Below are positions 1 to 64,000 of a stretch of DNA of 64,000 bases, piece after piece. Position numbers and translations under genes: made by a program. The stretch's first letter is position 1. Each line of letters begins with the position of its first letter. The notes beneath the pieces were generated by a model. It did not search any database and had not been told where the DNA came from. It saw nothing but the letters and a program-made list of their open reading frames with translations. The DNA lies in the NCBI RefSeq assembly GCF_023243045.1, contig NZ_JALKFX010000009.1, positions 24,908-88,907 on the forward strand. Direction: 5' to 3'. This DNA comes from Frankia sp. AgB32. GTDB taxonomy: Bacteria > Actinomycetota > Actinomycetes > Frankiales > Frankiaceae.

Positions 1-2790
1 TGGCCGCCCCGCGGGGGCGGGGGGGCCGGGGCCCCGGCGGGGGGGGGGCGCGCCCGCGGGGGGGCGGGCGGGGGCGACGGCCTTGGTCGTGGCGCCGAAC
101 CGTCGTCCCAGGGCCCGGAAGTTCGGCTTCACCGTGATGGTGACGACGTCGGCGGTGGCGGCCTCGACCGCGGTGACGTTGAGTTCCTCGGCGATCTGCG
201 CGCGCAGCTCGACGGTCAGCGTGCCCACGGCGCCGCCGCCGACGACCGCCCGCGGCAGCGGCTGGCGGGTGCGCACGCCGCTGGACGCCCGCGCCGCCCG
301 GCCGAGCTCGACGATCCGGCGGACGAGATCCATCTGCCCGGACAGCGCGGGGGAGCGCAGCTCACCCGGCAGCTCGGGCCACGCCGCGAGGTGCACCGAG
401 TCGGGCGTCTGGCCGTCGACGGCGAACAGCCGCGTCCACAGCCAGTCGGTGAGGAACGGGGTGAACGGCGCCATCACCCGGGTCAGCGCGTCGAGGCAGG
501 TGTGCAGGGTGGCCAGTGCGTCCGGGTCGCCGGCCCAGAACCGCCGCCGTGAGCGGCGGACATACCAGTTGGACAGGTCGTCGACGAACCGGGCGATGCG
601 TCTCCCGGCGCGCAGCGAGTCGAACCCGGCGAGCGCGTCGTCCACCTCGGCGACGGTGTCGGCGAGCTCGGACAACGCCCAGCGGTCCAGCACGTGCCGC
701 TGGGCCGGCGCCTGCGCGGGCGGCCCGGTGTCCGGCCGCCAGCCGGCCGCCCCGGCGTAGAGGGTGAAGAACGACGCGGTGTTCCAGTAGGTCAGCAGGA
801 CCCGGCGGACGATGTCCTCGATCGCCTCGTGCCCGACCCGGCGGTCCGACCAGGGGGAGCCGCCGGCGAGCATCAGCCAGCGCACCGCGTCCGCGCCGTG
901 CCGCTCGAACAGCTCGAACGGGTCGAGGACGTTGCCGACGTGCTTGCTCATCTTGCGGCCGTCGGCGTCGAGCAGCAGCCCGAGGCAGAGCACCGTCTCG
1001 TAGGAGGAGCGGTCGAACACCAGCGTGCCGATCGCCATCAGCGTGTAGAACCAGCCGCGGGTCTGGTCGATCGCCTCGCAGATGTACTTCGCCGGGTAGT
1101 GCCGGGCGAACTCGTCGGCGTTGCGGTGCGGCGCGCCCCACTGGGCGAACGGCATCGCGCCGCTGTCGTACCAGACGTCGATCACCTCGGGTACCCGCCG
1201 CGACGTCGCGGCGCAGGTCGGGCAGGGGATCGTCACGTCATCGACGAACGGGCGGTGCGGGTCGAGGGCGGCCAGGTCGCGTCCGGCCAGCTCGGAGAGC
1301 TCCGCCAGCGACCCGACGCACGTCAGGTGACTCGGGTCGTCGGTGCAGCGCCAGATCGGCAGCGGCGTGCCCCAGTACCGGTTGCGGGACAGCGCCCAGT
1401 CGACGTTGCCGCGCAGCCACTCGCCGTAGCGGCCGTCCTTGATTCGCTCGGGGTGCCAGTCGGTGCGGGCGTTCTCCGCCAGCAGCCGCTCGCGGATCGC
1501 CGTGGTGCGGATGTACCAGGACGGCAGCGGGTAGTAGATCAACGGGGTGTGGCAGCGCCAGCAGTGCGGGTAGCTGTGCGTGAACATCTGGCCCCGCCAC
1601 AGCCGGCCCCGCGCGCGCAGGTCGTCGGTCAGTGGCGCGTCGGCGTCCTTGAAGAACATGCCGCCCACCAGCGGCGTGTCCGCCAGGAACCGGCCGTCGG
1701 TACCGATCGGGTTGACCACCGGCAGCCCGGCGGCCCGGCACACCGCGAGGTCCTCGGCGCCGAACGCCGGCGACTGGTGCACCAGGCCGGTGCCGTCGGT
1801 GGTGGTGACGTACTCCGCCAGCACGACGGTGTGTGGCGTGCCGGTGCCGGTGGCGAACAGCTCGGCGTCCAGCAAGGTGAACGGACGCTCGTAGCGGGCG
1901 CCGGCGAGCGCCGACCCACGGAACCGCTCGAGCACCTCGGCGTCCTCGCCGACGGCCGCCGTGACCAGCGGCTCCGCGACGACGACGAGCTCGCCGTCGG
2001 CGGCCCGCACCAGCACGTAGTCGACGTCCGGATGCGCCGCGACCGCCGTGTTCGACACCAGCGTCCACGGCGTCGTCGTCCACACCAGCAGCCGCGCGCC
2101 CCGCTCGGCGAGGCCGAGGTCGTCGGCGAGCAGCGGGAAACGCACGTGGACCGACGGGTCCTCGACGTCCTCGTAGCCCTGGGAGACCTCGTGGTCGGAC
2201 AGCGGCGTCTCGTCGCGCGGGCAGTACGGGGTGACCCGGTAGTCCTCGACCAGCAGGCCCTTGTCGAAGATCTGCCGCAGCGACCACCAGACGCTCTCGA
2301 TGTAGCTGGTGTCCATCGTGCGGTAGGCGCTGTCGAGGTCGACCCAGTAGCCCATCCGCTCGGTCATCGCCGAGAAGTCCGCGACGTGGCGCAGCACCGA
2401 CTCGCGGCAGCGGTCGTTGAACTCGGCGACCCCGTAGGCCTCGATGTCGCTCTTGCCGGTGAACCCGAGTTCCTTCTCGACCGCGAGCTCGACGGGCAGG
2501 CCGTGGCAGTCCCAGCCGGCCCGGCGGGGGACGTGGAAGCCCTTCATCGTCCGGTAGCGGGGGAAGATGTCCTTGAACACCCGGGCCTCGACGTGGTGCG
2601 CGCCGGGGCGGCCGTTGGCGGTCGGCGGGCCCTCGTAGAACATCCACAGCGGCCGGTCGGCGGTGGCCTCCAGCGAGCGGTGGAAGACCTTCGTGTCCCG
2701 CCAGCGGGCCAGCGTCTCGCGTTCGAAGGCGGGCAGGTCCACCTGCGCGGGCAGCGGCGCGTAGCTGGGCGGGGGCGGCGTGCTGTTCAT
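1..2790 (-). CDS. ileS: isoleucyl-tRNA synthetase, C-terminus cut by window edge
   Basis: Cytoplasmic class I synthetase that charges tRNA-Ile. I translated this strand directly; the frame is open from the ATG at 2788-2790 to the left edge, about 930 codons with no stop. The N-terminus carries the HIGH-type motif inside FYEGPPTANGRPGAHH, and the second class I signature KMSKH lies near residue 600. CPTC, next to a WYDSG motif, could bind zinc. The order catalytic core, editing insertion, anticodon-binding domain fits IleS. The last roughly 25 residues before the edge are a Pro/Gly/Arg run unlike the family, coming from an almost pure G/C stretch at 1-75 that may be poor sequence. A T-box leader lies upstream. 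lspA is divergent, a common actinobacterial arrangement. Confidence 0.96.
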   Translation of the reverse strand, partial: MNSTPPPPSYAPLPAQVDLPAFERETLARWRDTKVFHRSLEATADRPLWMFYEGPPTANGRPGAHHVEARVFKDIFPRYRTMKGFHVPRRAGWDCHGLPVELAVEKELGFTGKSDIEAYGVAEFNDRCRESVLRHVADFSAMTERMGYWVDLDSAYRTMDTSYIESVWWSLRQIFDKGLLVEDYRVTPYCPRDETPLSDHEVSQGYEDVEDPSVHVRFPLLADDLGLAERGARLLVWTTTPWTLVSNTAVAAHPDVDYVLVRAADGELVVVAEPLVTAAVGEDAEVLERFRGSALAGARYERPFTLLDAELFATGTGTPHTVVLAEYVTTTDGTGLVHQSPAFGAEDLAVCRAAGLPVVNPIGTDGRFLADTPLVGGMFFKDADAPLTDDLRARGRLWRGQMFTHSYPHCWRCHTPLIYYPLPSWYIRTTAIRERLLAENARTDWHPERIKDGRYGEWLRGNVDWALSRNRYWGTPLPIWRCTDDPSHLTCVGSLAELSELAGRDLAALDPHRPFVDDVTIPCPTCAATSRRVPEVIDVWYDSGAMPFAQWGAPHRNADEFARHYPAKYICEAIDQTRGWFYTLMAIGTLVFDRSSYETVLCLGLLLDADGRKMSKHVGNVLDPFELFERHGADAVRWLMLAGGSPWSDRRVGHEAIEDIVRRVLLTYWNTASFFTLYAGAAGWRPDTGPPAQAPAQRHVLDRWALSELADTVAEVDDALAGFDSLRAGRRIARFVDDLSNWYVRRSRRRFWAGDPDALATLHTCLDALTRVMAPFTPFLTDWLWTRLFAVDGQTPDSVHLAAWPELPGELRSPALSGQMDLVRRIVELGRAARASSGVRTRQPLPRAVVGGGAVGTLTVELRAQIAEELNVTAVEAATADVVTITVKPNFRALGRRFGATTKAVAPARPPAGAPPPRRGPGPPAPAGRP

Positions 2791-2899
2791 CGTGGCGGAC
2801 CCGGTCTTCCCTCGGTGGTCGTCGCTGGCGTCGGCTGTCACCAGAGGGACGACGCCACCGGCTCTGGCCGGGCCGGGACGCCGGCGGGCCTGACCCGCC

Positions 2900-3175
2900 G
2901 CCGCGCCCCTGCCGGGGAGCCGGTGGTACCGCGGTACCACCCTCCTTGCACGCCTCCCGGAACGGACCGCCCGCGAGACGGGCGCCGGACCGCGAAACGG
3001 CCACTCGTTGGTTCGCGCGACTGCCGGGTCTACTGCGGGACGCGCCGGCCATGCCGACGGGCCCGGTTCTGCCGGCAGCTCGGGGGTGATGTTTCGCGAC
3101 GCGCTGGCCGCCGGGCTTCCACCAACCCCGGCTCGCTCGGGCTGCGCCCGCCGCTACTCGTCCCCGTCAACGCCG
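2900..3175 (-). promoter_or_regulatory. T-box leader of ileS
   Basis: On the minus strand the T-box core AGGGTGGTACCGCGG lies at 2929-2943 and is followed by a self-complementary GGTACCACC that can pair with it. Further 5' are GGGACGAGTA at about 3155-3164, typical of the start of actinobacterial T-boxes, and an ATC triplet at 3088-3090 that would serve as the isoleucine specifier. T-boxes sense uncharged tRNA. In actinobacterial ileS genes they generally act on translation, and I see no U-rich terminator here, which agrees. The outer limits are approximate. Confidence 0.85.
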
Positions 3176-3278
3176 TGCCGCTGCTCGGCAAGTGTAGTCG
3201 ACCGGCCCGTCGGATCCGCCGCGTCAGGGTGGCCCGTAGAGTGGTTCCGCTGGGCAGACAACTACCATCGGGAGCAGC

Positions 3279-3878
3279 GTGTCCGAAGATCCCGCCGGCC
3301 GCGGTCCGGCCGCCGTGCGCGGGCCGGCAGCGCGTCCCGACCCCCGGCGTCCCGGCAGCCGGCGGCCCGTCGTCGTGCTGGCCGCGACCGCCGCCGTCCT
3401 ACTGGCGCTCGACATCGTGACCAAGCACATCGCGGTGTCCACGCTCTCCGGCCGCGGCCCGGTCCGCATCGTTCCCGGGATCCTGGACCTCGAGCTGACC
3501 CGCAACTCCGGCGCCGCGTTCAGCATCGCCGGCGACGCGACGGTGATCCTCAGCCTGGTCGCCCTCGCCGTGATCGCCGTCGTCGTCTTCACCGCCCGCA
3601 GGCTGGGCTCGGTCGGCTGGGCGGCGGTGCTCGGCGCCCTGCTCGGCGGCGCGCTGGGCAACCTCGTCGACCGGATCTTCCGCCCGCCCGGCCCGCTGCG
3701 GGGACACGTCGTCGACTTCGTCCACCTGCACCACTGGCCGATCTTCAACGTCGCCGACTCGGCGATCGTCTGCGGCGGCGTCGTCGCGGTGATCCTGTCC
3801 CTGCGCGGCATCGGCCTCGACGGCAGCCGCTACGGCGACGACACCACCGGGGACGCCACCGGCCGGGCAGACCAGTGA
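3279..3878 (+). CDS. lspA: prolipoprotein signal peptidase (signal peptidase II)
   Basis: Inner-membrane aspartic protease that removes signal peptides from lipid-modified prolipoproteins. The 199-residue protein has an Arg/Pro-rich cytoplasmic N-terminus of about 28 residues and then four hydrophobic segments. The family motifs are present: [10 protein letters not shown] in the second segment region, [12 protein letters not shown] with the first catalytic Asp, and FNVADSAI with the second. Length is slightly above the usual 160-180 because of the N-terminal tail. The GTG start has GGAGC just upstream. The stop codon overlaps the GTG of rluD by four bases, so the two are probably translationally coupled. 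A TAGAGT at 3237-3242 could be its -10 element. Confidence 0.95.
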
Positions 3879-4813
3879 CGGCCAGCGGGGACACGCGTTC
3901 CCTGCCCGTGCCCGACGGGCTCGACGGGGTGCGCCTCGACGCCGCCCTCGCCCGGATGTTCGGGCTGTCCCGCACCGCCGCGGCCGCCCTGATCGACGAC
4001 GGCCAGGCCAGCCTCGACGGCCGGGTCCGCGGCCGCTCCGACCGGGTGCACGGCGGCGCCTGGCTGGAGGTGTGCCTGCCCGCCCCGCCCCGGCCCATCC
4101 AGGTGGAGCCGACCCCGGTCGAGGGCCTCGGCATCCTCCACGACGACGACGACATCGTGGTCGTCGACAAGCCGGTCGGCGTCGCCGCCCATCCGGCGCC
4201 CGGCTTCACCGGCCCGACGGTCATCGGCGCCCTGGCCGCCGCCGGCTTCCGCGTCGCCACCTCCGGGGCGGCCGAGCGGCAGGGCGTCGTGCACCGCCTC
4301 GACGTCGGCACCACCGGCGTCATGGCCGTCGCCAAGAGCGAGCGGGCCTACACCCTGCTGAAGCGGGCCTTCCGCGAGCGCGAGGTGGACAAGCGCTACC
4401 GCGCCGTCGTGCAGGGCCATCCCGACCCGCTGCGGGGCACCGTCGACGCGCCGATCGACCGCAATCCCCGCCGGCCCGGCCTGTTCGCCGTCGTCGCCGA
4501 CGGCAAGCCCAGCGTCACCCACTACGACGCCCTCGAGGCGTTCCGGGCGGCCTCGCTGCTGTCGATCCGCCTGGAGACCGGCCGCACCCACCAGATCCGG
4601 GTGCACATGTCGGCCCTGCGCCACCCCTGCGTCGGCGACATCGCCTACGGCGCCGACCCGACCCTCGCCGAGCGTCTCGGCCTGCGCCGGCAGTGGCTGC
4701 ACGCCGCCTATCTGTCGTTCGAGCATCCAGGGCATGGCGGGCGGGTCGAGTTCACCAGCCCCGACCCCGCCGACCTGGCGGCAGCGTTGGAGAGGCTGCG
4801 GGAGACGGCATGA
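3875..4813 (+). CDS. rluD: RluD-family 23S rRNA pseudouridine synthase
   Basis: Converts uridines of 23S rRNA to pseudouridine. The 312-residue protein has an N-terminal S4-like RNA-binding domain (about residues 10-75, with the [12 protein letters not shown] helix) and a catalytic domain containing the RluA signature HRLDVGTTG with the nucleophilic Asp. The later [11 protein letters not shown] motif is also typical. The GTG start overlaps the lspA stop. The open frame extends much further upstream, but that part is antisense to the T-box region and then out of frame through lspA, so I reject the longer form. The lspA-rluD pairing is conserved in many bacteria. Confidence 0.93.
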
Positions 4814-5871
4814 GCGATCCGCCGGTCGCGGTGGCCGTCGCCCCCGGCCGGGCCGCCGCCCAGCCGCCCCCGCCGGACCAGGATGCGCCCGCCGGGCCGA
4901 CCTCGGTCGGGCAGGCCGCCCCCGCCGCGGAAGACGGGCGGTGGATCATCGGCGCCCTCGACCGGCTCGACGCCGCCGCGCTGCCCGGGGCGCAGCGCGT
5001 CCTGGCCGCCGCGCGCGGGCGCGTGCTGGGCGTCGCTGACCGGGAGACCGAGCGGGCCCGGCGGATGGCCGGCGAGGTGCGGGTTCGCGCCGGCTGGCCA
5101 CCGGCCGCCGCGGCGGGCTCGGCTCCGCCACCAGCGCAGGACGGGGTCGGTCTCGGCGTCGCCCGCGGGGGCCTGGTGGACCGCGGCGCGCGCGTGCTCG
5201 TGCTCGGCCTCGTCGCCCTGATCGTGGTGAGCGCCACGGCGGCGATCCTGCAGAACGTCGACACCGGGCGGACGTCGGGCGAACCGGCGAGCGGCGCGCC
5301 GGCCGTGCCGTCGACCTCGTCGTCGCCCACGGCACCGGTGGTACCGACCGTGACCATCGGGCCCGGCACGCACGACCCGGTCGCGGACTACCTCGGCGCG
5401 AGCCGGCAGAGTCTGGCCAACCAGGCCGCCGCCGCGCCGAACCTGGACGCGTACGCGGTGGTCAGCCTCGACGCCGCGGTCACCCCCGAAGGGCTGCTCG
5501 AAACCTTCGGCGCCTATCGGACCGTGCAGGTGTTCTTCACCGCCGGCCTTGGCGGCGAGGCCGAGCAGGCCGTGGTTCAGGACCCGGTGAGCGACGTGCG
5601 GGCGGCGTTCGCCTCGGCGGCGGAGCAGACGGACGCGCGGGCCGCCGTCGACCGCCGCGCCGGCGACGCGACCGCCGACGACCGCGACAGCCGGGCGGCC
5701 ACCCAGCTACGGGCCGGCTGTGCCTGCCTGTTCGCGGCGGTCGTGCGGGCTCCGGCCAGCCGGCTCGCGCAGCTCGCCGCCGACCCACGGGTACGGGTCG
5801 TCGATCCGGCCCCGCCCGGCACGGCACCACCGAGTGTGACCTTCATCCCACTGTCGCCGGATCGCCGCTGA
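4810..5871 (+). CDS. single-pass membrane protein of unknown function
   Basis: I do not recognise this 353-residue protein. It starts at an ATG overlapping the rluD stop (ATGA), so it is probably the third cistron of the lspA operon. The first 120 residues are Ala/Pro-rich and should be cytoplasmic. One strong transmembrane helix follows at about residues 128-152 ([20 protein letters not shown]). After a Ser/Thr/Pro linker comes an extracytoplasmic domain of about 170 residues with a CAC pair. There is no catalytic signature. The composition matches its neighbours, so there is no sign of transfer. Confidence 0.8.
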
Positions 5872-6062
5872 CATCGGGGGTGCCGTCCCGCATCATCTGG
5901 CCGGGTCACTGCCATCAGGCGAACACGGCCGCGGGACGCCGTCCCCCGACCCCCCACCCTCGGCCCTCCCTGGCCGGGGGAGGATGACGCCAGACGGCCG
6001 TGCTGGCCCGGACCGGCGGCGCACGAACGTGAGAACCGAACGACGACGACAAGGAGCCCTGG

Positions 6063-6707
6063 GTGAAGCTGGCGAAAGGTACCCGGGAGGTCTTCGACGC
6101 AGAGAGCCTGGTGGAGGAGTACCTGGGCCCGCGCAGGCGGGGACTGCGCTACGCCTACCCCTACTACGACGGCCTGGTCACCAACAACGACCCCGACCTG
6201 CTCTGCACCGGCGACCTGCTCGCACCCAGCCTGCTCGGCGTGCACGTCGCGGTCGACCGCATGCACACGCTGACGGCGCTCACGCCGCTGTTGCAGCGGG
6301 CGCTGGACCGGCTGCCGCCGGGCATCGACCTCATCGAGGCCGACGAGGCGACCCTCGACCTGGTCGCCGCGCTCTACGACCCGCTCGACGATCCCGACGT
6401 CTCCGACCGCGACGTCAAGGGTTCACTGATCGCCAAGGTGCTGCACCGCAAGCGTCCCGCACTGGTCCCGCTGTTCGACTCCAAGGTGCGCATCTTCTAT
6501 CAGCACGAGGACTGCGTGCCCCCGTCGCCGCGCGACGGCCGTAGCTGGCGGCAGTACATGGAGCTGCTGGTCCGCGCGATGCAGTACGACCTGCGGGAGA
6601 ACGCCGAGGAGTTCCGCCGCCTCGCCACCCTGGTGCCGCAGAGTGGCCCACCGGTCACCCCGCTTCGCATGCTCGACGTGGTGGTGTGGATGAGCAGCGC
6701 GGTGTGA
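6063..6707 (+). CDS. DUF6308-like conserved protein
   Basis: A soluble protein of 214 residues. It resembles the DUF6308 family of actinobacterial hypotheticals, through YDGLVTNNDPD near residue 40 and KGSLIAKVLHRKRPALVPLFDSKVR in the middle, but this is recalled similarity only. It has no signal peptide or membrane segment. AAGGAG at 6051-6056 supports the GTG at 6063. A 190-bp gap separates it from the preceding gene. That gap contains nothing else I can identify, so it may have its own promoter. Function unknown. Confidence 0.75.
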   Translation: MKLAKGTREVFDAESLVEEYLGPRRRGLRYAYPYYDGLVTNNDPDLLCTGDLLAPSLLGVHVAVDRMHTLTALTPLLQRALDRLPPGIDLIEADEATLDLVAALYDPLDDPDVSDRDVKGSLIAKVLHRKRPALVPLFDSKVRIFYQHEDCVPPSPRDGRSWRQYMELLVRAMQYDLRENAEEFRRLATLVPQSGPPVTPLRMLDVVVWMSSAV

Positions 6708-6755
6708 GGCGTCCCCAGGGACCGTCCGGGCCATCACGCCGACCCGGCTGCGAGA

Positions 6756-7718
6756 ATGGGCGTCGTGTTGAGCTATGCCGTCCGCGGGCTCACCCGACGC
6801 CACGGGGCGGGTGAGCACGCCGTCCTCGCGAACGACCGGATCGACCTGGACATCAGTCAGGGGGAGGTGTTCGGCGTCCTCGGCCCCAACGGTGCCGGGA
6901 AGACGACGCTCGTCCGCCAGCTGATGGGGCTGCTGCGCCCCGACGCCGGCACGATCACCATGTTCGGCCAGGACGTGCGCGACGCACCGGACCTGCCCGC
7001 CCGGCTCGCCGGCTACCTCGGCCAGGCGGACCACGCCCTGGCCGAGCTGCCGGTCGCCACCGCGGTGGGCACCACCGCGAGGATGCGCGGGCTGTCCCGC
7101 GCCGCGGCGCGCACGGCCCGCGCCGCCATCCTCGAGGAGCTCGGGCTCACCGCGGTGGCGAACCGCCCGCTGGCCCGGCTCTCCGGCGGCCAGCGGCGGC
7201 TGGCCTGCGTGGCCACCGCGCTCGTCGGCGACCGTCCGGTGCTCATCCTCGACGAACCCACGACCGGGCTCGACCCGGTGGCCCGCCGGGCCGTGTGGGC
7301 GGCGCTGCAGCGCCGCCGGGACGCCACCGGCACCACCGTCGTGCTGATCACGCACAACGTCCTGGAAGCCGAGTCGGTGCTCGACCGGGTCGCCGTCCTG
7401 GAGGCCGGCCGGGTGATCGCCTGCGACACCCCCGGCCAGCTCAAGGCGTCGGTGTCCGGCGACGTCCGGCTCGACCTCGCCTGGCGCAGCGAGCCGCCGG
7501 CCGACGACCCCACGGTCGCCCTGCTGGCCGGCCTGGCCACGACCAACGGCCGGCGATGGACGGTGCGGATGGCGCCCGCTGCCGCCCGCGACGCCCTCGG
7601 TCGCCTCACCACCGGCGCGGCCTTCGCCGCGCTGGACGACTTCAGCCTCGCCACCCCGTCGCTGGAGGATGTGTACCTCACCCTCGGCGGCGCATCCCGA
7701 GACCTGGAGCGGACATGA
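6756..7718 (+). CDS. ABC transporter ATP-binding protein
   Basis: ATPase subunit of a DrrA/ABC-2 type exporter, 320 residues. Walker A GPNGAGKT, the LSGGQ signature, Walker B VLILDEPT with the catalytic Glu, and the H-loop in LITHN are all present and in the normal order. The last 90 residues form the usual C-terminal extension of export-type ATPases. It is followed by a membrane permease gene and the two should form one exporter. The substrate cannot be told from sequence. Confidence 0.93.
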   Translation: MGVVLSYAVRGLTRRHGAGEHAVLANDRIDLDISQGEVFGVLGPNGAGKTTLVRQLMGLLRPDAGTITMFGQDVRDAPDLPARLAGYLGQADHALAELPVATAVGTTARMRGLSRAAARTARAAILEELGLTAVANRPLARLSGGQRRLACVATALVGDRPVLILDEPTTGLDPVARRAVWAALQRRRDATGTTVVLITHNVLEAESVLDRVAVLEAGRVIACDTPGQLKASVSGDVRLDLAWRSEPPADDPTVALLAGLATTNGRRWTVRMAPAAARDALGRLTTGAAFAALDDFSLATPSLEDVYLTLGGASRDLERT

Positions 7719-7762
7719 CCATGAAGTTCCGTCACCCGGGCCCGCTGGCACGGTTGCGATGA
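7715..7762 (+). CDS. 15-residue coupling micro-ORF between the ABC genes
   Basis: A short open frame whose ATG overlaps the stop of the ATPase gene (ATGA) and whose TGA overlaps the ATG of the permease gene (ATGA again). It encodes MTMKFRHPGPLARLR. It may simply carry ribosomes from one cistron to the next. It also reads like the start of a permease, so it could be the original N-terminus separated by a frameshift. Either is inference. Confidence 0.35.
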   Translation: MTMKFRHPGPLARLR

Positions 7763-8685
7763 CCGTCGTCCCCGACGCCCGCGGCGCGTCACCCGTCCCG
7801 TCCACCGCCGGCGGTGGGCCCCTGCCGAGGGCCGTCCTGGCGGTGTCCGACCTGCCGGTGTCCGACCTGCCCGGGTCCGATCTTCCGGCGCTGCCGGCCG
7901 TCCCGGTGCCCGTGTCGCCAGGCGCGCCGTGGATCCCGCCGGCCACCGGCTTCGGCGCCGCCTTCGGCGCGGTCTACCGCGGGCAGCTGGCCCGGTCCAA
8001 GGTGGGGCGCATCCCGCTGCTGTTCGTCGCGTCGTTCCAGTCGGTCGGCATCCTCGTCCTGCTGCGCGGCATCCTCGATGTCGACAACACCACCGCCGCC
8101 GGCCAGGTCGTCGCCGGCTCCACCGTGCTGGTCGTCGCCTTCGTCGCGCTGAACCTGCTCGCGCAGCGCTTCGGCGCGCTGCGGGCGGCCGGCGCGCTCG
8201 ACTACTACCTGACCCTGCCGGTGCCCCCGGCCGCGGTCGTGCTGGGCACGGCGGCGTCGTACGCCACGTTCGCCGCGCCCGGGACGCTCATCACGGCCGT
8301 GTTCGGCAGCCTGCTCTACGGTCTGTCGCTGTCGGGCCTGTGGCTGCTGCTGCCCGTCGTCGTGCTGGCCGGGGTGTGCCTGTCCGGCCTCGGCGCCGCG
8401 GTCGGCCTGCTCGCCCCGCGCCCGGAACTCGCAACCCTCGCCGGGCAGCTCGGTATGAGCATCGTGCTGTTCCTCGGCGTCATCCCGGCGGACCGGCTGC
8501 CCGAGGTCGGCCGGCTGGCCCGCGACGCGCTGCCGAGCACCTACGCCGTGGACGCGCTCGCCGCCGCGTTCCAGCCCGGCATCGACTGGGCGACCGTGGG
8601 CACCGATCTCGCCGTGTGCGCGGTCGTCGGGGTGGCCGCGCTCGCCGTCGCGGTGATCGCGCTACGTCGCGTCGCGACCTCCTGA
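7759..8685 (+). CDS. ABC-2 type transporter permease
   Basis: Membrane subunit partner of the preceding ATPase. The 308-residue protein has a low-complexity N-terminus of about 65 residues (repeated DLPVSDLPGSDLP) and then about six hydrophobic segments, spaced like ABC-2 family permeases. It ends with a short basic tail. The ATG at 7759 overlaps the stop of a 15-codon micro-ORF. The frame is open further upstream only over the ATPase gene. Confidence 0.85.
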   Translation: MTVVPDARGASPVPSTAGGGPLPRAVLAVSDLPVSDLPGSDLPALPAVPVPVSPGAPWIPPATGFGAAFGAVYRGQLARSKVGRIPLLFVASFQSVGILVLLRGILDVDNTTAAGQVVAGSTVLVVAFVALNLLAQRFGALRAAGALDYYLTLPVPPAAVVLGTAASYATFAAPGTLITAVFGSLLYGLSLSGLWLLLPVVVLAGVCLSGLGAAVGLLAPRPELATLAGQLGMSIVLFLGVIPADRLPEVGRLARDALPSTYAVDALAAAFQPGIDWATVGTDLAVCAVVGVAALAVAVIALRRVATS

Positions 8686-8750
8686 CCGCCGCGACCTGAC
8701 CGCCGCGACCTGACCGCCGCGACCTGGCCGTCGCGACCTGGCCGTCGCCG
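8686..8750 (+). repeat. 14-bp tandem repeat after permease gene
   Basis: About five imperfect copies of CCGCGACCTGACCG, starting right after the permease stop. The last copies change to CGTCGCGACCTGG. The first copy continues the sequence at the end of the coding region. No function seen. Confidence 0.7.
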
Positions 8751-8868
8751 CCGGGCCGGATCCGGCCAGGTGACGAGACCACTGTCAGCCCGCTCCGATC
8801 GGCAGTGGCCGTCGGCACGATAGGGTCAACCGTCCGCGGGTTTCCGTCGAGTCGGTGCCCCGCGGAGT

Positions 8869-9768
8869 GTGGCGACGAAGTGGACACCTCTGGGCGGAGC
8901 GGGCGACGTGACGGATGGCGCAGCGGAACTCCGCCCGGCCCCGGCGCGCGGCTGGCGGTCGAACGCGCTCGCCGGGCTGATCTGCGCGGCGGCCATGGTG
9001 GTCGTCGGGTTCCCGCTCGGCCTGCTCTGGGCGGCCGCCGCGCCGCATCTGAACATGGCGAACGCGCTGCAGGGCAACGAGTCCGCGTTCGCGGTGCAGA
9101 GCGACATCGACGCCCGGTTCGGGCTGATCTGCGCGGTCGCCGGGGTGATCGGCGGTGCGGTGGCGTTCTGGCGGGCGCGGGACGCCGGCTGGCCCGTTCC
9201 CCTCGGCCTTGCCGGCGGCGGCCTGGGCGGCGCGCTCACCGCCGGCGGGCGCGGCCACCCGCGGCGCGCGCCGGGCGGGCGGCACAGCCTGCCCGGCGAT
9301 GCCTCCCCGGTGCTGGTCGACCTCGTCGATCTGCGCGTCCGGGCGCACGGCCTCTACCTGATCATGCCGGTCGTCGCGCTGGTGGTGTTCGCGGTCGCCC
9401 TGTGGGCGGCGTCCTGGCCGCAGCGCGCCGGGACCGCCGGTCGCCCGCGCCGGCACGCCACCCCCACCGCGCCCGCCGCACCCATCGGCGGCTTCGGCCC
9501 CGACGGTGGGGACGGCGTGCGCGAATTCGGGACCGCGGACAGGAACACCGGTGGGGATTCGGCCGGCGGACGGGGCATGTCGGCGTTCGTCGCCGAGGCG
9601 TCGGAGTCCAGGGCGGGCCGCGTCGGTGCGGGCGGCGGTGCCGGTGCGGGCTCGGTCACTGCGGGCTCGGTCAGTGCGGGCTCGGTCAGTGCGGCCAGGG
9701 TCAGTGCGGGCTGGGTCAGTTCGGGCTGGGATCGACCCGGCGCAATTCGCTCGAACCGATGGTGGTGA
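8869..9768 (+). CDS. DUF2567-like membrane protein
   Basis: A 299-residue protein with about four hydrophobic segments: residues 33-57, 90-108, a short Gly-rich segment at 118-128, and 161-184 after the VDLVDLRVRAHGLYLIMP loop. The arrangement resembles the DUF2567 family of actinobacterial membrane proteins. The C-terminal third is low-complexity (Gly/Ala/Ser), with a repeated SVSAG unit made by a DNA tandem repeat at about 9650-9730. Its last 53 bases overlap the end of the convergent gene on the other strand. The GTG start is the best available, though its ribosome-binding site is weak. Confidence 0.65.
   Translation: MATKWTPLGGAGDVTDGAAELRPAPARGWRSNALAGLICAAAMVVVGFPLGLLWAAAAPHLNMANALQGNESAFAVQSDIDARFGLICAVAGVIGGAVAFWRARDAGWPVPLGLAGGGLGGALTAGGRGHPRRAPGGRHSLPGDASPVLVDLVDLRVRAHGLYLIMPVVALVVFAVALWAASWPQRAGTAGRPRRHATPTAPAAPIGGFGPDGGDGVREFGTADRNTGGDSAGGRGMSAFVAEASESRAGRVGAGGGAGAGSVTAGSVSAGSVSAARVSAGWVSSGWDRPGAIRSNRWW
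9653..9730. repeat. 12-15 bp tandem repeat in overlapping gene ends
   Basis: Four to five copies of GGTCAGTGCGGGCTC and variants. They form the C-terminal SVSAG repeats of the membrane protein and run into the stop codon of the convergent gene. Confidence 0.7.
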
Positions 9769-10390
9769 TCTTCCCCAGCAGGCCGACCTCGCGGCGCAGC
9801 AGCGCCCGTTCGGCACCCAGCCGGCTGGCGGCGTCCGCCGCGGCCAGCAGGCCCTGCCGCTCGGTCAGATCGGTGACCGCGGCCGCGGCGACCACGTAGG
9901 ACAGCGCGATCGGGTCGTCCGGGAGGTCCGGCAGGGAGATCTGCACGGTGCCGGTCGCGGCCAGCCGCTGGGCGTAGGTGCGCATGAGCCGCTGCACGGG
10001 CCCGACCGCCTCCCGGGCGGCGTCGGCGTCACCCAGTTCGTCGGGCAGGAACTCCACCTCGCCGAGCAGGTAGGGCGCGCCCTGCTGGTCCACCGCGCCG
10101 ACGCGGAAACGCTGCCCGCCGACGGTGATCAGGGAGAACCGGCCGTCCGGATGCTCCTGGACGCGGCGCATCACGGCGGTGCAACCGACCTCGTGGATCG
10201 CCGGCAGCGCCGGACCGGTCTCGCGGCCGCGACGGATCGCCACCACCCCGAACTGGCGCACCTCGTCGGCCGACTGGGCCATCAGCTCCCGCACCAGTGT
10301 GCGGTAACGCTCCTCGAAGATCTCCAGCGGCAGCACCAGTCCCGGCAACAGCACGGTGCCGAGCGGGAACAGCGGTAGTCGCGTGCTCAT
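9716..10390 (-). CDS. Lon substrate-binding-domain protein
   Basis: A 224-residue stand-alone Lon N-terminal (LON_substr_bdg) domain, without ATPase or protease parts. It begins with LPLFPLGTVLLPGLVLPLEIFEERY, the hallmark start of this family, and contains GGQRFRV. Such proteins are widespread in actinobacteria and their role is unclear. I chose the internal ATG at 10390 because the family begins there; the longer frame to 10579 adds a low-complexity tail. It overlaps the convergent DUF2567-like gene by 53 bases. Confidence 0.85.
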   Translation of the reverse strand: MSTRLPLFPLGTVLLPGLVLPLEIFEERYRTLVRELMAQSADEVRQFGVVAIRRGRETGPALPAIHEVGCTAVMRRVQEHPDGRFSLITVGGQRFRVGAVDQQGAPYLLGEVEFLPDELGDADAAREAVGPVQRLMRTYAQRLAATGTVQISLPDLPDDPIALSYVVAAAAVTDLTERQGLLAAADAASRLGAERALLRREVGLLGKITTIGSSELRRVDPSPN

Positions 10391-10606
10391 CGCCCGTGCC
10401 CTTCCTCCCGGTCCTGCCCCGACCACGTCCCGTCGCCGGACGGTGAGTCCAACCCTGTCCCGTCTGAGCGGTGGTGTCCACGGCTGGAGGACCGCCGGAA
10501 CTGTGATTCTCCTCGACGCCGCCGGTTCCGTCGCCCAGCGCGGCCGCCCGGGGTGGCGCGGGGCAGCGGGGGTCCTCAAAAGCCTGCAACGCTGGACAAT
10601 GGAGCG

Positions 10607-11092
10607 GTGTGGGGAACCGAACCTGAACTGCTCGTCGTCCTTGATCGCCGGCGGGACGCGGACGCTCCCGGCGCCGCGGTGGACCTGACCGCGTTCGGGC
10701 AGGTGACGTCGGGCCTGGCGCCGCGGCTGGTCCTGCTGGTCGCGCCGGCCGGCCGGGCGGGGGAGGTGGCCGCGTTACCGGGGGTGTTCGCGGTGTTCGT
10801 CGACGCGGTGCCCGCCGGGCTGCGGGAGGACCTCAGCCCGGCGGAGAACCTGTTCGTCGACGGCTGGCTGACGCGCCGGGCCGGCAAGGACCGGGGCCCC
10901 GGCGACGGCCGGCCGTGGGACTCGCCGGGTTTCGAGCCGCCGGACCGGCCCGCGCCGCCCGCCGGCCCTGGGAACCCCGCCGGCCCTGGGAACCCCGCCG
11001 GCCCTGGGAACCCCGCCGGCCCTGGGAACGAGGACGGGGACGGCGCCGGCCGGCGCTGGGCGCGGGATCCGGGCGTCGACCCGGACTGCTGA
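10607..11092 (+). CDS. small hypothetical with Pro/Gly/Asn repeats
   Basis: About 161 residues. The first 105 form a compact domain (LLVVLDRRRD, APRLVLLVAP, FVDGWLTRR). The tail is low-complexity PAGPGN repeated about four times. I do not recognise it. Start taken as the GTG at 10607, where the conserved-looking part begins; an in-frame start at 10553 is possible. It is divergent from the Lon-domain gene across about 215 bp. Confidence 0.6.
   Translation: MWGTEPELLVVLDRRRDADAPGAAVDLTAFGQVTSGLAPRLVLLVAPAGRAGEVAALPGVFAVFVDAVPAGLREDLSPAENLFVDGWLTRRAGKDRGPGDGRPWDSPGFEPPDRPAPPAGPGNPAGPGNPAGPGNPAGPGNEDGDGAGRRWARDPGVDPDC
10961..11029 (+). repeat. 18-bp in-frame minisatellite
   Basis: Three exact and one partial copy of GCCGGCCCTGGGAACCCC, encoding the repeated AGPGNP unit of the hypothetical protein. 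Confidence 0.9.
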
Positions 11093-11124
11093 GCGCGGCG
11101 GGCCGTCGCGCTCCGGCGAAGTCG

Positions 11125-13317
11125 TCAGAAGACCCGGCGGGGGACGGACCAGGTCGCGCTGGCACCCGACGAGCGCCACAGCATGTGCAGCTCGTCGCCC
11201 ACCCGGGCGAGGACCTCCAGGTGGCCGTCGAAGTTGCTCTGGATCATCGAGACGGCGTCGACCTTGCCGAGGGTGGGGGCGAACGGTCGCGGCCCGCTCC
11301 AGGCGGGCGTCGACGCGCTGTTGTTCCGGTAGTAGTGGATCAACCCGCCGCCGGCGGCGGGGGTGACCACCTCGAAGTTGTGCGACCCGTCGCCGAACGA
11401 GCTCTGGATGAGCGCCGGGTTGCCGGCCACGCCCTCGCCGAAGACCGGGCCGGTCCGCCACACGGCGGTGTTGTCCCGGGTGAGGTGGACCAGGCGGCTG
11501 CCGACCCGGGCGACGGCCTCCAGCATGCCGGCGCCGCCGCCGAGCGTGCCGTGGATGAGGCTGACGGCGTCGACCTTGCCGAGGTTGGCACCGAACAGCT
11601 TCGGGGCGCTCCACGGGTAGCCGTGGACGTCGTGGTTGCGCCACAGGTGCTGCAGGCCGACGTCGGCGGCCGGGACGAGCAGCTCGAAGTTCCCCTTGGT
11701 CCCCAGCCTGCTCTGGATCAGCGACGGGACGCCGCGGACACCCTGGAACAGCGTGGTGGGCGGGTGCCAGGCGAACGCACCGGTGCTGTCCCGCCACAGG
11801 AAGGAGAGCGTCGAGCCTACCCGGACGGCGACCTCCAGCGGCCCCGGGTTGGCCAGAGTGCTCTGGATCATCGTGACGGCGTCGACCGGGCCGAGGGCCT
11901 GCGCGGTCTGCCACGGGTCGCGCCACGGGTAGCCGGTGGCGTCGTTGTCGCGCCACACGTGCGTCAGCCCGGAGAACTTCGACGGGACGACGACCTCGAA
12001 GTTGCCGACCTTCCCGAGGCCCTTCGACTGCACGAGGACCGGGTTGCCGCCCACGCCGTGACCCCAGCCGAGCTGGCTGGGGGTGTAGCGGCACAGCGCG
12101 AAGCTGTTGGAGCGCATCAGGCAGTCGGCCGGGGCGGGGGCGCAGCTGTCGCAGTTGCCGTTGGGCGTCTGGAACACGCCCCACTGGCCGCCGCAGTCGC
12201 AGTTCGCGCCGCCGTACTCGTCCGGGGCGCCGAAGATGTGCCCGGTCTCGTGGGTGAAGACCCGGTCGATGTTGTCCGGCCCCCAGCCGTCGTTGGCGTA
12301 CTGCATGACGATCCGGGGCCCGCCCACCGACGAGTACGCGAAGTAGCCGAGCGGGTATTTCGTGAAGAACGCGCAGTACGCCCAGTCGGTGCCGAGCTTG
12401 CCGCGCAGCGCGTCGACGTAGGCGTAGACCCCGTCGAAGTTCGCCGCGTAGCCGAGCCGGTCCATCGTCGGGTCCCGCCAGAGCGCCTCCAGGTCGGCGG
12501 CCTTCGGGTTGGCCGGCACGGACAGCCGCACGATCTGGATGTCGTAGTGGAACGCCAGCCCCGCCGCCGGATTGGTGGTGGCGTACCAGGACAGCCCGTT
12601 CTGCACCTCGGCGACGACCTTGGTCCGTTCGGCCGCGGAGAACTGCAGGTCCGTCGTCGGCCCCTCGACGATGACGAGCCCGATGGCCACCGAGCCCTCC
12701 AGCCGGGAGCTGGTGGGCGAACCGGCCGTTGCCGGCGTGGCGACGGCCGTGCTGTCCGGCGTCGCCAGGGTCGCGAGCGGGCTGAAGTGGTCCGCACGTC
12801 CGTTCGGGGTGACCTGGGTGTCGGCGCCGAGTCCCGGCGCGCCGCCGGACGCGCCGCGCGGCGGTGGGACGTCGGTGCAGGGCCGGTCCATGTCCCAGCC
12901 GTGGCCGTCGCGGGGCCGGTCGTCCTTGAGCCGCCGGTAGGCGGAACTCGCGCGCAGCCGGAAGGCGTCGAGACCGAGCGTCTCGGCCCGGTTGAGGCCG
13001 GGGCTGACGCCCGTGGTGGACACGACGCTGCCGTCGGCGGGGGGCAGCAGGCCGGCGAGGCCGCGTACGCCACTCGTCGCGGCCGCCGACACCTCGGGCG
13101 GCGTCGGCCGCGGTCGGCCCAGGACCCGCACGCGACCGTAGTGGTGCAGGGCGCGTTCGCCGCCCGGCGCCGCGGCGGCCGGGACGCCGTCCGGCTGGCC
13201 CGGGCCCGCGGCGTGCGCCGCGGACGCCCCCGGGCCAACGCCCGGGGTGGCGACGTCCGGCGCCACACCGGACGGGGTTATCAGCGCGCGCTCGTCAACC
13301 GGTACGTCCCCCGCCAT
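11125..13317 (-). CDS. zinc metalloprotease with C-terminal repeat propeller
   Basis: A 730-residue protein. HETGHIFGAPD at residues 356-366 gives the HExxHxxGxxD zinc site of metzincin-like peptidases. A Cys-rich stretch follows it (CDCGG, CDSC). The C-terminal 300 residues hold six alternating units built on NFEVVVP...LTHVWRDND and LEVAVRVG...LSFLWRDS, so probably a PLL-like beta-propeller for binding. The first 200 residues are low-complexity and show no signal peptide, so its export route is unclear. AAAGGA upstream supports the ATG at 13317. Substrate unknown. Confidence 0.85.
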   Translation of the reverse strand: MAGDVPVDERALITPSGVAPDVATPGVGPGASAAHAAGPGQPDGVPAAAAPGGERALHHYGRVRVLGRPRPTPPEVSAAATSGVRGLAGLLPPADGSVVSTTGVSPGLNRAETLGLDAFRLRASSAYRRLKDDRPRDGHGWDMDRPCTDVPPPRGASGGAPGLGADTQVTPNGRADHFSPLATLATPDSTAVATPATAGSPTSSRLEGSVAIGLVIVEGPTTDLQFSAAERTKVVAEVQNGLSWYATTNPAAGLAFHYDIQIVRLSVPANPKAADLEALWRDPTMDRLGYAANFDGVYAYVDALRGKLGTDWAYCAFFTKYPLGYFAYSSVGGPRIVMQYANDGWGPDNIDRVFTHETGHIFGAPDEYGGANCDCGGQWGVFQTPNGNCDSCAPAPADCLMRSNSFALCRYTPSQLGWGHGVGGNPVLVQSKGLGKVGNFEVVVPSKFSGLTHVWRDNDATGYPWRDPWQTAQALGPVDAVTMIQSTLANPGPLEVAVRVGSTLSFLWRDSTGAFAWHPPTTLFQGVRGVPSLIQSRLGTKGNFELLVPAADVGLQHLWRNHDVHGYPWSAPKLFGANLGKVDAVSLIHGTLGGGAGMLEAVARVGSRLVHLTRDNTAVWRTGPVFGEGVAGNPALIQSSFGDGSHNFEVVTPAAGGGLIHYYRNNSASTPAWSGPRPFAPTLGKVDAVSMIQSNFDGHLEVLARVGDELHMLWRSSGASATWSVPRRVF

Positions 13318-13491
13318 GCGTGATCGTTGTCCTTTCGAGGCGAATGGCTGTGCGGAGTTGTATCGCGTTGCGGCGCCGTTGTGTCGCGTTTGGTGGAAGC
13401 GGGCACGTCCGCTACCGATCCGAGGTATTTGAGCCGCCTCGCCGGTCCCGCGGCGGTCGGTTCTCCCCGTCGGCGCCCGCGGCGCCGTGGA

Positions 13492-13692
13492 TCAGCGGCC
13501 CGGCGGCATACCGGGAGTGGCCGAGGGTGCGTCCGACCAGGCCGAGCCGACCGCGGAGCGTTGCTGCGAGCCCATGGACTCGGCCACCTTGCGCATGATC
13601 GCTTCCACCAGTCGCACGGCCTCGGCCGTCGCGAGGTTCAGCACGATCTCCGAGTCTCCGGCGACCTGAAAGCGCACCGACACGTCCGCCAT
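13492..13692 (-). CDS. 66-residue conserved-looking small protein
   Basis: Starts with MADVSVRFQVAGDSEIVLNL and has a predicted amphipathic helix (EAVRLVEAIMRKVAESM). The tail is disordered. A strong ribosome-binding site (AGGAAGGGG) precedes the ATG at 13692, which is why I prefer it to the much longer frame running antisense through the NIF3-family gene. I do not recognise it. Its composition is less extreme than that of its neighbours. Confidence 0.6.
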   Translation of the reverse strand: MADVSVRFQVAGDSEIVLNLATAEAVRLVEAIMRKVAESMGSQQRSAVGSAWSDAPSATPGMPPGR

Positions 13693-13848
13693 GACGAGTT
13701 CCCCTTCCTCGTGGCTCGCTCCCAGTCGGGCGCGTCGCCATCGGTACGTTACGGGGCGAAGGAGACGTTGCGCGCAGCACCTCGGCGCCACCCGATCGGG
13801 TGTGACCGGCTGGCAGACGGCCGCGACGGTCCGGGTAGGGTCACCGTG

Positions 13849-14781
13849 ATGAACGCTGGGTTGGCAACGGTCCGTGACTGCATCGCGGTGCTGGAGGAGG
13901 CCTACCCGCCCGGCTGGGCGCAGTCCTGGGACGCGGTGGGTCTGGCGGCCGGAGACCCGGACGCGCAGGTGGCCGCGGTGCACTTCGCCGTCGATCCCAC
14001 CCCCGAGGTCGCCGCCGAGGCGGTGGCGGGCGGCGCGGGGCTGCTGGTCACCCACCATCCGCTGTTCCTGCGCGGGGTCCATGGCGTCGCGGAGACGACG
14101 CCAGGCGGACGGGTGGTGGCGAACCTGGTCCGCGGCGGGGTCGCGCTGTACACCGCGCACACCAACGCCGACGTCGCCGACCCCGGCGTCAGCGACGCGC
14201 TCGGCGCCGCGCTCGGACTGCGCGACCTCCGCTCCCTCACCGATGCCGACGCCGGCACTGGCACCGACGCCGGCACTGGGACCGACGCCGGCACTGGCAC
14301 CGACGCCGGCACTGGCACCGACGCCGGCGACCGGCCCGCGGCGAACGGCGCCGCGGTGTGCCGGGGGCTTGGCCGGATCGGCGAGCTGCCCGTGCCCGAA
14401 CCGCTTGGCGAGTTCTGCGCCCGCGTCGCCCGGTCGCTGCCGTCGACCGCGGGGGGCGTGCGCGCCACGGGGCCGGCGCAGCGGCTCGTGCGGCGGGTGG
14501 CGGTGTGCGGTGGCTCGGGTGGCGAGCTGGCCGGCGCCGCGGCGGCCGCGGGCGCGGACGTGCTGGTCACCGCGGACGGCCGGCACCACCACGTGCTCGA
14601 CGCGGTCGGCGCGTATCCGGTCGCGATCGTCGACGTGGCCCACTGGGCGAGCGAGTGGCCGTGGTTGGCCGTGGCGGCCGCGCGTCTGCGCACGGGTCTG
14701 CGAGCGCGGGGACGTACGGTGAGTGCGTCGGTGTCCGCTATCGTGACCGATCCCTGGCGGTTGCACGCTCCGTCCCGGTAG
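13849..14781 (+). CDS. NIF3/DUF34-family dinuclear metal-centre protein
   Basis: A 310-residue member of the Nif3-like family (often called GTP cyclohydrolase I type 2; true role uncertain). Metal-ligand motifs visible are THHPLFLRG, YTAHTNAD and, near the C-terminus, VDVAHWASEW. An in-frame minisatellite inserts GTGTDA repeats between the two halves at about residues 133-161. The ATG at 13849 sits directly after an in-frame GTG. It is followed 42 bp later by the coiled-coil zinc-ribbon gene, the usual actinobacterial pairing. Confidence 0.9.
   Translation: MNAGLATVRDCIAVLEEAYPPGWAQSWDAVGLAAGDPDAQVAAVHFAVDPTPEVAAEAVAGGAGLLVTHHPLFLRGVHGVAETTPGGRVVANLVRGGVALYTAHTNADVADPGVSDALGAALGLRDLRSLTDADAGTGTDAGTGTDAGTGTDAGTGTDAGDRPAANGAAVCRGLGRIGELPVPEPLGEFCARVARSLPSTAGGVRATGPAQRLVRRVAVCGGSGGELAGAAAAAGADVLVTADGRHHHVLDAVGAYPVAIVDVAHWASEWPWLAVAAARLRTGLRARGRTVSASVSAIVTDPWRLHAPSR
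14245..14331 (+). repeat. 18-bp in-frame minisatellite in NIF3-family gene
   Basis: Four full and one partial copy of ACCGACGCCGGCACTGGC; the first copy differs in its first bases. It encodes GTGTDA-type repeats in a surface loop. Confidence 0.9.
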
Positions 14782-14823
14782 ACCGCGCGGCGGCAGGGAT
14801 CAGGGCATTCCGGTGAGGAGTAC

Positions 14824-15567
14824 ATGAAGGCCGACCCAGCAATCCAGCTCCGCCTGCTCGACCTGCAGGCGCTCGACTCCGGCATCGACCGGCTCGCCGC
14901 CCGTCGGCGCGGGCTGCCGGAACTCGCTGTCATCACCGAACGGACCGCGGCCCTGCGCGCCCTCGACGACGATGTCGTCGAGGTGCGGACCGAACTGGGT
15001 GACGTCACCCGCGTCCAGCGCCGGCTGGAGAACGAGATCGATCTGGTCCGCACCCGCGCGGAACGCGACTCCCAACGCCTCGACTCCGGCGCCGTGTCCA
15101 ACGCGCGCGAGCTGGAGAACCTGCAGTCGGAGCTGGCATCGCTGGCCCGCCGCCAGGGCGCCCTCGAGGACGAGGCGCTGGAGAAGATGGAATCGGTCGA
15201 GGCCCTGGAGAGCCGGCTCGCGGAGCTGGGCAAGCGCCACGACGACCTGACCGCCGAGATCGACACGGCGAACGCCGGCCGGGACAAGTCCTTCGCGGAG
15301 ATCGACAGTGAGACCGGCCGGCTGCGCGGTGAACGCGATGCCCTCGCCCCGCAGTTGCCGGACGCGCTGATCACCCTGTACGAGCGCATCCGGGCATCGT
15401 CGAGTGGCGTGGGTGCCGCGGCGCTGCTGCGCCGGCGCTGCCAGGGCTGCCATCTGGAGCTGTCCGGCGGTGATCTGCGGGCGGTCGCGGCGGCCCCGGC
15501 CGACGAGGTCGTGCGGTGCGAGGAATGCCGGCGCATCCTGGTCCGTACCCCCGAGTCCGGGCTGTAG
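14824..15567 (+). CDS. coiled-coil zinc-ribbon protein (DUF164/CdsZ-like)
   Basis: 247 residues. A long coiled coil with heptads of Leu, Glu and Arg covers about residues 10-180. A C-terminal C4 zinc ribbon follows, with CQGCHLEL and CEECRRIL. This is the standard architecture of the family found next to NIF3-like proteins and the RNase H/phosphatase fusion. GAGGAG about 8 bp upstream supports the ATG. Likely cytoplasmic; biochemical role not settled. Confidence 0.9.
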   Translation: MKADPAIQLRLLDLQALDSGIDRLAARRRGLPELAVITERTAALRALDDDVVEVRTELGDVTRVQRRLENEIDLVRTRAERDSQRLDSGAVSNARELENLQSELASLARRQGALEDEALEKMESVEALESRLAELGKRHDDLTAEIDTANAGRDKSFAEIDSETGRLRGERDALAPQLPDALITLYERIRASSSGVGAAALLRRRCQGCHLELSGGDLRAVAAAPADEVVRCEECRRILVRTPESGL

Positions 15568-15572
15568 CGCCA

Positions 15573-15615
15573 AAGGTTCGACAGCGTCAAGGTTCGACAG
15601 CGTCAAGGTTCGACG
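15573..15615 (+). repeat. 16-bp tandem repeat in intergenic space
   Basis: Two full and one partial copy of AAGGTTCGACAGCGTC, starting just after the zinc-ribbon gene. Confidence 0.85.
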
Positions 15616-15681
15616 GGGCCGCCGGGCTGGCCGCACGAACGCGCCGGGCCGGGTGTGGTGGCAGGGCGAGGGGAGTGGCAG

Positions 15682-16818
15682 ATGGGGACCGAGCGCAGGC
15701 TGGTCGTCGAGGCGGACGGCGGCTCCCGGGGCAATCCGGGCCCGGCGGGCTACGGCGCCGTCGTCCGCGACGCGGCGGACGGATCGGTGCTCGCCGAACG
15801 CGCCGCGTCGATCGGCCGGGCGACGAACAACGTCGCCGAGTACTCGGGGCTCATCGCCGGCCTGCGGGCCGCCGCGGAGCTCGCGCCCGGCGCCGAGGTG
15901 GAGGTCCGGATGGACTCCAAGCTCGTCGTCGAGCAGATGAGCGGCCGCTGGAAGATCAAGCATCCGTCGATGCGCCCGCTGGCCGACGAGGCCGCCGGCC
16001 TCGCCCGCGAGTTCGCCACCGTGCGCTACCAGTGGGTGCCGCGCGCCCGCAACGGCGCCGCCGACCGCCTCGCCAACGAGGCGATGGACGCCGCGGCCGC
16101 CGGGCGCACCTGGGAGCCCTCCGTCCCGCAGTCCCCGGACCCGTCGCCGCACCGCGCGCCGACCACCAACCGGCTCTCCGGCTGGATGGCGCCACCCGCG
16201 CCGCCGATGACCACGGTGCTGCTGCGGCACGGCCAGACCCCGCTGTCGGTGGAGAAGCGTTTCAGCGGCACGGTCGAGGCGGCCCTGACCGACCTCGGCC
16301 TGGAGCAGGCCGCCGCGGCCGCCCGCCGGCTGCGCGACGAGCCGTTCGACCTGATCGTCAGCTCCCCGCTCAAGCGCGCCCGGCAGACCGCCGAGGCGCT
16401 GGGCCGCGACTACACCATCGACGACGACCTGCGCGAGACCAGCTTCGGCGCCTGGGAGGGGCTGACCTTCGGCGAGGTGCGCGAGCGCTTCCCCGAGGAG
16501 CTCAACGCCTGGCTCGCCGACCCGCACGTGCCCCCGCCCGGCGGGGAAAGCCTGATCGCCACGGTCGCCCGGGTGGCGATGGTCCGCAACCGCCTGCTCG
16601 CCGAGTATCCCGGCCAGCGGATCCTGATCGTCTCGCACGTCACGCCGATCAAGGGCCTGACCCAGCTCGCGCTGGCCGCGGAGCCGACCGTGCTCTACCG
16701 CCTGCACCTGGACCTCGTCTCGCTCAGCACCATCGACTGGTACTCCGACGGCCCCGCCGTGCTGCGCGGCTTCAACGACACCCACCACGCCGCCGACCTG
16801 ACCAGCTCCGGCGAGTAG
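15682..16818 (+). CDS. bifunctional RNase H / histidine phosphatase
   Basis: A 378-residue fusion, as in mycobacterial Rv2228c. The N-terminal RNase HI domain shows VEADGGSRGNPGP with the first catalytic Asp, NNVAEYSGL with Glu, MDSKLVV with Asp, and a later Asp near ADRLANEAM. After a Pro/Ser linker, a phosphoglycerate-mutase-like domain begins with LLRHGQT (catalytic His) and includes SSPLKRARQTAE, GAWEGL and VSHVTPIK. The second domain is CobC-like (alpha-ribazole phosphatase). GGGAG before the ATG at 15682 supports this start over the upstream GTG. Confidence 0.94.
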   Translation: MGTERRLVVEADGGSRGNPGPAGYGAVVRDAADGSVLAERAASIGRATNNVAEYSGLIAGLRAAAELAPGAEVEVRMDSKLVVEQMSGRWKIKHPSMRPLADEAAGLAREFATVRYQWVPRARNGAADRLANEAMDAAAAGRTWEPSVPQSPDPSPHRAPTTNRLSGWMAPPAPPMTTVLLRHGQTPLSVEKRFSGTVEAALTDLGLEQAAAAARRLRDEPFDLIVSSPLKRARQTAEALGRDYTIDDDLRETSFGAWEGLTFGEVRERFPEELNAWLADPHVPPPGGESLIATVARVAMVRNRLLAEYPGQRILIVSHVTPIKGLTQLALAAEPTVLYRLHLDLVSLSTIDWYSDGPAVLRGFNDTHHAADLTSSGE

Positions 16819-16828
16819 CTGCGACCAC

Positions 16829-16901
16829 TGGCGCCACTGTGGCGCCAGCGGCGCCACAAAACGGCTTGACATGGCGCCATCGGCGGCGCCATGATGGCGG
16901 C
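16829..16901 (+). promoter_or_regulatory. promoter with five operator palindromes, leaderless start
   Basis: Five copies of the palindrome TGGCGCCA, or CGGCGCCA with one mismatch, at 16829-16836, 16840-16847, 16849-16856, 16872-16879 and 16884-16891. A TTGACA at 16866-16871 and a CATGAT at 16890-16895 (18-bp spacer) would start transcription at about 16902, the A of the ATG. The transcript would then have no leader. Two palindromes cover the spacer and -10, fitting autorepression by the ribbon-helix-helix protein encoded next. Confidence 0.7.
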
Positions 16902-17432
16902 ATGGACCTGACGCCCTATGTGGAGAACCTCCGCGCCGAGCTGCTGGCCGCGGCCGACTCGGGTGAGGCCAGGGCGATGGCCGAACGGCTGGTGGCCGCC
17001 GTCTCCTCGGCGTCCCGGCTGGCCATGCTCGACGTCCTCTCCGCCGCCGCGGAGGAGATCACCCGCGACCTCGCCCCCGGCTCGGTGGAACTCAGGCTCC
17101 GCGGGCGCGACCCCTCCTTCGCGGTGACCCCCCCGGACCTGCCGGAACCAGCCGACGCCAGCCGCGTCGCCGCGCCGGCGGCGATGGCCGTCGGCGAGCC
17201 GTCGTCGCCGTCCACCGACGGCCGTGACGGCCCCGCGGCCCGCATCAACTTCCGCCCGCCCGAGCGGGTCAAGCTCGCCATCGAAGCGGCGGCCGCGGCC
17301 GAGGGCCTGTCCGTCAACGCCTGGCTCGTCCGGGTCACCTCCGCGGCCCTCGCCGTCCCCGACAGTGGCGACGGCCATCAGCACGGCGGCCGTCGCGATG
17401 GCGGTGGCCGCTTCGTCGGCTGGGTCGGCTGA
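16902..17432 (+). CDS. ribbon-helix-helix (HicB/Arc-type) regulator
   Basis: A 176-residue protein. The N-terminal 65 residues are alpha-helical. A linker follows, then a C-terminal ribbon-helix-helix domain beginning INFRPPERVKLAIEAAA and continuing AEGLSVNAWLVRVTSAAL, the pattern of HicB-type antitoxins. No HicA toxin is nearby; the partner gene 150 bp downstream is a DUF4097 protein, a pairing common in actinobacteria. It probably binds the palindromes at its own promoter (inference). No ribosome-binding site is visible, consistent with a leaderless message. Confidence 0.8.
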   Translation: MDLTPYVENLRAELLAAADSGEARAMAERLVAAVSSASRLAMLDVLSAAAEEITRDLAPGSVELRLRGRDPSFAVTPPDLPEPADASRVAAPAAMAVGEPSSPSTDGRDGPAARINFRPPERVKLAIEAAAAAEGLSVNAWLVRVTSAALAVPDSGDGHQHGGRRDGGGRFVGWVG

Positions 17433-17582
17433 CCCGCTCCAACCTGTCCTGTCGACTGTCCTTTCCGAGCTCTTCCGACGCCCGTTGCGCAGCCTGCCTC
17501 GGCCCGCCCGCCCTGGCTTGCCGCGTCCCCCGCTGTTCTCCCGACCTGAGCATCCGCCCGCCACGCAACGGAGGAGCCCGCC

Positions 17583-18422
17583 GTGCCCACTTTCGACACC
17601 CCCGATCCGATCACGGTCGACCTGCGGATGGCGGACGGCCGGGTGGAGCTTGTCGCGAGCGACCGGACGGACACCGTCGTGCAGATCGACCCGGGCACCC
17701 GGGTCGGCGCGGCCGGCCGCGTGCGGGTCGACTACGACCGCGGCCTGCTGTCGATCAAGACGCCCGTCAACGGCCGGTTCCGCTCCCGCTCCGAATCGGT
17801 CACGATCGTGATCGAGCTGCCCAGCCGATCGAGCCTGCTGGTCCGGGCGGCAAAGGTGGAGATCGTGGCGACCGGTGTCCTCGGCGAATGCCGCCTGCAC
17901 GGCGCGAGCGGCCAGGTAGCCCTGGAGCGCACCGCCGAGCTGCAGGCCCATTTCGCCGACGTCGACCTCGACATCGCCCGCGTCACCGGTTCCGCCGAGG
18001 TGAAAAGCGCCCGGGGCGTGGTGCGCATCGGCGAGCTGGAGAGCTCCGCCGACGTCCAGTCCGGCCACTGCACCGTCACGATCGGCCGCGCCGGCGGCCG
18101 GCTGTCCGTCGCCACCGCCGGCGGCGACGTCACCATTCACCGCGCCGAGAGCAGCGTCACCGCGCGCACCGCGAAGGGCAGCCTGCGCGTGCGCGAGGCG
18201 GCCCGCGACCGCATCGACCTCGCCACCGGCATCGGCGACGTCGAGGTCGGCATCCGCCCCGGCTCGGCCGCCTGGGTCGACGCCTTCACCAAGTCCGGCG
18301 CCGTGCGCAACCATCTGCCCCCGCGCGAAAGCCCCAAGGACTTCGCCGAACGGGTCGAGGTCCGCACCCGCACCCACCGCGGCGAAATAGACATCCGCGC
18401 CGCCCACCCCACCCCGGCCTGA
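17583..18422 (+). CDS. DUF4097 beta-helix protein
   Basis: 279 residues, almost all short beta-strand repeats with alternating hydrophobic residues (ADVDLDIARVTGSAEVKSAR, GDVTIHRAESSVTART), typical of DUF4097/adhesin-like beta-helices. No signal peptide or membrane segment. GGAGG at about 17571 supports the GTG start. Probably co-transcribed with the preceding regulator, although 150 bp separate them. Confidence 0.85.
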   Translation: MPTFDTPDPITVDLRMADGRVELVASDRTDTVVQIDPGTRVGAAGRVRVDYDRGLLSIKTPVNGRFRSRSESVTIVIELPSRSSLLVRAAKVEIVATGVLGECRLHGASGQVALERTAELQAHFADVDLDIARVTGSAEVKSARGVVRIGELESSADVQSGHCTVTIGRAGGRLSVATAGGDVTIHRAESSVTARTAKGSLRVREAARDRIDLATGIGDVEVGIRPGSAAWVDAFTKSGAVRNHLPPRESPKDFAERVEVRTRTHRGEIDIRAAHPTPA

Positions 18423-18446
18423 CCAACCCCGGAGCACCGACCCACC

Positions 18447-18623
18447 ATGATTATGACGGGCCTACGGCCCACCCTCGTCCAGTACCTCGCGACCTGCGCC
18501 CAACGAGCCGATCCGGACCCGGCGGCCAGCAGCTCGGCTCCTGACGGCGCCGCGGAACACCTTGATCAGAAAAACTGGCTGGCGGACGCCTCGGACCAGG
18601 CGAGCAGCCGACCGCAATCGTGA
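18447..18623 (+). CDS. possible 58-residue ORF
   Basis: ATG ATT ATG start soon after the DUF4097 stop, ending at a TGA. The product is rich in Ala, Ser and Asp and resembles nothing I know. It could be a small gene, the eroded start of a lost third cistron, or chance. The following DNA to 18704 shows nothing further. Confidence 0.25.
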   Translation: MIMTGLRPTLVQYLATCAQRADPDPAASSSAPDGAAEHLDQKNWLADASDQASSRPQS

Positions 18624-18704
18624 ACTTGCGACGGATCATGGGTGGCAGCCGGACAACCCACTATGTCGACGCCGCAGATCCGACCGTTCTTATCACCCTT
18701 GTGA

Positions 18705-19091
18705 TTACTCGCCCCGGACAGCTCGCCCGGCCGTCCTGACCTTGTCTTCCGTCGGCGTCACGTAGTGAAAGTCGCGAGCGCGCAGATAATCGAGAAACTC
18801 CGGTTCGGGAGGGAGTCCGTGCTCCTCAAGATAGTATCCGATGGATGCGCTCCACACCCATTCTCCGTCGGTTAGAAATACAATCGGGACCGTCTTGCCT
18901 CTGGATTCATCAAGGCGGTCGACCGACTGGCCGGCCGCGCGCATGACGATCTTCCCCTTCTTTAGATAGGCAAGGAAGTCTGCTCGTTCTGGACCGATGG
19001 GAAGTGCCGGACGGTCGACGACGTACGGTGCGCCGTCCCGAGTGCCGTCGAACAGCTTCGCAATTTTGATGCCGTCGACGATCTCAGGCAT
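18705..19091 (-). CDS. putative immunity protein
   Basis: 128 residues, starting MPEIVDGIKIAKLFDGTRDG. A small soluble alpha/beta-type protein with aromatic-rich segments (EWVWSASIGYYLEEHGLP, LRARDFHYV). It overlaps the end of the upstream toxin-like gene by 8 bases, the usual toxin-immunity layout. Base use is clearly less GC-rich than in the flanking genes (for example AAAATC and TTTAGA strings), suggesting transfer. No family recognised; immunity role inferred from position only. Confidence 0.65.
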   Translation of the reverse strand: MPEIVDGIKIAKLFDGTRDGAPYVVDRPALPIGPERADFLAYLKKGKIVMRAAGQSVDRLDESRGKTVPIVFLTDGEWVWSASIGYYLEEHGLPPEPEFLDYLRARDFHYVTPTEDKVRTAGRAVRGE

Positions 19092-20007
19092 TCCTTTTCC
19101 CTTCCGCGGTCGGATGAAAGTCGATCCAGTGGCCATCATGGGGAACGGTCTGCACCAGCCGGCCGTACTCGTTCTCGTGCATCGACGTCGTCCACACCGT
19201 ACCGGTGTCCTCGTCGGAGAACGCGAGTTCGGTGGGGGCGGTGACGGTGACGCCGAGTTCGTCGGCGAGGTCTTGGGCGATCGGGTTGTCGCCCTGGCCG
19301 GTCTCGCAGGACATGAGGCGGATGGGCCGGCCCTGCCAGTTGTCGTCCCGCCGGATGAGGGCGGCCAGTTGCCGGGCGTCGAGGTCGCGCCGGCCCACGT
19401 GGACGGCGTCGGGGCTGCCGTGCAGGTCGGCAGTGTATTTACCGGGTGCGGGCTCGGCGGTGGCGGCCGCCTGCCACATCTCCTCGTCGGACTTCTCGTA
19501 GAAGGCGCGCCCGTCGACGGTCGGCTGGCTGTCCTTCCAGACCCGGGACAGCCGCCAACCGAGCCGGTCCGAGCCGTCCCGCCCGCGTGCGATGTCACTG
19601 TCGCCAACCGGCTGTCCGGTCCTTTCCGCCGGCGAATCGGTTGCCTGTTCGTGAGCACGGTCAAGGAGAGCGAGCTTGCGCTCAAGCGGGGACAGCGTGG
19701 GGTCGATGCCGGCCGCGGAACGTCTGTCAACCGGGCCGGCGGGTCGATCCGCCGCGCCTGGAGGCTCAGGCGGACGCCGGTCGTCCAACCGCGGCGGTTC
19801 GTCGCCGTCATGCGGGGAGCCGGTAGTCGGCGGGTCGGATGCGTTGGCCTCGGTGTCCGCGAGGCGCTCCGGCGCCGCTCGCGTCAGGTGCGCCTGGTCG
19901 AGCAGGCGAGCCTTCCGCTCGGCCGCGGTGGGCTCGCCTGGCCCCGCGTCCAGGGCGGGTGGGTCGCGCGGAGACTCCAGGTCCATCCGCGGTCGTTCGA
20001 TCACCAT
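19084..20007 (-). CDS. orphan polymorphic-toxin C-terminal-like protein
   Basis: About 307 residues from the ATG at 20007; a GTG at 20034 would add nine. The first 150 residues are Pro/Asp/Arg-rich and contain two copies of an ERKxxLLDxAH motif. The last 120 resemble C-terminal domains of actinobacterial secreted toxins: LHGSPDAVHVG, then IRLMSCETGQGDN, then ADELGVTVTAPTELAF. The His-Gly and Ser-Cys pair, about 38 residues apart, recalls clan CD (caspase-like) cysteine peptidases, but that is my inference. There is no secretion domain, so it looks like a displaced toxin tip. The immunity-like gene follows with an 8-base overlap. Confidence 0.65.
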   Translation of the reverse strand: MVIERPRMDLESPRDPPALDAGPGEPTAAERKARLLDQAHLTRAAPERLADTEANASDPPTTGSPHDGDEPPRLDDRRPPEPPGAADRPAGPVDRRSAAGIDPTLSPLERKLALLDRAHEQATDSPAERTGQPVGDSDIARGRDGSDRLGWRLSRVWKDSQPTVDGRAFYEKSDEEMWQAAATAEPAPGKYTADLHGSPDAVHVGRRDLDARQLAALIRRDDNWQGRPIRLMSCETGQGDNPIAQDLADELGVTVTAPTELAFSDEDTGTVWTTSMHENEYGRLVQTVPHDGHWIDFHPTAEGKRNA

Positions 20008-20106
20008 TGCCACGAACTGTAGCAATGATGTCACAGGGGAGGTGAGTAGTGCGGACCTAATCCATCGTGCGATCTCAGGCGACAGGCCGTGCTTGTCCGG
20101 CCTGGC

Positions 20107-20340
20107 TCAGGAGTCCGTGAGGATCCGGGCCTCCCGGACCTGGCCGTTCCAGCCGGGTGTCCAGGCGTCGATGGCGAGAGCCGCCGTGCGCACGGCGGGC
20201 CTCGCGCGCAAGCGCATCGTCGATGTCAGCGCATCGTCGATGTCGTCGTCCTCGACGATCAGCGTGACGTCCACGATGCCCTCGCTCGGAGAGGCCGCGA
20301 TGTCGGGATCGATGACATCGTGCGTGAGCGTGGGTCTGGC
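20107..20340 (-). pseudogene. possible coding remnant in intergenic stretch
   Basis: The 570 bp between the toxin-like gene and the helicase hold no convincing gene. On the minus strand about 78 codons read like real protein (HDVIDPDIAASPSEGIVDV, then TLIVEDDDIDDALTST) and end in TGA at 20107, but no start or upstream part is evident. A 17-bp direct repeat (AGCGCATCGTCGATGTC) at 20211-20227 and 20228-20244 lies inside it. It may be the tail of a lost gene. Confidence 0.25.
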
Positions 20341-20549
20341 ATCACCGGACGATCGCCCTTCGGGTCGACGCTTCGCCGTGCGGAGAAACCTCACCGAAGC
20401 CGTGGACGCTGTCCCGCCCCGGCGGATCGGGAGCTGGCCCCGCGGCCGTTGGTCGCGCGGGGCCGTCGTCGTCTGCGTTCGTCGGCTGCCCGATTGCGCG
20501 ATCAAGCGGTTCGGCTCCTGGCCCGACGGTCCGGTAGAGCAGGCGGGCT

Positions 20550-20577
20550 TTGAGCTGTTGGACTGATCCAGTAGCGT
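20550..20577 (+). promoter_or_regulatory. possible promoter of the defence cassette
   Basis: TTGAGC at 20550-20555 and TAGCGT at 20572-20577 with a 16-bp spacer. The start would lie near 20584, about 22 bp before the helicase GTG. Weak consensus, chosen by position. Confidence 0.3.
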
Positions 20578-20605
20578 TGCCCAACTGTCTATCAGGGGGC
20601 GGATC

Positions 20606-23600
20606 GTGCTGCTGGAGGAACTCACGTCCGGACTGCGCCTCGACGGGCTCATCCCCGCCGAGGTCATCACGGTCCTCGCCGCGCAGTGGCATGGTTCCGA
20701 CGCGATCGAACTGACGTACAAGACCACGGCCGGTGTCCTTGGCCAGCAGGTTGTGTTCCGCAGTGACCAGGACAAGCTCAGCGTCGCTCGGGCCGGCAGC
20801 CGCGCCTTCGATGCGGTCGCAGGCGATTTCAAGCTCGCGGCCGAGGCGCAGCGCATCTCGCTGGCGGGGCTGTTCGACCCGATGCTCGCCGTGGCCACGA
20901 GTGATGTGCAGCCGTTGCCGCACCAGATCCGCGCGGTCTACGGCGAGCTTCTCCCGCGCACGCCGCTGCGATTCCTGCTGGCGGACGATCCGGGCGCCGG
21001 TAAGACGATCATGGCTGGTCTCTATATCAAGGAGTTGCTGCTGCGCGACGACGTGAAGCAGTGCCTCATCGTCGCGCCCGGAGGGCTCGTGGAGCAGTGG
21101 CAGGACGAGTTGTTCTTCAAGTTCGGCCTCCGTTTCGACCTGCTGACCAACCAGCTCATCGACTCCCAGGTCAATCTCAACGTCTTCGAGACGAATCCGT
21201 TGCTCATCGCGCGGATGGATCAGCTTTCCCGCAGCGAGCAGCTGCGGGCCCAGCTCGTCGAGACCGAATGGGATCTGATCGTCGTCGACGAGGCCCACCG
21301 CATGGGCGCGCACTACTTCGGCGGCAAGCTGCAGAAGACCAAGCGCTTCCAGCTCGGGGAGCTCCTCGGTGAGATCACCCGTCACCTGCTGCTGATGACC
21401 GCGACCCCGCACTCCGGCAAGGAGGAGGACTTCCAGCTCTTCCTCACGCTGCTCGACCGGGACAGGTTCGAGGGCCGCCAGAAGAAGACCACGGACACCA
21501 GCGGGATCATGCGCCGCCTGGTCAAGGAGGAGCTGCGCACGTTCGAGGGCAGGAACCTCTTCCCCGAGCGTGTCGCCGAGACTGTTCCCTACGAGCTGAC
21601 CGCGTCGGAGTACGCCCTCTACGAGGACGTCACCCACTATGTCCGGGAGGGGATGAACCGGGCCGACCGGCTCGGCGGAAAGCGCAAGAACACCATCGGC
21701 TTCGCCCTGACCGTTCTGCAGCGGCGGCTCGCCTCCAGCCCGGCGGCGATCCACAAGAGCCTCGTGCGCCGCTGCGAGCGCCTGGAGCGCAAACGACAGG
21801 AGATCCTCGACGGCACCTACCGCGATCCGGACACCACGGTCGAGTGGAGTGCGATCGACGCCGACGAGTTCAACGCGGAGGAGATCGAGACGCTGGAGGA
21901 GGATCTGCTCGATGCCGCCACCGCCGCGCAGACGGTGGAGGAACTGGGCGTCGAACTGCTCGAGCTGGCCGAGCTGGTGACGGCGGCCAAGGCCGTTCGT
22001 GACGCCGGCACCGACCGCAAGTGGACCGAGCTGTCGACCATCCTCCAGGACAACGCGCTGATCACCGACGGGAACGGCTGGCCGCGCAAGTTCATCATCT
22101 TCACCGAGCACCGAGACACCCTCGACTACCTCCGGGCCAGGATCGGATCGCTGCTCGGCAGGCCGGACGCCGTCCGGGCCATCCACGGCGGCGTGCGCCG
22201 CGGCGAACGCCGACAGATCACCGAGGAGTTCACCAAGAACCGCGAGGTCCAGATCCTCCTGGCCACCGACGCCGCCGGTGAGGGCCTCAACCTTCAGGCC
22301 GCCCACCTGATGGTCAACTACGACCTGCCGTGGAACCCGAACCGCATCGAGCAGCGGTTCGGCCGTATCCACCGCATCGGCCAGGAGAAGACCTGCCACC
22401 TGTGGAACCTCGTGGCCGCCAACACCCGCGAGGGCGAGGTCTTCACCCGCCTGCTGGAGAAACTCGACCAGATGCGCAAGGACTACGGCGGCAAGGTCTT
22501 CGACGTCCTCGGCGAGGCGTTCGCCGAGACCCCGCTGCGCACCCTCCTGCTCGACGCCATCCAGTACGGCGAGCGCCCCGAGGTGAAGGCGAAGATGCAC
22601 GAGATCATCGACGCCACCGTCGGGGACGGCCTGCGTGAGCTGCTCGCCGAGCGGGCGCTCGCCTCCGAGCATTTCGCCGAGGCCGACCTGCGGCAGCTGC
22701 GCGCGGCGATGGACGAGGCCCGCGCCCGCCGCCTCCAGCCGCACTACATCGAGCTGGCGTTCAAGGCGGCCCTCACCCGCCTCGGTGGCCGGATCGCCCG
22801 GCGCGAGCAGGGGCGCTACGAGATCGCGAACGTGCCCCAGCATGTGCGCTCGGCCGGCCGGGGACCGATCGCGACCAGGTACGACCGGATCACCTTCGAC
22901 CTCGGCCGGGTCCAGCCCGACGGGCTCACCCGGGCCGACCTGCTCGCCCCCGGCCACCCGCTGCACGACGCGGTCATGGACGAGACCGTCCGGCAGTTCG
23001 GCGCGGCGCTCAACCAGGGCACCGTGCTCGTGTCCTCGACCCTCGAGGAGCCACACCTGCTCGTCGGAGTCATCGAGGAGGTCACCGACGCCACCGGCGA
23101 GTCCGTGGCCCGTCGCTTCGGCTACGCCTACGTGAACAGCGCCGGCACCGTCAGTCCCGCCGGTCCCGCGCCCTACCTGGACTGCGTCGCCGCGCCCGCG
23201 GGCCCGGCGATCGCCACCGCGCGGGCTCTCCCGTGGCTCGCTGAGGCCGAGGACCGGGCGGCGAGCTGGATCATCGCCAACCGCCTGCCCGAATACCTCG
23301 CCGAGGTCCAGCCCCGCCGGCTGGCGGAGCTGACGAAGGCCCGCGAGCTGGTCACGAAACGCCTCACCGCGGAAAGCGAGCGCCTGCTGCTCGAGGCGGC
23401 GATCGCCGCGGAGAACGAGCAGAAGGGCGAGCGTCCCAGAGAATCGTCGGAAAGCCTCAACCGCAAGGCGGTCGAGCTCGATCTGCGGCTGCGCCAGCGC
23501 CTGGCGCTGCTCGACCAGCAGCAGCTCATGTCCACCAAGCCACCCCGCCTCGTCACCGCCGCCCTGGTGCTGCCCGTGAGCCTGTTCGGGGACGGACTGC

Positions 23601-24016
23601 CGCCGGCTGCGCCGATGCGCGCCAAGGAGACGAAGGAGGTCGAGCGCCGCGGCGTCGACCTCGTCCTGAGCCGCGAGCGGGAGATCGGCCGCGAACCCGT
23701 CGAGCAGGCCTTCAACAACCCGGGTTTCGACATCCTGTCCACCGACGCGAACGGCGATACCTACCGCCTCGAGGTCAAGGCCCGCCTCGCCGGTGCCACC
23801 GACTTCTTCATCACCCACAACGAGGTGATGACCAGCAAGAACGCAGCCCCCCGCTACCGGCTCGCCCTCGTCCGCGTCGACCCACGCGGCCCGCGGTACG
23901 ACGAGGTCCGCTACCTCGACGCGCCCTTCGCCACCACCGAACTCGGCGACTTCGACTCCGACGGCCTCCGCGGCAACTGGGCCAGGACCTGGGCCAAGGG
24001 GCGGCCGCCGTTCTGA
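20606..24016 (+). CDS. SNF2-family helicase with C-terminal DUF3883
   Basis: First gene of the defence cassette, 1136 residues. Superfamily 2 motifs: Walker A DDPGAGKT (127-134), DEAH (228-231), TATPHSG (motif III), and QRFGRIHRIGQ (583-593, motif VI). The last 100 residues form a DUF3883 domain (NNPGFDILSTDANG from 1037, EVKAR with Glu1056 and Lys1058, then FITHNEVM), which resembles PD-(D/E)XK nucleases and may cut or bind DNA. It likely translocates on phage or unmodified DNA. GGGGGCGG precedes the GTG. The stop shares one base with the ATG of the next gene (TGATG), indicating coupling. Confidence 0.92.
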   Translation: MLLEELTSGLRLDGLIPAEVITVLAAQWHGSDAIELTYKTTAGVLGQQVVFRSDQDKLSVARAGSRAFDAVAGDFKLAAEAQRISLAGLFDPMLAVATSDVQPLPHQIRAVYGELLPRTPLRFLLADDPGAGKTIMAGLYIKELLLRDDVKQCLIVAPGGLVEQWQDELFFKFGLRFDLLTNQLIDSQVNLNVFETNPLLIARMDQLSRSEQLRAQLVETEWDLIVVDEAHRMGAHYFGGKLQKTKRFQLGELLGEITRHLLLMTATPHSGKEEDFQLFLTLLDRDRFEGRQKKTTDTSGIMRRLVKEELRTFEGRNLFPERVAETVPYELTASEYALYEDVTHYVREGMNRADRLGGKRKNTIGFALTVLQRRLASSPAAIHKSLVRRCERLERKRQEILDGTYRDPDTTVEWSAIDADEFNAEEIETLEEDLLDAATAAQTVEELGVELLELAELVTAAKAVRDAGTDRKWTELSTILQDNALITDGNGWPRKFIIFTEHRDTLDYLRARIGSLLGRPDAVRAIHGGVRRGERRQITEEFTKNREVQILLATDAAGEGLNLQAAHLMVNYDLPWNPNRIEQRFGRIHRIGQEKTCHLWNLVAANTREGEVFTRLLEKLDQMRKDYGGKVFDVLGEAFAETPLRTLLLDAIQYGERPEVKAKMHEIIDATVGDGLRELLAERALASEHFAEADLRQLRAAMDEARARRLQPHYIELAFKAALTRLGGRIARREQGRYEIANVPQHVRSAGRGPIATRYDRITFDLGRVQPDGLTRADLLAPGHPLHDAVMDETVRQFGAALNQGTVLVSSTLEEPHLLVGVIEEVTDATGESVARRFGYAYVNSAGTVSPAGPAPYLDCVAAPAGPAIATARALPWLAEAEDRAASWIIANRLPEYLAEVQPRRLAELTKARELVTKRLTAESERLLLEAAIAAENEQKGERPRESSESLNRKAVELDLRLRQRLALLDQQQLMSTKPPRLVTAALVLPVSLFGDGLPPAAPMRAKETKEVERRGVDLVLSREREIGREPVEQAFNNPGFDILSTDANGDTYRLEVKARLAGATDFFITHNEVMTSKNAAPRYRLALVRVDPRGPRYDEVRYLDAPFATTELGDFDSDGLRGNWARTWAKGRPPF

Positions 24017-24504
24017 TGGCTCAGCCCACCACCGCGACTCTCGTCGCCGTTCTGGCGAATCCACCTCTGACTGACGGCAAGCGCACCTTGGGCCGCGTGG
24101 CGTTGGCGGGCGAGCTGCTCGGCTTCGCCGAGGTCAAGGTCGTGAACCTGTTCTCGATGCCGTCACAGGCCACTGGGGCCATCAGTGAGCTCGGCGCGAC
24201 CGCCGAGGGTTGGCTAACGGCAAGACCCTCACTGGACGTAGCGCTCGCCGGGGCGGACGCCGTCCTGCTCGCCTACGGTGCGACGTCTCCCTCCGGCTCG
24301 GCCCGCACTCACTTCCGTGAGCAGGTCGAGTGGCTGCACAGCCGCCTCGATGAGTGGGCCGTGCCGGGTTGGCAGGTTGGTGATGGTCCGCGACATCCGT
24401 CTCGGTGGCAACGCTGGACCAGCCGGGAGCACCCTGACGTCCCGTTCGCCGAGGCGGTGCGACGCAGCCTCGTCCCCAAACTGCCCCAGATGTCCCGGCT
24501 CTGA
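24016..24504 (+). CDS. DUF1643 protein in defence cassette
   Basis: 162 residues. LVAVLANPPLTDGKRTLGR at the start, EVKVVNLFSMPSQ, AVLLAYGA, and GDGPRHPSRW near the end match the DUF1643 pattern (NP, NLF, G-H-P). These are small alpha/beta proteins of unknown activity, often on mobile elements. The ATG overlaps the helicase stop by one base, so the two should be made together. A 167-bp gap follows, with a TAGATT at 24591-24596 that could be a -10 element for the next gene. Confidence 0.8.
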   Translation: MAQPTTATLVAVLANPPLTDGKRTLGRVALAGELLGFAEVKVVNLFSMPSQATGAISELGATAEGWLTARPSLDVALAGADAVLLAYGATSPSGSARTHFREQVEWLHSRLDEWAVPGWQVGDGPRHPSRWQRWTSREHPDVPFAEAVRRSLVPKLPQMSRL

Positions 24505-24671
24505 GCAGCCGGATCTGTCTGTCCTGATGCCTCCCGTGAATCCCGTCTTCGGTCACCGAGGCCAGTTCATCCTTGCTCGTGCCTGATCGCTAGATTCGGG
24601 ACTGCGAGTCAAGAGGTTGGATGTTGCCTTGTCGTGACCTCCGCGGGGGCTCAGAGGGTAGAGGGAAGTAC

Positions 24672-27434
24672 GTGCAGAAGCGAAAGCTGATCGAGGTGGC
24701 GCTGCCGCTGGAAGCGATCAACCGGGAGTCCGCCCGGGAGAAGTCCATCCGGCACGGACATCCCTCCACGCTCCACCTGTGGTGGGCGCGGCGGCCGCTC
24801 GCGGCGGCCCGAGCGGTCCTGTTCGCCCAGCTCGTCGATGACCCGAGCGCGCGGCCCGAGGAGTTCCCCACCGAGGAGCTGCAGCGCAAGGAGCGTGAGC
24901 GGCTGCACGGGCTCATCGAGCGACTCGTCATCTGGGAGAACATCCGGGACGAGAAGCTCCTGCGGGAGGCCCACGAGGAGATCCTGAAGTCCACGAACGG
25001 CAACCCGCCGCCGATCCTGGACCCCTTCGCCGGCGGCGGCACCATCCCCCTGGAGGCCCAGCGGCTGGGCCTGGAGGCCCACGCCTCCGACCTCAACCCC
25101 GTCGCCGTCCTCATCAACAAGGCGCTCATCGAGATCCCGCCAAAGTTCCGTGACCAGCCCCCCGTCTATCCCGGTTTGGCTGACTCCGAGATCCGTGCCT
25201 GGAAGGGCGCCGAGGGCCTCGCCGCCGACGTGCGCGCCTACGGTGCCTGGATGCGCGACGAGGCCGAGAAGCGCATCGGCCACCTCTACCCCAAGGCGAC
25301 CCTCCCCGACGGCACCAAGGCCACCGTCATCGCCTGGATCTGGGCCCGCACCGTCACCTGCCCCAACCCCGCCTGCGGCATCGAGATGCCCCTGGTCCGC
25401 TCCCAGTGGCTCGGCAAGAAGAAGGGCAAAGAGGCGTACGTCGTCCCCACCGTCGTCCCCGATCCCACCCACCCCTCAGGGCAGCGGGTCGAGTTCACGA
25501 TCGGACACGAGAAGCACGCCGCGCCGACTGCCGCGACGGACGGGACAGTCTCGAAGACCGGTGCGCGATGCGTGGCCTGTGATGCAGCGGCGGACTTGAA
25601 ATTCGTACGTGCTGAAGGCCGCGCCAAGCGCCTCGGTGCCCAGCTCATCGCCGTGGTTGCGGAAGGTAACCGTCGGCGGATGTACCTCGCCCCAACCAGC
25701 GAACACGTCCTGGCTGCTGCCATGGGGCGACCTGACGATGTGCCCGAGGCGTCCCTCCCGGTGGAGGCCCTTGGCTTCCGGGTCCAGGCCTACGGCATGA
25801 CGGAGTGGGCCGACCTGTTCACCAACCGCCAGCTCACCGCCCTGACCACCTTCAGTGACCTGGTCTCCGAAGCCCGAAATCGTGTCCTTGCCGATGGTAG
25901 TAGCGACGGGTACGCCGATGCCATCGCTACCTACCTCGGTTTTGTCGTGAGCCGCCTAGCTGATTATCAGTCATCGATCACGACGTGGGCCAGCAATCCG
26001 CAGAAGGAAATTCTGCGGAATATCTTCGCGCGGCAGGCGATCCCGATGACCTGGGATCACGCGGAGGGTAACCCGTTCGCCGACGGCTCGGGAAGTCTTG
26101 TAAGAATGACGAATGCCGTCGCCGAAGCAACGGAGCGTCTCGACGGATGCGGTCATGGTGTGGTGCGGCAGCGTGATGCTGTCCAAGCGGTGTCAGCACC
26201 CGTCCTAATTAGCACCGATCCGCCGTATTACGACAACATCGGCTACTCCGACCTGTCGGACTTCTTCTACGTGTGGTTGCGCCGGTCGCTGCGCGAAGTA
26301 TATCCAGATCTCCTGGCGACGCTACTGGTACCGAAGGCGGAAGAACTTGTTGCGAACCCGTTCCGCCAGGGCGGCAAGGGGGGTGCGCAGAGATTCTTCG
26401 AGGACGGCTTCCGTCGGGTCTTCGCGCACGCGCGGGAGGTCGCGCGAGACGATGTACCGATTACTGTCTGGTACGCATTCAAGCAAAGCGATGCCGATGA
26501 TGCCGGCGAGGCATCAACAGGCTGGGAGACCCTGCTTGAGGGCATGATCCGGGCAGGCTGGTCAATCACGTCGACTTGGCCGAGCAGGAGCGAGCGGAGT
26601 GGCCGCATGAGGGATGTCGGCTCTAACGCTTTGGCCTCCTCGATCGTGCTGTCGCTGCGCCCTCGAACCGAAGGGGCTCCGACGACGGATCGGCGTGGCT
26701 TCATCGGGGCGCTGGAGGCCGAGTTGCCCGACGCGCTACGCAAGCTTCAGCAGGGGCAGATTGCGCCCGTGGACTTGCCGCAGGCGGCGATTGGGCCGGG
26801 GATGGCGGTTTTCAGTCGCTATGGCGCCGTGCTGGAGCCCGACGGCAAGAAGATGACAGTTCGGTCCGCGCTGGCCCGGATCAATGAGATCCTTGACCAG
26901 GTGCTGGCGGAGCAGGAAGGCGACTTCGATTCGCCTTCCCGCTTCGCGATAGCATGGTATCGCCAGCACGGGTACGGGGTGGGTGTGTTCGGCGACGCTG
27001 ACAATCTCTCCCGGGCTCGCAACACGAGCGTCGACGGGATGGATCGAGCGGGCATCCTGTCGAGTCGGGCTGGCGTCGTGCGGCTCGTCAGGCCCGCCGA
27101 CCTGTCGTGGGATTACGACGTGCGCAAGGATGGCCACGCCAGCAACTGGGAGGTGCTCCATCACCTGATCAAGGTGCTGGAGCGGGACGGCATCACGCCA
27201 GCGGGGGAGTTCCTCCAGGTGGCGTTGGGTCGGACGGATGGAGCTGTTGATGCTGACCTGGTCAAGGAGCTTGCGCATCTTCTCTTCCGGGTCGCGGAAA
27301 GCAACGGCTGGACGAAGGACGCGCTGAGCTTCAACAGTCTGGTGACAAGTTGGCCGGAGATCCTCGACGTCGCGCGCATACTGAAGAAGCCCACGGAGAC
27401 ACAGTTCGCGATCGAGTTCGACGAGGACGAGTGA
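24672..27434 (+). CDS. DUF1156 zinc-ribbon DNA methyltransferase (COG1743)
   Basis: 920 residues. The N-terminal DUF1156 part contains HPSTLHLWWARRPLAAARAVL. Motif I is DPFAGGGT at 117-124 (SAM binding) and motif IV is DPPY at 516-519, the signature of adenine-N6 or cytosine-N4 methylases. Between them are zinc-ribbon cysteines: C230/C235 and C300/C303. Predicted to modify host DNA and mark self. The GTG at 24672 has GAGGGAAG upstream; an in-frame ATG at 24621 is the alternative. The first 800 bp use almost only G/C-ending codons. From about 25490 on the third positions are much more mixed, so the gene looks mosaic. Confidence 0.9.
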   Translation: MQKRKLIEVALPLEAINRESAREKSIRHGHPSTLHLWWARRPLAAARAVLFAQLVDDPSARPEEFPTEELQRKERERLHGLIERLVIWENIRDEKLLREAHEEILKSTNGNPPPILDPFAGGGTIPLEAQRLGLEAHASDLNPVAVLINKALIEIPPKFRDQPPVYPGLADSEIRAWKGAEGLAADVRAYGAWMRDEAEKRIGHLYPKATLPDGTKATVIAWIWARTVTCPNPACGIEMPLVRSQWLGKKKGKEAYVVPTVVPDPTHPSGQRVEFTIGHEKHAAPTAATDGTVSKTGARCVACDAAADLKFVRAEGRAKRLGAQLIAVVAEGNRRRMYLAPTSEHVLAAAMGRPDDVPEASLPVEALGFRVQAYGMTEWADLFTNRQLTALTTFSDLVSEARNRVLADGSSDGYADAIATYLGFVVSRLADYQSSITTWASNPQKEILRNIFARQAIPMTWDHAEGNPFADGSGSLVRMTNAVAEATERLDGCGHGVVRQRDAVQAVSAPVLISTDPPYYDNIGYSDLSDFFYVWLRRSLREVYPDLLATLLVPKAEELVANPFRQGGKGGAQRFFEDGFRRVFAHAREVARDDVPITVWYAFKQSDADDAGEASTGWETLLEGMIRAGWSITSTWPSRSERSGRMRDVGSNALASSIVLSLRPRTEGAPTTDRRGFIGALEAELPDALRKLQQGQIAPVDLPQAAIGPGMAVFSRYGAVLEPDGKKMTVRSALARINEILDQVLAEQEGDFDSPSRFAIAWYRQHGYGVGVFGDADNLSRARNTSVDGMDRAGILSSRAGVVRLVRPADLSWDYDVRKDGHASNWEVLHHLIKVLERDGITPAGEFLQVALGRTDGAVDADLVKELAHLLFRVAESNGWTKDALSFNSLVTSWPEILDVARILKKPTETQFAIEFDEDE

Positions 27435-27435
27435 G

Positions 27436-30400
27436 ATGGCGCTGAGCAACCGCGACCGCATCGACCGGATGTTCCAGATCCTTGCCCCGACGCTGGACGA
27501 CTTCATCTCGTCGGTGATCGGTCAGGATGACCAGGCGCTGGGGGCCGAGTGGACGAAGCTGGTCCAGGCGAAGGACGTCAAGAACGGCGCGTCCGCGACC
27601 AAGGGCTATGACCCGCTCGACCCGCAACTCCAGTTCCGCATGCTCACCGAAGGCAACATCACAGGCGGCCACAAGCCTGGCTGGTATCCGTTCAACCAGG
27701 TCGTCGGGCGGGCCGGCGAGACCTACGCCAGCGAGCTGCGCGAGGCGCGCAATGACTGGGCGCACAACCGGCCGTTCACCGACGACGACGCCTACCGTGC
27801 GCTCGACACGGGGGAACGTCTTCTCAAGCTCATCAAGGCCAACGCTGAGGCCGACGCGGTCGGTGGCATCCGGCAGAACCTGCGGCGGGTGACCGCCGAC
27901 AAGGATGATCGGAGGGTTCTCAAGGCCGCGGTCGTCAACCCGGAGTCCACCGGGCTCAGGCCGTGGCGCGAAGTGCTCCAGCCCCACGACGACGTCGCCA
28001 CCGGCAACTTCCACGCCTCCGAGTTCGCCGCCGACCTCTACAAGGTCGCCACCGGCGGCGAGGTCGACTCCGACTATGCCGACCCCGTCGAGTTCTTCCG
28101 GCGCACCTACCTCACCGAAGGTCTGCGCGACCTGATCGGCCGCGCTGTGCGGCGGCTGGCGGGTGACGACAACGCCTCGCCGGTGATCAACCTGCAGACC
28201 AACTTCGGTGGCGGCAAGACCCACTCGATGCTGTCGCTGTGGCACGTGGCCGCCGGGCTTCCTGTGGGCGAGTTCCCGCAGGAGACCCAGGAGCTGCTCA
28301 CGACCAACGGCTACCAGGGCACCAGGGTGAACCGGGTCGCGATCGTGGGCAACCACCTCAGCCCGTCCGGTGTCACCAAGGACGATGGCACCCACGTCAA
28401 CACGATGTGGGGTGAGCTGGCCTGGCAGCTCGGCGGCGCCAAGGCGTACGCCCTCGTCGCCGCGGCGGACAGCGACCGCACCCACCCCGGCGAGGCGCTC
28501 CACACGCTGCTGGCGACGTACGCGCCCGCCGTCATCCTGATCGACGAATGGGTCGCCTACGCCCGCTCCCTCGTCGGTCGCGACGACCTGAAGGGCGGCA
28601 CGTTCGACGACCAGTTCACCTTCGCCCAGTCACTGACCGAGGCGGCCAAAGGCACCTCGGGTGTCCTGCTTGCGATCTCGATCCCTGCCTCGGAGACCGG
28701 TGACGACACCGAGATCGTGGTCGGAAGCGCCGAGGAGGTCGGCGGCGCCAACGGGCTTGAAGCCCTGAAACGACTGCAGAACGTTGTGCGCAGGGTCGCC
28801 GACCAGTGGCGCCCGGCGTCGTCGGACGAGGCGTACCACATCGTCCGGCAGCGGCTGTTCAAGCAGCCGGACGCCGCCGCGCTCGCCGCGATCGGCGCGA
28901 CCGCCAAGGCGTATGTGGAGCTGTACCGCAAGTACACCGACGACTTCCCGCGCGAGGCGCGCGACAACTCCTACGAGATGCGCCTGCGGCGCACCTACCC
29001 GATCCACCCGGAACTGTTCGATACGCTGTACGAGGAATGGTCCTCGCTGGAGCGCTTCCAGCGCACCCGCGGTGTGCTGCGGCTGATGAGCACGGTGATC
29101 CACGCGCTCTGGACGGGCGAGGACGCCTCGCCGCTGATCATGCCTGGTTCGATCCCGCTCGCCACCGCGAACGTGAACGCCGAGCTGACGCAGTACCTCC
29201 AGGACTCCTGGAAGGCGATCATCGACGCCGATGTCGACGGCCCGAACTCCGAGCCGGCGCGCATCGACAAGGAGAAGCCGCTGTTCGGCCAGCGGGCGCT
29301 GACCAGGCGACTCGCCCGCACGGTGTTCTTCGGCGCCGCCCCGACCGTCGCGCCCGGTTCGGTGCACAAGGGCATCGGCACCCAGCGGGTCTTCCTCGGC
29401 ACGGCGATCCCCGGCGACGTCCCCGGCAACTTCCACAGCGCGCTGACCCAGCTCGGCGACCGGGCGACGTACTTCTACTCCGGCTCCGGCAAGTACTGGT
29501 ACGACCTCCAGCCCAACATCACCCGTACCGCCAAGGACCAGGCTGAGCGCCTCCACAAGGAAGACGTGTGGAAGGAGATCGTCACGCGGCTGCTCGGCCA
29601 GGGCCGCGTGAAGGGCGACTTCGCCGGCGTCCACGTCTGCCCGCAGACCGACGCCGACCTCCCCGACACGGCCGAGGCGCGCCTGGTCATCCTCCATCCC
29701 AAGTACGCCCACAAGCGGGGCAGCACCGATTCGGACGCCAGGAACTTCGCCCAGCAGGCGACCGAGCATCGCGGCAGCGCCAACCGGTCCAACCGCAACA
29801 TGCTCGTCTACCTTGCCCCCGACGAGGCCCGGCTGGAGGAACTCGACACCGCCACCCGCGACTATCTCGGGTGGAAGCACGTCCTCGACAACGAGGCCGA
29901 CCTCGACCTGACCCAGAACCAGAAGAAGCAGGCCACCCAGCGCCAGACCCAGGCCGACCAGACCGTCACGGCCAGGCTGCTGCAGACCTTCGTCTGGGCG
30001 CTCGTCCCGGCCCAGCCGGTACCGAAGCAGCCTTTCGTCCTGCGGGAGATCAAGGTCGAAGGTCAGTCGACCTCGCTCGCCGAGCGGGTGTCCCGCCGTC
30101 TCGGAAGCGACGGCGATCTCTCGACGCGGCAGGCCGCGTCGACGATCCGCCTGGCGATCAGCAAGGTTCCGGAGATCTGGAAGGACGGGCACGTCTCGCT
30201 CGGTGCCCTGTGGGGGCTCTGCTGCCAGTACCCCTACCTGCCTCGCCTGCGCGACAGGACGGTCCTCGACGCCGGCATCGTCGATCTGCCGCTGCTCTGG
30301 CAGACAGATGCCTTCGCCCTCGCCACCGGCTACGACGAGGCGGCCGGCCGCTACGTCGGACTGTGGCTACCCGAGGACAAGACCGCCGCGCCGGCGGCCA

Positions 30401-30816
30401 CCGACTCGCTGCTCCTGGTACAGCCCGAGGTTGCCCTCAAGCAGCGCGCCGCCGAAACCCCGCCGACGCCGGGTCTGGGAGAGACCCCGGGCGTGGGCGG
30501 GGGCGTGGGCGTTGACGTGGACAAGGACGACGCGAAGAAGCAGTTCAGGAAGGACGCCGACCACGACGGTGTCTACCGCCAGGTCAAGAGGCGGTTCTAC
30601 GGGGTGAAGACCCTGAACCCCGAGAAGATCGCCCTTGACTTCAAGAACGTCTCCGACGAGATCATCGCCAACCTTCGCCGGGACGGCACTGAGCTCGCCG
30701 TGAAGATCGAGATTGAAGCGACGATGAGCGGTGGTTTCGAGGAAGGCCAGGTCCGCACCGTCTCGGAGAACGCCCAGACCCTGAAGTTCGATCAGTCGGG
30801 CTTCGAGGAGGGCTGA
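27436..30816 (+). CDS. Swt1-type HEPN / DUF499 AAA ATPase
   Basis: 1126 residues, ATG one base after the methyltransferase stop. Residues 1-130 form a Swt1-like HEPN domain with RNDWAH at 105-110, the intact R-x4-H motif of HEPN ribonucleases. The rest is DUF499 (COG1483): Walker A-like NFGGGKTH (256-263) and Walker B VILIDE (366-371). A low-complexity Gly/Val linker near residue 1020 leads to a small C-terminal beta domain. The ATPase probably senses the state of DNA together with the helicase and methylase, and the HEPN part could act as an RNA-cutting effector (inference). It is the last gene of the cassette. Confidence 0.9.
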   Translation: MALSNRDRIDRMFQILAPTLDDFISSVIGQDDQALGAEWTKLVQAKDVKNGASATKGYDPLDPQLQFRMLTEGNITGGHKPGWYPFNQVVGRAGETYASELREARNDWAHNRPFTDDDAYRALDTGERLLKLIKANAEADAVGGIRQNLRRVTADKDDRRVLKAAVVNPESTGLRPWREVLQPHDDVATGNFHASEFAADLYKVATGGEVDSDYADPVEFFRRTYLTEGLRDLIGRAVRRLAGDDNASPVINLQTNFGGGKTHSMLSLWHVAAGLPVGEFPQETQELLTTNGYQGTRVNRVAIVGNHLSPSGVTKDDGTHVNTMWGELAWQLGGAKAYALVAAADSDRTHPGEALHTLLATYAPAVILIDEWVAYARSLVGRDDLKGGTFDDQFTFAQSLTEAAKGTSGVLLAISIPASETGDDTEIVVGSAEEVGGANGLEALKRLQNVVRRVADQWRPASSDEAYHIVRQRLFKQPDAAALAAIGATAKAYVELYRKYTDDFPREARDNSYEMRLRRTYPIHPELFDTLYEEWSSLERFQRTRGVLRLMSTVIHALWTGEDASPLIMPGSIPLATANVNAELTQYLQDSWKAIIDADVDGPNSEPARIDKEKPLFGQRALTRRLARTVFFGAAPTVAPGSVHKGIGTQRVFLGTAIPGDVPGNFHSALTQLGDRATYFYSGSGKYWYDLQPNITRTAKDQAERLHKEDVWKEIVTRLLGQGRVKGDFAGVHVCPQTDADLPDTAEARLVILHPKYAHKRGSTDSDARNFAQQATEHRGSANRSNRNMLVYLAPDEARLEELDTATRDYLGWKHVLDNEADLDLTQNQKKQATQRQTQADQTVTARLLQTFVWALVPAQPVPKQPFVLREIKVEGQSTSLAERVSRRLGSDGDLSTRQAASTIRLAISKVPEIWKDGHVSLGALWGLCCQYPYLPRLRDRTVLDAGIVDLPLLWQTDAFALATGYDEAAGRYVGLWLPEDKTAAPAATDSLLLVQPEVALKQRAAETPPTPGLGETPGVGGGVGVDVDKDDAKKQFRKDADHDGVYRQVKRRFYGVKTLNPEKIALDFKNVSDEIIANLRRDGTELAVKIEIEATMSGGFEEGQVRTVSENAQTLKFDQSGFEEG

Positions 30817-31041
30817 CCGGCCGACCAGCGCGTACCTAAGCACAGTCGGCGTGCTCAGGCGCCGTGGTGGAGCGGTCGAGGTCGACCAGGACGAGCTGGG
30901 GTCGGACGCGGCCTGGACGCGGAGACCGTCGGTGAAGGTGGCGGAGCCCGCTCCGCCGGTAGCGCAGCGGGTAAGGAGGTCGCGACGGCCCGGTCCGCTG
31001 GCCTGCGGTGCTGGCCGAGGACACGGTCGACTGCAGAGAAG

Positions 31042-31462
<421 letters not shown>

Positions 31463-31469
31463 GTGTTTC

Positions 31470-31475
31470 AGCATA
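31470..31475 (-). promoter_or_regulatory. -10 element of rnpB
   Basis: TATGCT on the minus strand, about 7 bp before the deduced 5' end of the RNA. No clear -35 element. Confidence 0.5.
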
Positions 31476-31620
31476 GGGCACCCGACGGCCTAGACTGCCA
31501 GGCACAGGGGAGCGACCTGGACGCTGCGGTGCCGGGCCGGTGTGGCGATGCGGGGACAGCGTCGCCGCGGTCGGGCGGGGCCCGGGGGCGGACGGGCGAT
31601 GCGCGATGGATGGGGCGATC

Positions 31621-32100
31621 ATGGCCGGACCGGATCAGCCGGGCAAGAAGATCAACGACACTCGCCCCCAGTGGCCGCAGCCGGCCGCCACCGCACCCGC
31701 GGTCCCGCCCGCCGGGGGCCTGCCCGTCCCACCGCCGCAGCCCGCCGGTGTCGGCGGCGCGCCGACGTCGCTGACCCCGCCGGGGCAGCCCGCTCCGTCG
31801 GTGCCGGGGGGTCCCGCGGGGCCGACTGGTGGGCCGGCGCCGCGGCGAGGGATCGCCTACACGACGTACGCGATCACTGTGCTCGTCGCCCTCATCGCGA
31901 TCCTGGTCGTCGTCTTCGTGGTGAAGAACGACGCGCGGGTGAGTATCTGGCTGTTCGGGACCACGAAGCAGATGTCGGTCGCCGGGGCGTTGGCCGCCTC
32001 GGCCGCTGCCGGGCTGGTCGTCGGCCTGCTGCTCGGGGTGATCCCGCAGATCAGGCTGCGCCGCGAGCTGCGGCAGCTGCGCCGCGCCACCCGCGGCTGA
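31621..32100 (+). CDS. LapA-like (DUF1049) membrane protein
   Basis: 159 residues. A Pro-rich cytoplasmic N-terminus of about 78 residues, then two transmembrane helices (about 83-103 and 122-144) joined by NDARVSIWLFGTTKQMS, the typical short loop of the lipopolysaccharide-assembly-A-domain family. It ends in a basic coiled tail (RRELRQLRRATR). In actinobacteria the role is unknown. The ATG at 31621 is the best start although the ribosome-binding site is weak. A strong terminator follows. Confidence 0.82.
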   Translation: MAGPDQPGKKINDTRPQWPQPAATAPAVPPAGGLPVPPPQPAGVGGAPTSLTPPGQPAPSVPGGPAGPTGGPAPRRGIAYTTYAITVLVALIAILVVVFVVKNDARVSIWLFGTTKQMSVAGALAASAAAGLVVGLLLGVIPQIRLRRELRQLRRATRG

Positions 32101-32110
32101 TGCCGCACTG

Positions 32111-32153
32111 ACCCACCGCACGCGCCCCGCCGCGCGTGCGGTGGGTGTTTCTT
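32111..32153 (+). terminator. intrinsic terminator
   Basis: Perfect 14-bp stem (ACCCACCGCACGCG at 32111-32124 with CGCGTGCGGTGGGT at 32133-32146), 8-base loop, then GTTTCTT. It ends the LapA-like transcript. Confidence 0.8.
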
Positions 32154-32461
32154 GTGGTGGCGGTTGGCGCCATCCATGGCCGCGTGGGTCCGGTTCGTGG
32201 TTGCCGTCCCGGAAGATACGCCGGGACAGTTGGGGGCGGTAGTTCTGCGGGGGCGTGCCAACGGTCGCCGTAATGTCTCTGGGTTCTGTGACCGGGCCGT
32301 CCGGGAAGCCGTGGCCGGGCAATGTTGCCCTGGCGACCGGATGGTGTCGATCACGGAAGCCGGCGTGCCCACCGTGCCGTGGCAGGAATCACGGGTTGGG
32401 TTTCCGTCGCTGTTTTGTTGTCGTGTTGGCCTTGAATGGTAACCATGATCTGGGAGGTTTC

Positions 32462-32698
32462 ATGGCAGAAACTCGTGCCATTCGCCGACCGGGTCGAACC
32501 GCGGGTCGGACTTTGGTCCGGTCGGGCGCGTCACGCGTCACCGCGGATCCGGGCGGCGGAACGAACGTGGCAGGCCGCAGGGCTGCTGGGAGCGGAACAA
32601 GGTCATCGCTGGAGGTGCCCGGCACCCTCGAAGAACCAGGAGAACTCGTCGACCGGTTCATTCTCGTGAAGGTCCGGCAGGACCTCTCCACGAGCTGA
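32462..32698 (+). CDS. 78-residue small hypothetical
   Basis: Preceded by a good ribosome-binding site (GGGAGG) 5 bp before the ATG. The product is Arg/Gly/Thr-rich and ends with GELVDRFILVKVRQDLSTS. No family recognised. The surrounding DNA (32154-33356) contains no other supported gene. Confidence 0.4.
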   Translation: MAETRAIRRPGRTAGRTLVRSGASRVTADPGGGTNVAGRRAAGSGTRSSLEVPGTLEEPGELVDRFILVKVRQDLSTS

Positions 32699-33185
32699 GG
32701 ACAGCGGTCACGGCGGCGCCTGTGGGTGCCGCCGTGGCTGGTACGTCTCGATATCCAGGTGTTTCCGCAGAACGACCCGCAGATCGCTCCGTCGGATAGC
32801 CGGTTGGGGTAACCGATAGGTGTGTCTTCTGGGTGCCGAATGGCCGGGTAGCTGCGGTTCCATCGGTACAGTCCAATTTGTGACGCCGCAGCGAACCGAA
32901 CCGTCCTGGAGGGCAATCCGGGCTCTTGGGCGGGCGCGCGCGCCGATCTTCGGGACGGCGGTGACGGCGCGCGTTTCGCGATGCCGGATCCGGATTGACC
33001 GGGTGACGGCCGAGGCGGGGCGGCCGCGGCTGGCCGAGATCCGGGTCAGCCGGCCGGCGGGACCAATGGACCGCCCGGCGGGGCGCGGACGGCACGGTCG
33101 GTCGCCCCGGCCGGTGGCCGCGACACACATCTGCGCCACAGATTGGGAGGGCACTGTGGGACGAGTCCAGGACCGAACCCACGGT

Positions 33186-33236
33186 GCCAGCCCGACCGGT
33201 GCCAGCCCGACCGGTGCCAGCCCGACCGGTGCCAGC
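33186..33236 (+). repeat. 15-bp tandem repeat before kinase gene
   Basis: Three full and one partial copy of GCCAGCCCGACCGGT in the leader region of the kinase. Confidence 0.9.
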
Positions 33237-33356
33237 GCCCTGAACGGCTCGGGACCGCACGGCGGGCAGGCACCGGCCGCAGGCTGACGACGGGGGCCCG
33301 GCCGGTTGGCCGGGCCAGGCGTCGGATGGTGAACAGGACGACGGAGGGAGGGCGAG

Positions 33357-36278
<2,922 letters not shown>

Positions 36279-36504
36279 TCTGTCCCGCCCGGCGGCCCCG
36301 CGGCCCCGCGGCCGTGAAATGCGCGGCGGCGATGTTTGCGGGCCGGCGGCAACGGCGCCGGCGGATACGCCGCGCCGCTCGATATTGTCTCGCGTCGACA
36401 GCCCTGGCGGGCGATCTGTTTCCGATGGCGACCGGCTCACCTGGTTTTGGTAACGGGTGGACGCGGAAGAAACCTCAGGGCAGGTTCTCGACTGGGGGTG
36501 CGCG

Positions 36505-36804
36505 GTGTTCCAAATTCTCTGGATCATCCTGGCCGGACTGGTGATCGGCGTGTTGGCTCGCCTGATCGTCCGGGGTAGGCAGGACATTCCGCTCTGGCTG
36601 ACCGTGGTCATCGGCATCGTCGGCGCACTCGTCGGCAATGTCATTGCCAGCGCGATCGGCGTGCGGCACACCGGCGGGATCGACTGGATTCGCCACATCC
36701 TGCAGGTCGGCGTCGCCATCGGTCTGGTGCTGCTGGTCGCCCCGCTGTGGGCGTCCCGCGTCAGTGGTCGCCCGCACGACCGGCATACCGCCGGGAGGGT
36801 GTGA
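36505..36804 (+). CDS. GlsB/YeaQ/YmgE-family membrane protein
   Basis: 99 residues, three hydrophobic segments: FQILWIILAGLVIGVLARLI, PLWLTVVIGIVGALVGNVI, and VGVAIGLVLLVAPLW. This is the transglycosylase-associated (Gly-rich membrane) family, often stress-induced; function unknown. The GTG at 36505 with GGGGG upstream is preferred to the longer frame from 36457. The 225 bp before it show nothing. Confidence 0.8.
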   Translation: MFQILWIILAGLVIGVLARLIVRGRQDIPLWLTVVIGIVGALVGNVIASAIGVRHTGGIDWIRHILQVGVAIGLVLLVAPLWASRVSGRPHDRHTAGRV

Positions 36805-36826
36805 CGACACCCCGGCCGGGGCGGTG

Positions 36827-37477
36827 TCAGCGGCCCCGGCGCACCCAGTCGTCGTAGTCGACGCTCTCCTCGCCGATGGTCGTGTCGTCGCCGTGGCCGG
36901 TGTGGACGACGGTCTGGGCCGGCAGGGTGAGCAGCTTCGTGCGGATCGAGGCGAGGATCGTCGGGAAGTCCGAGTAGGACCGGCCGGTCGCACCGGGGCC
37001 GCCGCGGAACAGGGTGTCGCCGCTGAACACGACCGGTTCCCCGCCGAGTTCTCCGAACAGGCAGATGCCGCCGGGGGAGTGACCGGGGGTGTGCAGGACC
37101 CGCAGGGCGCCGCCGCCGGGCAGTGCGACGAGCTGTCCGTCGGCGAGCGCCCGGTCCGGTTCGCGCCGCGGGTAGACGGTGCGCCACAGCACGGTGTCGT
37201 CGGGATGCAGGGCGATCGGGGCACGCACCAGGTCGGCGAGCTCCGCGGCGGCGTTGATGTGGTCGTTGTGACCGTGCGTGGCCACGATCGAGGTGACGAC
37301 CCGGTCGCCGATCGCGGCGGCGATCACCGACGGGTCGTGCGCGGCGTCGACGACGACGACGGAGTGGTCATCGCCGACGAGCCAGACGTTGTTGTCGACC
37401 GTGAACGACTGACCGTCCAGGGTGAAGTCACCGCGGGTGATCACCCGGTCAACCCGAAGACCCGTACTGCCGGTCAT
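36827..37477 (-). CDS. metallo-beta-lactamase fold hydrolase (GloB-like)
   Basis: 216 residues. The HxHxDH zinc motif appears as THGHNDH, with further ligands in HTPGHSPGG and SGDTLFRGGPG and a final HTGHGDDTTIGEE. This is the pattern of hydroxyacylglutathione-hydrolase-like thioesterases; in actinobacteria without glutathione the substrate may be a mycothiol or sulphur compound. Start at 37477 has GAGGGA before it; an ATG at 37489 is an alternative. The 37.5-38.2 kb stretch upstream has no supported gene. Confidence 0.9.
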   Translation of the reverse strand: MTGSTGLRVDRVITRGDFTLDGQSFTVDNNVWLVGDDHSVVVVDAAHDPSVIAAAIGDRVVTSIVATHGHNDHINAAAELADLVRAPIALHPDDTVLWRTVYPRREPDRALADGQLVALPGGGALRVLHTPGHSPGGICLFGELGGEPVVFSGDTLFRGGPGATGRSYSDFPTILASIRTKLLTLPAQTVVHTGHGDDTTIGEESVDYDDWVRRGR

Positions 37478-38207
37478 GACGTCCCTCATCCCCGATCGTC
37501 GCGGCATCCCCGATCGCTGCGACACCGTGTCACACGTCCGAGGCCGGTCACGTGCGGATGACCGGCCAACGGCTTCGGCCGCCGGGGTCGCCCGTGTCCG
37601 TGGCGGCACTGCTCGCCGTCTCGACCGTATCGGTCGGCATCGCGCCCGGTGGCGCCCCGGCACCGCGGACGGGCCGCCGGCGTGGACCGGCGGTCCTGGC
37701 CCCACCCGTTCGGGGCATCCGGGCCCGGGGTTGGGGGTCCCCGCGGGTTCCCGGCCGGACCTCACCGCCGCCCTGGGTGTCGCGACCACCGACCGGGGGC
37801 GCCCGGATGGTCAGCCACGAACGCAGTGGCACCGAAGTGGCAGCTCGTGGCGGGCGCCGGCGGACCGAATGCGGCCCCGGTCCCGGCGGCGTTCCCACCA
37901 TCCGGGCCACCGCCGTTCCACCCTCCGTGCGCCCAGAGGTCGAGATCGGGTAACCCTGGCGGCCGATGCCCGCGATGTCGGATAGGCCTTCGCGAGCCGT
38001 TCGCCGGCCGCCATACGCCGGAGTGACATCAATCCATCACACCAGGTGGATGATTTCGCACCCTTGTGGGCGGGCGATGGTCAACGTGCACAGGCCGCCG
38101 ATGCGCGACACGCCGCTTTGCGGCCACCCGACGCCCCCGAGAACGGGTCGATGTCGGTACGCTCCAACCGGTCCGTTTCTGCTCTTTGTAGAAGGAGCAA
38201 CCCGTCC

Positions 38208-39197
38208 GTGGTCCGTATCGCCGACACTCCCGCCGTCGAGTCCCCGATCCGCTTCTCCTATGGGGAGGTAACGGTCGGTGACCCCAGGCTGTCCGAAGAG
38301 GGGCGCCTCGAAGCCGGCGGCGGGAGTATCGATGAGGGGGTCGGCGAGCCCGGTCCCACCGGCCGCCCGCTGCCGTCCTTCCGTGTCCCCGCTCCGCTCA
38401 CCTCGCGCGGGCCCGCCTGGATCGTCGCCATGTGCAACCAGAAGGGCGGGGTCGGCAAGACCACCAGCACGATCAACCTCGGCGCCGCGCTCGCCGAGTA
38501 CGGCCGCCGGGTGCTGCTGGTCGACTTCGACCCGCAGGGCGCGCTGTCGGTCGGTCTCGGCATCAACCCGATGCAGTTCGACCTGACCGTCCACGACCTG
38601 CTGCTCGGCCGCGAGAACGACATCCGCGAGGTCATCGTGGAGACCCAGATCGACGGGCTCGATCTGCTGCCGAGCAACATCGACCTGTCCGCCGCCGAGG
38701 TGCTGCTGGTCACCGAGGTCGGCCGGGAGCACTCCCTCGCCCGCGCGCTCGCCCCCATCCTCGACGAGTACGACGTCATCCTCGTCGACTGCCAGCCCTC
38801 GCTGGGCCTGCTGACCGTCAACGCACTGACCGCCGCGGACGCCGTCATCGTCCCGCTGGAGTGCGAGTACTTCGCGCTGCGCGGGGTGGCGCTGCTGCTG
38901 CAGACCATCGACAAGGTCCGCGAGCGGCTCAACTCCCGCCTGGAGCTGGCCGGCATCCTCGCCACCATGTACGACGCCCGTACCCTGCACGCCCGCGAGG
39001 TGCTCGCCCGCGTCGTCGAACGCTTCCCCGACGAGGTGTTCCACACGGTGATCAACCGCACGGTACGGTTCCCGGAGACGACCGTGGCCGGCGAGCCGAT
39101 CACGACCTACGCACCGACCTCGGTCGGCGCCGCGGGTTACCGGCGGCTCGCGCGCGAGCTGATGGTCCGGCACGACACGCCACCGGCCGTCGGCTAA
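38208..39197 (+). CDS. ParA/Soj-family ATPase
   Basis: 329 residues. About 65 residues of variable N-terminus, then QKGGVGKTTS with the deviant Walker A (Lys79, Lys84), LLVDFDPQGA, and VDCQPSLGLL. It belongs to the chromosomal ParA-like group located upstream of scpA-scpB in actinobacteria, not next to parB. Role probably in chromosome organisation with the SMC complex. GAAGGAG at 38191-38197 supports the GTG at 38208; the frame is open from 38046. Confidence 0.92.
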   Translation: MVRIADTPAVESPIRFSYGEVTVGDPRLSEEGRLEAGGGSIDEGVGEPGPTGRPLPSFRVPAPLTSRGPAWIVAMCNQKGGVGKTTSTINLGAALAEYGRRVLLVDFDPQGALSVGLGINPMQFDLTVHDLLLGRENDIREVIVETQIDGLDLLPSNIDLSAAEVLLVTEVGREHSLARALAPILDEYDVILVDCQPSLGLLTVNALTAADAVIVPLECEYFALRGVALLLQTIDKVRERLNSRLELAGILATMYDARTLHAREVLARVVERFPDEVFHTVINRTVRFPETTVAGEPITTYAPTSVGAAGYRRLARELMVRHDTPPAVG

Positions 39198-39236
39198 ATC
39201 CGGCACTTTCGGCGATCGGGACGAAAAGGTAGCAAC

Positions 39237-39926
39237 GTGCTGTTCCATCTCGCCGAACCGGCGGCGCTTCTCGGGATCGCGGTCGCCTTCCTCCTCGGCG
39301 TGTACGCGCACGACGCCGCGCAGGTCCTTGCCGCCCGGCTGGTGCGTGACCCGACCCCGATGCGTGCCGGCCGGCTGACGACCGGGATCAAGCACCGTCT
39401 GAGCCCCTACAGCGGCCTCGCCGTGGTCATCGTGGGCCACGGCTGGGCCGAGTCCGTCCCGATGAACGACGTGTGGCGCAAGCGGCGCTTCCACGTCGCC
39501 GCCGCGGTCCTCGCCGGGCCCGTCGTCTACCTGCTGCTTGCCCTGGGCTCGCTGGCGCTGTTCCAGATCCTCGGCGACCACGCGTCGATCGAGCTGGGCA
39601 GCCGCGTGACCGAGGTGACCGTCGCGAACAGCTTCGCGGCGGAGCTCACCCTCTGGCTCGCGGTCACGTTCGGCTCGATGCTCATCGTCAGCCTCATCCC
39701 GGTGCCGCCGACCGACGCCGGGCGCCTGGTGTTCCTGCTCGGCCCGACCTCGGCGGGCTGGCGCAACGCCCACTACCGCCTCACCGAGGGCAACATCGGC
39801 CTGGTCATCCTGCTCGCGTTGTTGCTGCTGCCCGTGCTGTTCGCCGGGTTCCCGTCCGTCGTCGGCCAGCTGATCGGCCCGCTGCTGCGCGGGCTCGCCT
39901 CGCTGATCGGCCTCAACCTGGGCTGA
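39237..39926 (+). CDS. degenerate site-2-protease-like (M50) membrane protein
   Basis: 229 residues with about five hydrophobic segments. The position of the HExxH zinc motif reads HDAAQ (25-29), and the second M50 motif is IPVPPTDAG with Asp160. With the Glu and second His gone it is unlikely to be an active protease, and may be a membrane scaffold. It lies between the ParA gene and scpA, a placement conserved in related genomes as I recall. GTG start 39 bp after the ParA stop. Confidence 0.7.
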   Translation: MLFHLAEPAALLGIAVAFLLGVYAHDAAQVLAARLVRDPTPMRAGRLTTGIKHRLSPYSGLAVVIVGHGWAESVPMNDVWRKRRFHVAAAVLAGPVVYLLLALGSLALFQILGDHASIELGSRVTEVTVANSFAAELTLWLAVTFGSMLIVSLIPVPPTDAGRLVFLLGPTSAGWRNAHYRLTEGNIGLVILLALLLLPVLFAGFPSVVGQLIGPLLRGLASLIGLNLG

Positions 39927-39979
39927 GCCCGGACGATGGCCTGGATCATGCGCCGGGGGAACCCGCGTAGCGTGGCGCC

Positions 39980-41029
39980 ATGACCCGGTCCCCGGCCGAC
40001 GCCGACAAGCGTGCGATCCCGCGGGCGAGGGTCTCGGCCGACCGCGTGAGCGAATCCGCGGCCGGCGCGGAGCCGGGCGAGGCCGCCGGGGCCGCGCAGA
40101 CCGGCCGCGGCGGGCGGACCGAGCAGTTCGTGGTCGAACTCGCCAACTTCAGCGGGCCGTTCGACCTGCTGCTGTCCCTCATCGCCAGGCACCGCCTCGA
40201 CGTCACCGAGGTCGCGCTGTCCCAGGTCACCGACGAGTTCGTCGCGCACATCCGCCGGCTCGGCACGCGCTTCGACCTGGGCCAGGCCACCGAGTTCCTG
40301 GTGATCGCGGCGACCCTGCTCGACCTCAAGGCCGCCCGACTGCTGCCCGGCGCGCTCTCCGAGGACGAGTCGGAGGACCTCGCCCTGCTGGAGGCCCGCG
40401 ACCTGCTGTTCGCCCGGCTGCTCCAGTACAAGGCCTACAAGGAGGCCGCCGGGCTGTTCGCCGGGCTGATGGCGCTGGAGTCCCGGCACGTCCCGCGCGC
40501 GGTGCCGCTGGAGGCCCGCTACGCCGACGCGCTGCCCGAGGTCCAGCTCGGCATCGGACCCACCGAGCTCGCGGCGCTCGCGGCGCGGCTGCGGGAGCCG
40601 GCGTTGCCCCCGCTGGTCGCCACCGACCATGTGCACCTGCCCAGGGTCAGTGTCCGCGAGCATATGATCGCGATCATCGGGCTGCTGCGCGAGCTCGGCA
40701 CCGCGGACTTCCGCACCCTGTGCGCCGGCTGCCGGCAGACGATCGAGGTCGTCGCCCGGTTCCTGGCGCTGCTGGAGCTGTTCCGGGAGGGGCGGATCTC
40801 GTTCGACCAGGAGATCCCGCTCGGTGAACTGATCGTGCGCTGGATCGCGGTGGACGATGACGGCAAGGGCGATCTGGTCTCGGTCGGCCGCGGCCTGTAC
40901 GGCGACGACCACGACGGCGACGACCACGACGGCGACGACCACGACGGCGACGACCACGACGGCGACAGGGCCGCCCACGCGGGAGCGGGCGATCCGGGCG
41001 CCGACGTCGCGCGAAGGGAGGCATCGTGA
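39980..41029 (+). CDS. scpA: segregation and condensation protein A
   Basis: Kleisin subunit of the SMC-ScpAB complex. 349 residues. The N-terminal SMC-binding part shows FSGPFDLLLSLI and LDVTEVALSQVTDEF. The middle ATEFLVIAATLLDLKAARLLP is highly typical. A winged-helix end contains FLALLELFREGRISFDQE. The tail is longer than usual because of four GDDHD repeats. The stop overlaps the GTG of scpB (GTGA). Confidence 0.95.
   Translation: MTRSPADADKRAIPRARVSADRVSESAAGAEPGEAAGAAQTGRGGRTEQFVVELANFSGPFDLLLSLIARHRLDVTEVALSQVTDEFVAHIRRLGTRFDLGQATEFLVIAATLLDLKAARLLPGALSEDESEDLALLEARDLLFARLLQYKAYKEAAGLFAGLMALESRHVPRAVPLEARYADALPEVQLGIGPTELAALAARLREPALPPLVATDHVHLPRVSVREHMIAIIGLLRELGTADFRTLCAGCRQTIEVVARFLALLELFREGRISFDQEIPLGELIVRWIAVDDDGKGDLVSVGRGLYGDDHDGDDHDGDDHDGDDHDGDRAAHAGAGDPGADVARREAS
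40901..40960 (+). repeat. 15-bp in-frame minisatellite in scpA
   Basis: Four exact copies of GGCGACGACCACGAC giving an acidic GDDHD tail. Confidence 0.95.
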
Positions 41030-41703
41030 CCCGTCCCTCGGACGACTCCGACGTCACCGCGGGCACCGTCCCGGACGGCGAGCCGACAGGTGGCGAGCGG
41101 CCGCGCGGTGAGTCGCGCCGCGGCGGTCCGGCGCGGGGTGGGCCGCCGGCGGCCGGCGAGCGCCCGCCGCTGGCCGCGCTGCTGGAGGCGGTGCTCATGG
41201 TCGCGGAGCGGCCGGTCGGGGTGGCCGAGCTCGCCACCGGTCTCGGCGCGTCCGCCCGGGAGATCGAGCGGCTGCTGCCCGAGCTTGCCGAGGACTACGT
41301 CCGCGCGGGCCGCGGGTTCCGGCTGCGCCACGTCGGCGCCGGCTGGCGATACTACACCGCCGACGAGTGCGCGCCGTGGGTGGAGAGCTTCGTGCTCGCC
41401 GGCCAGTCGGCGCGGCTGAGCCAGGCGGCGCTGGAGACCCTCGCCGTCGTCGCCTACCAGCAGCCGGTCAGCCGGGGCCGGATCGCCGCCGTGCGCGGGG
41501 TGTCCGCCGACGGAACCATCCGCACCCTGACGGCGCGCCGCCTCGTCGAGGAGGTCGGGCACGACCGCGAGACCGGTGCGATCCTCTACGGTACGACCGA
41601 CTACTTCCTGGAGCGGATGGGCCTGCGCGACCTCGACGAGCTGCCGCCGCTGGCCCCCCTGCTGCCCGGCCTCGATGATCTGGATGACATCGTCGTCCCG
41701 TGA
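41026..41703 (+). CDS. scpB: segregation and condensation protein B
   Basis: Partner of ScpA in the SMC complex. 225 residues; about 42 disordered residues, then the two winged-helix domains with LLEAVLMVAERPV, ETLAVVAYQQPVSRGRIAAVRGV and TTDYFLERMGL. Overlaps scpA by four bases and is translationally coupled. Confidence 0.95.
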   Translation: MTRPSDDSDVTAGTVPDGEPTGGERPRGESRRGGPARGGPPAAGERPPLAALLEAVLMVAERPVGVAELATGLGASAREIERLLPELAEDYVRAGRGFRLRHVGAGWRYYTADECAPWVESFVLAGQSARLSQAALETLAVVAYQQPVSRGRIAAVRGVSADGTIRTLTARRLVEEVGHDRETGAILYGTTDYFLERMGLRDLDELPPLAPLLPGLDDLDDIVVP

Positions 41704-41767
41704 ACCGCATGTCCCCTCCGACCAGTCAGATCTGTTCGATCTGTCCGACACATGAGCTGGTGGCCTG

Positions 41768-42511
41768 ATGACCCGACCCGCGTCCGACGAGGGAATCCGG
41801 CTGCAGAAGGTGCTCGCCGCCGCCGGCGTGGGCTCCCGCCGCCACAGCGAGGAGCTCATCGCCGCCGGCCGGGTCCGCGTCGACGGCACCGTTGTCCGCG
41901 AGCAGGGCCGCCGCGTCGACCCGGAGCTGGCGGTCATCGAGGTCGACGGCGAGCGGATCGTGACCCGCGCCGGGCTCGTCCACCTGGCGTTGAACAAGCC
42001 GCGCGGCGTGCTCACGGCGATGTCCGACGACCGCGGCCGGCCGACCATCGCCGACCTGCTCACCGAGTTCGGCGCGGGGCTGTTCCACGTCGGTCGTCTC
42101 GACGCCGACAGCGAGGGCCTGCTGATCGTCACCAACGACGGCGAGCTCGCCCACCGGCTGACCCATCCGTCCTACTCCGTGCCGAAGACCTACCTCGTCG
42201 AGGTCTCCGGGCCGCTGCGCCGCGAGGTCCCGCGCACGCTGCGCCTGGGCGTCGAGCTGGAGGACGGCCTCGCGAAGGCCGACTCGGTGCGCGTCGTCGA
42301 CAACGCGAACGGCCGGGTCATGCTGGAGATCGTCGTGCACGAGGGGCGCAAGCGCATCGTGCGCCGGATGCTGGCCAGCGTCGGCTACCCGGTGCGCCGG
42401 CTGGTGCGCACGAACCTCGGCACGGTCCACCTTGGAACGCTGCGTGCCGGCCGCGCGCGTCACCTCACTCGGCACGAGGTCGGATCGCTCTACCGCAGCG
42501 TCAACCTCTGA
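41768..42511 (+). CDS. rluB: RluB/RsuA-family pseudouridine synthase
   Basis: 247 residues. The S4 domain IRLQKVLAAAGVGSRR at the N-terminus is followed by NKPRGVLTAMSDDRGR and the catalytic GRLDADSEGLL. The later HEGRKRIVRRML is the family's typical motif. Modifies large-subunit (or small-subunit) rRNA. It follows scpB by 64 bp, as in most Gram-positive genomes. Confidence 0.93.
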   Translation: MTRPASDEGIRLQKVLAAAGVGSRRHSEELIAAGRVRVDGTVVREQGRRVDPELAVIEVDGERIVTRAGLVHLALNKPRGVLTAMSDDRGRPTIADLLTEFGAGLFHVGRLDADSEGLLIVTNDGELAHRLTHPSYSVPKTYLVEVSGPLRREVPRTLRLGVELEDGLAKADSVRVVDNANGRVMLEIVVHEGRKRIVRRMLASVGYPVRRLVRTNLGTVHLGTLRAGRARHLTRHEVGSLYRSVNL

Positions 42512-42533
42512 TGGCCCCATAGGCTGTCATCTC

Positions 42534-43646
42534 ATGGTCGCATCGGGCTGGGAGCCAGCCAGACTGCCGCAGCTGCGCCGGGTCGGCGTCGTCGGAACAG
42601 GGCTCATCGGCACCAGCATCGGGCTCGCGCTGTCCGCGCGGGGCATCGAGGTGCTGCTCCGGGACGCCGACGACGCCCAGGTCGCCATCGCGGAGAAGAT
42701 GGGCGCCGGGCGACGCTGGGCGGGGGAGCGCGTCGAGCACGCCGTCATCGCCACCCCGCTGCCGACGATCGCCCGGGAGGTGCGCGCTCTGACGCAGGGC
42801 GGCCTCGCCGACACGGTCAGCGACGCCGGCAGTGTCAAGGTGCGCCCGCTGGTCGAGGGCGTCCAGCTCGGCTGTGACCTGTCGACGTGGTGCCCGGCGC
42901 ATCCGATCGCCGGCCGGGAGCGCCACGGCGCGGTATCGGCCCGGGCCGACCTGTTCGCCGAGCGGGTGTGGGCCGTCTGCCCCGTGCCGCACACCGGGTC
43001 CGCGGCGCTGCACGCCACCGTCGCGGTGGCGCTGGCCTGCGGCGCGACCCCCGTGCGCACCACCCCGCGCCACCATGACGAGGCGATGGCGGCGCTCTCG
43101 CACGTGCCGCAGATCGTCGCCAGCGCGCTCGCGGGCTCCGTCGTCGGGCTCGCCCCCCAGGACGTCCCGCTGGCCGGCCAGGGCTTCCGGGACACCACGC
43201 GGCTCGCCGAGAGCGACGCCGGCCTGTGGGCCGGGATCATCGAGGGCAACCGGGTGCCGATCGCGCGCCGGGTACGCGAGCTCGGCGCGCGGCTCGGCGC
43301 GCTCGCCGACGTCCTCGACGCGGGGGCGGCCGACGACGTCACCGCGGCGGTGACCCGCCTGATGCGCGAAGGGCATGACGGCCGTGCCCGGCTGCCCCGC
43401 AAGGCCGGCGCGTCGCCGCGGGAGTGGGGCTGGATCGGCGTCGTGCTCGACGACCGACCCGGCCAGCTCGCCGCGATCGTCGGGCTGATCGGCGACTGGC
43501 AGGTGAACATCGAGGACGTCGGACCGTTCGAGCACAGCCTCGACGCGCCCGCCGGGATCGTGGAGCTCGCCGTCGATCCGGCGGCCGCCGACGAGGTCGT
43601 CGAGCGGCTCGCAGCGACCGGTTGGACGGCATACCGCCGATCCTGA
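42534..43646 (+). CDS. tyrA: prephenate dehydrogenase
   Basis: Converts prephenate to 4-hydroxyphenylpyruvate in tyrosine synthesis. 370 residues. The Rossmann motif GVVGTGLIGTSIGLAL sits at the start; HPIAGRE and SHVPQIVAS are the substrate-site motifs. The C-terminal 75 residues form an ACT domain (VVLDDRPGQLAAIVGLIGD), which suggests feedback control by tyrosine. The ATG at 42534 is 22 bp after rluB. Confidence 0.93.
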   Translation: MVASGWEPARLPQLRRVGVVGTGLIGTSIGLALSARGIEVLLRDADDAQVAIAEKMGAGRRWAGERVEHAVIATPLPTIAREVRALTQGGLADTVSDAGSVKVRPLVEGVQLGCDLSTWCPAHPIAGRERHGAVSARADLFAERVWAVCPVPHTGSAALHATVAVALACGATPVRTTPRHHDEAMAALSHVPQIVASALAGSVVGLAPQDVPLAGQGFRDTTRLAESDAGLWAGIIEGNRVPIARRVRELGARLGALADVLDAGAADDVTAAVTRLMREGHDGRARLPRKAGASPREWGWIGVVLDDRPGQLAAIVGLIGDWQVNIEDVGPFEHSLDAPAGIVELAVDPAAADEVVERLAATGWTAYRRS

Positions 43647-43891
43647 CCCGCCACCGAGTAGCCTGATCCGGGTCGCACGTGTCGGATCGCCAGGCATGAC
43701 GCGGCCAACGGGTTGACGACGCCGGCCCGCGCGTGGGCCGGGACGCGTCGGCAGCCCTCCGACGGGCCGCCGTCGGGGCCCCGGCGTCCGGTCTGTGACC
43801 GGACCGCGCCGTACGCCCCGACCGGGGCGGTGCGCGATGCCGCGCCCGCGCGGCCCGACGACTCTCATCGTGTCCGGGACGGAGGAAACGG

Positions 43892-44698
43892 GTGGAGCCC
43901 GACCAGGGGTCTGCGCTGCCGGCGGGCGAGTTCGCCGCCGACGGGGCGAAGGGAACGTCCGGGCCGCACGGAGCCGGGGGTGCCGCGCTGACGCGCCCCC
44001 GCGACCCGGGCGAGGGCCTGGTCGTCGCGGTGGACGGCCCGGGCGGGTCCGGCAAGAGCACCGGGGCCCGCGAACTCGCGCGGCGCCTCGGCCTGCGTTA
44101 CCTCGACACCGGTGCGATGTACCGGGCGGTCACCCAGCTCGCGCTGGAACGGCGCATCGACCTCGAGGACCAGCAGGCCGTCGCGGAGATCGCCGAGCGG
44201 GCCGTGCTGACGATCGGCACCGATCCGGACGAGCCGTCCGTCGCCGTCGACGGGATCAGGGTCGACGCCGAGATCCGCACCCGCGCGGTCACCAACGCGG
44301 TCAGCGCGGTCGCCGCGGTGCCCGTCGTCCGGGCCCGGCTCGTCGCCCAGCAGCGTCAGTTGATCGAGTCCGCGCGGGCGGCCGGCGGCATCGTCGTCGA
44401 GGGCCGCGACATCGGTTCCGTCGTCGCGCCGGACGCGCCGATCAAGGTGTTCCTCACCGCGTCGACCGAGGTCCGCGCCCTGCGCCGGTCCCGCCAGCTC
44501 GGGGAGAAGGGCGTGGACGACGTCGCGCGCACCCTCGCCGAGCTCGGTCGGCGCGACGCCCTGGACAGCAACCGGGCCGCGGACCCGCTCGCCATCCCCG
44601 CCGGGGCGATCGTGCTCGACTCCACCGCGCTGAGCGTGCCCGAGGTGGTCGACGAGGTGCTGCGGCACTGCGGTCAGTCGACCAACGTGACGACATGA
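43892..44698 (+). CDS. cmk: cytidylate kinase
   Basis: Phosphorylates CMP and dCMP. 268 residues; about 42 variable residues, then VDGPGGSGKSTGARELAR with the P-loop, YLDTGAMYRAVT and VEGRDIGSVV, all diagnostic. The 245 bp before it show nothing else. A GGAGG is present about 10 bp before the GTG. Its stop overlaps the next ATG (ATGA). Confidence 0.95.
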   Translation: MEPDQGSALPAGEFAADGAKGTSGPHGAGGAALTRPRDPGEGLVVAVDGPGGSGKSTGARELARRLGLRYLDTGAMYRAVTQLALERRIDLEDQQAVAEIAERAVLTIGTDPDEPSVAVDGIRVDAEIRTRAVTNAVSAVAAVPVVRARLVAQQRQLIESARAAGGIVVEGRDIGSVVAPDAPIKVFLTASTEVRALRRSRQLGEKGVDDVARTLAELGRRDALDSNRAADPLAIPAGAIVLDSTALSVPEVVDEVLRHCGQSTNVTT

Positions 44699-45537
44699 CC
44701 GCCCCCGAGCAGCCCACCGCCGACCGGCTCGACCTCGAGCAGGCCAGGCCGACCGCGTCCGCGGCGCCCCTCGTCGCCGAGCCCGCCGTCGCCGAGCCTG
44801 TCGCGGCTGAGCCCGTGGTCGCGGCTGAGCCCGCCGTCGCCAAACCCGCCGCCGCGGGTGCCGCGTTGCACCGGGGGGCCGCCTCGGCGGTCTACAACGA
44901 TCTTCCGCACCGGGTGCTCAAGCCCGGCGTCCGCAGGATCCTCAACAGGCTGGTCATGCGGGTGCGCCTGGAAGGCGTGGAGAACGTTCCCGTCGGTGAG
45001 CCGCTGATCTTCGCAGGCAACCACAGCAGCTGGATCGATGGTCCACTGGTCGTGATCGAGGCGCCTCGGACCGTGCGCTGCCTGGTAAAGTCCGAGATGT
45101 ACACCCGCGTGGTCGGCCGGCTGCTGCTGATCAGCGGACAGATCCCGATCGACCGCGGCCGGCCCGACCGGGAGGCTCTGCACACGGCGCTGGACGAGCT
45201 GTCCCGCGGCGGGGCCATCGGGGTGTTCCCCGAGGGCACGCGCGGCAGTGGGGAGATGGCCGCCGTCCAGCACGGCATCGCTTACCTGGCTGTGCACAGC
45301 CGCTGCCGGGTGCTGCCCGTGGCCTGCATCAACACGGCAGCGGCGCTGCCGAAGGGCGCGCGGTGGCCGCGCCGCTCCGTTCAGGTGCGGGTCGTCTTCG
45401 GCAAGCCGTTCGACGTGGACGTCCCGGCGAATCCCCGGTCGCGGCGCGCGCTCGCCGCCGTCGCCGAGGACATTCGGGTGCGCCTGCTGGACCACCTTGA
45501 GACAGCCCGTGCCGACCACGGCCAATCCGCCGCGTGA
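44695..45537 (+). CDS. plsC: 1-acylglycerol-3-phosphate acyltransferase
   Basis: 280 residues. The acyltransferase motif NHSSWID holds the His110-x4-Asp115 pair. FPEGTRGSG and the IPIDRGRPD motif follow. Makes phosphatidic acid at the membrane. The first 60 residues are Ala/Pro/Glu repeats ([16 protein letters not shown]). Coupled to cmk by a four-base overlap; cmk-plsC-der is the normal actinobacterial order. Confidence 0.93.
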
Positions 45538-45577
45538 CCGACGAGGCTCACCGGACCCGAAGACAGGTACCACAGCC

Positions 45578-47050
45578 ATGGCAGTGATGAACGGACGGGA
45601 CACCCGCATGAATCGCGACGGTGCGGTCGAGGACGGCGCGCTCGGCGACGGTCTGCAGGGAGACGGCGTGCTCGTCGGTGCGGGGACCGGCGAGGACGGC
45701 CCGGCGTTGTTCGGCCCGGCGCTCGGCCAGCCGGTCGTCGCCGTCGTCGGCCGGCCGAACGTCGGCAAGTCGACGCTGGTCAACCGGGTTCTCGGCCGCC
45801 GCGCCGCAGTTGTGGAGGACGTCCCCGGCGTGACCCGCGACCGGATCGCCTACGACGCGGTGTGGAACGGCCGCCGGTTCACCCTCGTCGACACCGGCGG
45901 CTGGGAGCCGGACGCCTCCGGGCTCGCCGCCCAGGTCTCCGAGCAGGCCCGCGCCGCGCTCGACACCGCCGACGCGCTGCTGTTCATCGTCGACGTCACC
46001 ACCGGTGCCACCGACGCGGACGAGGCTGTCGCCCGGGTGCTGCACCGCAGTGGCCTGCCCGTCATCCTCGTTGCCAACAAGGTCGACGACGCCCGGACCG
46101 AGTCCGACGCGGCGGCGCTGTGGGGCCTTGGCCTCGGCGAGCCGCACCCGGTGTCCGCACTGCACGGCCGGGGCAGCGGTGACCTGCTCGACGCGGTGCT
46201 CGCGGTGCTGCCCGAGGCGCCGCGCGAGGTGTTCAACGAAGCCGGCGGCCCGCGCCGGGTGGCGCTCATCGGCCGGCCGAACGTCGGCAAGTCCAGCCTG
46301 CTCAACCGGATCGCCGGCAGCCGGCGCTCGCTCGTGCACGACGTCGCCGGCACCACCCGCGACCCCGTCGACGAACTGGTCACCGTCGGCGGCGAGGAGT
46401 GGATGTTCATCGACACCGCCGGGCTGCGCCGGCGCGTTCGGGAGGCCTCGGGCGCCGAGTACTACTCGTCGCTGCGCACCGCCTCCGCGCTGGACGCCGC
46501 CGAGGTCGCCATCGTCCTGCTGGACGCCTCCGAGCCGCTCACCGAGCAGGACCAGCGGGTCATCTCGATGGTCGTCGACGCCGGCCGTGCGCTCGTCCTC
46601 GCGTTCAACAAGTGGGACCTCGTCGACGAGGACCGGCGCTACACCCTCGAGCAGGAGATCTCCCGCGACCTCGCCCGGGTCGCCTGGGCACCGCGGGTGA
46701 ACGTCTCCGCCCAGACCGGTCGTGCCACCGAACGCCTCGCCCCGGCGCTGCGCACGTCCCTGGATTCCTGGGGCACCCGGATTTCGACCGGCCGCCTCAA
46801 CACCTGGCTCGGCGAGGTGACGGGTGCCACCCCGCCGCCGGCCCGCGGCGGCAAGGTGCCGAAGATCCTTTTTGCCACCCAGGCCGGCGTCCGCCCACCG
46901 CGTTTCGTCGTGTTCACCACCGGCTTCCTGGAGCCGACCTACCGCCGCTTCCTGGAGCGACGCCTGCGCGAGGACTTCGGCTTCGCCGGCTCGCCGATCT
47001 CGATCTCGGTACGGGTCCGCGAACGCAACGACCGCCGTCGTCCCGGCTGA
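45578..47050 (+). CDS. der: ribosome biogenesis GTPase Der (EngA)
   Basis: 490 residues with two tandem GTPase domains. G1 motifs GRPNVGKS at 58-65 and 232-239; DTGGWE and DTAGLRR for G3; NKVD and NKWD for G4. A C-terminal KH-like domain follows ([30 protein letters not shown], split here only by description of its core). It helps assemble the 50S subunit. The ATG at 45578 is chosen 40 bp after plsC; a second ATG at 45587 is close. Confidence 0.95.
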
Positions 47051-47436
47051 TCCTCGGCCCGGCGGCGGCACGGCGCCCGAAGCGCGCTGTCCACACGGGT
47101 CCCTCCGCTCACGGCGCTTCCCGGCCCGCACGCGTCCCTCCGTCGACACGGTTCCCGCCTGAAGCGCAGTCCTCCGCCAACGGGTTTCGCCCGTCCCGGG
47201 TTCCCTCGTCCACAGGGCTTCTGGTCCACAGGGCTCCGCCCGTCCCAGGTCCCCCGATCCACAGCGCTCCCTCGTCCGCAGCGCGGCCCCGGTGAGGGTG
47301 ACGAGAACGGTCCGGACCTGCTGTCGTCGACGGCCTGACTGTTCGGTACTCGGGCGGCGGCCTCCACCACCTCACCCCGGTGATGGCGTGTCCGCGCGAG
47401 TTGTTGTGATGGCCGGCCGGGATCGGTAGACGTCTG
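47051..47436. other. intergenic stretch with degenerate repeats
   Basis: No supported gene. Loose repeats of TCCACAGGGCTYCG/CCCGTCCCAGGT-like units at about 47090-47280 give low-complexity frames on both strands. Lies between convergent genes. Confidence 0.5.
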
Positions 47437-48177
47437 TCAGGACGTCCTGTGGCTGGAGTGTGTGGAGGGGAGGTCGGCGTGGGTTGCCGCGCCCGGCCAG
47501 CGGAGGATGCGCGGCGCGTCGGGGCTTTCGTTGTCGATCAGTATGTCGGCGTGCTCCTGAGGTGCGGCGTGAAGAAAATAGATGCTCTGGCCGGGCAGGT
47601 AGCGGGCCAGATACCGGTCACGAACGGCTCCAGGTGATCCGAACAGCTCGATGTCGCGGTGCAGGGCTCGTCGGAGTGACTCGGCGGGGCTGATCTGGAG
47701 GAAGACGCTCAGGTCCCAGCAGGCGGAAAGCTCCTCGCGGAGAAGGAAGACACCGTCGAGGAGCAGCACGGCGTCGGGTGCGGCGAGCCGGGCAGGTTCA
47801 TCGACGGCCGCGTCGATGCGGAAGTCGAAGGCGGCGGGACGATAGAGCCGGTTGCCGCTCGGTCCGAGCGGGTCGAGGAGCAGACGCCGCAGGGCGTCGT
47901 AGTCGAAGGCGTCGAAGAAGTAACCCTCGGGAGAGAGGGAACCTCGCCGTCGGCGGACCGAGACCGGATGGTGGAACGCGTCGATGCTGGCCCGAATGAC
48001 TGGGCGGCCGCGTTCGGCAAGCCTGCGGGCGACCTCGTCGGCCAGGATTGTCTTTCCCGCCGCGTCCGGGCCGTCGACAGCGACACGAAGTGTCTGACCG
48101 GAGTGAGCTGCGATGAGCAGGTCGGTGAGAGCGCGAAGGACCGCAGTGCGGGCGCCCCGGGCTTCAGCGGCAGTCAT
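47437..48177 (-). CDS. uridine kinase-like P-loop protein
   Basis: 246 residues. AVDGPDAAGKTILADEVA is the P-loop, IRASIDAFHHP the likely acceptor site, and FDAFDYDALRRLLLDPL and LLLDGVFLL fit the uridine kinase/phosphoribulokinase-like group. Actinobacterial genomes often encode this type, annotated uridine kinase. The ATG at 48177 with GGAG upstream is chosen; an in-frame ATG at 48192 is possible. The frame runs on upstream through the tRNA gene, which is spurious. Confidence 0.85.
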   Translation of the reverse strand: MTAAEARGARTAVLRALTDLLIAAHSGQTLRVAVDGPDAAGKTILADEVARRLAERGRPVIRASIDAFHHPVSVRRRRGSLSPEGYFFDAFDYDALRRLLLDPLGPSGNRLYRPAAFDFRIDAAVDEPARLAAPDAVLLLDGVFLLREELSACWDLSVFLQISPAESLRRALHRDIELFGSPGAVRDRYLARYLPGQSIYFLHAAPQEHADILIDNESPDAPRILRWPGAATHADLPSTHSSHRTS

Positions 48178-48362
48178 GCCGGGCGACTCCATCGATGGCG
48201 CACCAAGGTTGGTTCGGACGCGGACGTAACCCACCCATCGGTACTCAATGGCTGCCGCGGGGGAGTCCTGGCCGATATCTCGTCGGCTGGTCCCAGAATG
48301 ATCCCATAGGGAGCGCGTCGAGGCGCCCGCCCGAGTGCCGCGGTGGGCGCGCGGGCGATACG

Positions 48363-48404
48363 AAAAAGCCCGCTGGCCAGGCGGTGTGCCTGTCCAGCGG
48401 GCTT
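48363..48404 (-). terminator. intrinsic terminator after tRNA-Pro
   Basis: 11-bp inverted repeat AAGCCCGCTGG / CCAGCGGGCTT (48366-48376 and 48394-48404), followed on the minus strand by a T run (AAAAA at 48363-48367 on the plus strand). Confidence 0.85.
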
Positions 48405-48418
48405 GCGGTGATGCGTTG

Positions 48419-48492
48419 TCGGGACGACAGGATTTGAACCTGCGACCCCCAGACCCCCAGTCTGGTGCGCTACCAAGCTGCGCCACGTCCCG
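48419..48492 (-). tRNA. tRNA-Pro(GGG)
   Basis: Folds as a 74-nt cloverleaf on the minus strand: acceptor CGGGACG with CGTCCCG, anticodon stem CCAGA/TCTGG around the loop CTGGGGG (anticodon GGG), and T arm with GGTTCAAATCC. CCA is not encoded. An intrinsic terminator follows. Confidence 0.97.
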
Positions 48493-48649
48493 TACGGAAG
48501 CAACGTTACCGTACCGGAGGCCCTGAGTGTGACCGGGGGTCGCGTCGGCGTTGACGCGACCCCCGACCCTCGTGCGCGGCCCGCGTGGGACCAGGCCGAG
48601 GCCGTCACCCACGAGGGTCTCCTGCGGCTGATGCCGCGGGATGGCAGAG

Positions 48650-49189
48650 TCAGGCCGCGCCCTGGGCGCGCCGCCGAGCCACCCCTGCGCCGATCAGAAG
48701 GGCGCCGAACGCGGCACCGGCGAGCGGGATCATCGGCGAGGATGCGGGGTCGGCCATACCGCCGCCGACCACGCCCACCCCGACACCGGCGACAACGCCG
48801 ACCGGGCAGTTGCGGTTGTCCTTGTCCTTGTCTTTGTTCTTGTCCTTGTCGTCCCAGTTGAACCAGTCGTCGTTGTTGTCCTTGTTGATGTCGTCGGAAT
48901 GGGCCTGCTTGTCGTCCTTGACCTGGTCCTTGTCGTCCTTGACCTGGCCCTTGTCGTCCTTGTTCTTGTCGCCGAACAGGTCCCAGTTGTCCTTGCTGTC
49001 CTTGCTGTCCTTGTCGTCCTTGTCGTCCTTGTCGTCTCTGTTGCCGACGCAGTTGTCTTTGTTGTTGATCCCGTCGCCCTTGTCGTCGAACGCGTGGGCG
49101 GCAGCCAGGCTTGGCCCCAAGGTCAGTACAACGCTCGCCGCGCTGGACATCGCAAGGACGGCGGCGCCGCGCCCCATACCCTTCTTCAC
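48650..49189 (-). CDS. secreted Asp/Lys-rich surface protein
   Basis: 179 residues. Signal peptide at the N-terminus (KKGMGRGAAVLAM then SSAASVVLTLG and ending AAAHA). The mature part is dominated by DDKD, KDKN and DSKD repeats, encoded by runs of TTGTCC/TTGTCG on the plus strand. A C-terminal Gly/Val stretch, a hydrophobic segment (MIPLAGAAFGALLIGAGVA) and RRR form a sorting-signal-like tail, but no LPxTG is present. GAGAGGGG before the GTG at 49189 supports the start. It is divergent from a sortase gene, which may anchor it (inference). Confidence 0.75.
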   Translation of the reverse strand: MKKGMGRGAAVLAMSSAASVVLTLGPSLAAAHAFDDKGDGINNKDNCVGNRDDKDDKDDKDSKDSKDNWDLFGDKNKDDKGQVKDDKDQVKDDKQAHSDDINKDNNDDWFNWDDKDKNKDKDKDNRNCPVGVVAGVGVGVVGGGMADPASSPMIPLAGAAFGALLIGAGVARRRAQGAA

Positions 49190-49530
49190 GTGGTCCCCTC
49201 TCTCACTGATGGTGATCGTGCCATCACTGCGAGTGACACCATAGCGAGTGGGTGTGGCGATGCGCGCCAAGCGCACCGGGCGTGGTGCGGCCGGATTCGC
49301 CGGCTCGCGTGGCGCTGAGCGTGCCGTTATGTCACGGGATGTTGAATTTCGTCTGACCTGGGGGCCGGGGCGCGCGCGGTCGCGCGGTCCGTCGACCACT
49401 CCTCACCGATTGTGCCCTCTCGGATCGTTACAGTGACGGTCGGTGAAGTGGTTGTGGTCTTGGTGCAAGCGGCCCCGAAGGTCTGGGGACATGCGGTGGC
49501 CGGCGGCCGGGCCTGTGGACGGGAGGGACT

Positions 49531-51033
49531 GTGGATCACGAGAGCGCAAGCGGTCACCGGGAGTCCGCAGCGTCCGAGGTATCGAAGGATCCCGGCCGTC
49601 GCACCGCCGCCGCCCCGCCGCGGACCGCTGGAGGCGTCGAGGACCGATCCCCGTCGGCAGGGCCGCGCCGCATCCCGCGGCAAGGCGCCGGCTCGGTGGA
49701 GGGCTGGTCGCAAGATGCGGAGCCGCGCTGGGCCGGGCCGCGTGCGGCTGGGTCGGATGGGGCTGGGTCGGATGGGGCCGGGTCGCGTGGGGCCGGGGCT
49801 GGTGGTGGGTCGCGTGAGGTCGGGCCGCGCGGCGGCGGGACACATCGCGGTCGGTCGTGGGGCGTGGCGTCTCGCGGTGTTCGCGCGTCGGGGAGCTGGG
49901 TGGGTGGTGCCGGGGCAGGTCGGGCTCGGCCGCGTGTGGACGCAACGGCTGGGCACCGCCCACGTGCCACTGGGCTGTGGGACCGCCGGCCCTGGGGCGG
50001 GTTCCGTGGCCAGGGCCGGCGCAGCCCTCTCTGTGGAGCGCGGGTCCAGGGGGGCCGGCGGCGGTCCCTGCTGTGGCCGGGGTTGCTGCTGGTGGGCGCG
50101 GTGCTCCTGATCGGCAGCAGTTTTCGGCTCGCGGAAGCGGCGTTTGACGGCGGTCGCGGCGGTTCCGGGGCGCGTGCCGCGGCGGAGCTGCCGCCCGTCC
50201 TTCCGCCGCCGCCGTCGCCGGCGCCCGGTCCGAGCGGTGCGGCCGCCCAGGTGCTCGAACGGCCGGCCGTCGTCATCAGCGATCCGAGTCGGCTGCGCAT
50301 CACTCGCCTCGGTATCGATGCGCCGGTGACGCACCTCGGACTGGCCACCGACGGCTCCATCGAGGTTCCGAAGGCGTGGGGGGACGTCGGCTGGTTCGAC
50401 CGGGGTCCGGCCCCCGGCGGGATCGGGCCGGCGGTCCTCGTCGGGCACTACGACTCCACCACCGGTCCGGCGGTCTTCTACCGGCTGGGGCTGCTGGTGC
50501 CCGGCGACCGGGTCGAGGTCGCCGGGCCGACGGGCATCTCGCAGACCTTCGTCGTCGACCGTTCGGAGCAGGTGACGAAGGCGACGTTCCCGACGCAGCG
50601 CGTCTACGGTCCGGTGACCCGACCGGAGCTTCGTCTGATCACCTGTGGCGGCGCGTTCGACTACAAGACCCACCACTACCTCAGCAACCTGATCGTGTAT
50701 GCGCATGCGGACACCACGTTCGTGCCCACGCCGGCTGCCGCGGCGCCGACCGGGGCCACGGTCCCGTCCGGCGGGCCAGCAGGTCCCGTTCCGCCGGCCG
50801 TGCTGCCGGGCCCGGCGGCGGCTGTGACCGCCGCGCCGTCAGCCGTGCCGTCCACCTCGCCACCTGCTGTACCGCCCGCTGTACCGCCTGCCGCACCGCC
50901 TGCCGCACCGCCTGCCGCACCGCCTGCCGCACCGCCCGTTGGGTCGGGAGCGGCTTCGCGGCCGGCCGCCGCGGTAGGGGGCGGCGTGGTGAGCCCGGCT
51001 CCCGCGGCGCGTGCGCGAGCCGGTACGGCCTGA
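49531..51033 (+). CDS. class F-like sortase
   Basis: 500 residues. A long Gly/Arg-rich cytoplasmic N-terminus, one transmembrane helix at about 187-203 (LLWPGLLLVGAVLLIGSSF), a Pro linker, then the sortase domain with GHYDS (His306) and LITCGG (nucleophile Cys372). The position where sortases usually carry Arg reads HHYLSNLIVYA, so the catalytic Arg may be replaced. The C-terminus is Pro/Ala-rich with an APPA repeat. Start is uncertain because the N-terminus is low-complexity. Likely attaches surface proteins to the cell wall; the divergent Asp/Lys-rich gene is a candidate substrate. Confidence 0.82.
   Translation: MDHESASGHRESAASEVSKDPGRRTAAAPPRTAGGVEDRSPSAGPRRIPRQGAGSVEGWSQDAEPRWAGPRAAGSDGAGSDGAGSRGAGAGGGSREVGPRGGGTHRGRSWGVASRGVRASGSWVGGAGAGRARPRVDATAGHRPRATGLWDRRPWGGFRGQGRRSPLCGARVQGGRRRSLLWPGLLLVGAVLLIGSSFRLAEAAFDGGRGGSGARAAAELPPVLPPPPSPAPGPSGAAAQVLERPAVVISDPSRLRITRLGIDAPVTHLGLATDGSIEVPKAWGDVGWFDRGPAPGGIGPAVLVGHYDSTTGPAVFYRLGLLVPGDRVEVAGPTGISQTFVVDRSEQVTKATFPTQRVYGPVTRPELRLITCGGAFDYKTHHYLSNLIVYAHADTTFVPTPAAAAPTGATVPSGGPAGPVPPAVLPGPAAAVTAAPSAVPSTSPPAVPPAVPPAAPPAAPPAAPPAAPPVGSGAASRPAAAVGGGVVSPAPAARARAGTA
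50872..50938 (+). repeat. 12-bp in-frame repeat at sortase C-terminus
   Basis: About five copies of CCGCCTGCCGCA (PPAA), with degenerate copies before it. Confidence 0.85.
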
Positions 51034-51514
51034 GCCGGGCGGCCAGGGCGGCGGGGGGACCACGTGAGGCGGGCGACGGCGTCGTCCGGACAGCGTGGCG
51101 GGGCCTCGGTCCGCAGGTGGGCGGGGGCCCCGATTCCGGCCGGGGCGGGGTGGCTCACCGGATCGCCTGCGGACAGTCACGCCGATTCCGGGTGCCAGCA
51201 CATCGGGTGAACGGTCGGATGCGGACGGATCGAGGCATCGCGGCGGGGATGCTCCTGCGGGGGACAATCCCACGACCGGCCGTCGCGAGAATCGGACATT
51301 CCGGTGACGGACCGGTGCATACCCCGCGCGTGTTCAAACGTTGGGTTTGGGGTGGTTGCCGGCTACCGCAGAGTGTCCACTATGGTCATCGACAGCACTT
51401 CTGCTCCGGACCGGGATCGATGTCCGGAATGGGGCGTGCTGATGTCGTGGATCCGAACAGTGCTAACCGTCGAACCGAAGCGCCTGGTCCTGCCCCCGGT
51501 TCGACGGCCCCTCC

Positions 51515-51656
51515 GAGTTTGTGGGGCAGGCGCGGGAGACCCATGGTCCCAGCGGGCGGCCGCCGTGGTCGGGCGCCGCCTGTGGGGGAGAGACCGGCGG
51601 TCGCGCGGTAGGTCCAGGCCCCCCAGCCCGGACCGGGCAGCGCACTCGCGGACGCA
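51515..51656 (+). promoter_or_regulatory. probable ydaO-type cyclic-di-AMP riboswitch
   Basis: The leader of the NlpC/P60 gene ends with GGTAGGTCCAGGCCCCCC, then CCCGGACCGGGCAGC and ACTCGCGGACGC. This matches the 3' half of actinobacterial ydaO elements (GTAGG-C, CCCGAACCCG-CAGC, TCG-GGC). GGGAGACC and GGGGGAGAGACC upstream resemble the GGGGAACC and GGGGTGAATC blocks. In this phylum such elements control cell-wall hydrolase genes. Some bases differ from consensus and the 5' limit is a guess. Confidence 0.5.
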
Positions 51657-51671
51657 CAGGAAGGACACGTC

Positions 51672-52763
51672 TTGCCACGTCGTGGTATGGCCTGGCTTCC
51701 GGAGGACTGGGAACAGTTCGTCCGGAACCGTCAGCGCCCGCCGGCGCCCCGAGCATCCTCCGGCTCCGACGCGGTTCGCCGCCGTACCACCGCTCCGCCT
51801 CGACGTGCGGCGACGATCGCCGCGTTCACCACCGGATCCATCGCCGTGTCGACGGCCGCGTTCGCCGCGACCGTGCCCAGCGGCGTCGACGGCAGCGCCT
51901 CCCTCGACGCGAACTCGCCGACCCAGTCGTCTGTTCTCACCGGGCACAGCGGTCGGGCCGACCTCACCACCGCGCGCACGATCGCCCCGCTGGCGACGGC
52001 GATCGCCGACCACGACCCGGTGTTCACCAACGTCTCCATCGCGGCGGACAGGACGACCGTCGCGCCGAACACGCCGGTCGTGCTGACGGTGCGCGCGACC
52101 GAGGCGGACTCCGGCGCCCCGCTGGCGAACCAGGACGTCCGGATCGTCGTCGTCAACGGGCCGCAGTGGCAGACCTCCACCCGGCTGCACACCGACGCGA
52201 ACGGCAACGCGCAGATCACCGCTCGGCTGCTGTCCACGACGACGATCACCGCCGTGTTCGACGGGTCCAGCGCGCTGCGCCCCTCGCTGGCCGGCGCGGC
52301 CACCGTGACGATCACCAGCCCGACCATGTCGGGCAGCGGCGGCGCGGGGGGCGTCGGCGCGGGGATCGCGGCGGGCATCGACCAGGCGATCCCGAAGATC
52401 ATCCCTGGCAGCTCGATCGGTGAGAAGGCTGTTTACCTCGCCTCGCTGAACAAGGGCAAGCCGTACGTGTGGGGGGCCGAGGGGCCGTACTCGTTCGACT
52501 GCTCAGGGCTGGTCCAGTACGTGTTCAAGCAGCTCGGCCGTTCTCTGCCGCGGACCGCGCAGGGCCAGTACAACGTTTCCACCAAAGTGCCACAGTCCGG
52601 CAAGCAGCCCGGTGACCTGATCTTCTACGGTACCCCGGGCAACATCTACCACGTCGGTATCTACGCCGGAAACGGCTACATGTGGGCGGCGCCGCAGACC
52701 GGCGGGGTCGTGTCGCTGCGCCCCATCTACAGCTCGACCTACAAGGTCGGCCGCATCCTCTGA
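51672..52763 (+). CDS. secreted NlpC/P60 cell-wall peptidase
   Basis: 363 residues. A basic N-terminus and hydrophobic segment (ATIAAFTTGSIAVSTAAFAA) act as signal peptide. An immunoglobulin-like domain follows at about 115-215 (PVVLTVRATEADSG, DANGNAQITARL). The C-terminal NlpC/P60 domain has DCSGLVQYVF with Cys277 and HVGIYAGNG with His327. It likely cleaves peptide cross-links in peptidoglycan. GAAGGA 7 bp before the TTG at 51672 favours that start over the ATG at 51687. Confidence 0.92.
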   Translation: MPRRGMAWLPEDWEQFVRNRQRPPAPRASSGSDAVRRRTTAPPRRAATIAAFTTGSIAVSTAAFAATVPSGVDGSASLDANSPTQSSVLTGHSGRADLTTARTIAPLATAIADHDPVFTNVSIAADRTTVAPNTPVVLTVRATEADSGAPLANQDVRIVVVNGPQWQTSTRLHTDANGNAQITARLLSTTTITAVFDGSSALRPSLAGAATVTITSPTMSGSGGAGGVGAGIAAGIDQAIPKIIPGSSIGEKAVYLASLNKGKPYVWGAEGPYSFDCSGLVQYVFKQLGRSLPRTAQGQYNVSTKVPQSGKQPGDLIFYGTPGNIYHVGIYAGNGYMWAAPQTGGVVSLRPIYSSTYKVGRIL

Positions 52764-53151
52764 TCCGCCCGGGCCCACCAACCCACCGCCGGCCGCGCCG
52801 CGCCGGGCTCGGCCGCGCCGGGGCCTGATCGCGCGACGATCAGCCCGGGACCGGGTCGCCGACGGACCGGTATCGCCGGCAGTGCCGTGCCTGTCGGCCG
52901 GGACCGGGCGGCCTCGCGGGCCGGTCATCCGCTACCGTCAGCCGTGTCCGGCCGCCGCCGGGGTGTCCCGCCTGTCCCAGCTCGGGCGACCGGGCGCCGC
53001 ACAGCTTCGCGGGCGCGACTCGTCGCGTGGCCGGGGGCGCCGGGCGCGGTGGGCGGCCGCTCACCGCCCCACGCGGCCACAGCCCACGCGGCCGCGGCCG
53101 CCGAGCCGGCGGACCCGCCGGTGGAGGAGGACGTCGCATGCAGGAGGCCGT

Positions 53152-53817
53152 GTGAGCGCGCCGACCACCTCGCGGTCCGCGGCGTCCGACCCGGTCGCGC
53201 CGGACCGGATCTGGACGATCCCCAACGCGCTGTCGACACTGCGCCTGCTCGGGGTGCCGGTGTTCCTGTGGCTGGTACTCGGTCCGGAGGCGGACGGCGC
53301 GGCGCTGGGGGTCCTGGCGTTCGCCGGGATCAGTGACTACCTCGACGGCAAGCTCGCCCGGGCGCTGAACCAGACCAGTCGGCTCGGCGTGCTGCTCGAC
53401 CCGCTGGCCGACCGGCTCTACATTCTTTCGACGATCATCGCGCTGACCGTGCGGGGCATCGTTCCGGTCTGGTTCGCGGTGCTGCTGCTGGCCCGGGACG
53501 CGGCGCTGCTCGTGCTGCCGCCGCTGCTCAGGCGGATCGGCGTCGGCGTGGCGCTGCCCGTGCACTACCTGGGCAAGGCGGCGACGTTCAACCTGCTCTA
53601 CGCCTTCCCGCTGCTGCTGCTCTCGGCCGGGGACTCCTGGCTCGCGACCGCGGCGCGACCGCTCGGCTGGGCGTTCGCGATCTGGGGCCTCGCCCTGTAC
53701 TGGTGGTCCGGCGTCCTCTACTTCGTCCAGGCCGCCGGGCTCGCCCGGCGCTACCGGGCACACACCCGGGCGCTGGCCGGGGCCGGCCGGCCGGCCGGGG
53801 CGGGCGGTGACGGGTGA
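53152..53817 (+). CDS. CDP-alcohol phosphatidyltransferase
   Basis: 221 residues, about five membrane segments. The family signature D-x2-DG-x2-AR-x8-G-x3-D-x3-D is complete: SDYLDGKLARAL then QTSRLGVLLDPLADRL. Makes a phospholipid head group from CDP-diacylglycerol; which alcohol is used is not visible. CAGGAGG 5 bp before the GTG at 53152 sets the start. Its stop overlaps the next GTG, so the two are coupled. Confidence 0.9.
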   Translation: MSAPTTSRSAASDPVAPDRIWTIPNALSTLRLLGVPVFLWLVLGPEADGAALGVLAFAGISDYLDGKLARALNQTSRLGVLLDPLADRLYILSTIIALTVRGIVPVWFAVLLLARDAALLVLPPLLRRIGVGVALPVHYLGKAATFNLLYAFPLLLLSAGDSWLATAARPLGWAFAIWGLALYWWSGVLYFVQAAGLARRYRAHTRALAGAGRPAGAGGDG

Positions 53818-56315
53818 GAGCCGTCGTGATGGCGGGTGGGGAGGGCACCCGGCTGCGCCCACTGACCGCCAACCTGCCCAAGCCGCTGCTCCCCGTCGTC
53901 AACCGGCCGATCATGGAGCACGTGCTGCGGCTGCTCAAGCGGCACGGCTTCGACGAGACGGTCGTGACCGTGCAGTTCCTGGCCTCGATGATCCGGACGT
54001 ACTTCGGCGCCGGTGACGAACTCGGGATGCACCTGTCGTACGCGACCGAGACGACGCCGCTGGGCACCGCGGGCAGCGTGAAGAACGCCGAGGACGCGCT
54101 GCGCGACGAGGCCTTCGTCGTCATCTCCGGGGACGCGCTGACCGACATCGACCTCACCGACCTCGTCGCCTACCACCGCCGCCACGGCGCCCTGGTCACC
54201 GTGGCGCTCAAGTCCGTCCCGGACCCGCTGGAGTTCGGCATCGTCATCACCGGCGAGGACGGCCGCATCCAGCGCTTCCTGGAGAAGCCGACCTGGGGAC
54301 AGGTGTTCTCGGACACCGTCAACACCGGCATCTACGTCATGGAGCCCGAGGTCCTCGCGCACGTCCCGCCGGGCGAGCCGGTCGACTGGTCGGGTGACGT
54401 CTTCCCCCGCCTCGTCGAGGCCGGCGCGCCGGTGTTCGGCTACGTCGCCGCCGGCTACTGGGAGGACGTCGGCACCATCGCGAGCTTCCAGCGGGCCCAG
54501 GCCGACGTGCTCAACCGGCAGGTCGACGTCGAGATCGGCGGCTTCGAGGTCTCCCCGGGCGTGTGGATCGGCGAGGACGCCGACGTCCACCCCGACGCGG
54601 TGCTCAAGGGCCCGCTCGTCGTCGGCGACTACAGCAAGGTCGAGGCCGGCGCCGAGCTGCGCGAGTTCACCGTGCTCGGCAGCAACGTGCTGGTCAAGAG
54701 CGGCGCCTTCCTGCACCGGGTGATCGTCCAGGACAACGCGCTGATCGGCCCGCAGACGAACCTGCGCGGCTGCGTGATCGGGCGCAGCACCGACGTGCTG
54801 CGGGCGGCCCGCATCGAGGAGGGCGCGGTCATCGGCGACGAGTGCGTCGTGCGCGAGGAGGCGTTCGTCTCGCACGACGTGAAGGTGTACCCGTTCAAGA
54901 CGATCGAGGCCGGCGCCGTGGTGAACACGTCGGTCATCTGGGAGTCGCGCGGGCAGCGCACGCTGTTCGGGCCGCGGGGCGTGTCCGGCCTGATCAACGT
55001 CGAGATCACCCCCGAGCTGGTCGTCCGCCTCGCCGCCGCGTACGCGACCACCCTGCGCAAGGGCACCACCGTCACCACCGCCCGCGACGGTTCCCGCGCC
55101 GCCCGCGCGCTCAAGCGGGCTGTGATCAGCGCGCTGACCACGAGCGCGATCAACATCCGCGACCTCGAGGTCGCGCCGATGCCGGTGACCCGCTTCGACG
55201 TCCGCTCGTCCAGCGCGGCCGGCGGGATCATGGTCCGCACCACCCCCGGTGACGCCGAGCGCATCGACATCCTGTTCCTCGACGCCGACGGGAACGACCT
55301 GTCCCCGGCCGCGCAGCGCAAGCTCGACCGGGTGTTCTCCCGGCAGGAGTTCCGCCGCGCCTTCCCCGGCGAGATAGGTGACCTGCGCTTTCCCGCCCGC
55401 ACGCTGGACCTCTACACCCAGGACCTGCTCGACCGGGTCGACACCGGCGGGATCGCCGAGGCCGCCCTCAAGATCGTCGTCGATCCGTCGGGCGGGTCCG
55501 CGTCGCTGGTGCTGCCGATGCTGCTCGGCCGGCTCGGCGTCGACGTGCTCACCGTGAACGGCCGGGTCGACGAGGTCATCCCGACCCACAACGCCTCCGA
55601 CGACCTGCGGGCCACCGACCGGCTCGGCGCGCTGGTCGCGAGCTCCGGCGCGGCCTTCGGCGTCCGCTTCGACCACGTCGGTGAGCGCATCGCCATCGTC
55701 GACGAGCGCGGTGACCTGATCGACGACGACCGGGCGCTGCTGGTCTTCCTCGACCTCGTCGCCGCCGAGAGCCGCGGGGCGCGGGTCGCCGTCCCGGTCA
55801 CCACCACCCGGGTCGCCGACCAGGTGACCCGCTTCCACGGGCTGACCGTGACCCGGACGTCGCTGTCGGCAGCGGCGCTGTCCGCGGTCGCCCGGGAGGA
55901 CGGCGTGGTGTTCGCCGCCGACGGGCGCGGCGGGTTCGTCGTCCCCGAGTTCGGGCCGGCCATCGACGGCCTCGCGGCGTTCGTGCGACTGCTCGCCCTG
56001 GTCGCCAGGACCCGCCTCACGCTGAGCGCCATCGACTCCCGGATCCCGTCGGTCGCCGTCCTGCGCCGCTCGGTGCCCACGCCGTGGGCGGCGAAGGGGA
56101 CGGTGATGCGTCGCGTCGTCGAGTCCGTCGACACCGATGCCGGCTACACCCTGGACACCACCGACGGGGCGCGCGTCGTCGGCCCGGATGGCTCCTGGGT
56201 GCTGGTGTTGCCCGACCCCAGCGAGGCCGTGACCCGTCTGTGGGCGGAGGGCGCCGACCTGACCGAGGCACACACCCTGCTGCGGCGATGGGCGGAGGTC
56301 GTCGAGGCCCCGTGA
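53814..56315 (+). CDS. nucleotidyltransferase / phosphomannomutase-like fusion
   Basis: 833 residues. The first 230 form a sugar-1-phosphate nucleotidyltransferase (GGEGTRLRPLT at 8-18, LPKPLLPV, LEKPTWGQ). Left-handed beta-helix hexapeptide repeats come next (about 250-370: GVWIGEDADVHPDAVLKG). The last 450 residues resemble a phosphohexomutase, with DPSGGSAS in place of the usual active serine loop further upstream, so mutase activity is doubtful. Annotated elsewhere as mannose-1-phosphate guanylyltransferase. GTG overlaps the upstream stop by four bases. Confidence 0.88.
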   Translation: MRAVVMAGGEGTRLRPLTANLPKPLLPVVNRPIMEHVLRLLKRHGFDETVVTVQFLASMIRTYFGAGDELGMHLSYATETTPLGTAGSVKNAEDALRDEAFVVISGDALTDIDLTDLVAYHRRHGALVTVALKSVPDPLEFGIVITGEDGRIQRFLEKPTWGQVFSDTVNTGIYVMEPEVLAHVPPGEPVDWSGDVFPRLVEAGAPVFGYVAAGYWEDVGTIASFQRAQADVLNRQVDVEIGGFEVSPGVWIGEDADVHPDAVLKGPLVVGDYSKVEAGAELREFTVLGSNVLVKSGAFLHRVIVQDNALIGPQTNLRGCVIGRSTDVLRAARIEEGAVIGDECVVREEAFVSHDVKVYPFKTIEAGAVVNTSVIWESRGQRTLFGPRGVSGLINVEITPELVVRLAAAYATTLRKGTTVTTARDGSRAARALKRAVISALTTSAINIRDLEVAPMPVTRFDVRSSSAAGGIMVRTTPGDAERIDILFLDADGNDLSPAAQRKLDRVFSRQEFRRAFPGEIGDLRFPARTLDLYTQDLLDRVDTGGIAEAALKIVVDPSGGSASLVLPMLLGRLGVDVLTVNGRVDEVIPTHNASDDLRATDRLGALVASSGAAFGVRFDHVGERIAIVDERGDLIDDDRALLVFLDLVAAESRGARVAVPVTTTRVADQVTRFHGLTVTRTSLSAAALSAVAREDGVVFAADGRGGFVVPEFGPAIDGLAAFVRLLALVARTRLTLSAIDSRIPSVAVLRRSVPTPWAAKGTVMRRVVESVDTDAGYTLDTTDGARVVGPDGSWVLVLPDPSEAVTRLWAEGADLTEAHTLLRRWAEVVEAP

Positions 56316-56366
56316 CGGGCTGGGACACCCGGTCCCGGCCGCCGCCCTGCCCACGCCCGCGTCGAC

Positions 56367-57476
56367 GTGACCAGCGGGCCGTTCCCGGCGCCGCCCGCGC
56401 GCACGGGTGCCGTGCCGCGCGAACCGCGCCGGTGGGGACGCGCGGCGCGACCGCGGTCGGCCGGTCGTGGTGAGCGGTCGGTCAGAATGCCCCTTGTGCG
56501 GGAGCGGACCGGAAGGCGATGGGCCGGGGCGAGCCGGCTCGCCGGCCGGCTGCGCGCGCGGCGGTCCGGCGGGCGTCGCCCCCGTCCGGACCCCGGGCGC
56601 GGCGGCGGGGGGCGGGGGCACCGGCGGACGGCGCTCGTGCTCGCGCTGGCACTGCTGGGTGGCGTGGTCGCGCTCGGCGCGCGGCGCGCCGCTGTCACCG
56701 CCGACGCCCGCGGTCGGCTCGCCCACGAACTGCGGACGCAGCTGCGGGTGCGAACGGATGATCTCGACGCCACCGAGAGCCGGGTCGACGCGCTGCGCGC
56801 CAGCGTCGCCGCCGAGCGCGGCGAGCGCCGGCGGGTGGCGGCCGAGCAGGCCCGCGCGGCCACCGACGTCGCCACCCTCGGCCCGGCCGGCGGCTGGGCG
56901 GCGGTGACCGGAGCCGGCGTGCGGATCACGATCGCCAACCGGCTCGGCGGCGGTTCCGGCGCCGCCGACCCGCGCGTTCCCGGTGCCGACCCGCACGCGT
57001 CCGGTGCCGACCCGAGTGGGTCCGCGGCAGGTCCACGCGGGTCCACGGCGGGATCCGGGGCCGGTCCGGGGGGACCCGCGGGCAGCACGCCGGACTCCTC
57101 CGGACCGGCGCTGTCGGCGCCGGCTGGCGGGCGGATCCAGGACCATGACCTGGCGGACCTGGTGAACGTCCTGTGGATTGCCGGGGCGGAGGCCGTCGCC
57201 GTGAACGGGGTGCGGCTCACCGCGCTCAGTGCCATCCGGTCGGCGGGGGACGTGGTGCTGGTCGGCTTCGTCGCGGTGCTCGCGCCGTACGTGATCGAGG
57301 CGGTGGGCGATCCGGCGGCGCTCGCCCGGCACACCGACGAGTCGGCCGTGGTCGACCGGCTGCGCCACCGGCCGAACTCGCCGGTCACCTCGCTGACGGT
57401 GACCCGTGCCAGCACCCTGACCCTGCCGGCGGCCGCGGCGCCGGTGCTGCGCAACGCCCGACGGAGTGGATCATGA
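56367..57476 (+). CDS. DUF881 protein
   Basis: 369 residues from the GTG at 56367; an ATG at 56487 would shorten it by 40. Basic cytoplasmic N-terminus, one membrane helix (TALVLALALLGGVVALGA), a coiled coil (RVRTDDLDATESRVDALRAS), then the DUF881 domain with DLADLVNVLWIAGAEAVAVNG. A DNA-encoded PGADPHASGADP-type repeat interrupts the domain. Its stop overlaps the ATG of the next gene (ATGA). Confidence 0.85.
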   Translation: MTSGPFPAPPARTGAVPREPRRWGRAARPRSAGRGERSVRMPLVRERTGRRWAGASRLAGRLRARRSGGRRPRPDPGRGGGGRGHRRTALVLALALLGGVVALGARRAAVTADARGRLAHELRTQLRVRTDDLDATESRVDALRASVAAERGERRRVAAEQARAATDVATLGPAGGWAAVTGAGVRITIANRLGGGSGAADPRVPGADPHASGADPSGSAAGPRGSTAGSGAGPGGPAGSTPDSSGPALSAPAGGRIQDHDLADLVNVLWIAGAEAVAVNGVRLTALSAIRSAGDVVLVGFVAVLAPYVIEAVGDPAALARHTDESAVVDRLRHRPNSPVTSLTVTRASTLTLPAAAAPVLRNARRSGS

Positions 57477-57805
57477 TTGCCGTGCTCGCCCTCGTGCTGG
57501 GCGTCGTGGTCGGGCTCGTCCTGGGCCCGACCGCGCCGGCCTGGCTCGATCCCTACCTGCCGGTCGCGGTCGTCGCCGCGGTGGACGCCGCGCTCGGGGC
57601 CGCGCGGGCGGGCGTCGAGGGCACGTTCGACGACCGGGAGTTCGCCGTGTCGTTCCTGTCCGACGTGACGATCGCGGTACTGCTCGTCCTGCTCGGCGAG
57701 CTTGTCGGCTTCGGCGGCGCGCTGTCGACGGCGGTCGTCGTCGTGCTGGGCATCAGGATCTTCGCGTCGGCGACGGCCCTGCGCCGTGCCCTGAGCGAGC
57801 GCTGA
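57473..57805 (+). CDS. sbp: small basic protein family (DUF1290)
   Basis: 110 residues, three membrane helices. VDAALGAARAGVEGTFDDREF is diagnostic for this family. It sits between two DUF881 genes, the conserved Gram-positive arrangement close to division genes. Function unknown. Confidence 0.88.
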   Translation: MIAVLALVLGVVVGLVLGPTAPAWLDPYLPVAVVAAVDAALGAARAGVEGTFDDREFAVSFLSDVTIAVLLVLLGELVGFGGALSTAVVVVLGIRIFASATALRRALSER

Positions 57806-57806
57806 G

Positions 57807-58760
57807 ATGGGTCACCCGCACCCCGGGGAAGACGCCACGGTCCCGGGGAGAGGCGCCGCGGCCCCGCTGGAAGGCATTGCCGCCGCGTCGGAGGGTGCCG
57901 CGGCCGCGTCGGAGGGTGCCGCGGTCTCGGTGAAGGGCGCCGAGGTCGCCCCGGACGAGCCGGAACCGGGCGCGGGTGGGCCGGTGTCCGCTGACGCCGA
58001 GGCGGCGCCGCAGGAGCCCGCGCAGGCCGTGGCGCGGGGCCGCCGGCCGCGGTGGCCGGGTCCGGCTCGGGCGCTGACCCTCGTGCTGCTGGCCGCGCTC
58101 GGCTTCGGTGGGGTGGTGGCGGCCAGGTCCGCCGATCCGTCGTTCGGTCGCGCCACCGCCGATCCCGACCGGTTGGCGGCGAGCCTCGCCGCGGTCGGGG
58201 CCCGGGACCGGTCGCTGGCCGCGCGGGAGGGGCGGCTGCGCCAGGCGGGCACGGGCGCGGCGCCGCCCGCGACCGGGGTGACGCCGCCCGCGACAGGCGC
58301 GCCGCCGTCGGCGCCGGGGGGCGCGGTGCGCTCCGAGGCGGCGCAGCTCGCGGTGCTTGCGGGGACCGTGCCGGTCAGCGGCCCGGGGGTGGAGCTGACG
58401 ATCCGGGATCCGCACCGGTCCGTGGACGCGTCGGTGCTGGTCGACGCCCTGCAGGAGCTGCGCGACGCGGGCGCCGAGGCGATCGAGATCGCCGGGGTGC
58501 GCGCTGTGGTGACCACCTACGTCGCGGACGATCCGGGGCGCGGGCTGATCGTGGACGGAACGTCGGTGTCCCCGCCGTACGCGCTTCGGGTGGTCGGTGA
58601 TGCGCACACCCTGGACCAGGCGCTGCGGATTCCGGGCGGGGTGCTCGATACGGTAGCGGCGCGGGACGGCGCACAGGCGAGCGTGCGGACCTTCGGGAAG
58701 CTGGAGATCCGGTCGCTGCGGCCCACGCCCAGTCCCCGCTACGCTCGCCCGGCCGGATAG
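57807..58760 (+). CDS. second DUF881 protein
   Basis: 317 residues, ATG one base after the sbp stop. An acidic Ala-rich N-terminus with a repeated AASEGAA unit, one membrane helix (ALTLVLLAALGFGGVV), then the DUF881 domain (LVDALQELRDAGAEAIEIAGVR, GLIVDGTSVSPPYALRVVG). Completes the DUF881-sbp-DUF881 set. Confidence 0.87.
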   Translation: MGHPHPGEDATVPGRGAAAPLEGIAAASEGAAAASEGAAVSVKGAEVAPDEPEPGAGGPVSADAEAAPQEPAQAVARGRRPRWPGPARALTLVLLAALGFGGVVAARSADPSFGRATADPDRLAASLAAVGARDRSLAAREGRLRQAGTGAAPPATGVTPPATGAPPSAPGGAVRSEAAQLAVLAGTVPVSGPGVELTIRDPHRSVDASVLVDALQELRDAGAEAIEIAGVRAVVTTYVADDPGRGLIVDGTSVSPPYALRVVGDAHTLDQALRIPGGVLDTVAARDGAQASVRTFGKLEIRSLRPTPSPRYARPAG

Positions 58761-58856
58761 TTCCGCCGCCGGGCGGGTTGGCCGGTGACGGTGGTGGGCG
58801 TCCGGCGGCAGGTGATGGCCGCGGCGCCTCGCGAATCAAAGGGGAGGCGATCTCCG

Positions 58857-59237
58857 GTGTTCCCGGACGACCTGAAGTACACCCGTGAGCACGAGTGGAT
58901 CCGGCTCACCGACAGCACGGCGCGGGTCGGTATCACGGCCTACGCGCAGGAGGCGCTGGGCGACATCGTGTTCGTCTCCCTGCCGGACGTCGGCACCGAG
59001 GTGAGCGCCGGCGACTCCTTCGGCGAGGTCGAGTCGACGAAGAGCGTCTCGGAGCTCTACGCCCCGGCCGGGGGTGCGGTGGCCGCGCGCAACGAGGCGT
59101 TGACGGGGGCCCCCGAGCTGGTCAACGCCGATCCGTACGGCGACGGGTGGCTGGTCGAGATCACCGTCGCGGACGCGAGCGGCCTCGACGGTCTGCTGAG
59201 CGCCGACGAATACGCCGAGCACGTAAAGGAACACTGA
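58857..59237 (+). CDS. gcvH: glycine cleavage system H protein
   Basis: 126 residues. Lipoyl carrier: GEVESTKSVSEL contains the lipoylated Lys62, and KYTREHEWI and AQEALGDIVFVSLPDVG are typical. Carries the aminomethyl intermediate between P and T proteins, which are not in the window. GGGGAGG about 10 bp before the GTG fixes the start; the longer frame from 58785 is unlikely. Confidence 0.95.
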   Translation: MFPDDLKYTREHEWIRLTDSTARVGITAYAQEALGDIVFVSLPDVGTEVSAGDSFGEVESTKSVSELYAPAGGAVAARNEALTGAPELVNADPYGDGWLVEITVADASGLDGLLSADEYAEHVKEH

Positions 59238-59530
59238 AAGTACCGTTGGCGTGGCGCTGGCGGGCGGTGAGGCGCGCCACGCCGAACACCACGGGACGCA
59301 CCCTTTTCACGACCGTGCCCCCGATGCACTAGCCTCGGAGTGCGCCGGGGTGCGGTCGTGGATGGCCCAGCCGTCCGCATATGATCATCCCGGTGGTGGG
59401 GGTGGGCTGGGGACGTCTGGCTACCACCTTCGCTGTGCTGGTAGAGACGTTCCCGCCGCCTGCCCGGCGGCGGCCGAGGCGGCTGGCGGGCCCGTTTGCG
59501 CGGGGTCGGCGGCAGGAAGCGGACGCGACT

Positions 59531-60076
59531 GTGTTCTGCACGAGGTGCGGACAGCAGAACCCGTCCGACGCGCTGTACTGCGCGCGGTGCGGGTCCCCTC
59601 TGGTACGTCCGGGAGAGCCCGTGGCACCGGAGCGGCCCGCCGAACAGACGTCGACGCTGAATCTCGCGGCCGCGCTGTCGGGGATCGAGGGCGACCACGT
59701 CGACGAGTCGACCGAGCGGGACGCGGTTGCCGCTGTCGACGCGCTGCCGCCGGGTTCGGCTCTGCTGGTCGTCAAGCGGGGGCCCAACGCCGGCAGCAGG
59801 TTCCTGCTGGACGCGGACATGACCACCGTCGGCCGGCACCCCGAGAGTGACATCTTCCTCGACGACGTCACGGTCTCCCGTCGGCATGCGGAGTTCCACC
59901 GCTCGCCGTACACCAAGGGATTCTCCGTGCGCGACGTCGGGAGCCTCAACGGCACCTATCTCAACCGCGAGCGGATCGACTCCGCCGAGCTCACCAGCGG
60001 CGACGAGGTACAGATCGGCAAGTTTCGGCTGGTGTTCCTCACCGGCACGAGCTACGGGGGGTCGGCGGCGCGGTGA
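59531..60076 (+). CDS. garA: FHA-domain GarA/OdhI ortholog with N-terminal zinc ribbon
   Basis: 181 residues. From GSALLVVKRGPNAGSRFLLD onward it is nearly identical to mycobacterial GarA as I remember it, including GRHPESDIFLDDVTVSRRHAEF and GSLNGTYLNRE of the FHA fold. GarA controls 2-oxoglutarate metabolism and is switched by kinase phosphorylation of an N-terminal Thr; here EQTSTLNLA is the likely site. The first 25 residues form a zinc ribbon (CTRCG, CARCG) absent from GarA of mycobacteria. GTG at 59531 with AGGAAG upstream. Longer frame from 59381 rejected. The 293 bp before it show no other gene. Confidence 0.9.
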   Translation: MFCTRCGQQNPSDALYCARCGSPLVRPGEPVAPERPAEQTSTLNLAAALSGIEGDHVDESTERDAVAAVDALPPGSALLVVKRGPNAGSRFLLDADMTTVGRHPESDIFLDDVTVSRRHAEFHRSPYTKGFSVRDVGSLNGTYLNRERIDSAELTSGDEVQIGKFRLVFLTGTSYGGSAAR

Positions 60077-60092
60077 TCGGGAAGGTCCACCG

Positions 60093-60866
60093 GTGAGCGG
60101 CTTCGCCGCGGCGGCGCACGCCGCGCGCTCGGGCGTGCCCGGCCGGAGCTCCGCCGGCCCGGGGGCGAAGGTCCTCACCATCGGCCAGGTCATGGAGCGG
60201 CTGCGGGCGGACTTCGACGACATCACCCTGTCGAAGATCCGCTACCTGGAGGCGGAGGGGCTGGTCGAGCCGGCCCGCACGAGCTCCAACTACCGCAAGT
60301 ACTCGGCAGACGACGTGGCGCGCCTGCGGTACGTGCTGCACGCCCAGCGGGAGCGCTTCCTGCCGCTGCGCGTGATCAAGGAGGAGCTGGCGTCGCTGGA
60401 CCGGGGCGAGACCCCGGTGCACCGGCCCGGTCCGCGCCCGCTGCCGCCGAATCCGGGCTCCACCGGCCTCGATGCCATCCTCGGTGCCGAGCGGGTCCGC
60501 ATGTCGCGCCGCGAGCTGCTGGCCGCCGTGGGGCTCGACGAGGAGGACCTGGCCGACCTGGAGCGGCACGGCCTGATCGCGCCGATCGCCGGCGGCGGTT
60601 ACTACGACTCCGACGCCGTGGTGGTCGCCCGGACCGTCGCGCTGCTGGCCGGGCACGGCGTGCAGGCCCGCCATCTGCGAGCGGCGAGGACCGTCGCGGA
60701 CCGTGAGGCTGGTCTCATCGAGGCGGCGACCGCGCCGCTGCGCGGGCAGCGTGGCGCGGACAACTCCGGGCGCCACGCCCAGACCGCCGACGAGCTGGCT
60801 GCCCTCCTGGTCCGCCTGCACGCGGCCCTGCTGCGGTCCCGGCTGGCCGCCACCCGGTCCGGCTGA
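60093..60866 (+). CDS. ftsR: MerR-family regulator, FtsR-like
   Basis: 257 residues. A MerR helix-turn-helix: LTIGQVMERLRADFDD then SKIRYLEAEGLVEPART and YRKYSADDVARLRYVL. Position directly after garA matches FtsR (activator of ftsZ in corynebacteria) and mycobacterial Rv1828. The second half has another winged-helix-like part (SRRELLAAVGLDEEDL). GTG 16 bp after garA. The symbol is by synteny. Confidence 0.85.
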   Translation: MSGFAAAAHAARSGVPGRSSAGPGAKVLTIGQVMERLRADFDDITLSKIRYLEAEGLVEPARTSSNYRKYSADDVARLRYVLHAQRERFLPLRVIKEELASLDRGETPVHRPGPRPLPPNPGSTGLDAILGAERVRMSRRELLAAVGLDEEDLADLERHGLIAPIAGGGYYDSDAVVVARTVALLAGHGVQARHLRAARTVADREAGLIEAATAPLRGQRGADNSGRHAQTADELAALLVRLHAALLRSRLAATRSG

Positions 60867-61088
60867 GGCCGTCCGCGCCGCGCCGAGGCGGGTCTGTGCG
60901 TGGCCGGGCGGCGGCTCATCGTGGCCGGCTGGCGGTGCGCGGTGCCCGGCCGGAACCGCCCTGGTGGGCAGTGGAACCGGTGGGCGCGCTGACGCGGGGC
61001 GGATGCGGGGATACTGTCTCCCCTGTGGGGTTTTCTGGCTCCGGTCACAACATCCCGCCCTGCCCCACCTGCGCGAGGAGGTAGATCG

Positions 61089-61574
61089 GTGCATCGGCTG
61101 GACATCGTCGGCGTGCGAGTCGAGCTTCCGTCGAAGCAGCCGATCGTGCTTCTGAAGGAGGTGGGCGGTGAGCGGTACCTGCCCATCTGGATCGGCGCCG
61201 TTGAGGCCACCGCGATCGCCTTCGCCCAGGAGGGCATCACGACGGCTCGGCCCATGACCCACGACCTGATGCGGGACGTGCTGCGAGCGCTGCAGACGGA
61301 CCTGACCCGGGTGACCATCACCGACCTGCAGGATGGCGTCTTCTTCGCCACCCTGGTGTTCGGCAACGGGGTGGAGGTCTCCGCCCGCCCGTCGGACGCG
61401 ATCGCGCTCGCGATGCGGATGGGCGCGCCGGTCTACGGGGTGGAGGCCGTCCTGGCCGAGGCCGGGATCACCGTCCCGGAGGAGCAGGAACAGGAGCAGG
61501 AGAGCGAGTTGGAGAAGTTCCGGGAGTTCCTGGACACGATCTCCCCGGAGGACTTCAACACGCCCGGTTCCTGA
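61089..61574 (+). CDS. bifunctional nuclease family protein (DUF151)
   Basis: 161 residues. LPIWIGAVEATAIAFAQEG, RPMTHDLMRDVL and RPSDAIALAMRMGAPVY are the family hallmarks. An acidic tail of Glu/Gln repeats follows. Members are described as DNase/RNase; in bacteria the role is unclear. GAGGAGG 7 bp before the GTG supports the start. Confidence 0.92.
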   Translation: MHRLDIVGVRVELPSKQPIVLLKEVGGERYLPIWIGAVEATAIAFAQEGITTARPMTHDLMRDVLRALQTDLTRVTITDLQDGVFFATLVFGNGVEVSARPSDAIALAMRMGAPVYGVEAVLAEAGITVPEEQEQEQESELEKFREFLDTISPEDFNTPGS

Positions 61575-62329
61575 CCTTTGCGGGGCCTTCGCGCGGGTCC
61601 GCTCGCCGGTGGTCGCGCGGGTGGATCCGGCGCTGGACCGGGCTGGGCGCGCCCAGCCGGGCGGCCATGAGGGTGGCGGGCTCGGCTCCGTCGTCCCGTG
61701 GGGTAGCCCTTGGCGCGTCGATATGCGACCGTGAAAGCGCGGCCGCCATGGCAATGTGGCCCATCTCCCATCATCGGGTTCCGCGCGGGCATCCCAGGGT
61801 GCCGCGCCACGATCGCCTCCGGCGCTGCGGCGCGCCGTTTCGGCGGTCGCCGGCGGACACGGGGGCCCCGATCCGGGGGCGACATTCCTCTTTGTCCGAT
61901 GTGTCCTGCGGTGTCCGCTGGACTACAGACACGCCGGCTTAGATCATTGAAGGAACAGCGCGTCCCTCCTACGGTCGGGAGAGCCCGGACCCCGGAGCCA
62001 GCGTCCGCCCGAGACCGTGGCGGACGCGTCAGCGGATGAAGTGCTCCGGCTCTGACCTTGCCGGAGAGGTCGGCCGCCGTGGTGCCCCGCGTGCGCGAGG
62101 CTCGTGACGGTGGCTGGCACCAGGCCACGGGGGTGGTCGCGCTCGCCCGGTGGTAGACCGGGTGATGATCCGCGGCGCAGCCAGCCGCGTCCGGCGCCGA
62201 GCCGGAACGCGGGGCAGCGGTGGAACTGACTCGACCGGACCGGTCCGTGCGTGGCGACGGCACCGGCCGACCGGCCGTCGGGACGGACCCGGATCGATCC
62301 GGAGGATGGGGCTGTGACATGGCGGCGAA
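61575..62329. other. intergenic stretch without supported gene
   Basis: About 755 bp between the nuclease and the second MerR gene. Short frames exist on both strands, but none has a believable ribosome-binding site or protein-like composition. It probably carries the promoter of the MerR gene. Confidence 0.5.
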
Positions 62330-62881
62330 GTGCGTACGACGATGATCGAACAGGGTCACCTCTTCCCCGACGAGATCCCCGAGCCTCCCGGGGACGACGT
62401 CGGGTATCGCGGGCCGACCGCCTGCGCCGCCGCGGGCATCACCTACCGCCAGCTCGACTACTGGGCGCGGACCGCACTGGTCGTGCCCAGCGTTCGCGGC
62501 GCGTCGGGATCCGGTAGCCAGCGGCTCTACTCGTTCCGGGACGTCCTCGTCCTGCGCGTGGTCCGCAAGCTGCTGGAGGCCGGCGTGTCGCTGCAGAACA
62601 TCCGGGTCGCGGTGGAACACCTGCGCACCAGGGGAGTGGCCGACCTGGCGCACCTCACGCTGATCAGCGACGGTTCGACCGTGTACGAGTGCACCTCCGA
62701 CGACCAGGTGATCGATCTGGTCCGCGGCGGCCAGGGCGTGTTCGCCATCGCCGTCGGCCGCGCCCTGCGGGACATGCGCGGGCAGCTCGCCGAGCTGCCC
62801 TGTGAGCGTCCGGGCGAGCCACCCGCGACCCACCCAGGCGACGAGCTGGCCACCCGCCGCACCCGCCGCAGTACCGCCTGA
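62330..62881 (+). CDS. second MerR-family regulator
   Basis: 183 residues from the GTG at 62330; an ATG at 62342 is as likely. MerR domain: GPTACAAAGITYRQLDYWART and LYSFRDVLVLRVVRKLLEAGVSLQNIR. Followed by a domain with LISDGSTVYECTSDDQVIDLVRGGQGVFAI. It closes the garA-ftsR-nuclease-merR block found in actinobacteria. Confidence 0.88.
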   Translation: MRTTMIEQGHLFPDEIPEPPGDDVGYRGPTACAAAGITYRQLDYWARTALVVPSVRGASGSGSQRLYSFRDVLVLRVVRKLLEAGVSLQNIRVAVEHLRTRGVADLAHLTLISDGSTVYECTSDDQVIDLVRGGQGVFAIAVGRALRDMRGQLAELPCERPGEPPATHPGDELATRRTRRSTA

Positions 62882-62900
62882 GAAGCGGCCGGCGAGCCCG

Positions 62901-63530
62901 TCAGGTGCGGCCCTCGGTCTCCTGGGCGTTGCCCAGGGTCGACTCGTACTCGAGCCACTGCGCCCGCAGCACGGGCCAGCCGTCGGCCCGCAGCAGGTCG
63001 ACGACGGCGGGATCGTCGTCCACGACCACCGCGACCTGCCGGTTCGCGCCGAGCTCGCGCAGTTCCGCCCGTTTGAACACCCGCGCCGGGCGCCGGTCGT
63101 CGTCCGGGCGCATCCGCAGCTCGCCCGAGGGCAGCCCCTGCTCACGCAGCCAGCGCGAGGTCGCCTCCCGGGAGCGTTCCGGCCGGCCGGTCAGCCAGAC
63201 CACCTCGTGGTCGAGGGCCAGCCGCCGCACGAGCTCCACGCCCTCGGTGAGAGGTGGGTCCGCCGGGGCGGCGGCGAAGAAGGCGTCCCAGTCCCCGGGC
63301 CAGGAACGCAGGTACTGGAGCCGGTGCCGGACGTCGGCCACCACCCCGTCCACGTCGATGACCGCGAGCGGCCGCTGCGCCGGAATCGGCGCGCCGCGCC
63401 GGGTTCCGCCGGCGCCTGGTGCCGTGCCGCCGCCGGCGGGGGTGCCGCCGGTGCTCGCGGCCAGGCGGTCGAGGCCCGTCGCCGTGCTGCCTGTCGCCGT
63501 GCTGCGTGCCGCGTCAGCCGCGTCCGTCAC
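62901..63530 (-). CDS. HAD-superfamily phosphatase-like protein
   Basis: 209 residues. AVIDVDGVVADVRHRLQYL gives the DxD nucleophile motif, WLTGRPERSREATSRWL motif II, and VAVVVDDDPAVVDLL motif IV. It resembles the phosphatase half of polynucleotide kinases. About 50 disordered residues precede the domain. GGGAGG 7 bp before the GTG at 63530 sets the start; the frame to 63875 is spurious. Convergent with the MerR gene. The last 470 bp of the window show no gene. Confidence 0.85.
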   Translation of the reverse strand: MTDAADAARSTATGSTATGLDRLAASTGGTPAGGGTAPGAGGTRRGAPIPAQRPLAVIDVDGVVADVRHRLQYLRSWPGDWDAFFAAAPADPPLTEGVELVRRLALDHEVVWLTGRPERSREATSRWLREQGLPSGELRMRPDDDRRPARVFKRAELRELGANRQVAVVVDDDPAVVDLLRADGWPVLRAQWLEYESTLGNAQETEGRT

Positions 63531-64000
63531 GAGATTGCCTCCCCGGGTGGGCTTCCGCCCCGCTGTCCCCTCGTCGTCCCGACCCTGGCATCTTCTGCCG
63601 GATGGTGCTGGTCCGCGGCACTGGCCGGGAGGGGACGTGATCGATGTTCGGGCCGCGCTCACCTCAAGGTCATGCGCCAGCGAAACGCACGTGACCCCTC
63701 GACGTCCTGTCGGTTCGTTCACAGGTGGTCCCACCGTGGTCGACGCCGCGGCCCTCGCCGCCCGAACGGGCGGGCCGTCCGACCCGTAGGCGCGTTCTGG
63801 GATGTTTGCCCGTGCGAACGTGTCATGGTCGAGTGTGGACCGCGCCGGGTGTGGATCATGTGGTGTGTGGGTCATGGAGGTCTGGGAGTTCCGGCGGTCC
63901 CGCGGACGTCCGGGGCGCCCGTGAATCTCGTTGACGCGTGGTCGCCCGTGGGCACGTGGTCGGGCGGCGCGGGGTGGGACGCGAGGACGAAGGTCGTCGA

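Follow-up and report, generated by a model that had tools for sequence, protein, structure and literature searches.

In the window, the whole stretch of 64,000 nucleotides of Frankia DNA that was analysed, four genes lie on the forward strand in the order HmaA, DUF1643, HmaB and HEPN-HmaC. HmaA (20606-24016; PADLOC HmaA, 1258.9 bits; Pfam Helicase_C, SNF2 and NOV_C) is an SNF2 helicase that carries a NOV_C domain at its C-terminus, HmaB (24672-27434; PADLOC HmaB, 1065.7 bits; Pfam DUF1156) is a DUF1156 N6-adenine methyltransferase, and HmaC (27436-30816; PADLOC HmaC, 880.4 bits; Pfam HEPN_Swt1 and DUF499) is a DUF499 ATPase with an N-terminal Swt1-like HEPN domain. These genes make up an Hma operon, a known system that received its name in PMC8565338 and was renamed Type-1 BREX-related system in PMC12839542; an antiphage role is predicted for it. 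It shares with the described systems the helicase-nuclease HmaA, the DUF1156 protein HmaB, the HEPN-fused DUF499 ATPase and the same-strand arrangement; a C-terminal nuclease was reported for about 79% of the helicases and an N-terminal HEPN domain for many of the ATPases (PMC12839542). Unlike these systems, the window operon contains an additional DUF1643 gene between HmaA and HmaB. In a full-text search, 13 papers have DUF1643 in their main text, and these two are not among them; the first part of the auxiliary-effector section of PMC12839542 does not contain it either. The start of HmaB, as judged from aligned relatives, is probably the conserved GTG at 24672 and not the first ATG of the open reading frame at 24621; with this GTG, 167 bases lie between DUF1643 and HmaB.

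The DUF1643 gene and its junction with HmaA

The DUF1643 gene (24016-24504, forward strand) starts with ATG and encodes a protein of 162 residues. According to the initial annotation, one base is common to this ATG and the stop codon of the helicase, and this is correct: the junction reads TGATG (24014-24018), with the HmaA stop codon TGA at 24014-24016 and the DUF1643 start codon at 24016-24018. As the genes overlap, DUF1643 would be translated in coupling with the helicase-nuclease. The base composition by codon position fits the coding frame (GC3 0.80), and dN/dS is about 0.2 among three Frankia copies (dN 0.039-0.104, dS 0.18-0.53); the gene is not a chance open reading frame. The gene in this position is under purifying selection.

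The protein matches PF07799 (DUF1643) with 25.0 bits and an E-value of 2.2e-5, above the curated Pfam cut-off of 22.5 bits, and it matches the functionally uncharacterised phage family phrog_3230 with an E-value of 2.3e-5. It belongs to a distinct DUF1643 subfamily that ends with RHPSRW, and profile-profile comparison relates this subfamily to canonical DUF1643 with 97.9% probability (E-value 4e-13). The motifs of the family, NP, an Asn at strand 2, A(W/Y)G and HP, are present, together with the family fold. The codons of N15-P16-P17, the motif after strand 1, lie at 24058-24066 (alignments A1 and A4; N15 and P16 are invariant in A4), the codon of the invariant N44 at the end of strand 2 lies at 24145-24147 (A1, A4 and the structural model), and the subfamily signature R126-HPSR-W131 is encoded by 24391-24408 (A1, A3 and A4); within it, H127-P128 is invariant across the whole sample of the DUF1643 family (A1, A3 and A4). 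Canonical DUF1643 proteins (PF07799, phrog_3230) share the motif order NP, Asn, WG/YG and HP with the window protein, as well as the fold found by structure search. However, their identity to the window protein is only about 20%, they end with RHPLY instead of RHPSRW, and they have an N-terminal YRYxLxRxW element that the window protein and its subfamily lack. Judged by its sequence, 24016-24504 thus encodes a divergent DUF1643 protein and not a canonical member.

The HmaA-HmaB slot in other Hma operons

The initial annotation had named the absence of DUF1643 from all other copies of the cassette as a refutation, and this does not apply. In six other Hma operons, which come from several genera of actinobacteria, a DUF1643 gene occupies this slot as well. 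The overlap by one base is found in all seven slot loci, five times as TGATG and twice as TAATG. In four close relatives that have no DUF1643 gene (L039, L044, L046 and L051), HmaA also ends with TGATG, and there the ATG starts HmaB. Since HmaA couples straight to HmaB in these loci, DUF1643 appears to have been slotted into the junction, and insertion into a pre-existing HmaA-HmaB coupling junction is the simplest reading. The slot DUF1643 proteins form a single clade (support 92/91), and the HmaA genes of the slot loci cluster in a quick tree (SH-aLRT 89) with two exceptions inside the cluster, L048, which has no DUF1643, and L017, which has another one. The slot DUF1643 has therefore mostly been inherited together with HmaA. 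DUF1643 would have entered the junction of an ancestral operon in a single event and would then have been passed on, for the most part, along with HmaA.

An HmaB-like gene was found in 28 of the 393 genomes of the class sample, and 23 Hma loci from this unbiased sample could be placed in the HmaA tree. DUF1643 of any kind is present in five of these 23 loci, and in four of them it occupies the HmaA-HmaB slot. Two weak hits in the class sample (G210 and G283) were judged false and excluded, and a fragment of 40 residues (G548) was not counted. Screening 342 genomes from a different order with a profile yielded three additional slot loci (L164-L166); as they had been found via DUF1643, they were left out of the slot frequency. 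The different DUF1643 of L017 is not in the slot but downstream of HmaC, and a run of N at 12798-13500 separates it from HmaC, so that their linkage rests on scaffolding. DUF1643 is not a core Hma gene, as most Hma operons do not have it. The fixed place in a defence operon that had been proposed at the outset is thus real in one Hma clade, with a conserved coupling, but it does not extend to the cassette as a whole. The expectation that such a place would give DUF1643 a role went too far, as position alone yields no activity; what the fixed, overlapping slot does is to turn a domain without an assigned role (PMC9226611) into a question that can be addressed by knock-out in a single operon.

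Further genes occur within or next to Hma operons. In L007 (Frankia sp. QA3; 10492-14282), DUF1643 and HmaB lie apart: the additional DNA between them measures about 4.7 kb and includes a gene for an SF1-type helicase of 902 residues. L040 has a CBASS-type oligonucleotide cyclase between HmaA and HmaB (12515-13579; PADLOC, 511 bits), and the slot therefore also takes other defence genes. A GmrSD-like gene is located between HmaB and HmaC in L166 (13125-14981), L039 (6723-8582) and L046 (12344-14167), and after HmaC in L164 (16564-18396; Pfam GmrSD_N) and L165. Transposase-like open reading frames interrupt HmaB in L046 (10072-11734) and L051 (9422-10978), and on visual inspection these look like insertion sequences. 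Inteins were considered for the split HmaB genes and rejected, because the frame is closed across the insert and the halves are separated by the transposase-like open reading frames.

DNA methyltransferases beside the RHPSRW subfamily

The initial annotation had proposed to count how often DUF1643 accompanies DUF499 or DUF1156 genes. For the RHPSRW subfamily, the association reaches beyond Hma to other methylation-based defence systems. Eight of 22 sampled subfamily loci are Hma loci, three are of the BREX type, three combine a GHKL ATPase with a methyltransferase, and two carry PbeA/PbeC. The others are represented once each: Zac, a type III-like restriction-modification system, a methyltransferase with Hypoth_Ymh, a D12 methyltransferase, a group of conjugative Arthrobacter-type plasmids with two methyltransferases, MTaX1 and AAA_5, and a viral contig with a methyltransferase. 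The BREX-type loci carry BrxC, PglX, the BrxH helicase, PglZ and BrxA; these genes were profiled in L018, and L163 and L020 were assigned to the group by clustering with L018. The kinds of neighbouring methyltransferases include N6_N4 and D12.

An automatic scan for DNA amino-methyltransferase motifs, blind to the locus labels, showed that 17 of the 22 subfamily loci have a DNA methyltransferase at a distance of no more than about 10 kb. The scan was negative in all 12 chromosomal loci with a canonical DUF1643 and in all 20 windows that had been placed at random in genomes from the same samples. In these 12 loci, canonical DUF1643 thus does not share the association. When the Hma loci are removed, 9 of 14 loci remain positive versus 0 of 20 random windows (Fisher p 4e-5, an optimistic value, as the loci partly share ancestry). 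The subfamily is associated with methyltransferases, and this association is the best-supported claim of our analysis. The window DUF1643 would accordingly be classed as an accessory gene of methylation-based defence, with its part in defence inferred from this company. In the literature searched, there is no earlier report of a DUF1643 subfamily beside methylation-based defence. The RHPSRW subfamily would be an accessory that different methylation-based defence systems of actinobacteria can reuse, and the pattern suggests an overlooked accessory module that is common to several of them; it also gives this branch of DUF1643 its first testable context.

The diversity of these contexts could also be expected of a hitchhiker, a gene that lodges in mobile elements and defence islands but has no functional link to Hma. 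Canonical DUF1643 would agree with such behavior, as it is frequent in viral contigs, with at least 584 matches there, and has been reported as cargo of an ISL3 element (PMC13231603) and in staphylococcal cassettes (PMC12540322). However, a hitchhiker would hardly be found with the same slot and overlap in seven loci of several genera, be co-inherited with HmaA, remain under purifying selection and be strongly enriched beside methyltransferases relative to canonical loci and random windows, and we regard this explanation as unlikely. Even less probable is an origin from a phage or mobile element with a function in regulating or dampening restriction, that is, an anti-restriction protein turned regulator. 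The frequency of the canonical family in viral contigs would be in line with such an origin, as would the single viral contig in which a subfamily DUF1643 gene directly precedes the open reading frame of a DNA methyltransferase (L153, 7971-9481), but this is the only viral contig with a member of the subfamily, and none of 50,697 phage records contains one.

The constant proximity of DNA methyltransferases could likewise mean that DUF1643 assists the modification module without being catalytic: it would bind HmaB or DNA and tune the choice of targets, or it would keep the helicase-nuclease off self DNA. A comparison of two loci of one genus (L164 and L165) fits with this, as DUF1643 and HmaB look as if they had been swapped as a block: the HmaA proteins are 96.6% identical, DUF1643 53% and HmaB 76%, and at the boundary of HmaA and DUF1643 the identity of the nucleotides drops from about 95% to about 50%, within the final 150 bases of HmaA, to rise again in HmaC. 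These sequences suggest a joint exchange of DUF1643 and HmaB in this case. However, in a Frankia pair (L072 and L008), the target-recognition part of HmaB differs beside DUF1643 proteins that are 93% identical, and joint exchange is therefore not the rule. In addition, the conserved polar residues of DUF1643 look pocket-like, which speaks against this explanation. We consider a non-catalytic partner to be a possible but somewhat unlikely explanation.

Fold, conserved residues and a possible enzyme function

AlphaFold2 gave confident alpha/beta models for the window protein (pLDDT 85, pTM 0.82), with a Rossmann-like fold, and for a phage DUF1643 protein (pLDDT 90, pTM 0.87). The comparison of the predicted fold, which had also been proposed initially, was productive within the family, as an annotated DUF1643 protein ranks first among the viral structural matches (probability 1.00, TM 0.59). 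A Foldseek search of the PDB with both models gave no match with an E-value of 0.001 or better. The matches that Foldseek and VIA returned for both models were middling and unspecific, a sequence search of solved structures with three queries gave nothing convincing, and no Pfam enzyme family matched the subfamily. Among the structural neighbours of the window model are nucleoside 2'-deoxyribosyltransferases/DNPH1 (Z 6-6.7), and the phage model has one uracil-DNA glycosylase (UDG) as neighbour (Z 5.6, rmsd 4.1 over 145 residues); unrelated folds score equally in both cases.

The residues that are invariant in 37 sequences of the subfamily and of phage DUF1643 (A4) include N15, P16, N44, G88, H127 and P128, and in the model the invariant residues occupy the ends of strands 1, 2, 3 and 4 or the positions immediately behind them. 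This order resembles that of UDGs, with N/D-P after strand 1, Asn after strand 2, G after strand 3 and H/N-P after strand 4; the raw median spacings of the motifs are 29-32, 42-44 and 36-39, versus 38, 40 and 34 in UDG family 4, and are thus shorter for the first interval and close for the other two. Together with the structural neighbours, the residue layout suggests, as a working guess, an enzyme that processes bases or nucleosides. Membership in the UDG superfamily, at which motif order and topology hinted, is not supported, as the profiles of four UDG sets (UNG, Mug, family 4 and pooled UDG) gave hhalign probabilities of 4.4% at most, and none of 35 family members matched PF03167. Hits to nucleoside 2-deoxyribosyltransferases in Actinomycetota were too few for a control profile.

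The explanation that we tentatively favour is that DUF1643 is a clade-specific accessory of the Hma operon, slotted in once, and most likely a small Rossmann-like enzyme that acts as an extra effector beside the helicase-nuclease. The conserved Asn, Asn and His-Pro residues would then process a nucleobase, a nucleotide or modified DNA of the invader. A more far-reaching version, which we think is rather improbable, is that the whole RHPSRW subfamily represents a shared effector module, an unrecognised glycosidase-like enzyme that attacks bases or nucleotides and that was recruited by Hma, BREX, Pbe, Zac and restriction-modification-like systems, perhaps to counter phages whose modified DNA lets them evade methylation-based restriction. 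To regard DUF1643 as glycosidase-like is speculative and derives from the conserved residues and the modelled fold, whose layout resembles that of base/nucleoside glycosidases. In its proposed action as a small alpha/beta base-acting enzyme in defence, and in this respect only, the window protein would resemble the defence DNA glycosylases Brig1 and Brig3 (PMC11078745, PMC13160076); it has no detectable sequence homology to the UDGs tested.

A gene of the UDG family was seen at one subfamily locus, on plasmid pASPHE301 (L154, 10068-10613), where it adjoins the locus with two methyltransferases; two small genes separate it from DUF1643, which is located downstream. Its PF03167 match has 23.2 bits, slightly below the cut-off of 24.3, and by its sequence it is a candidate for a Brig-like defence glycosylase.
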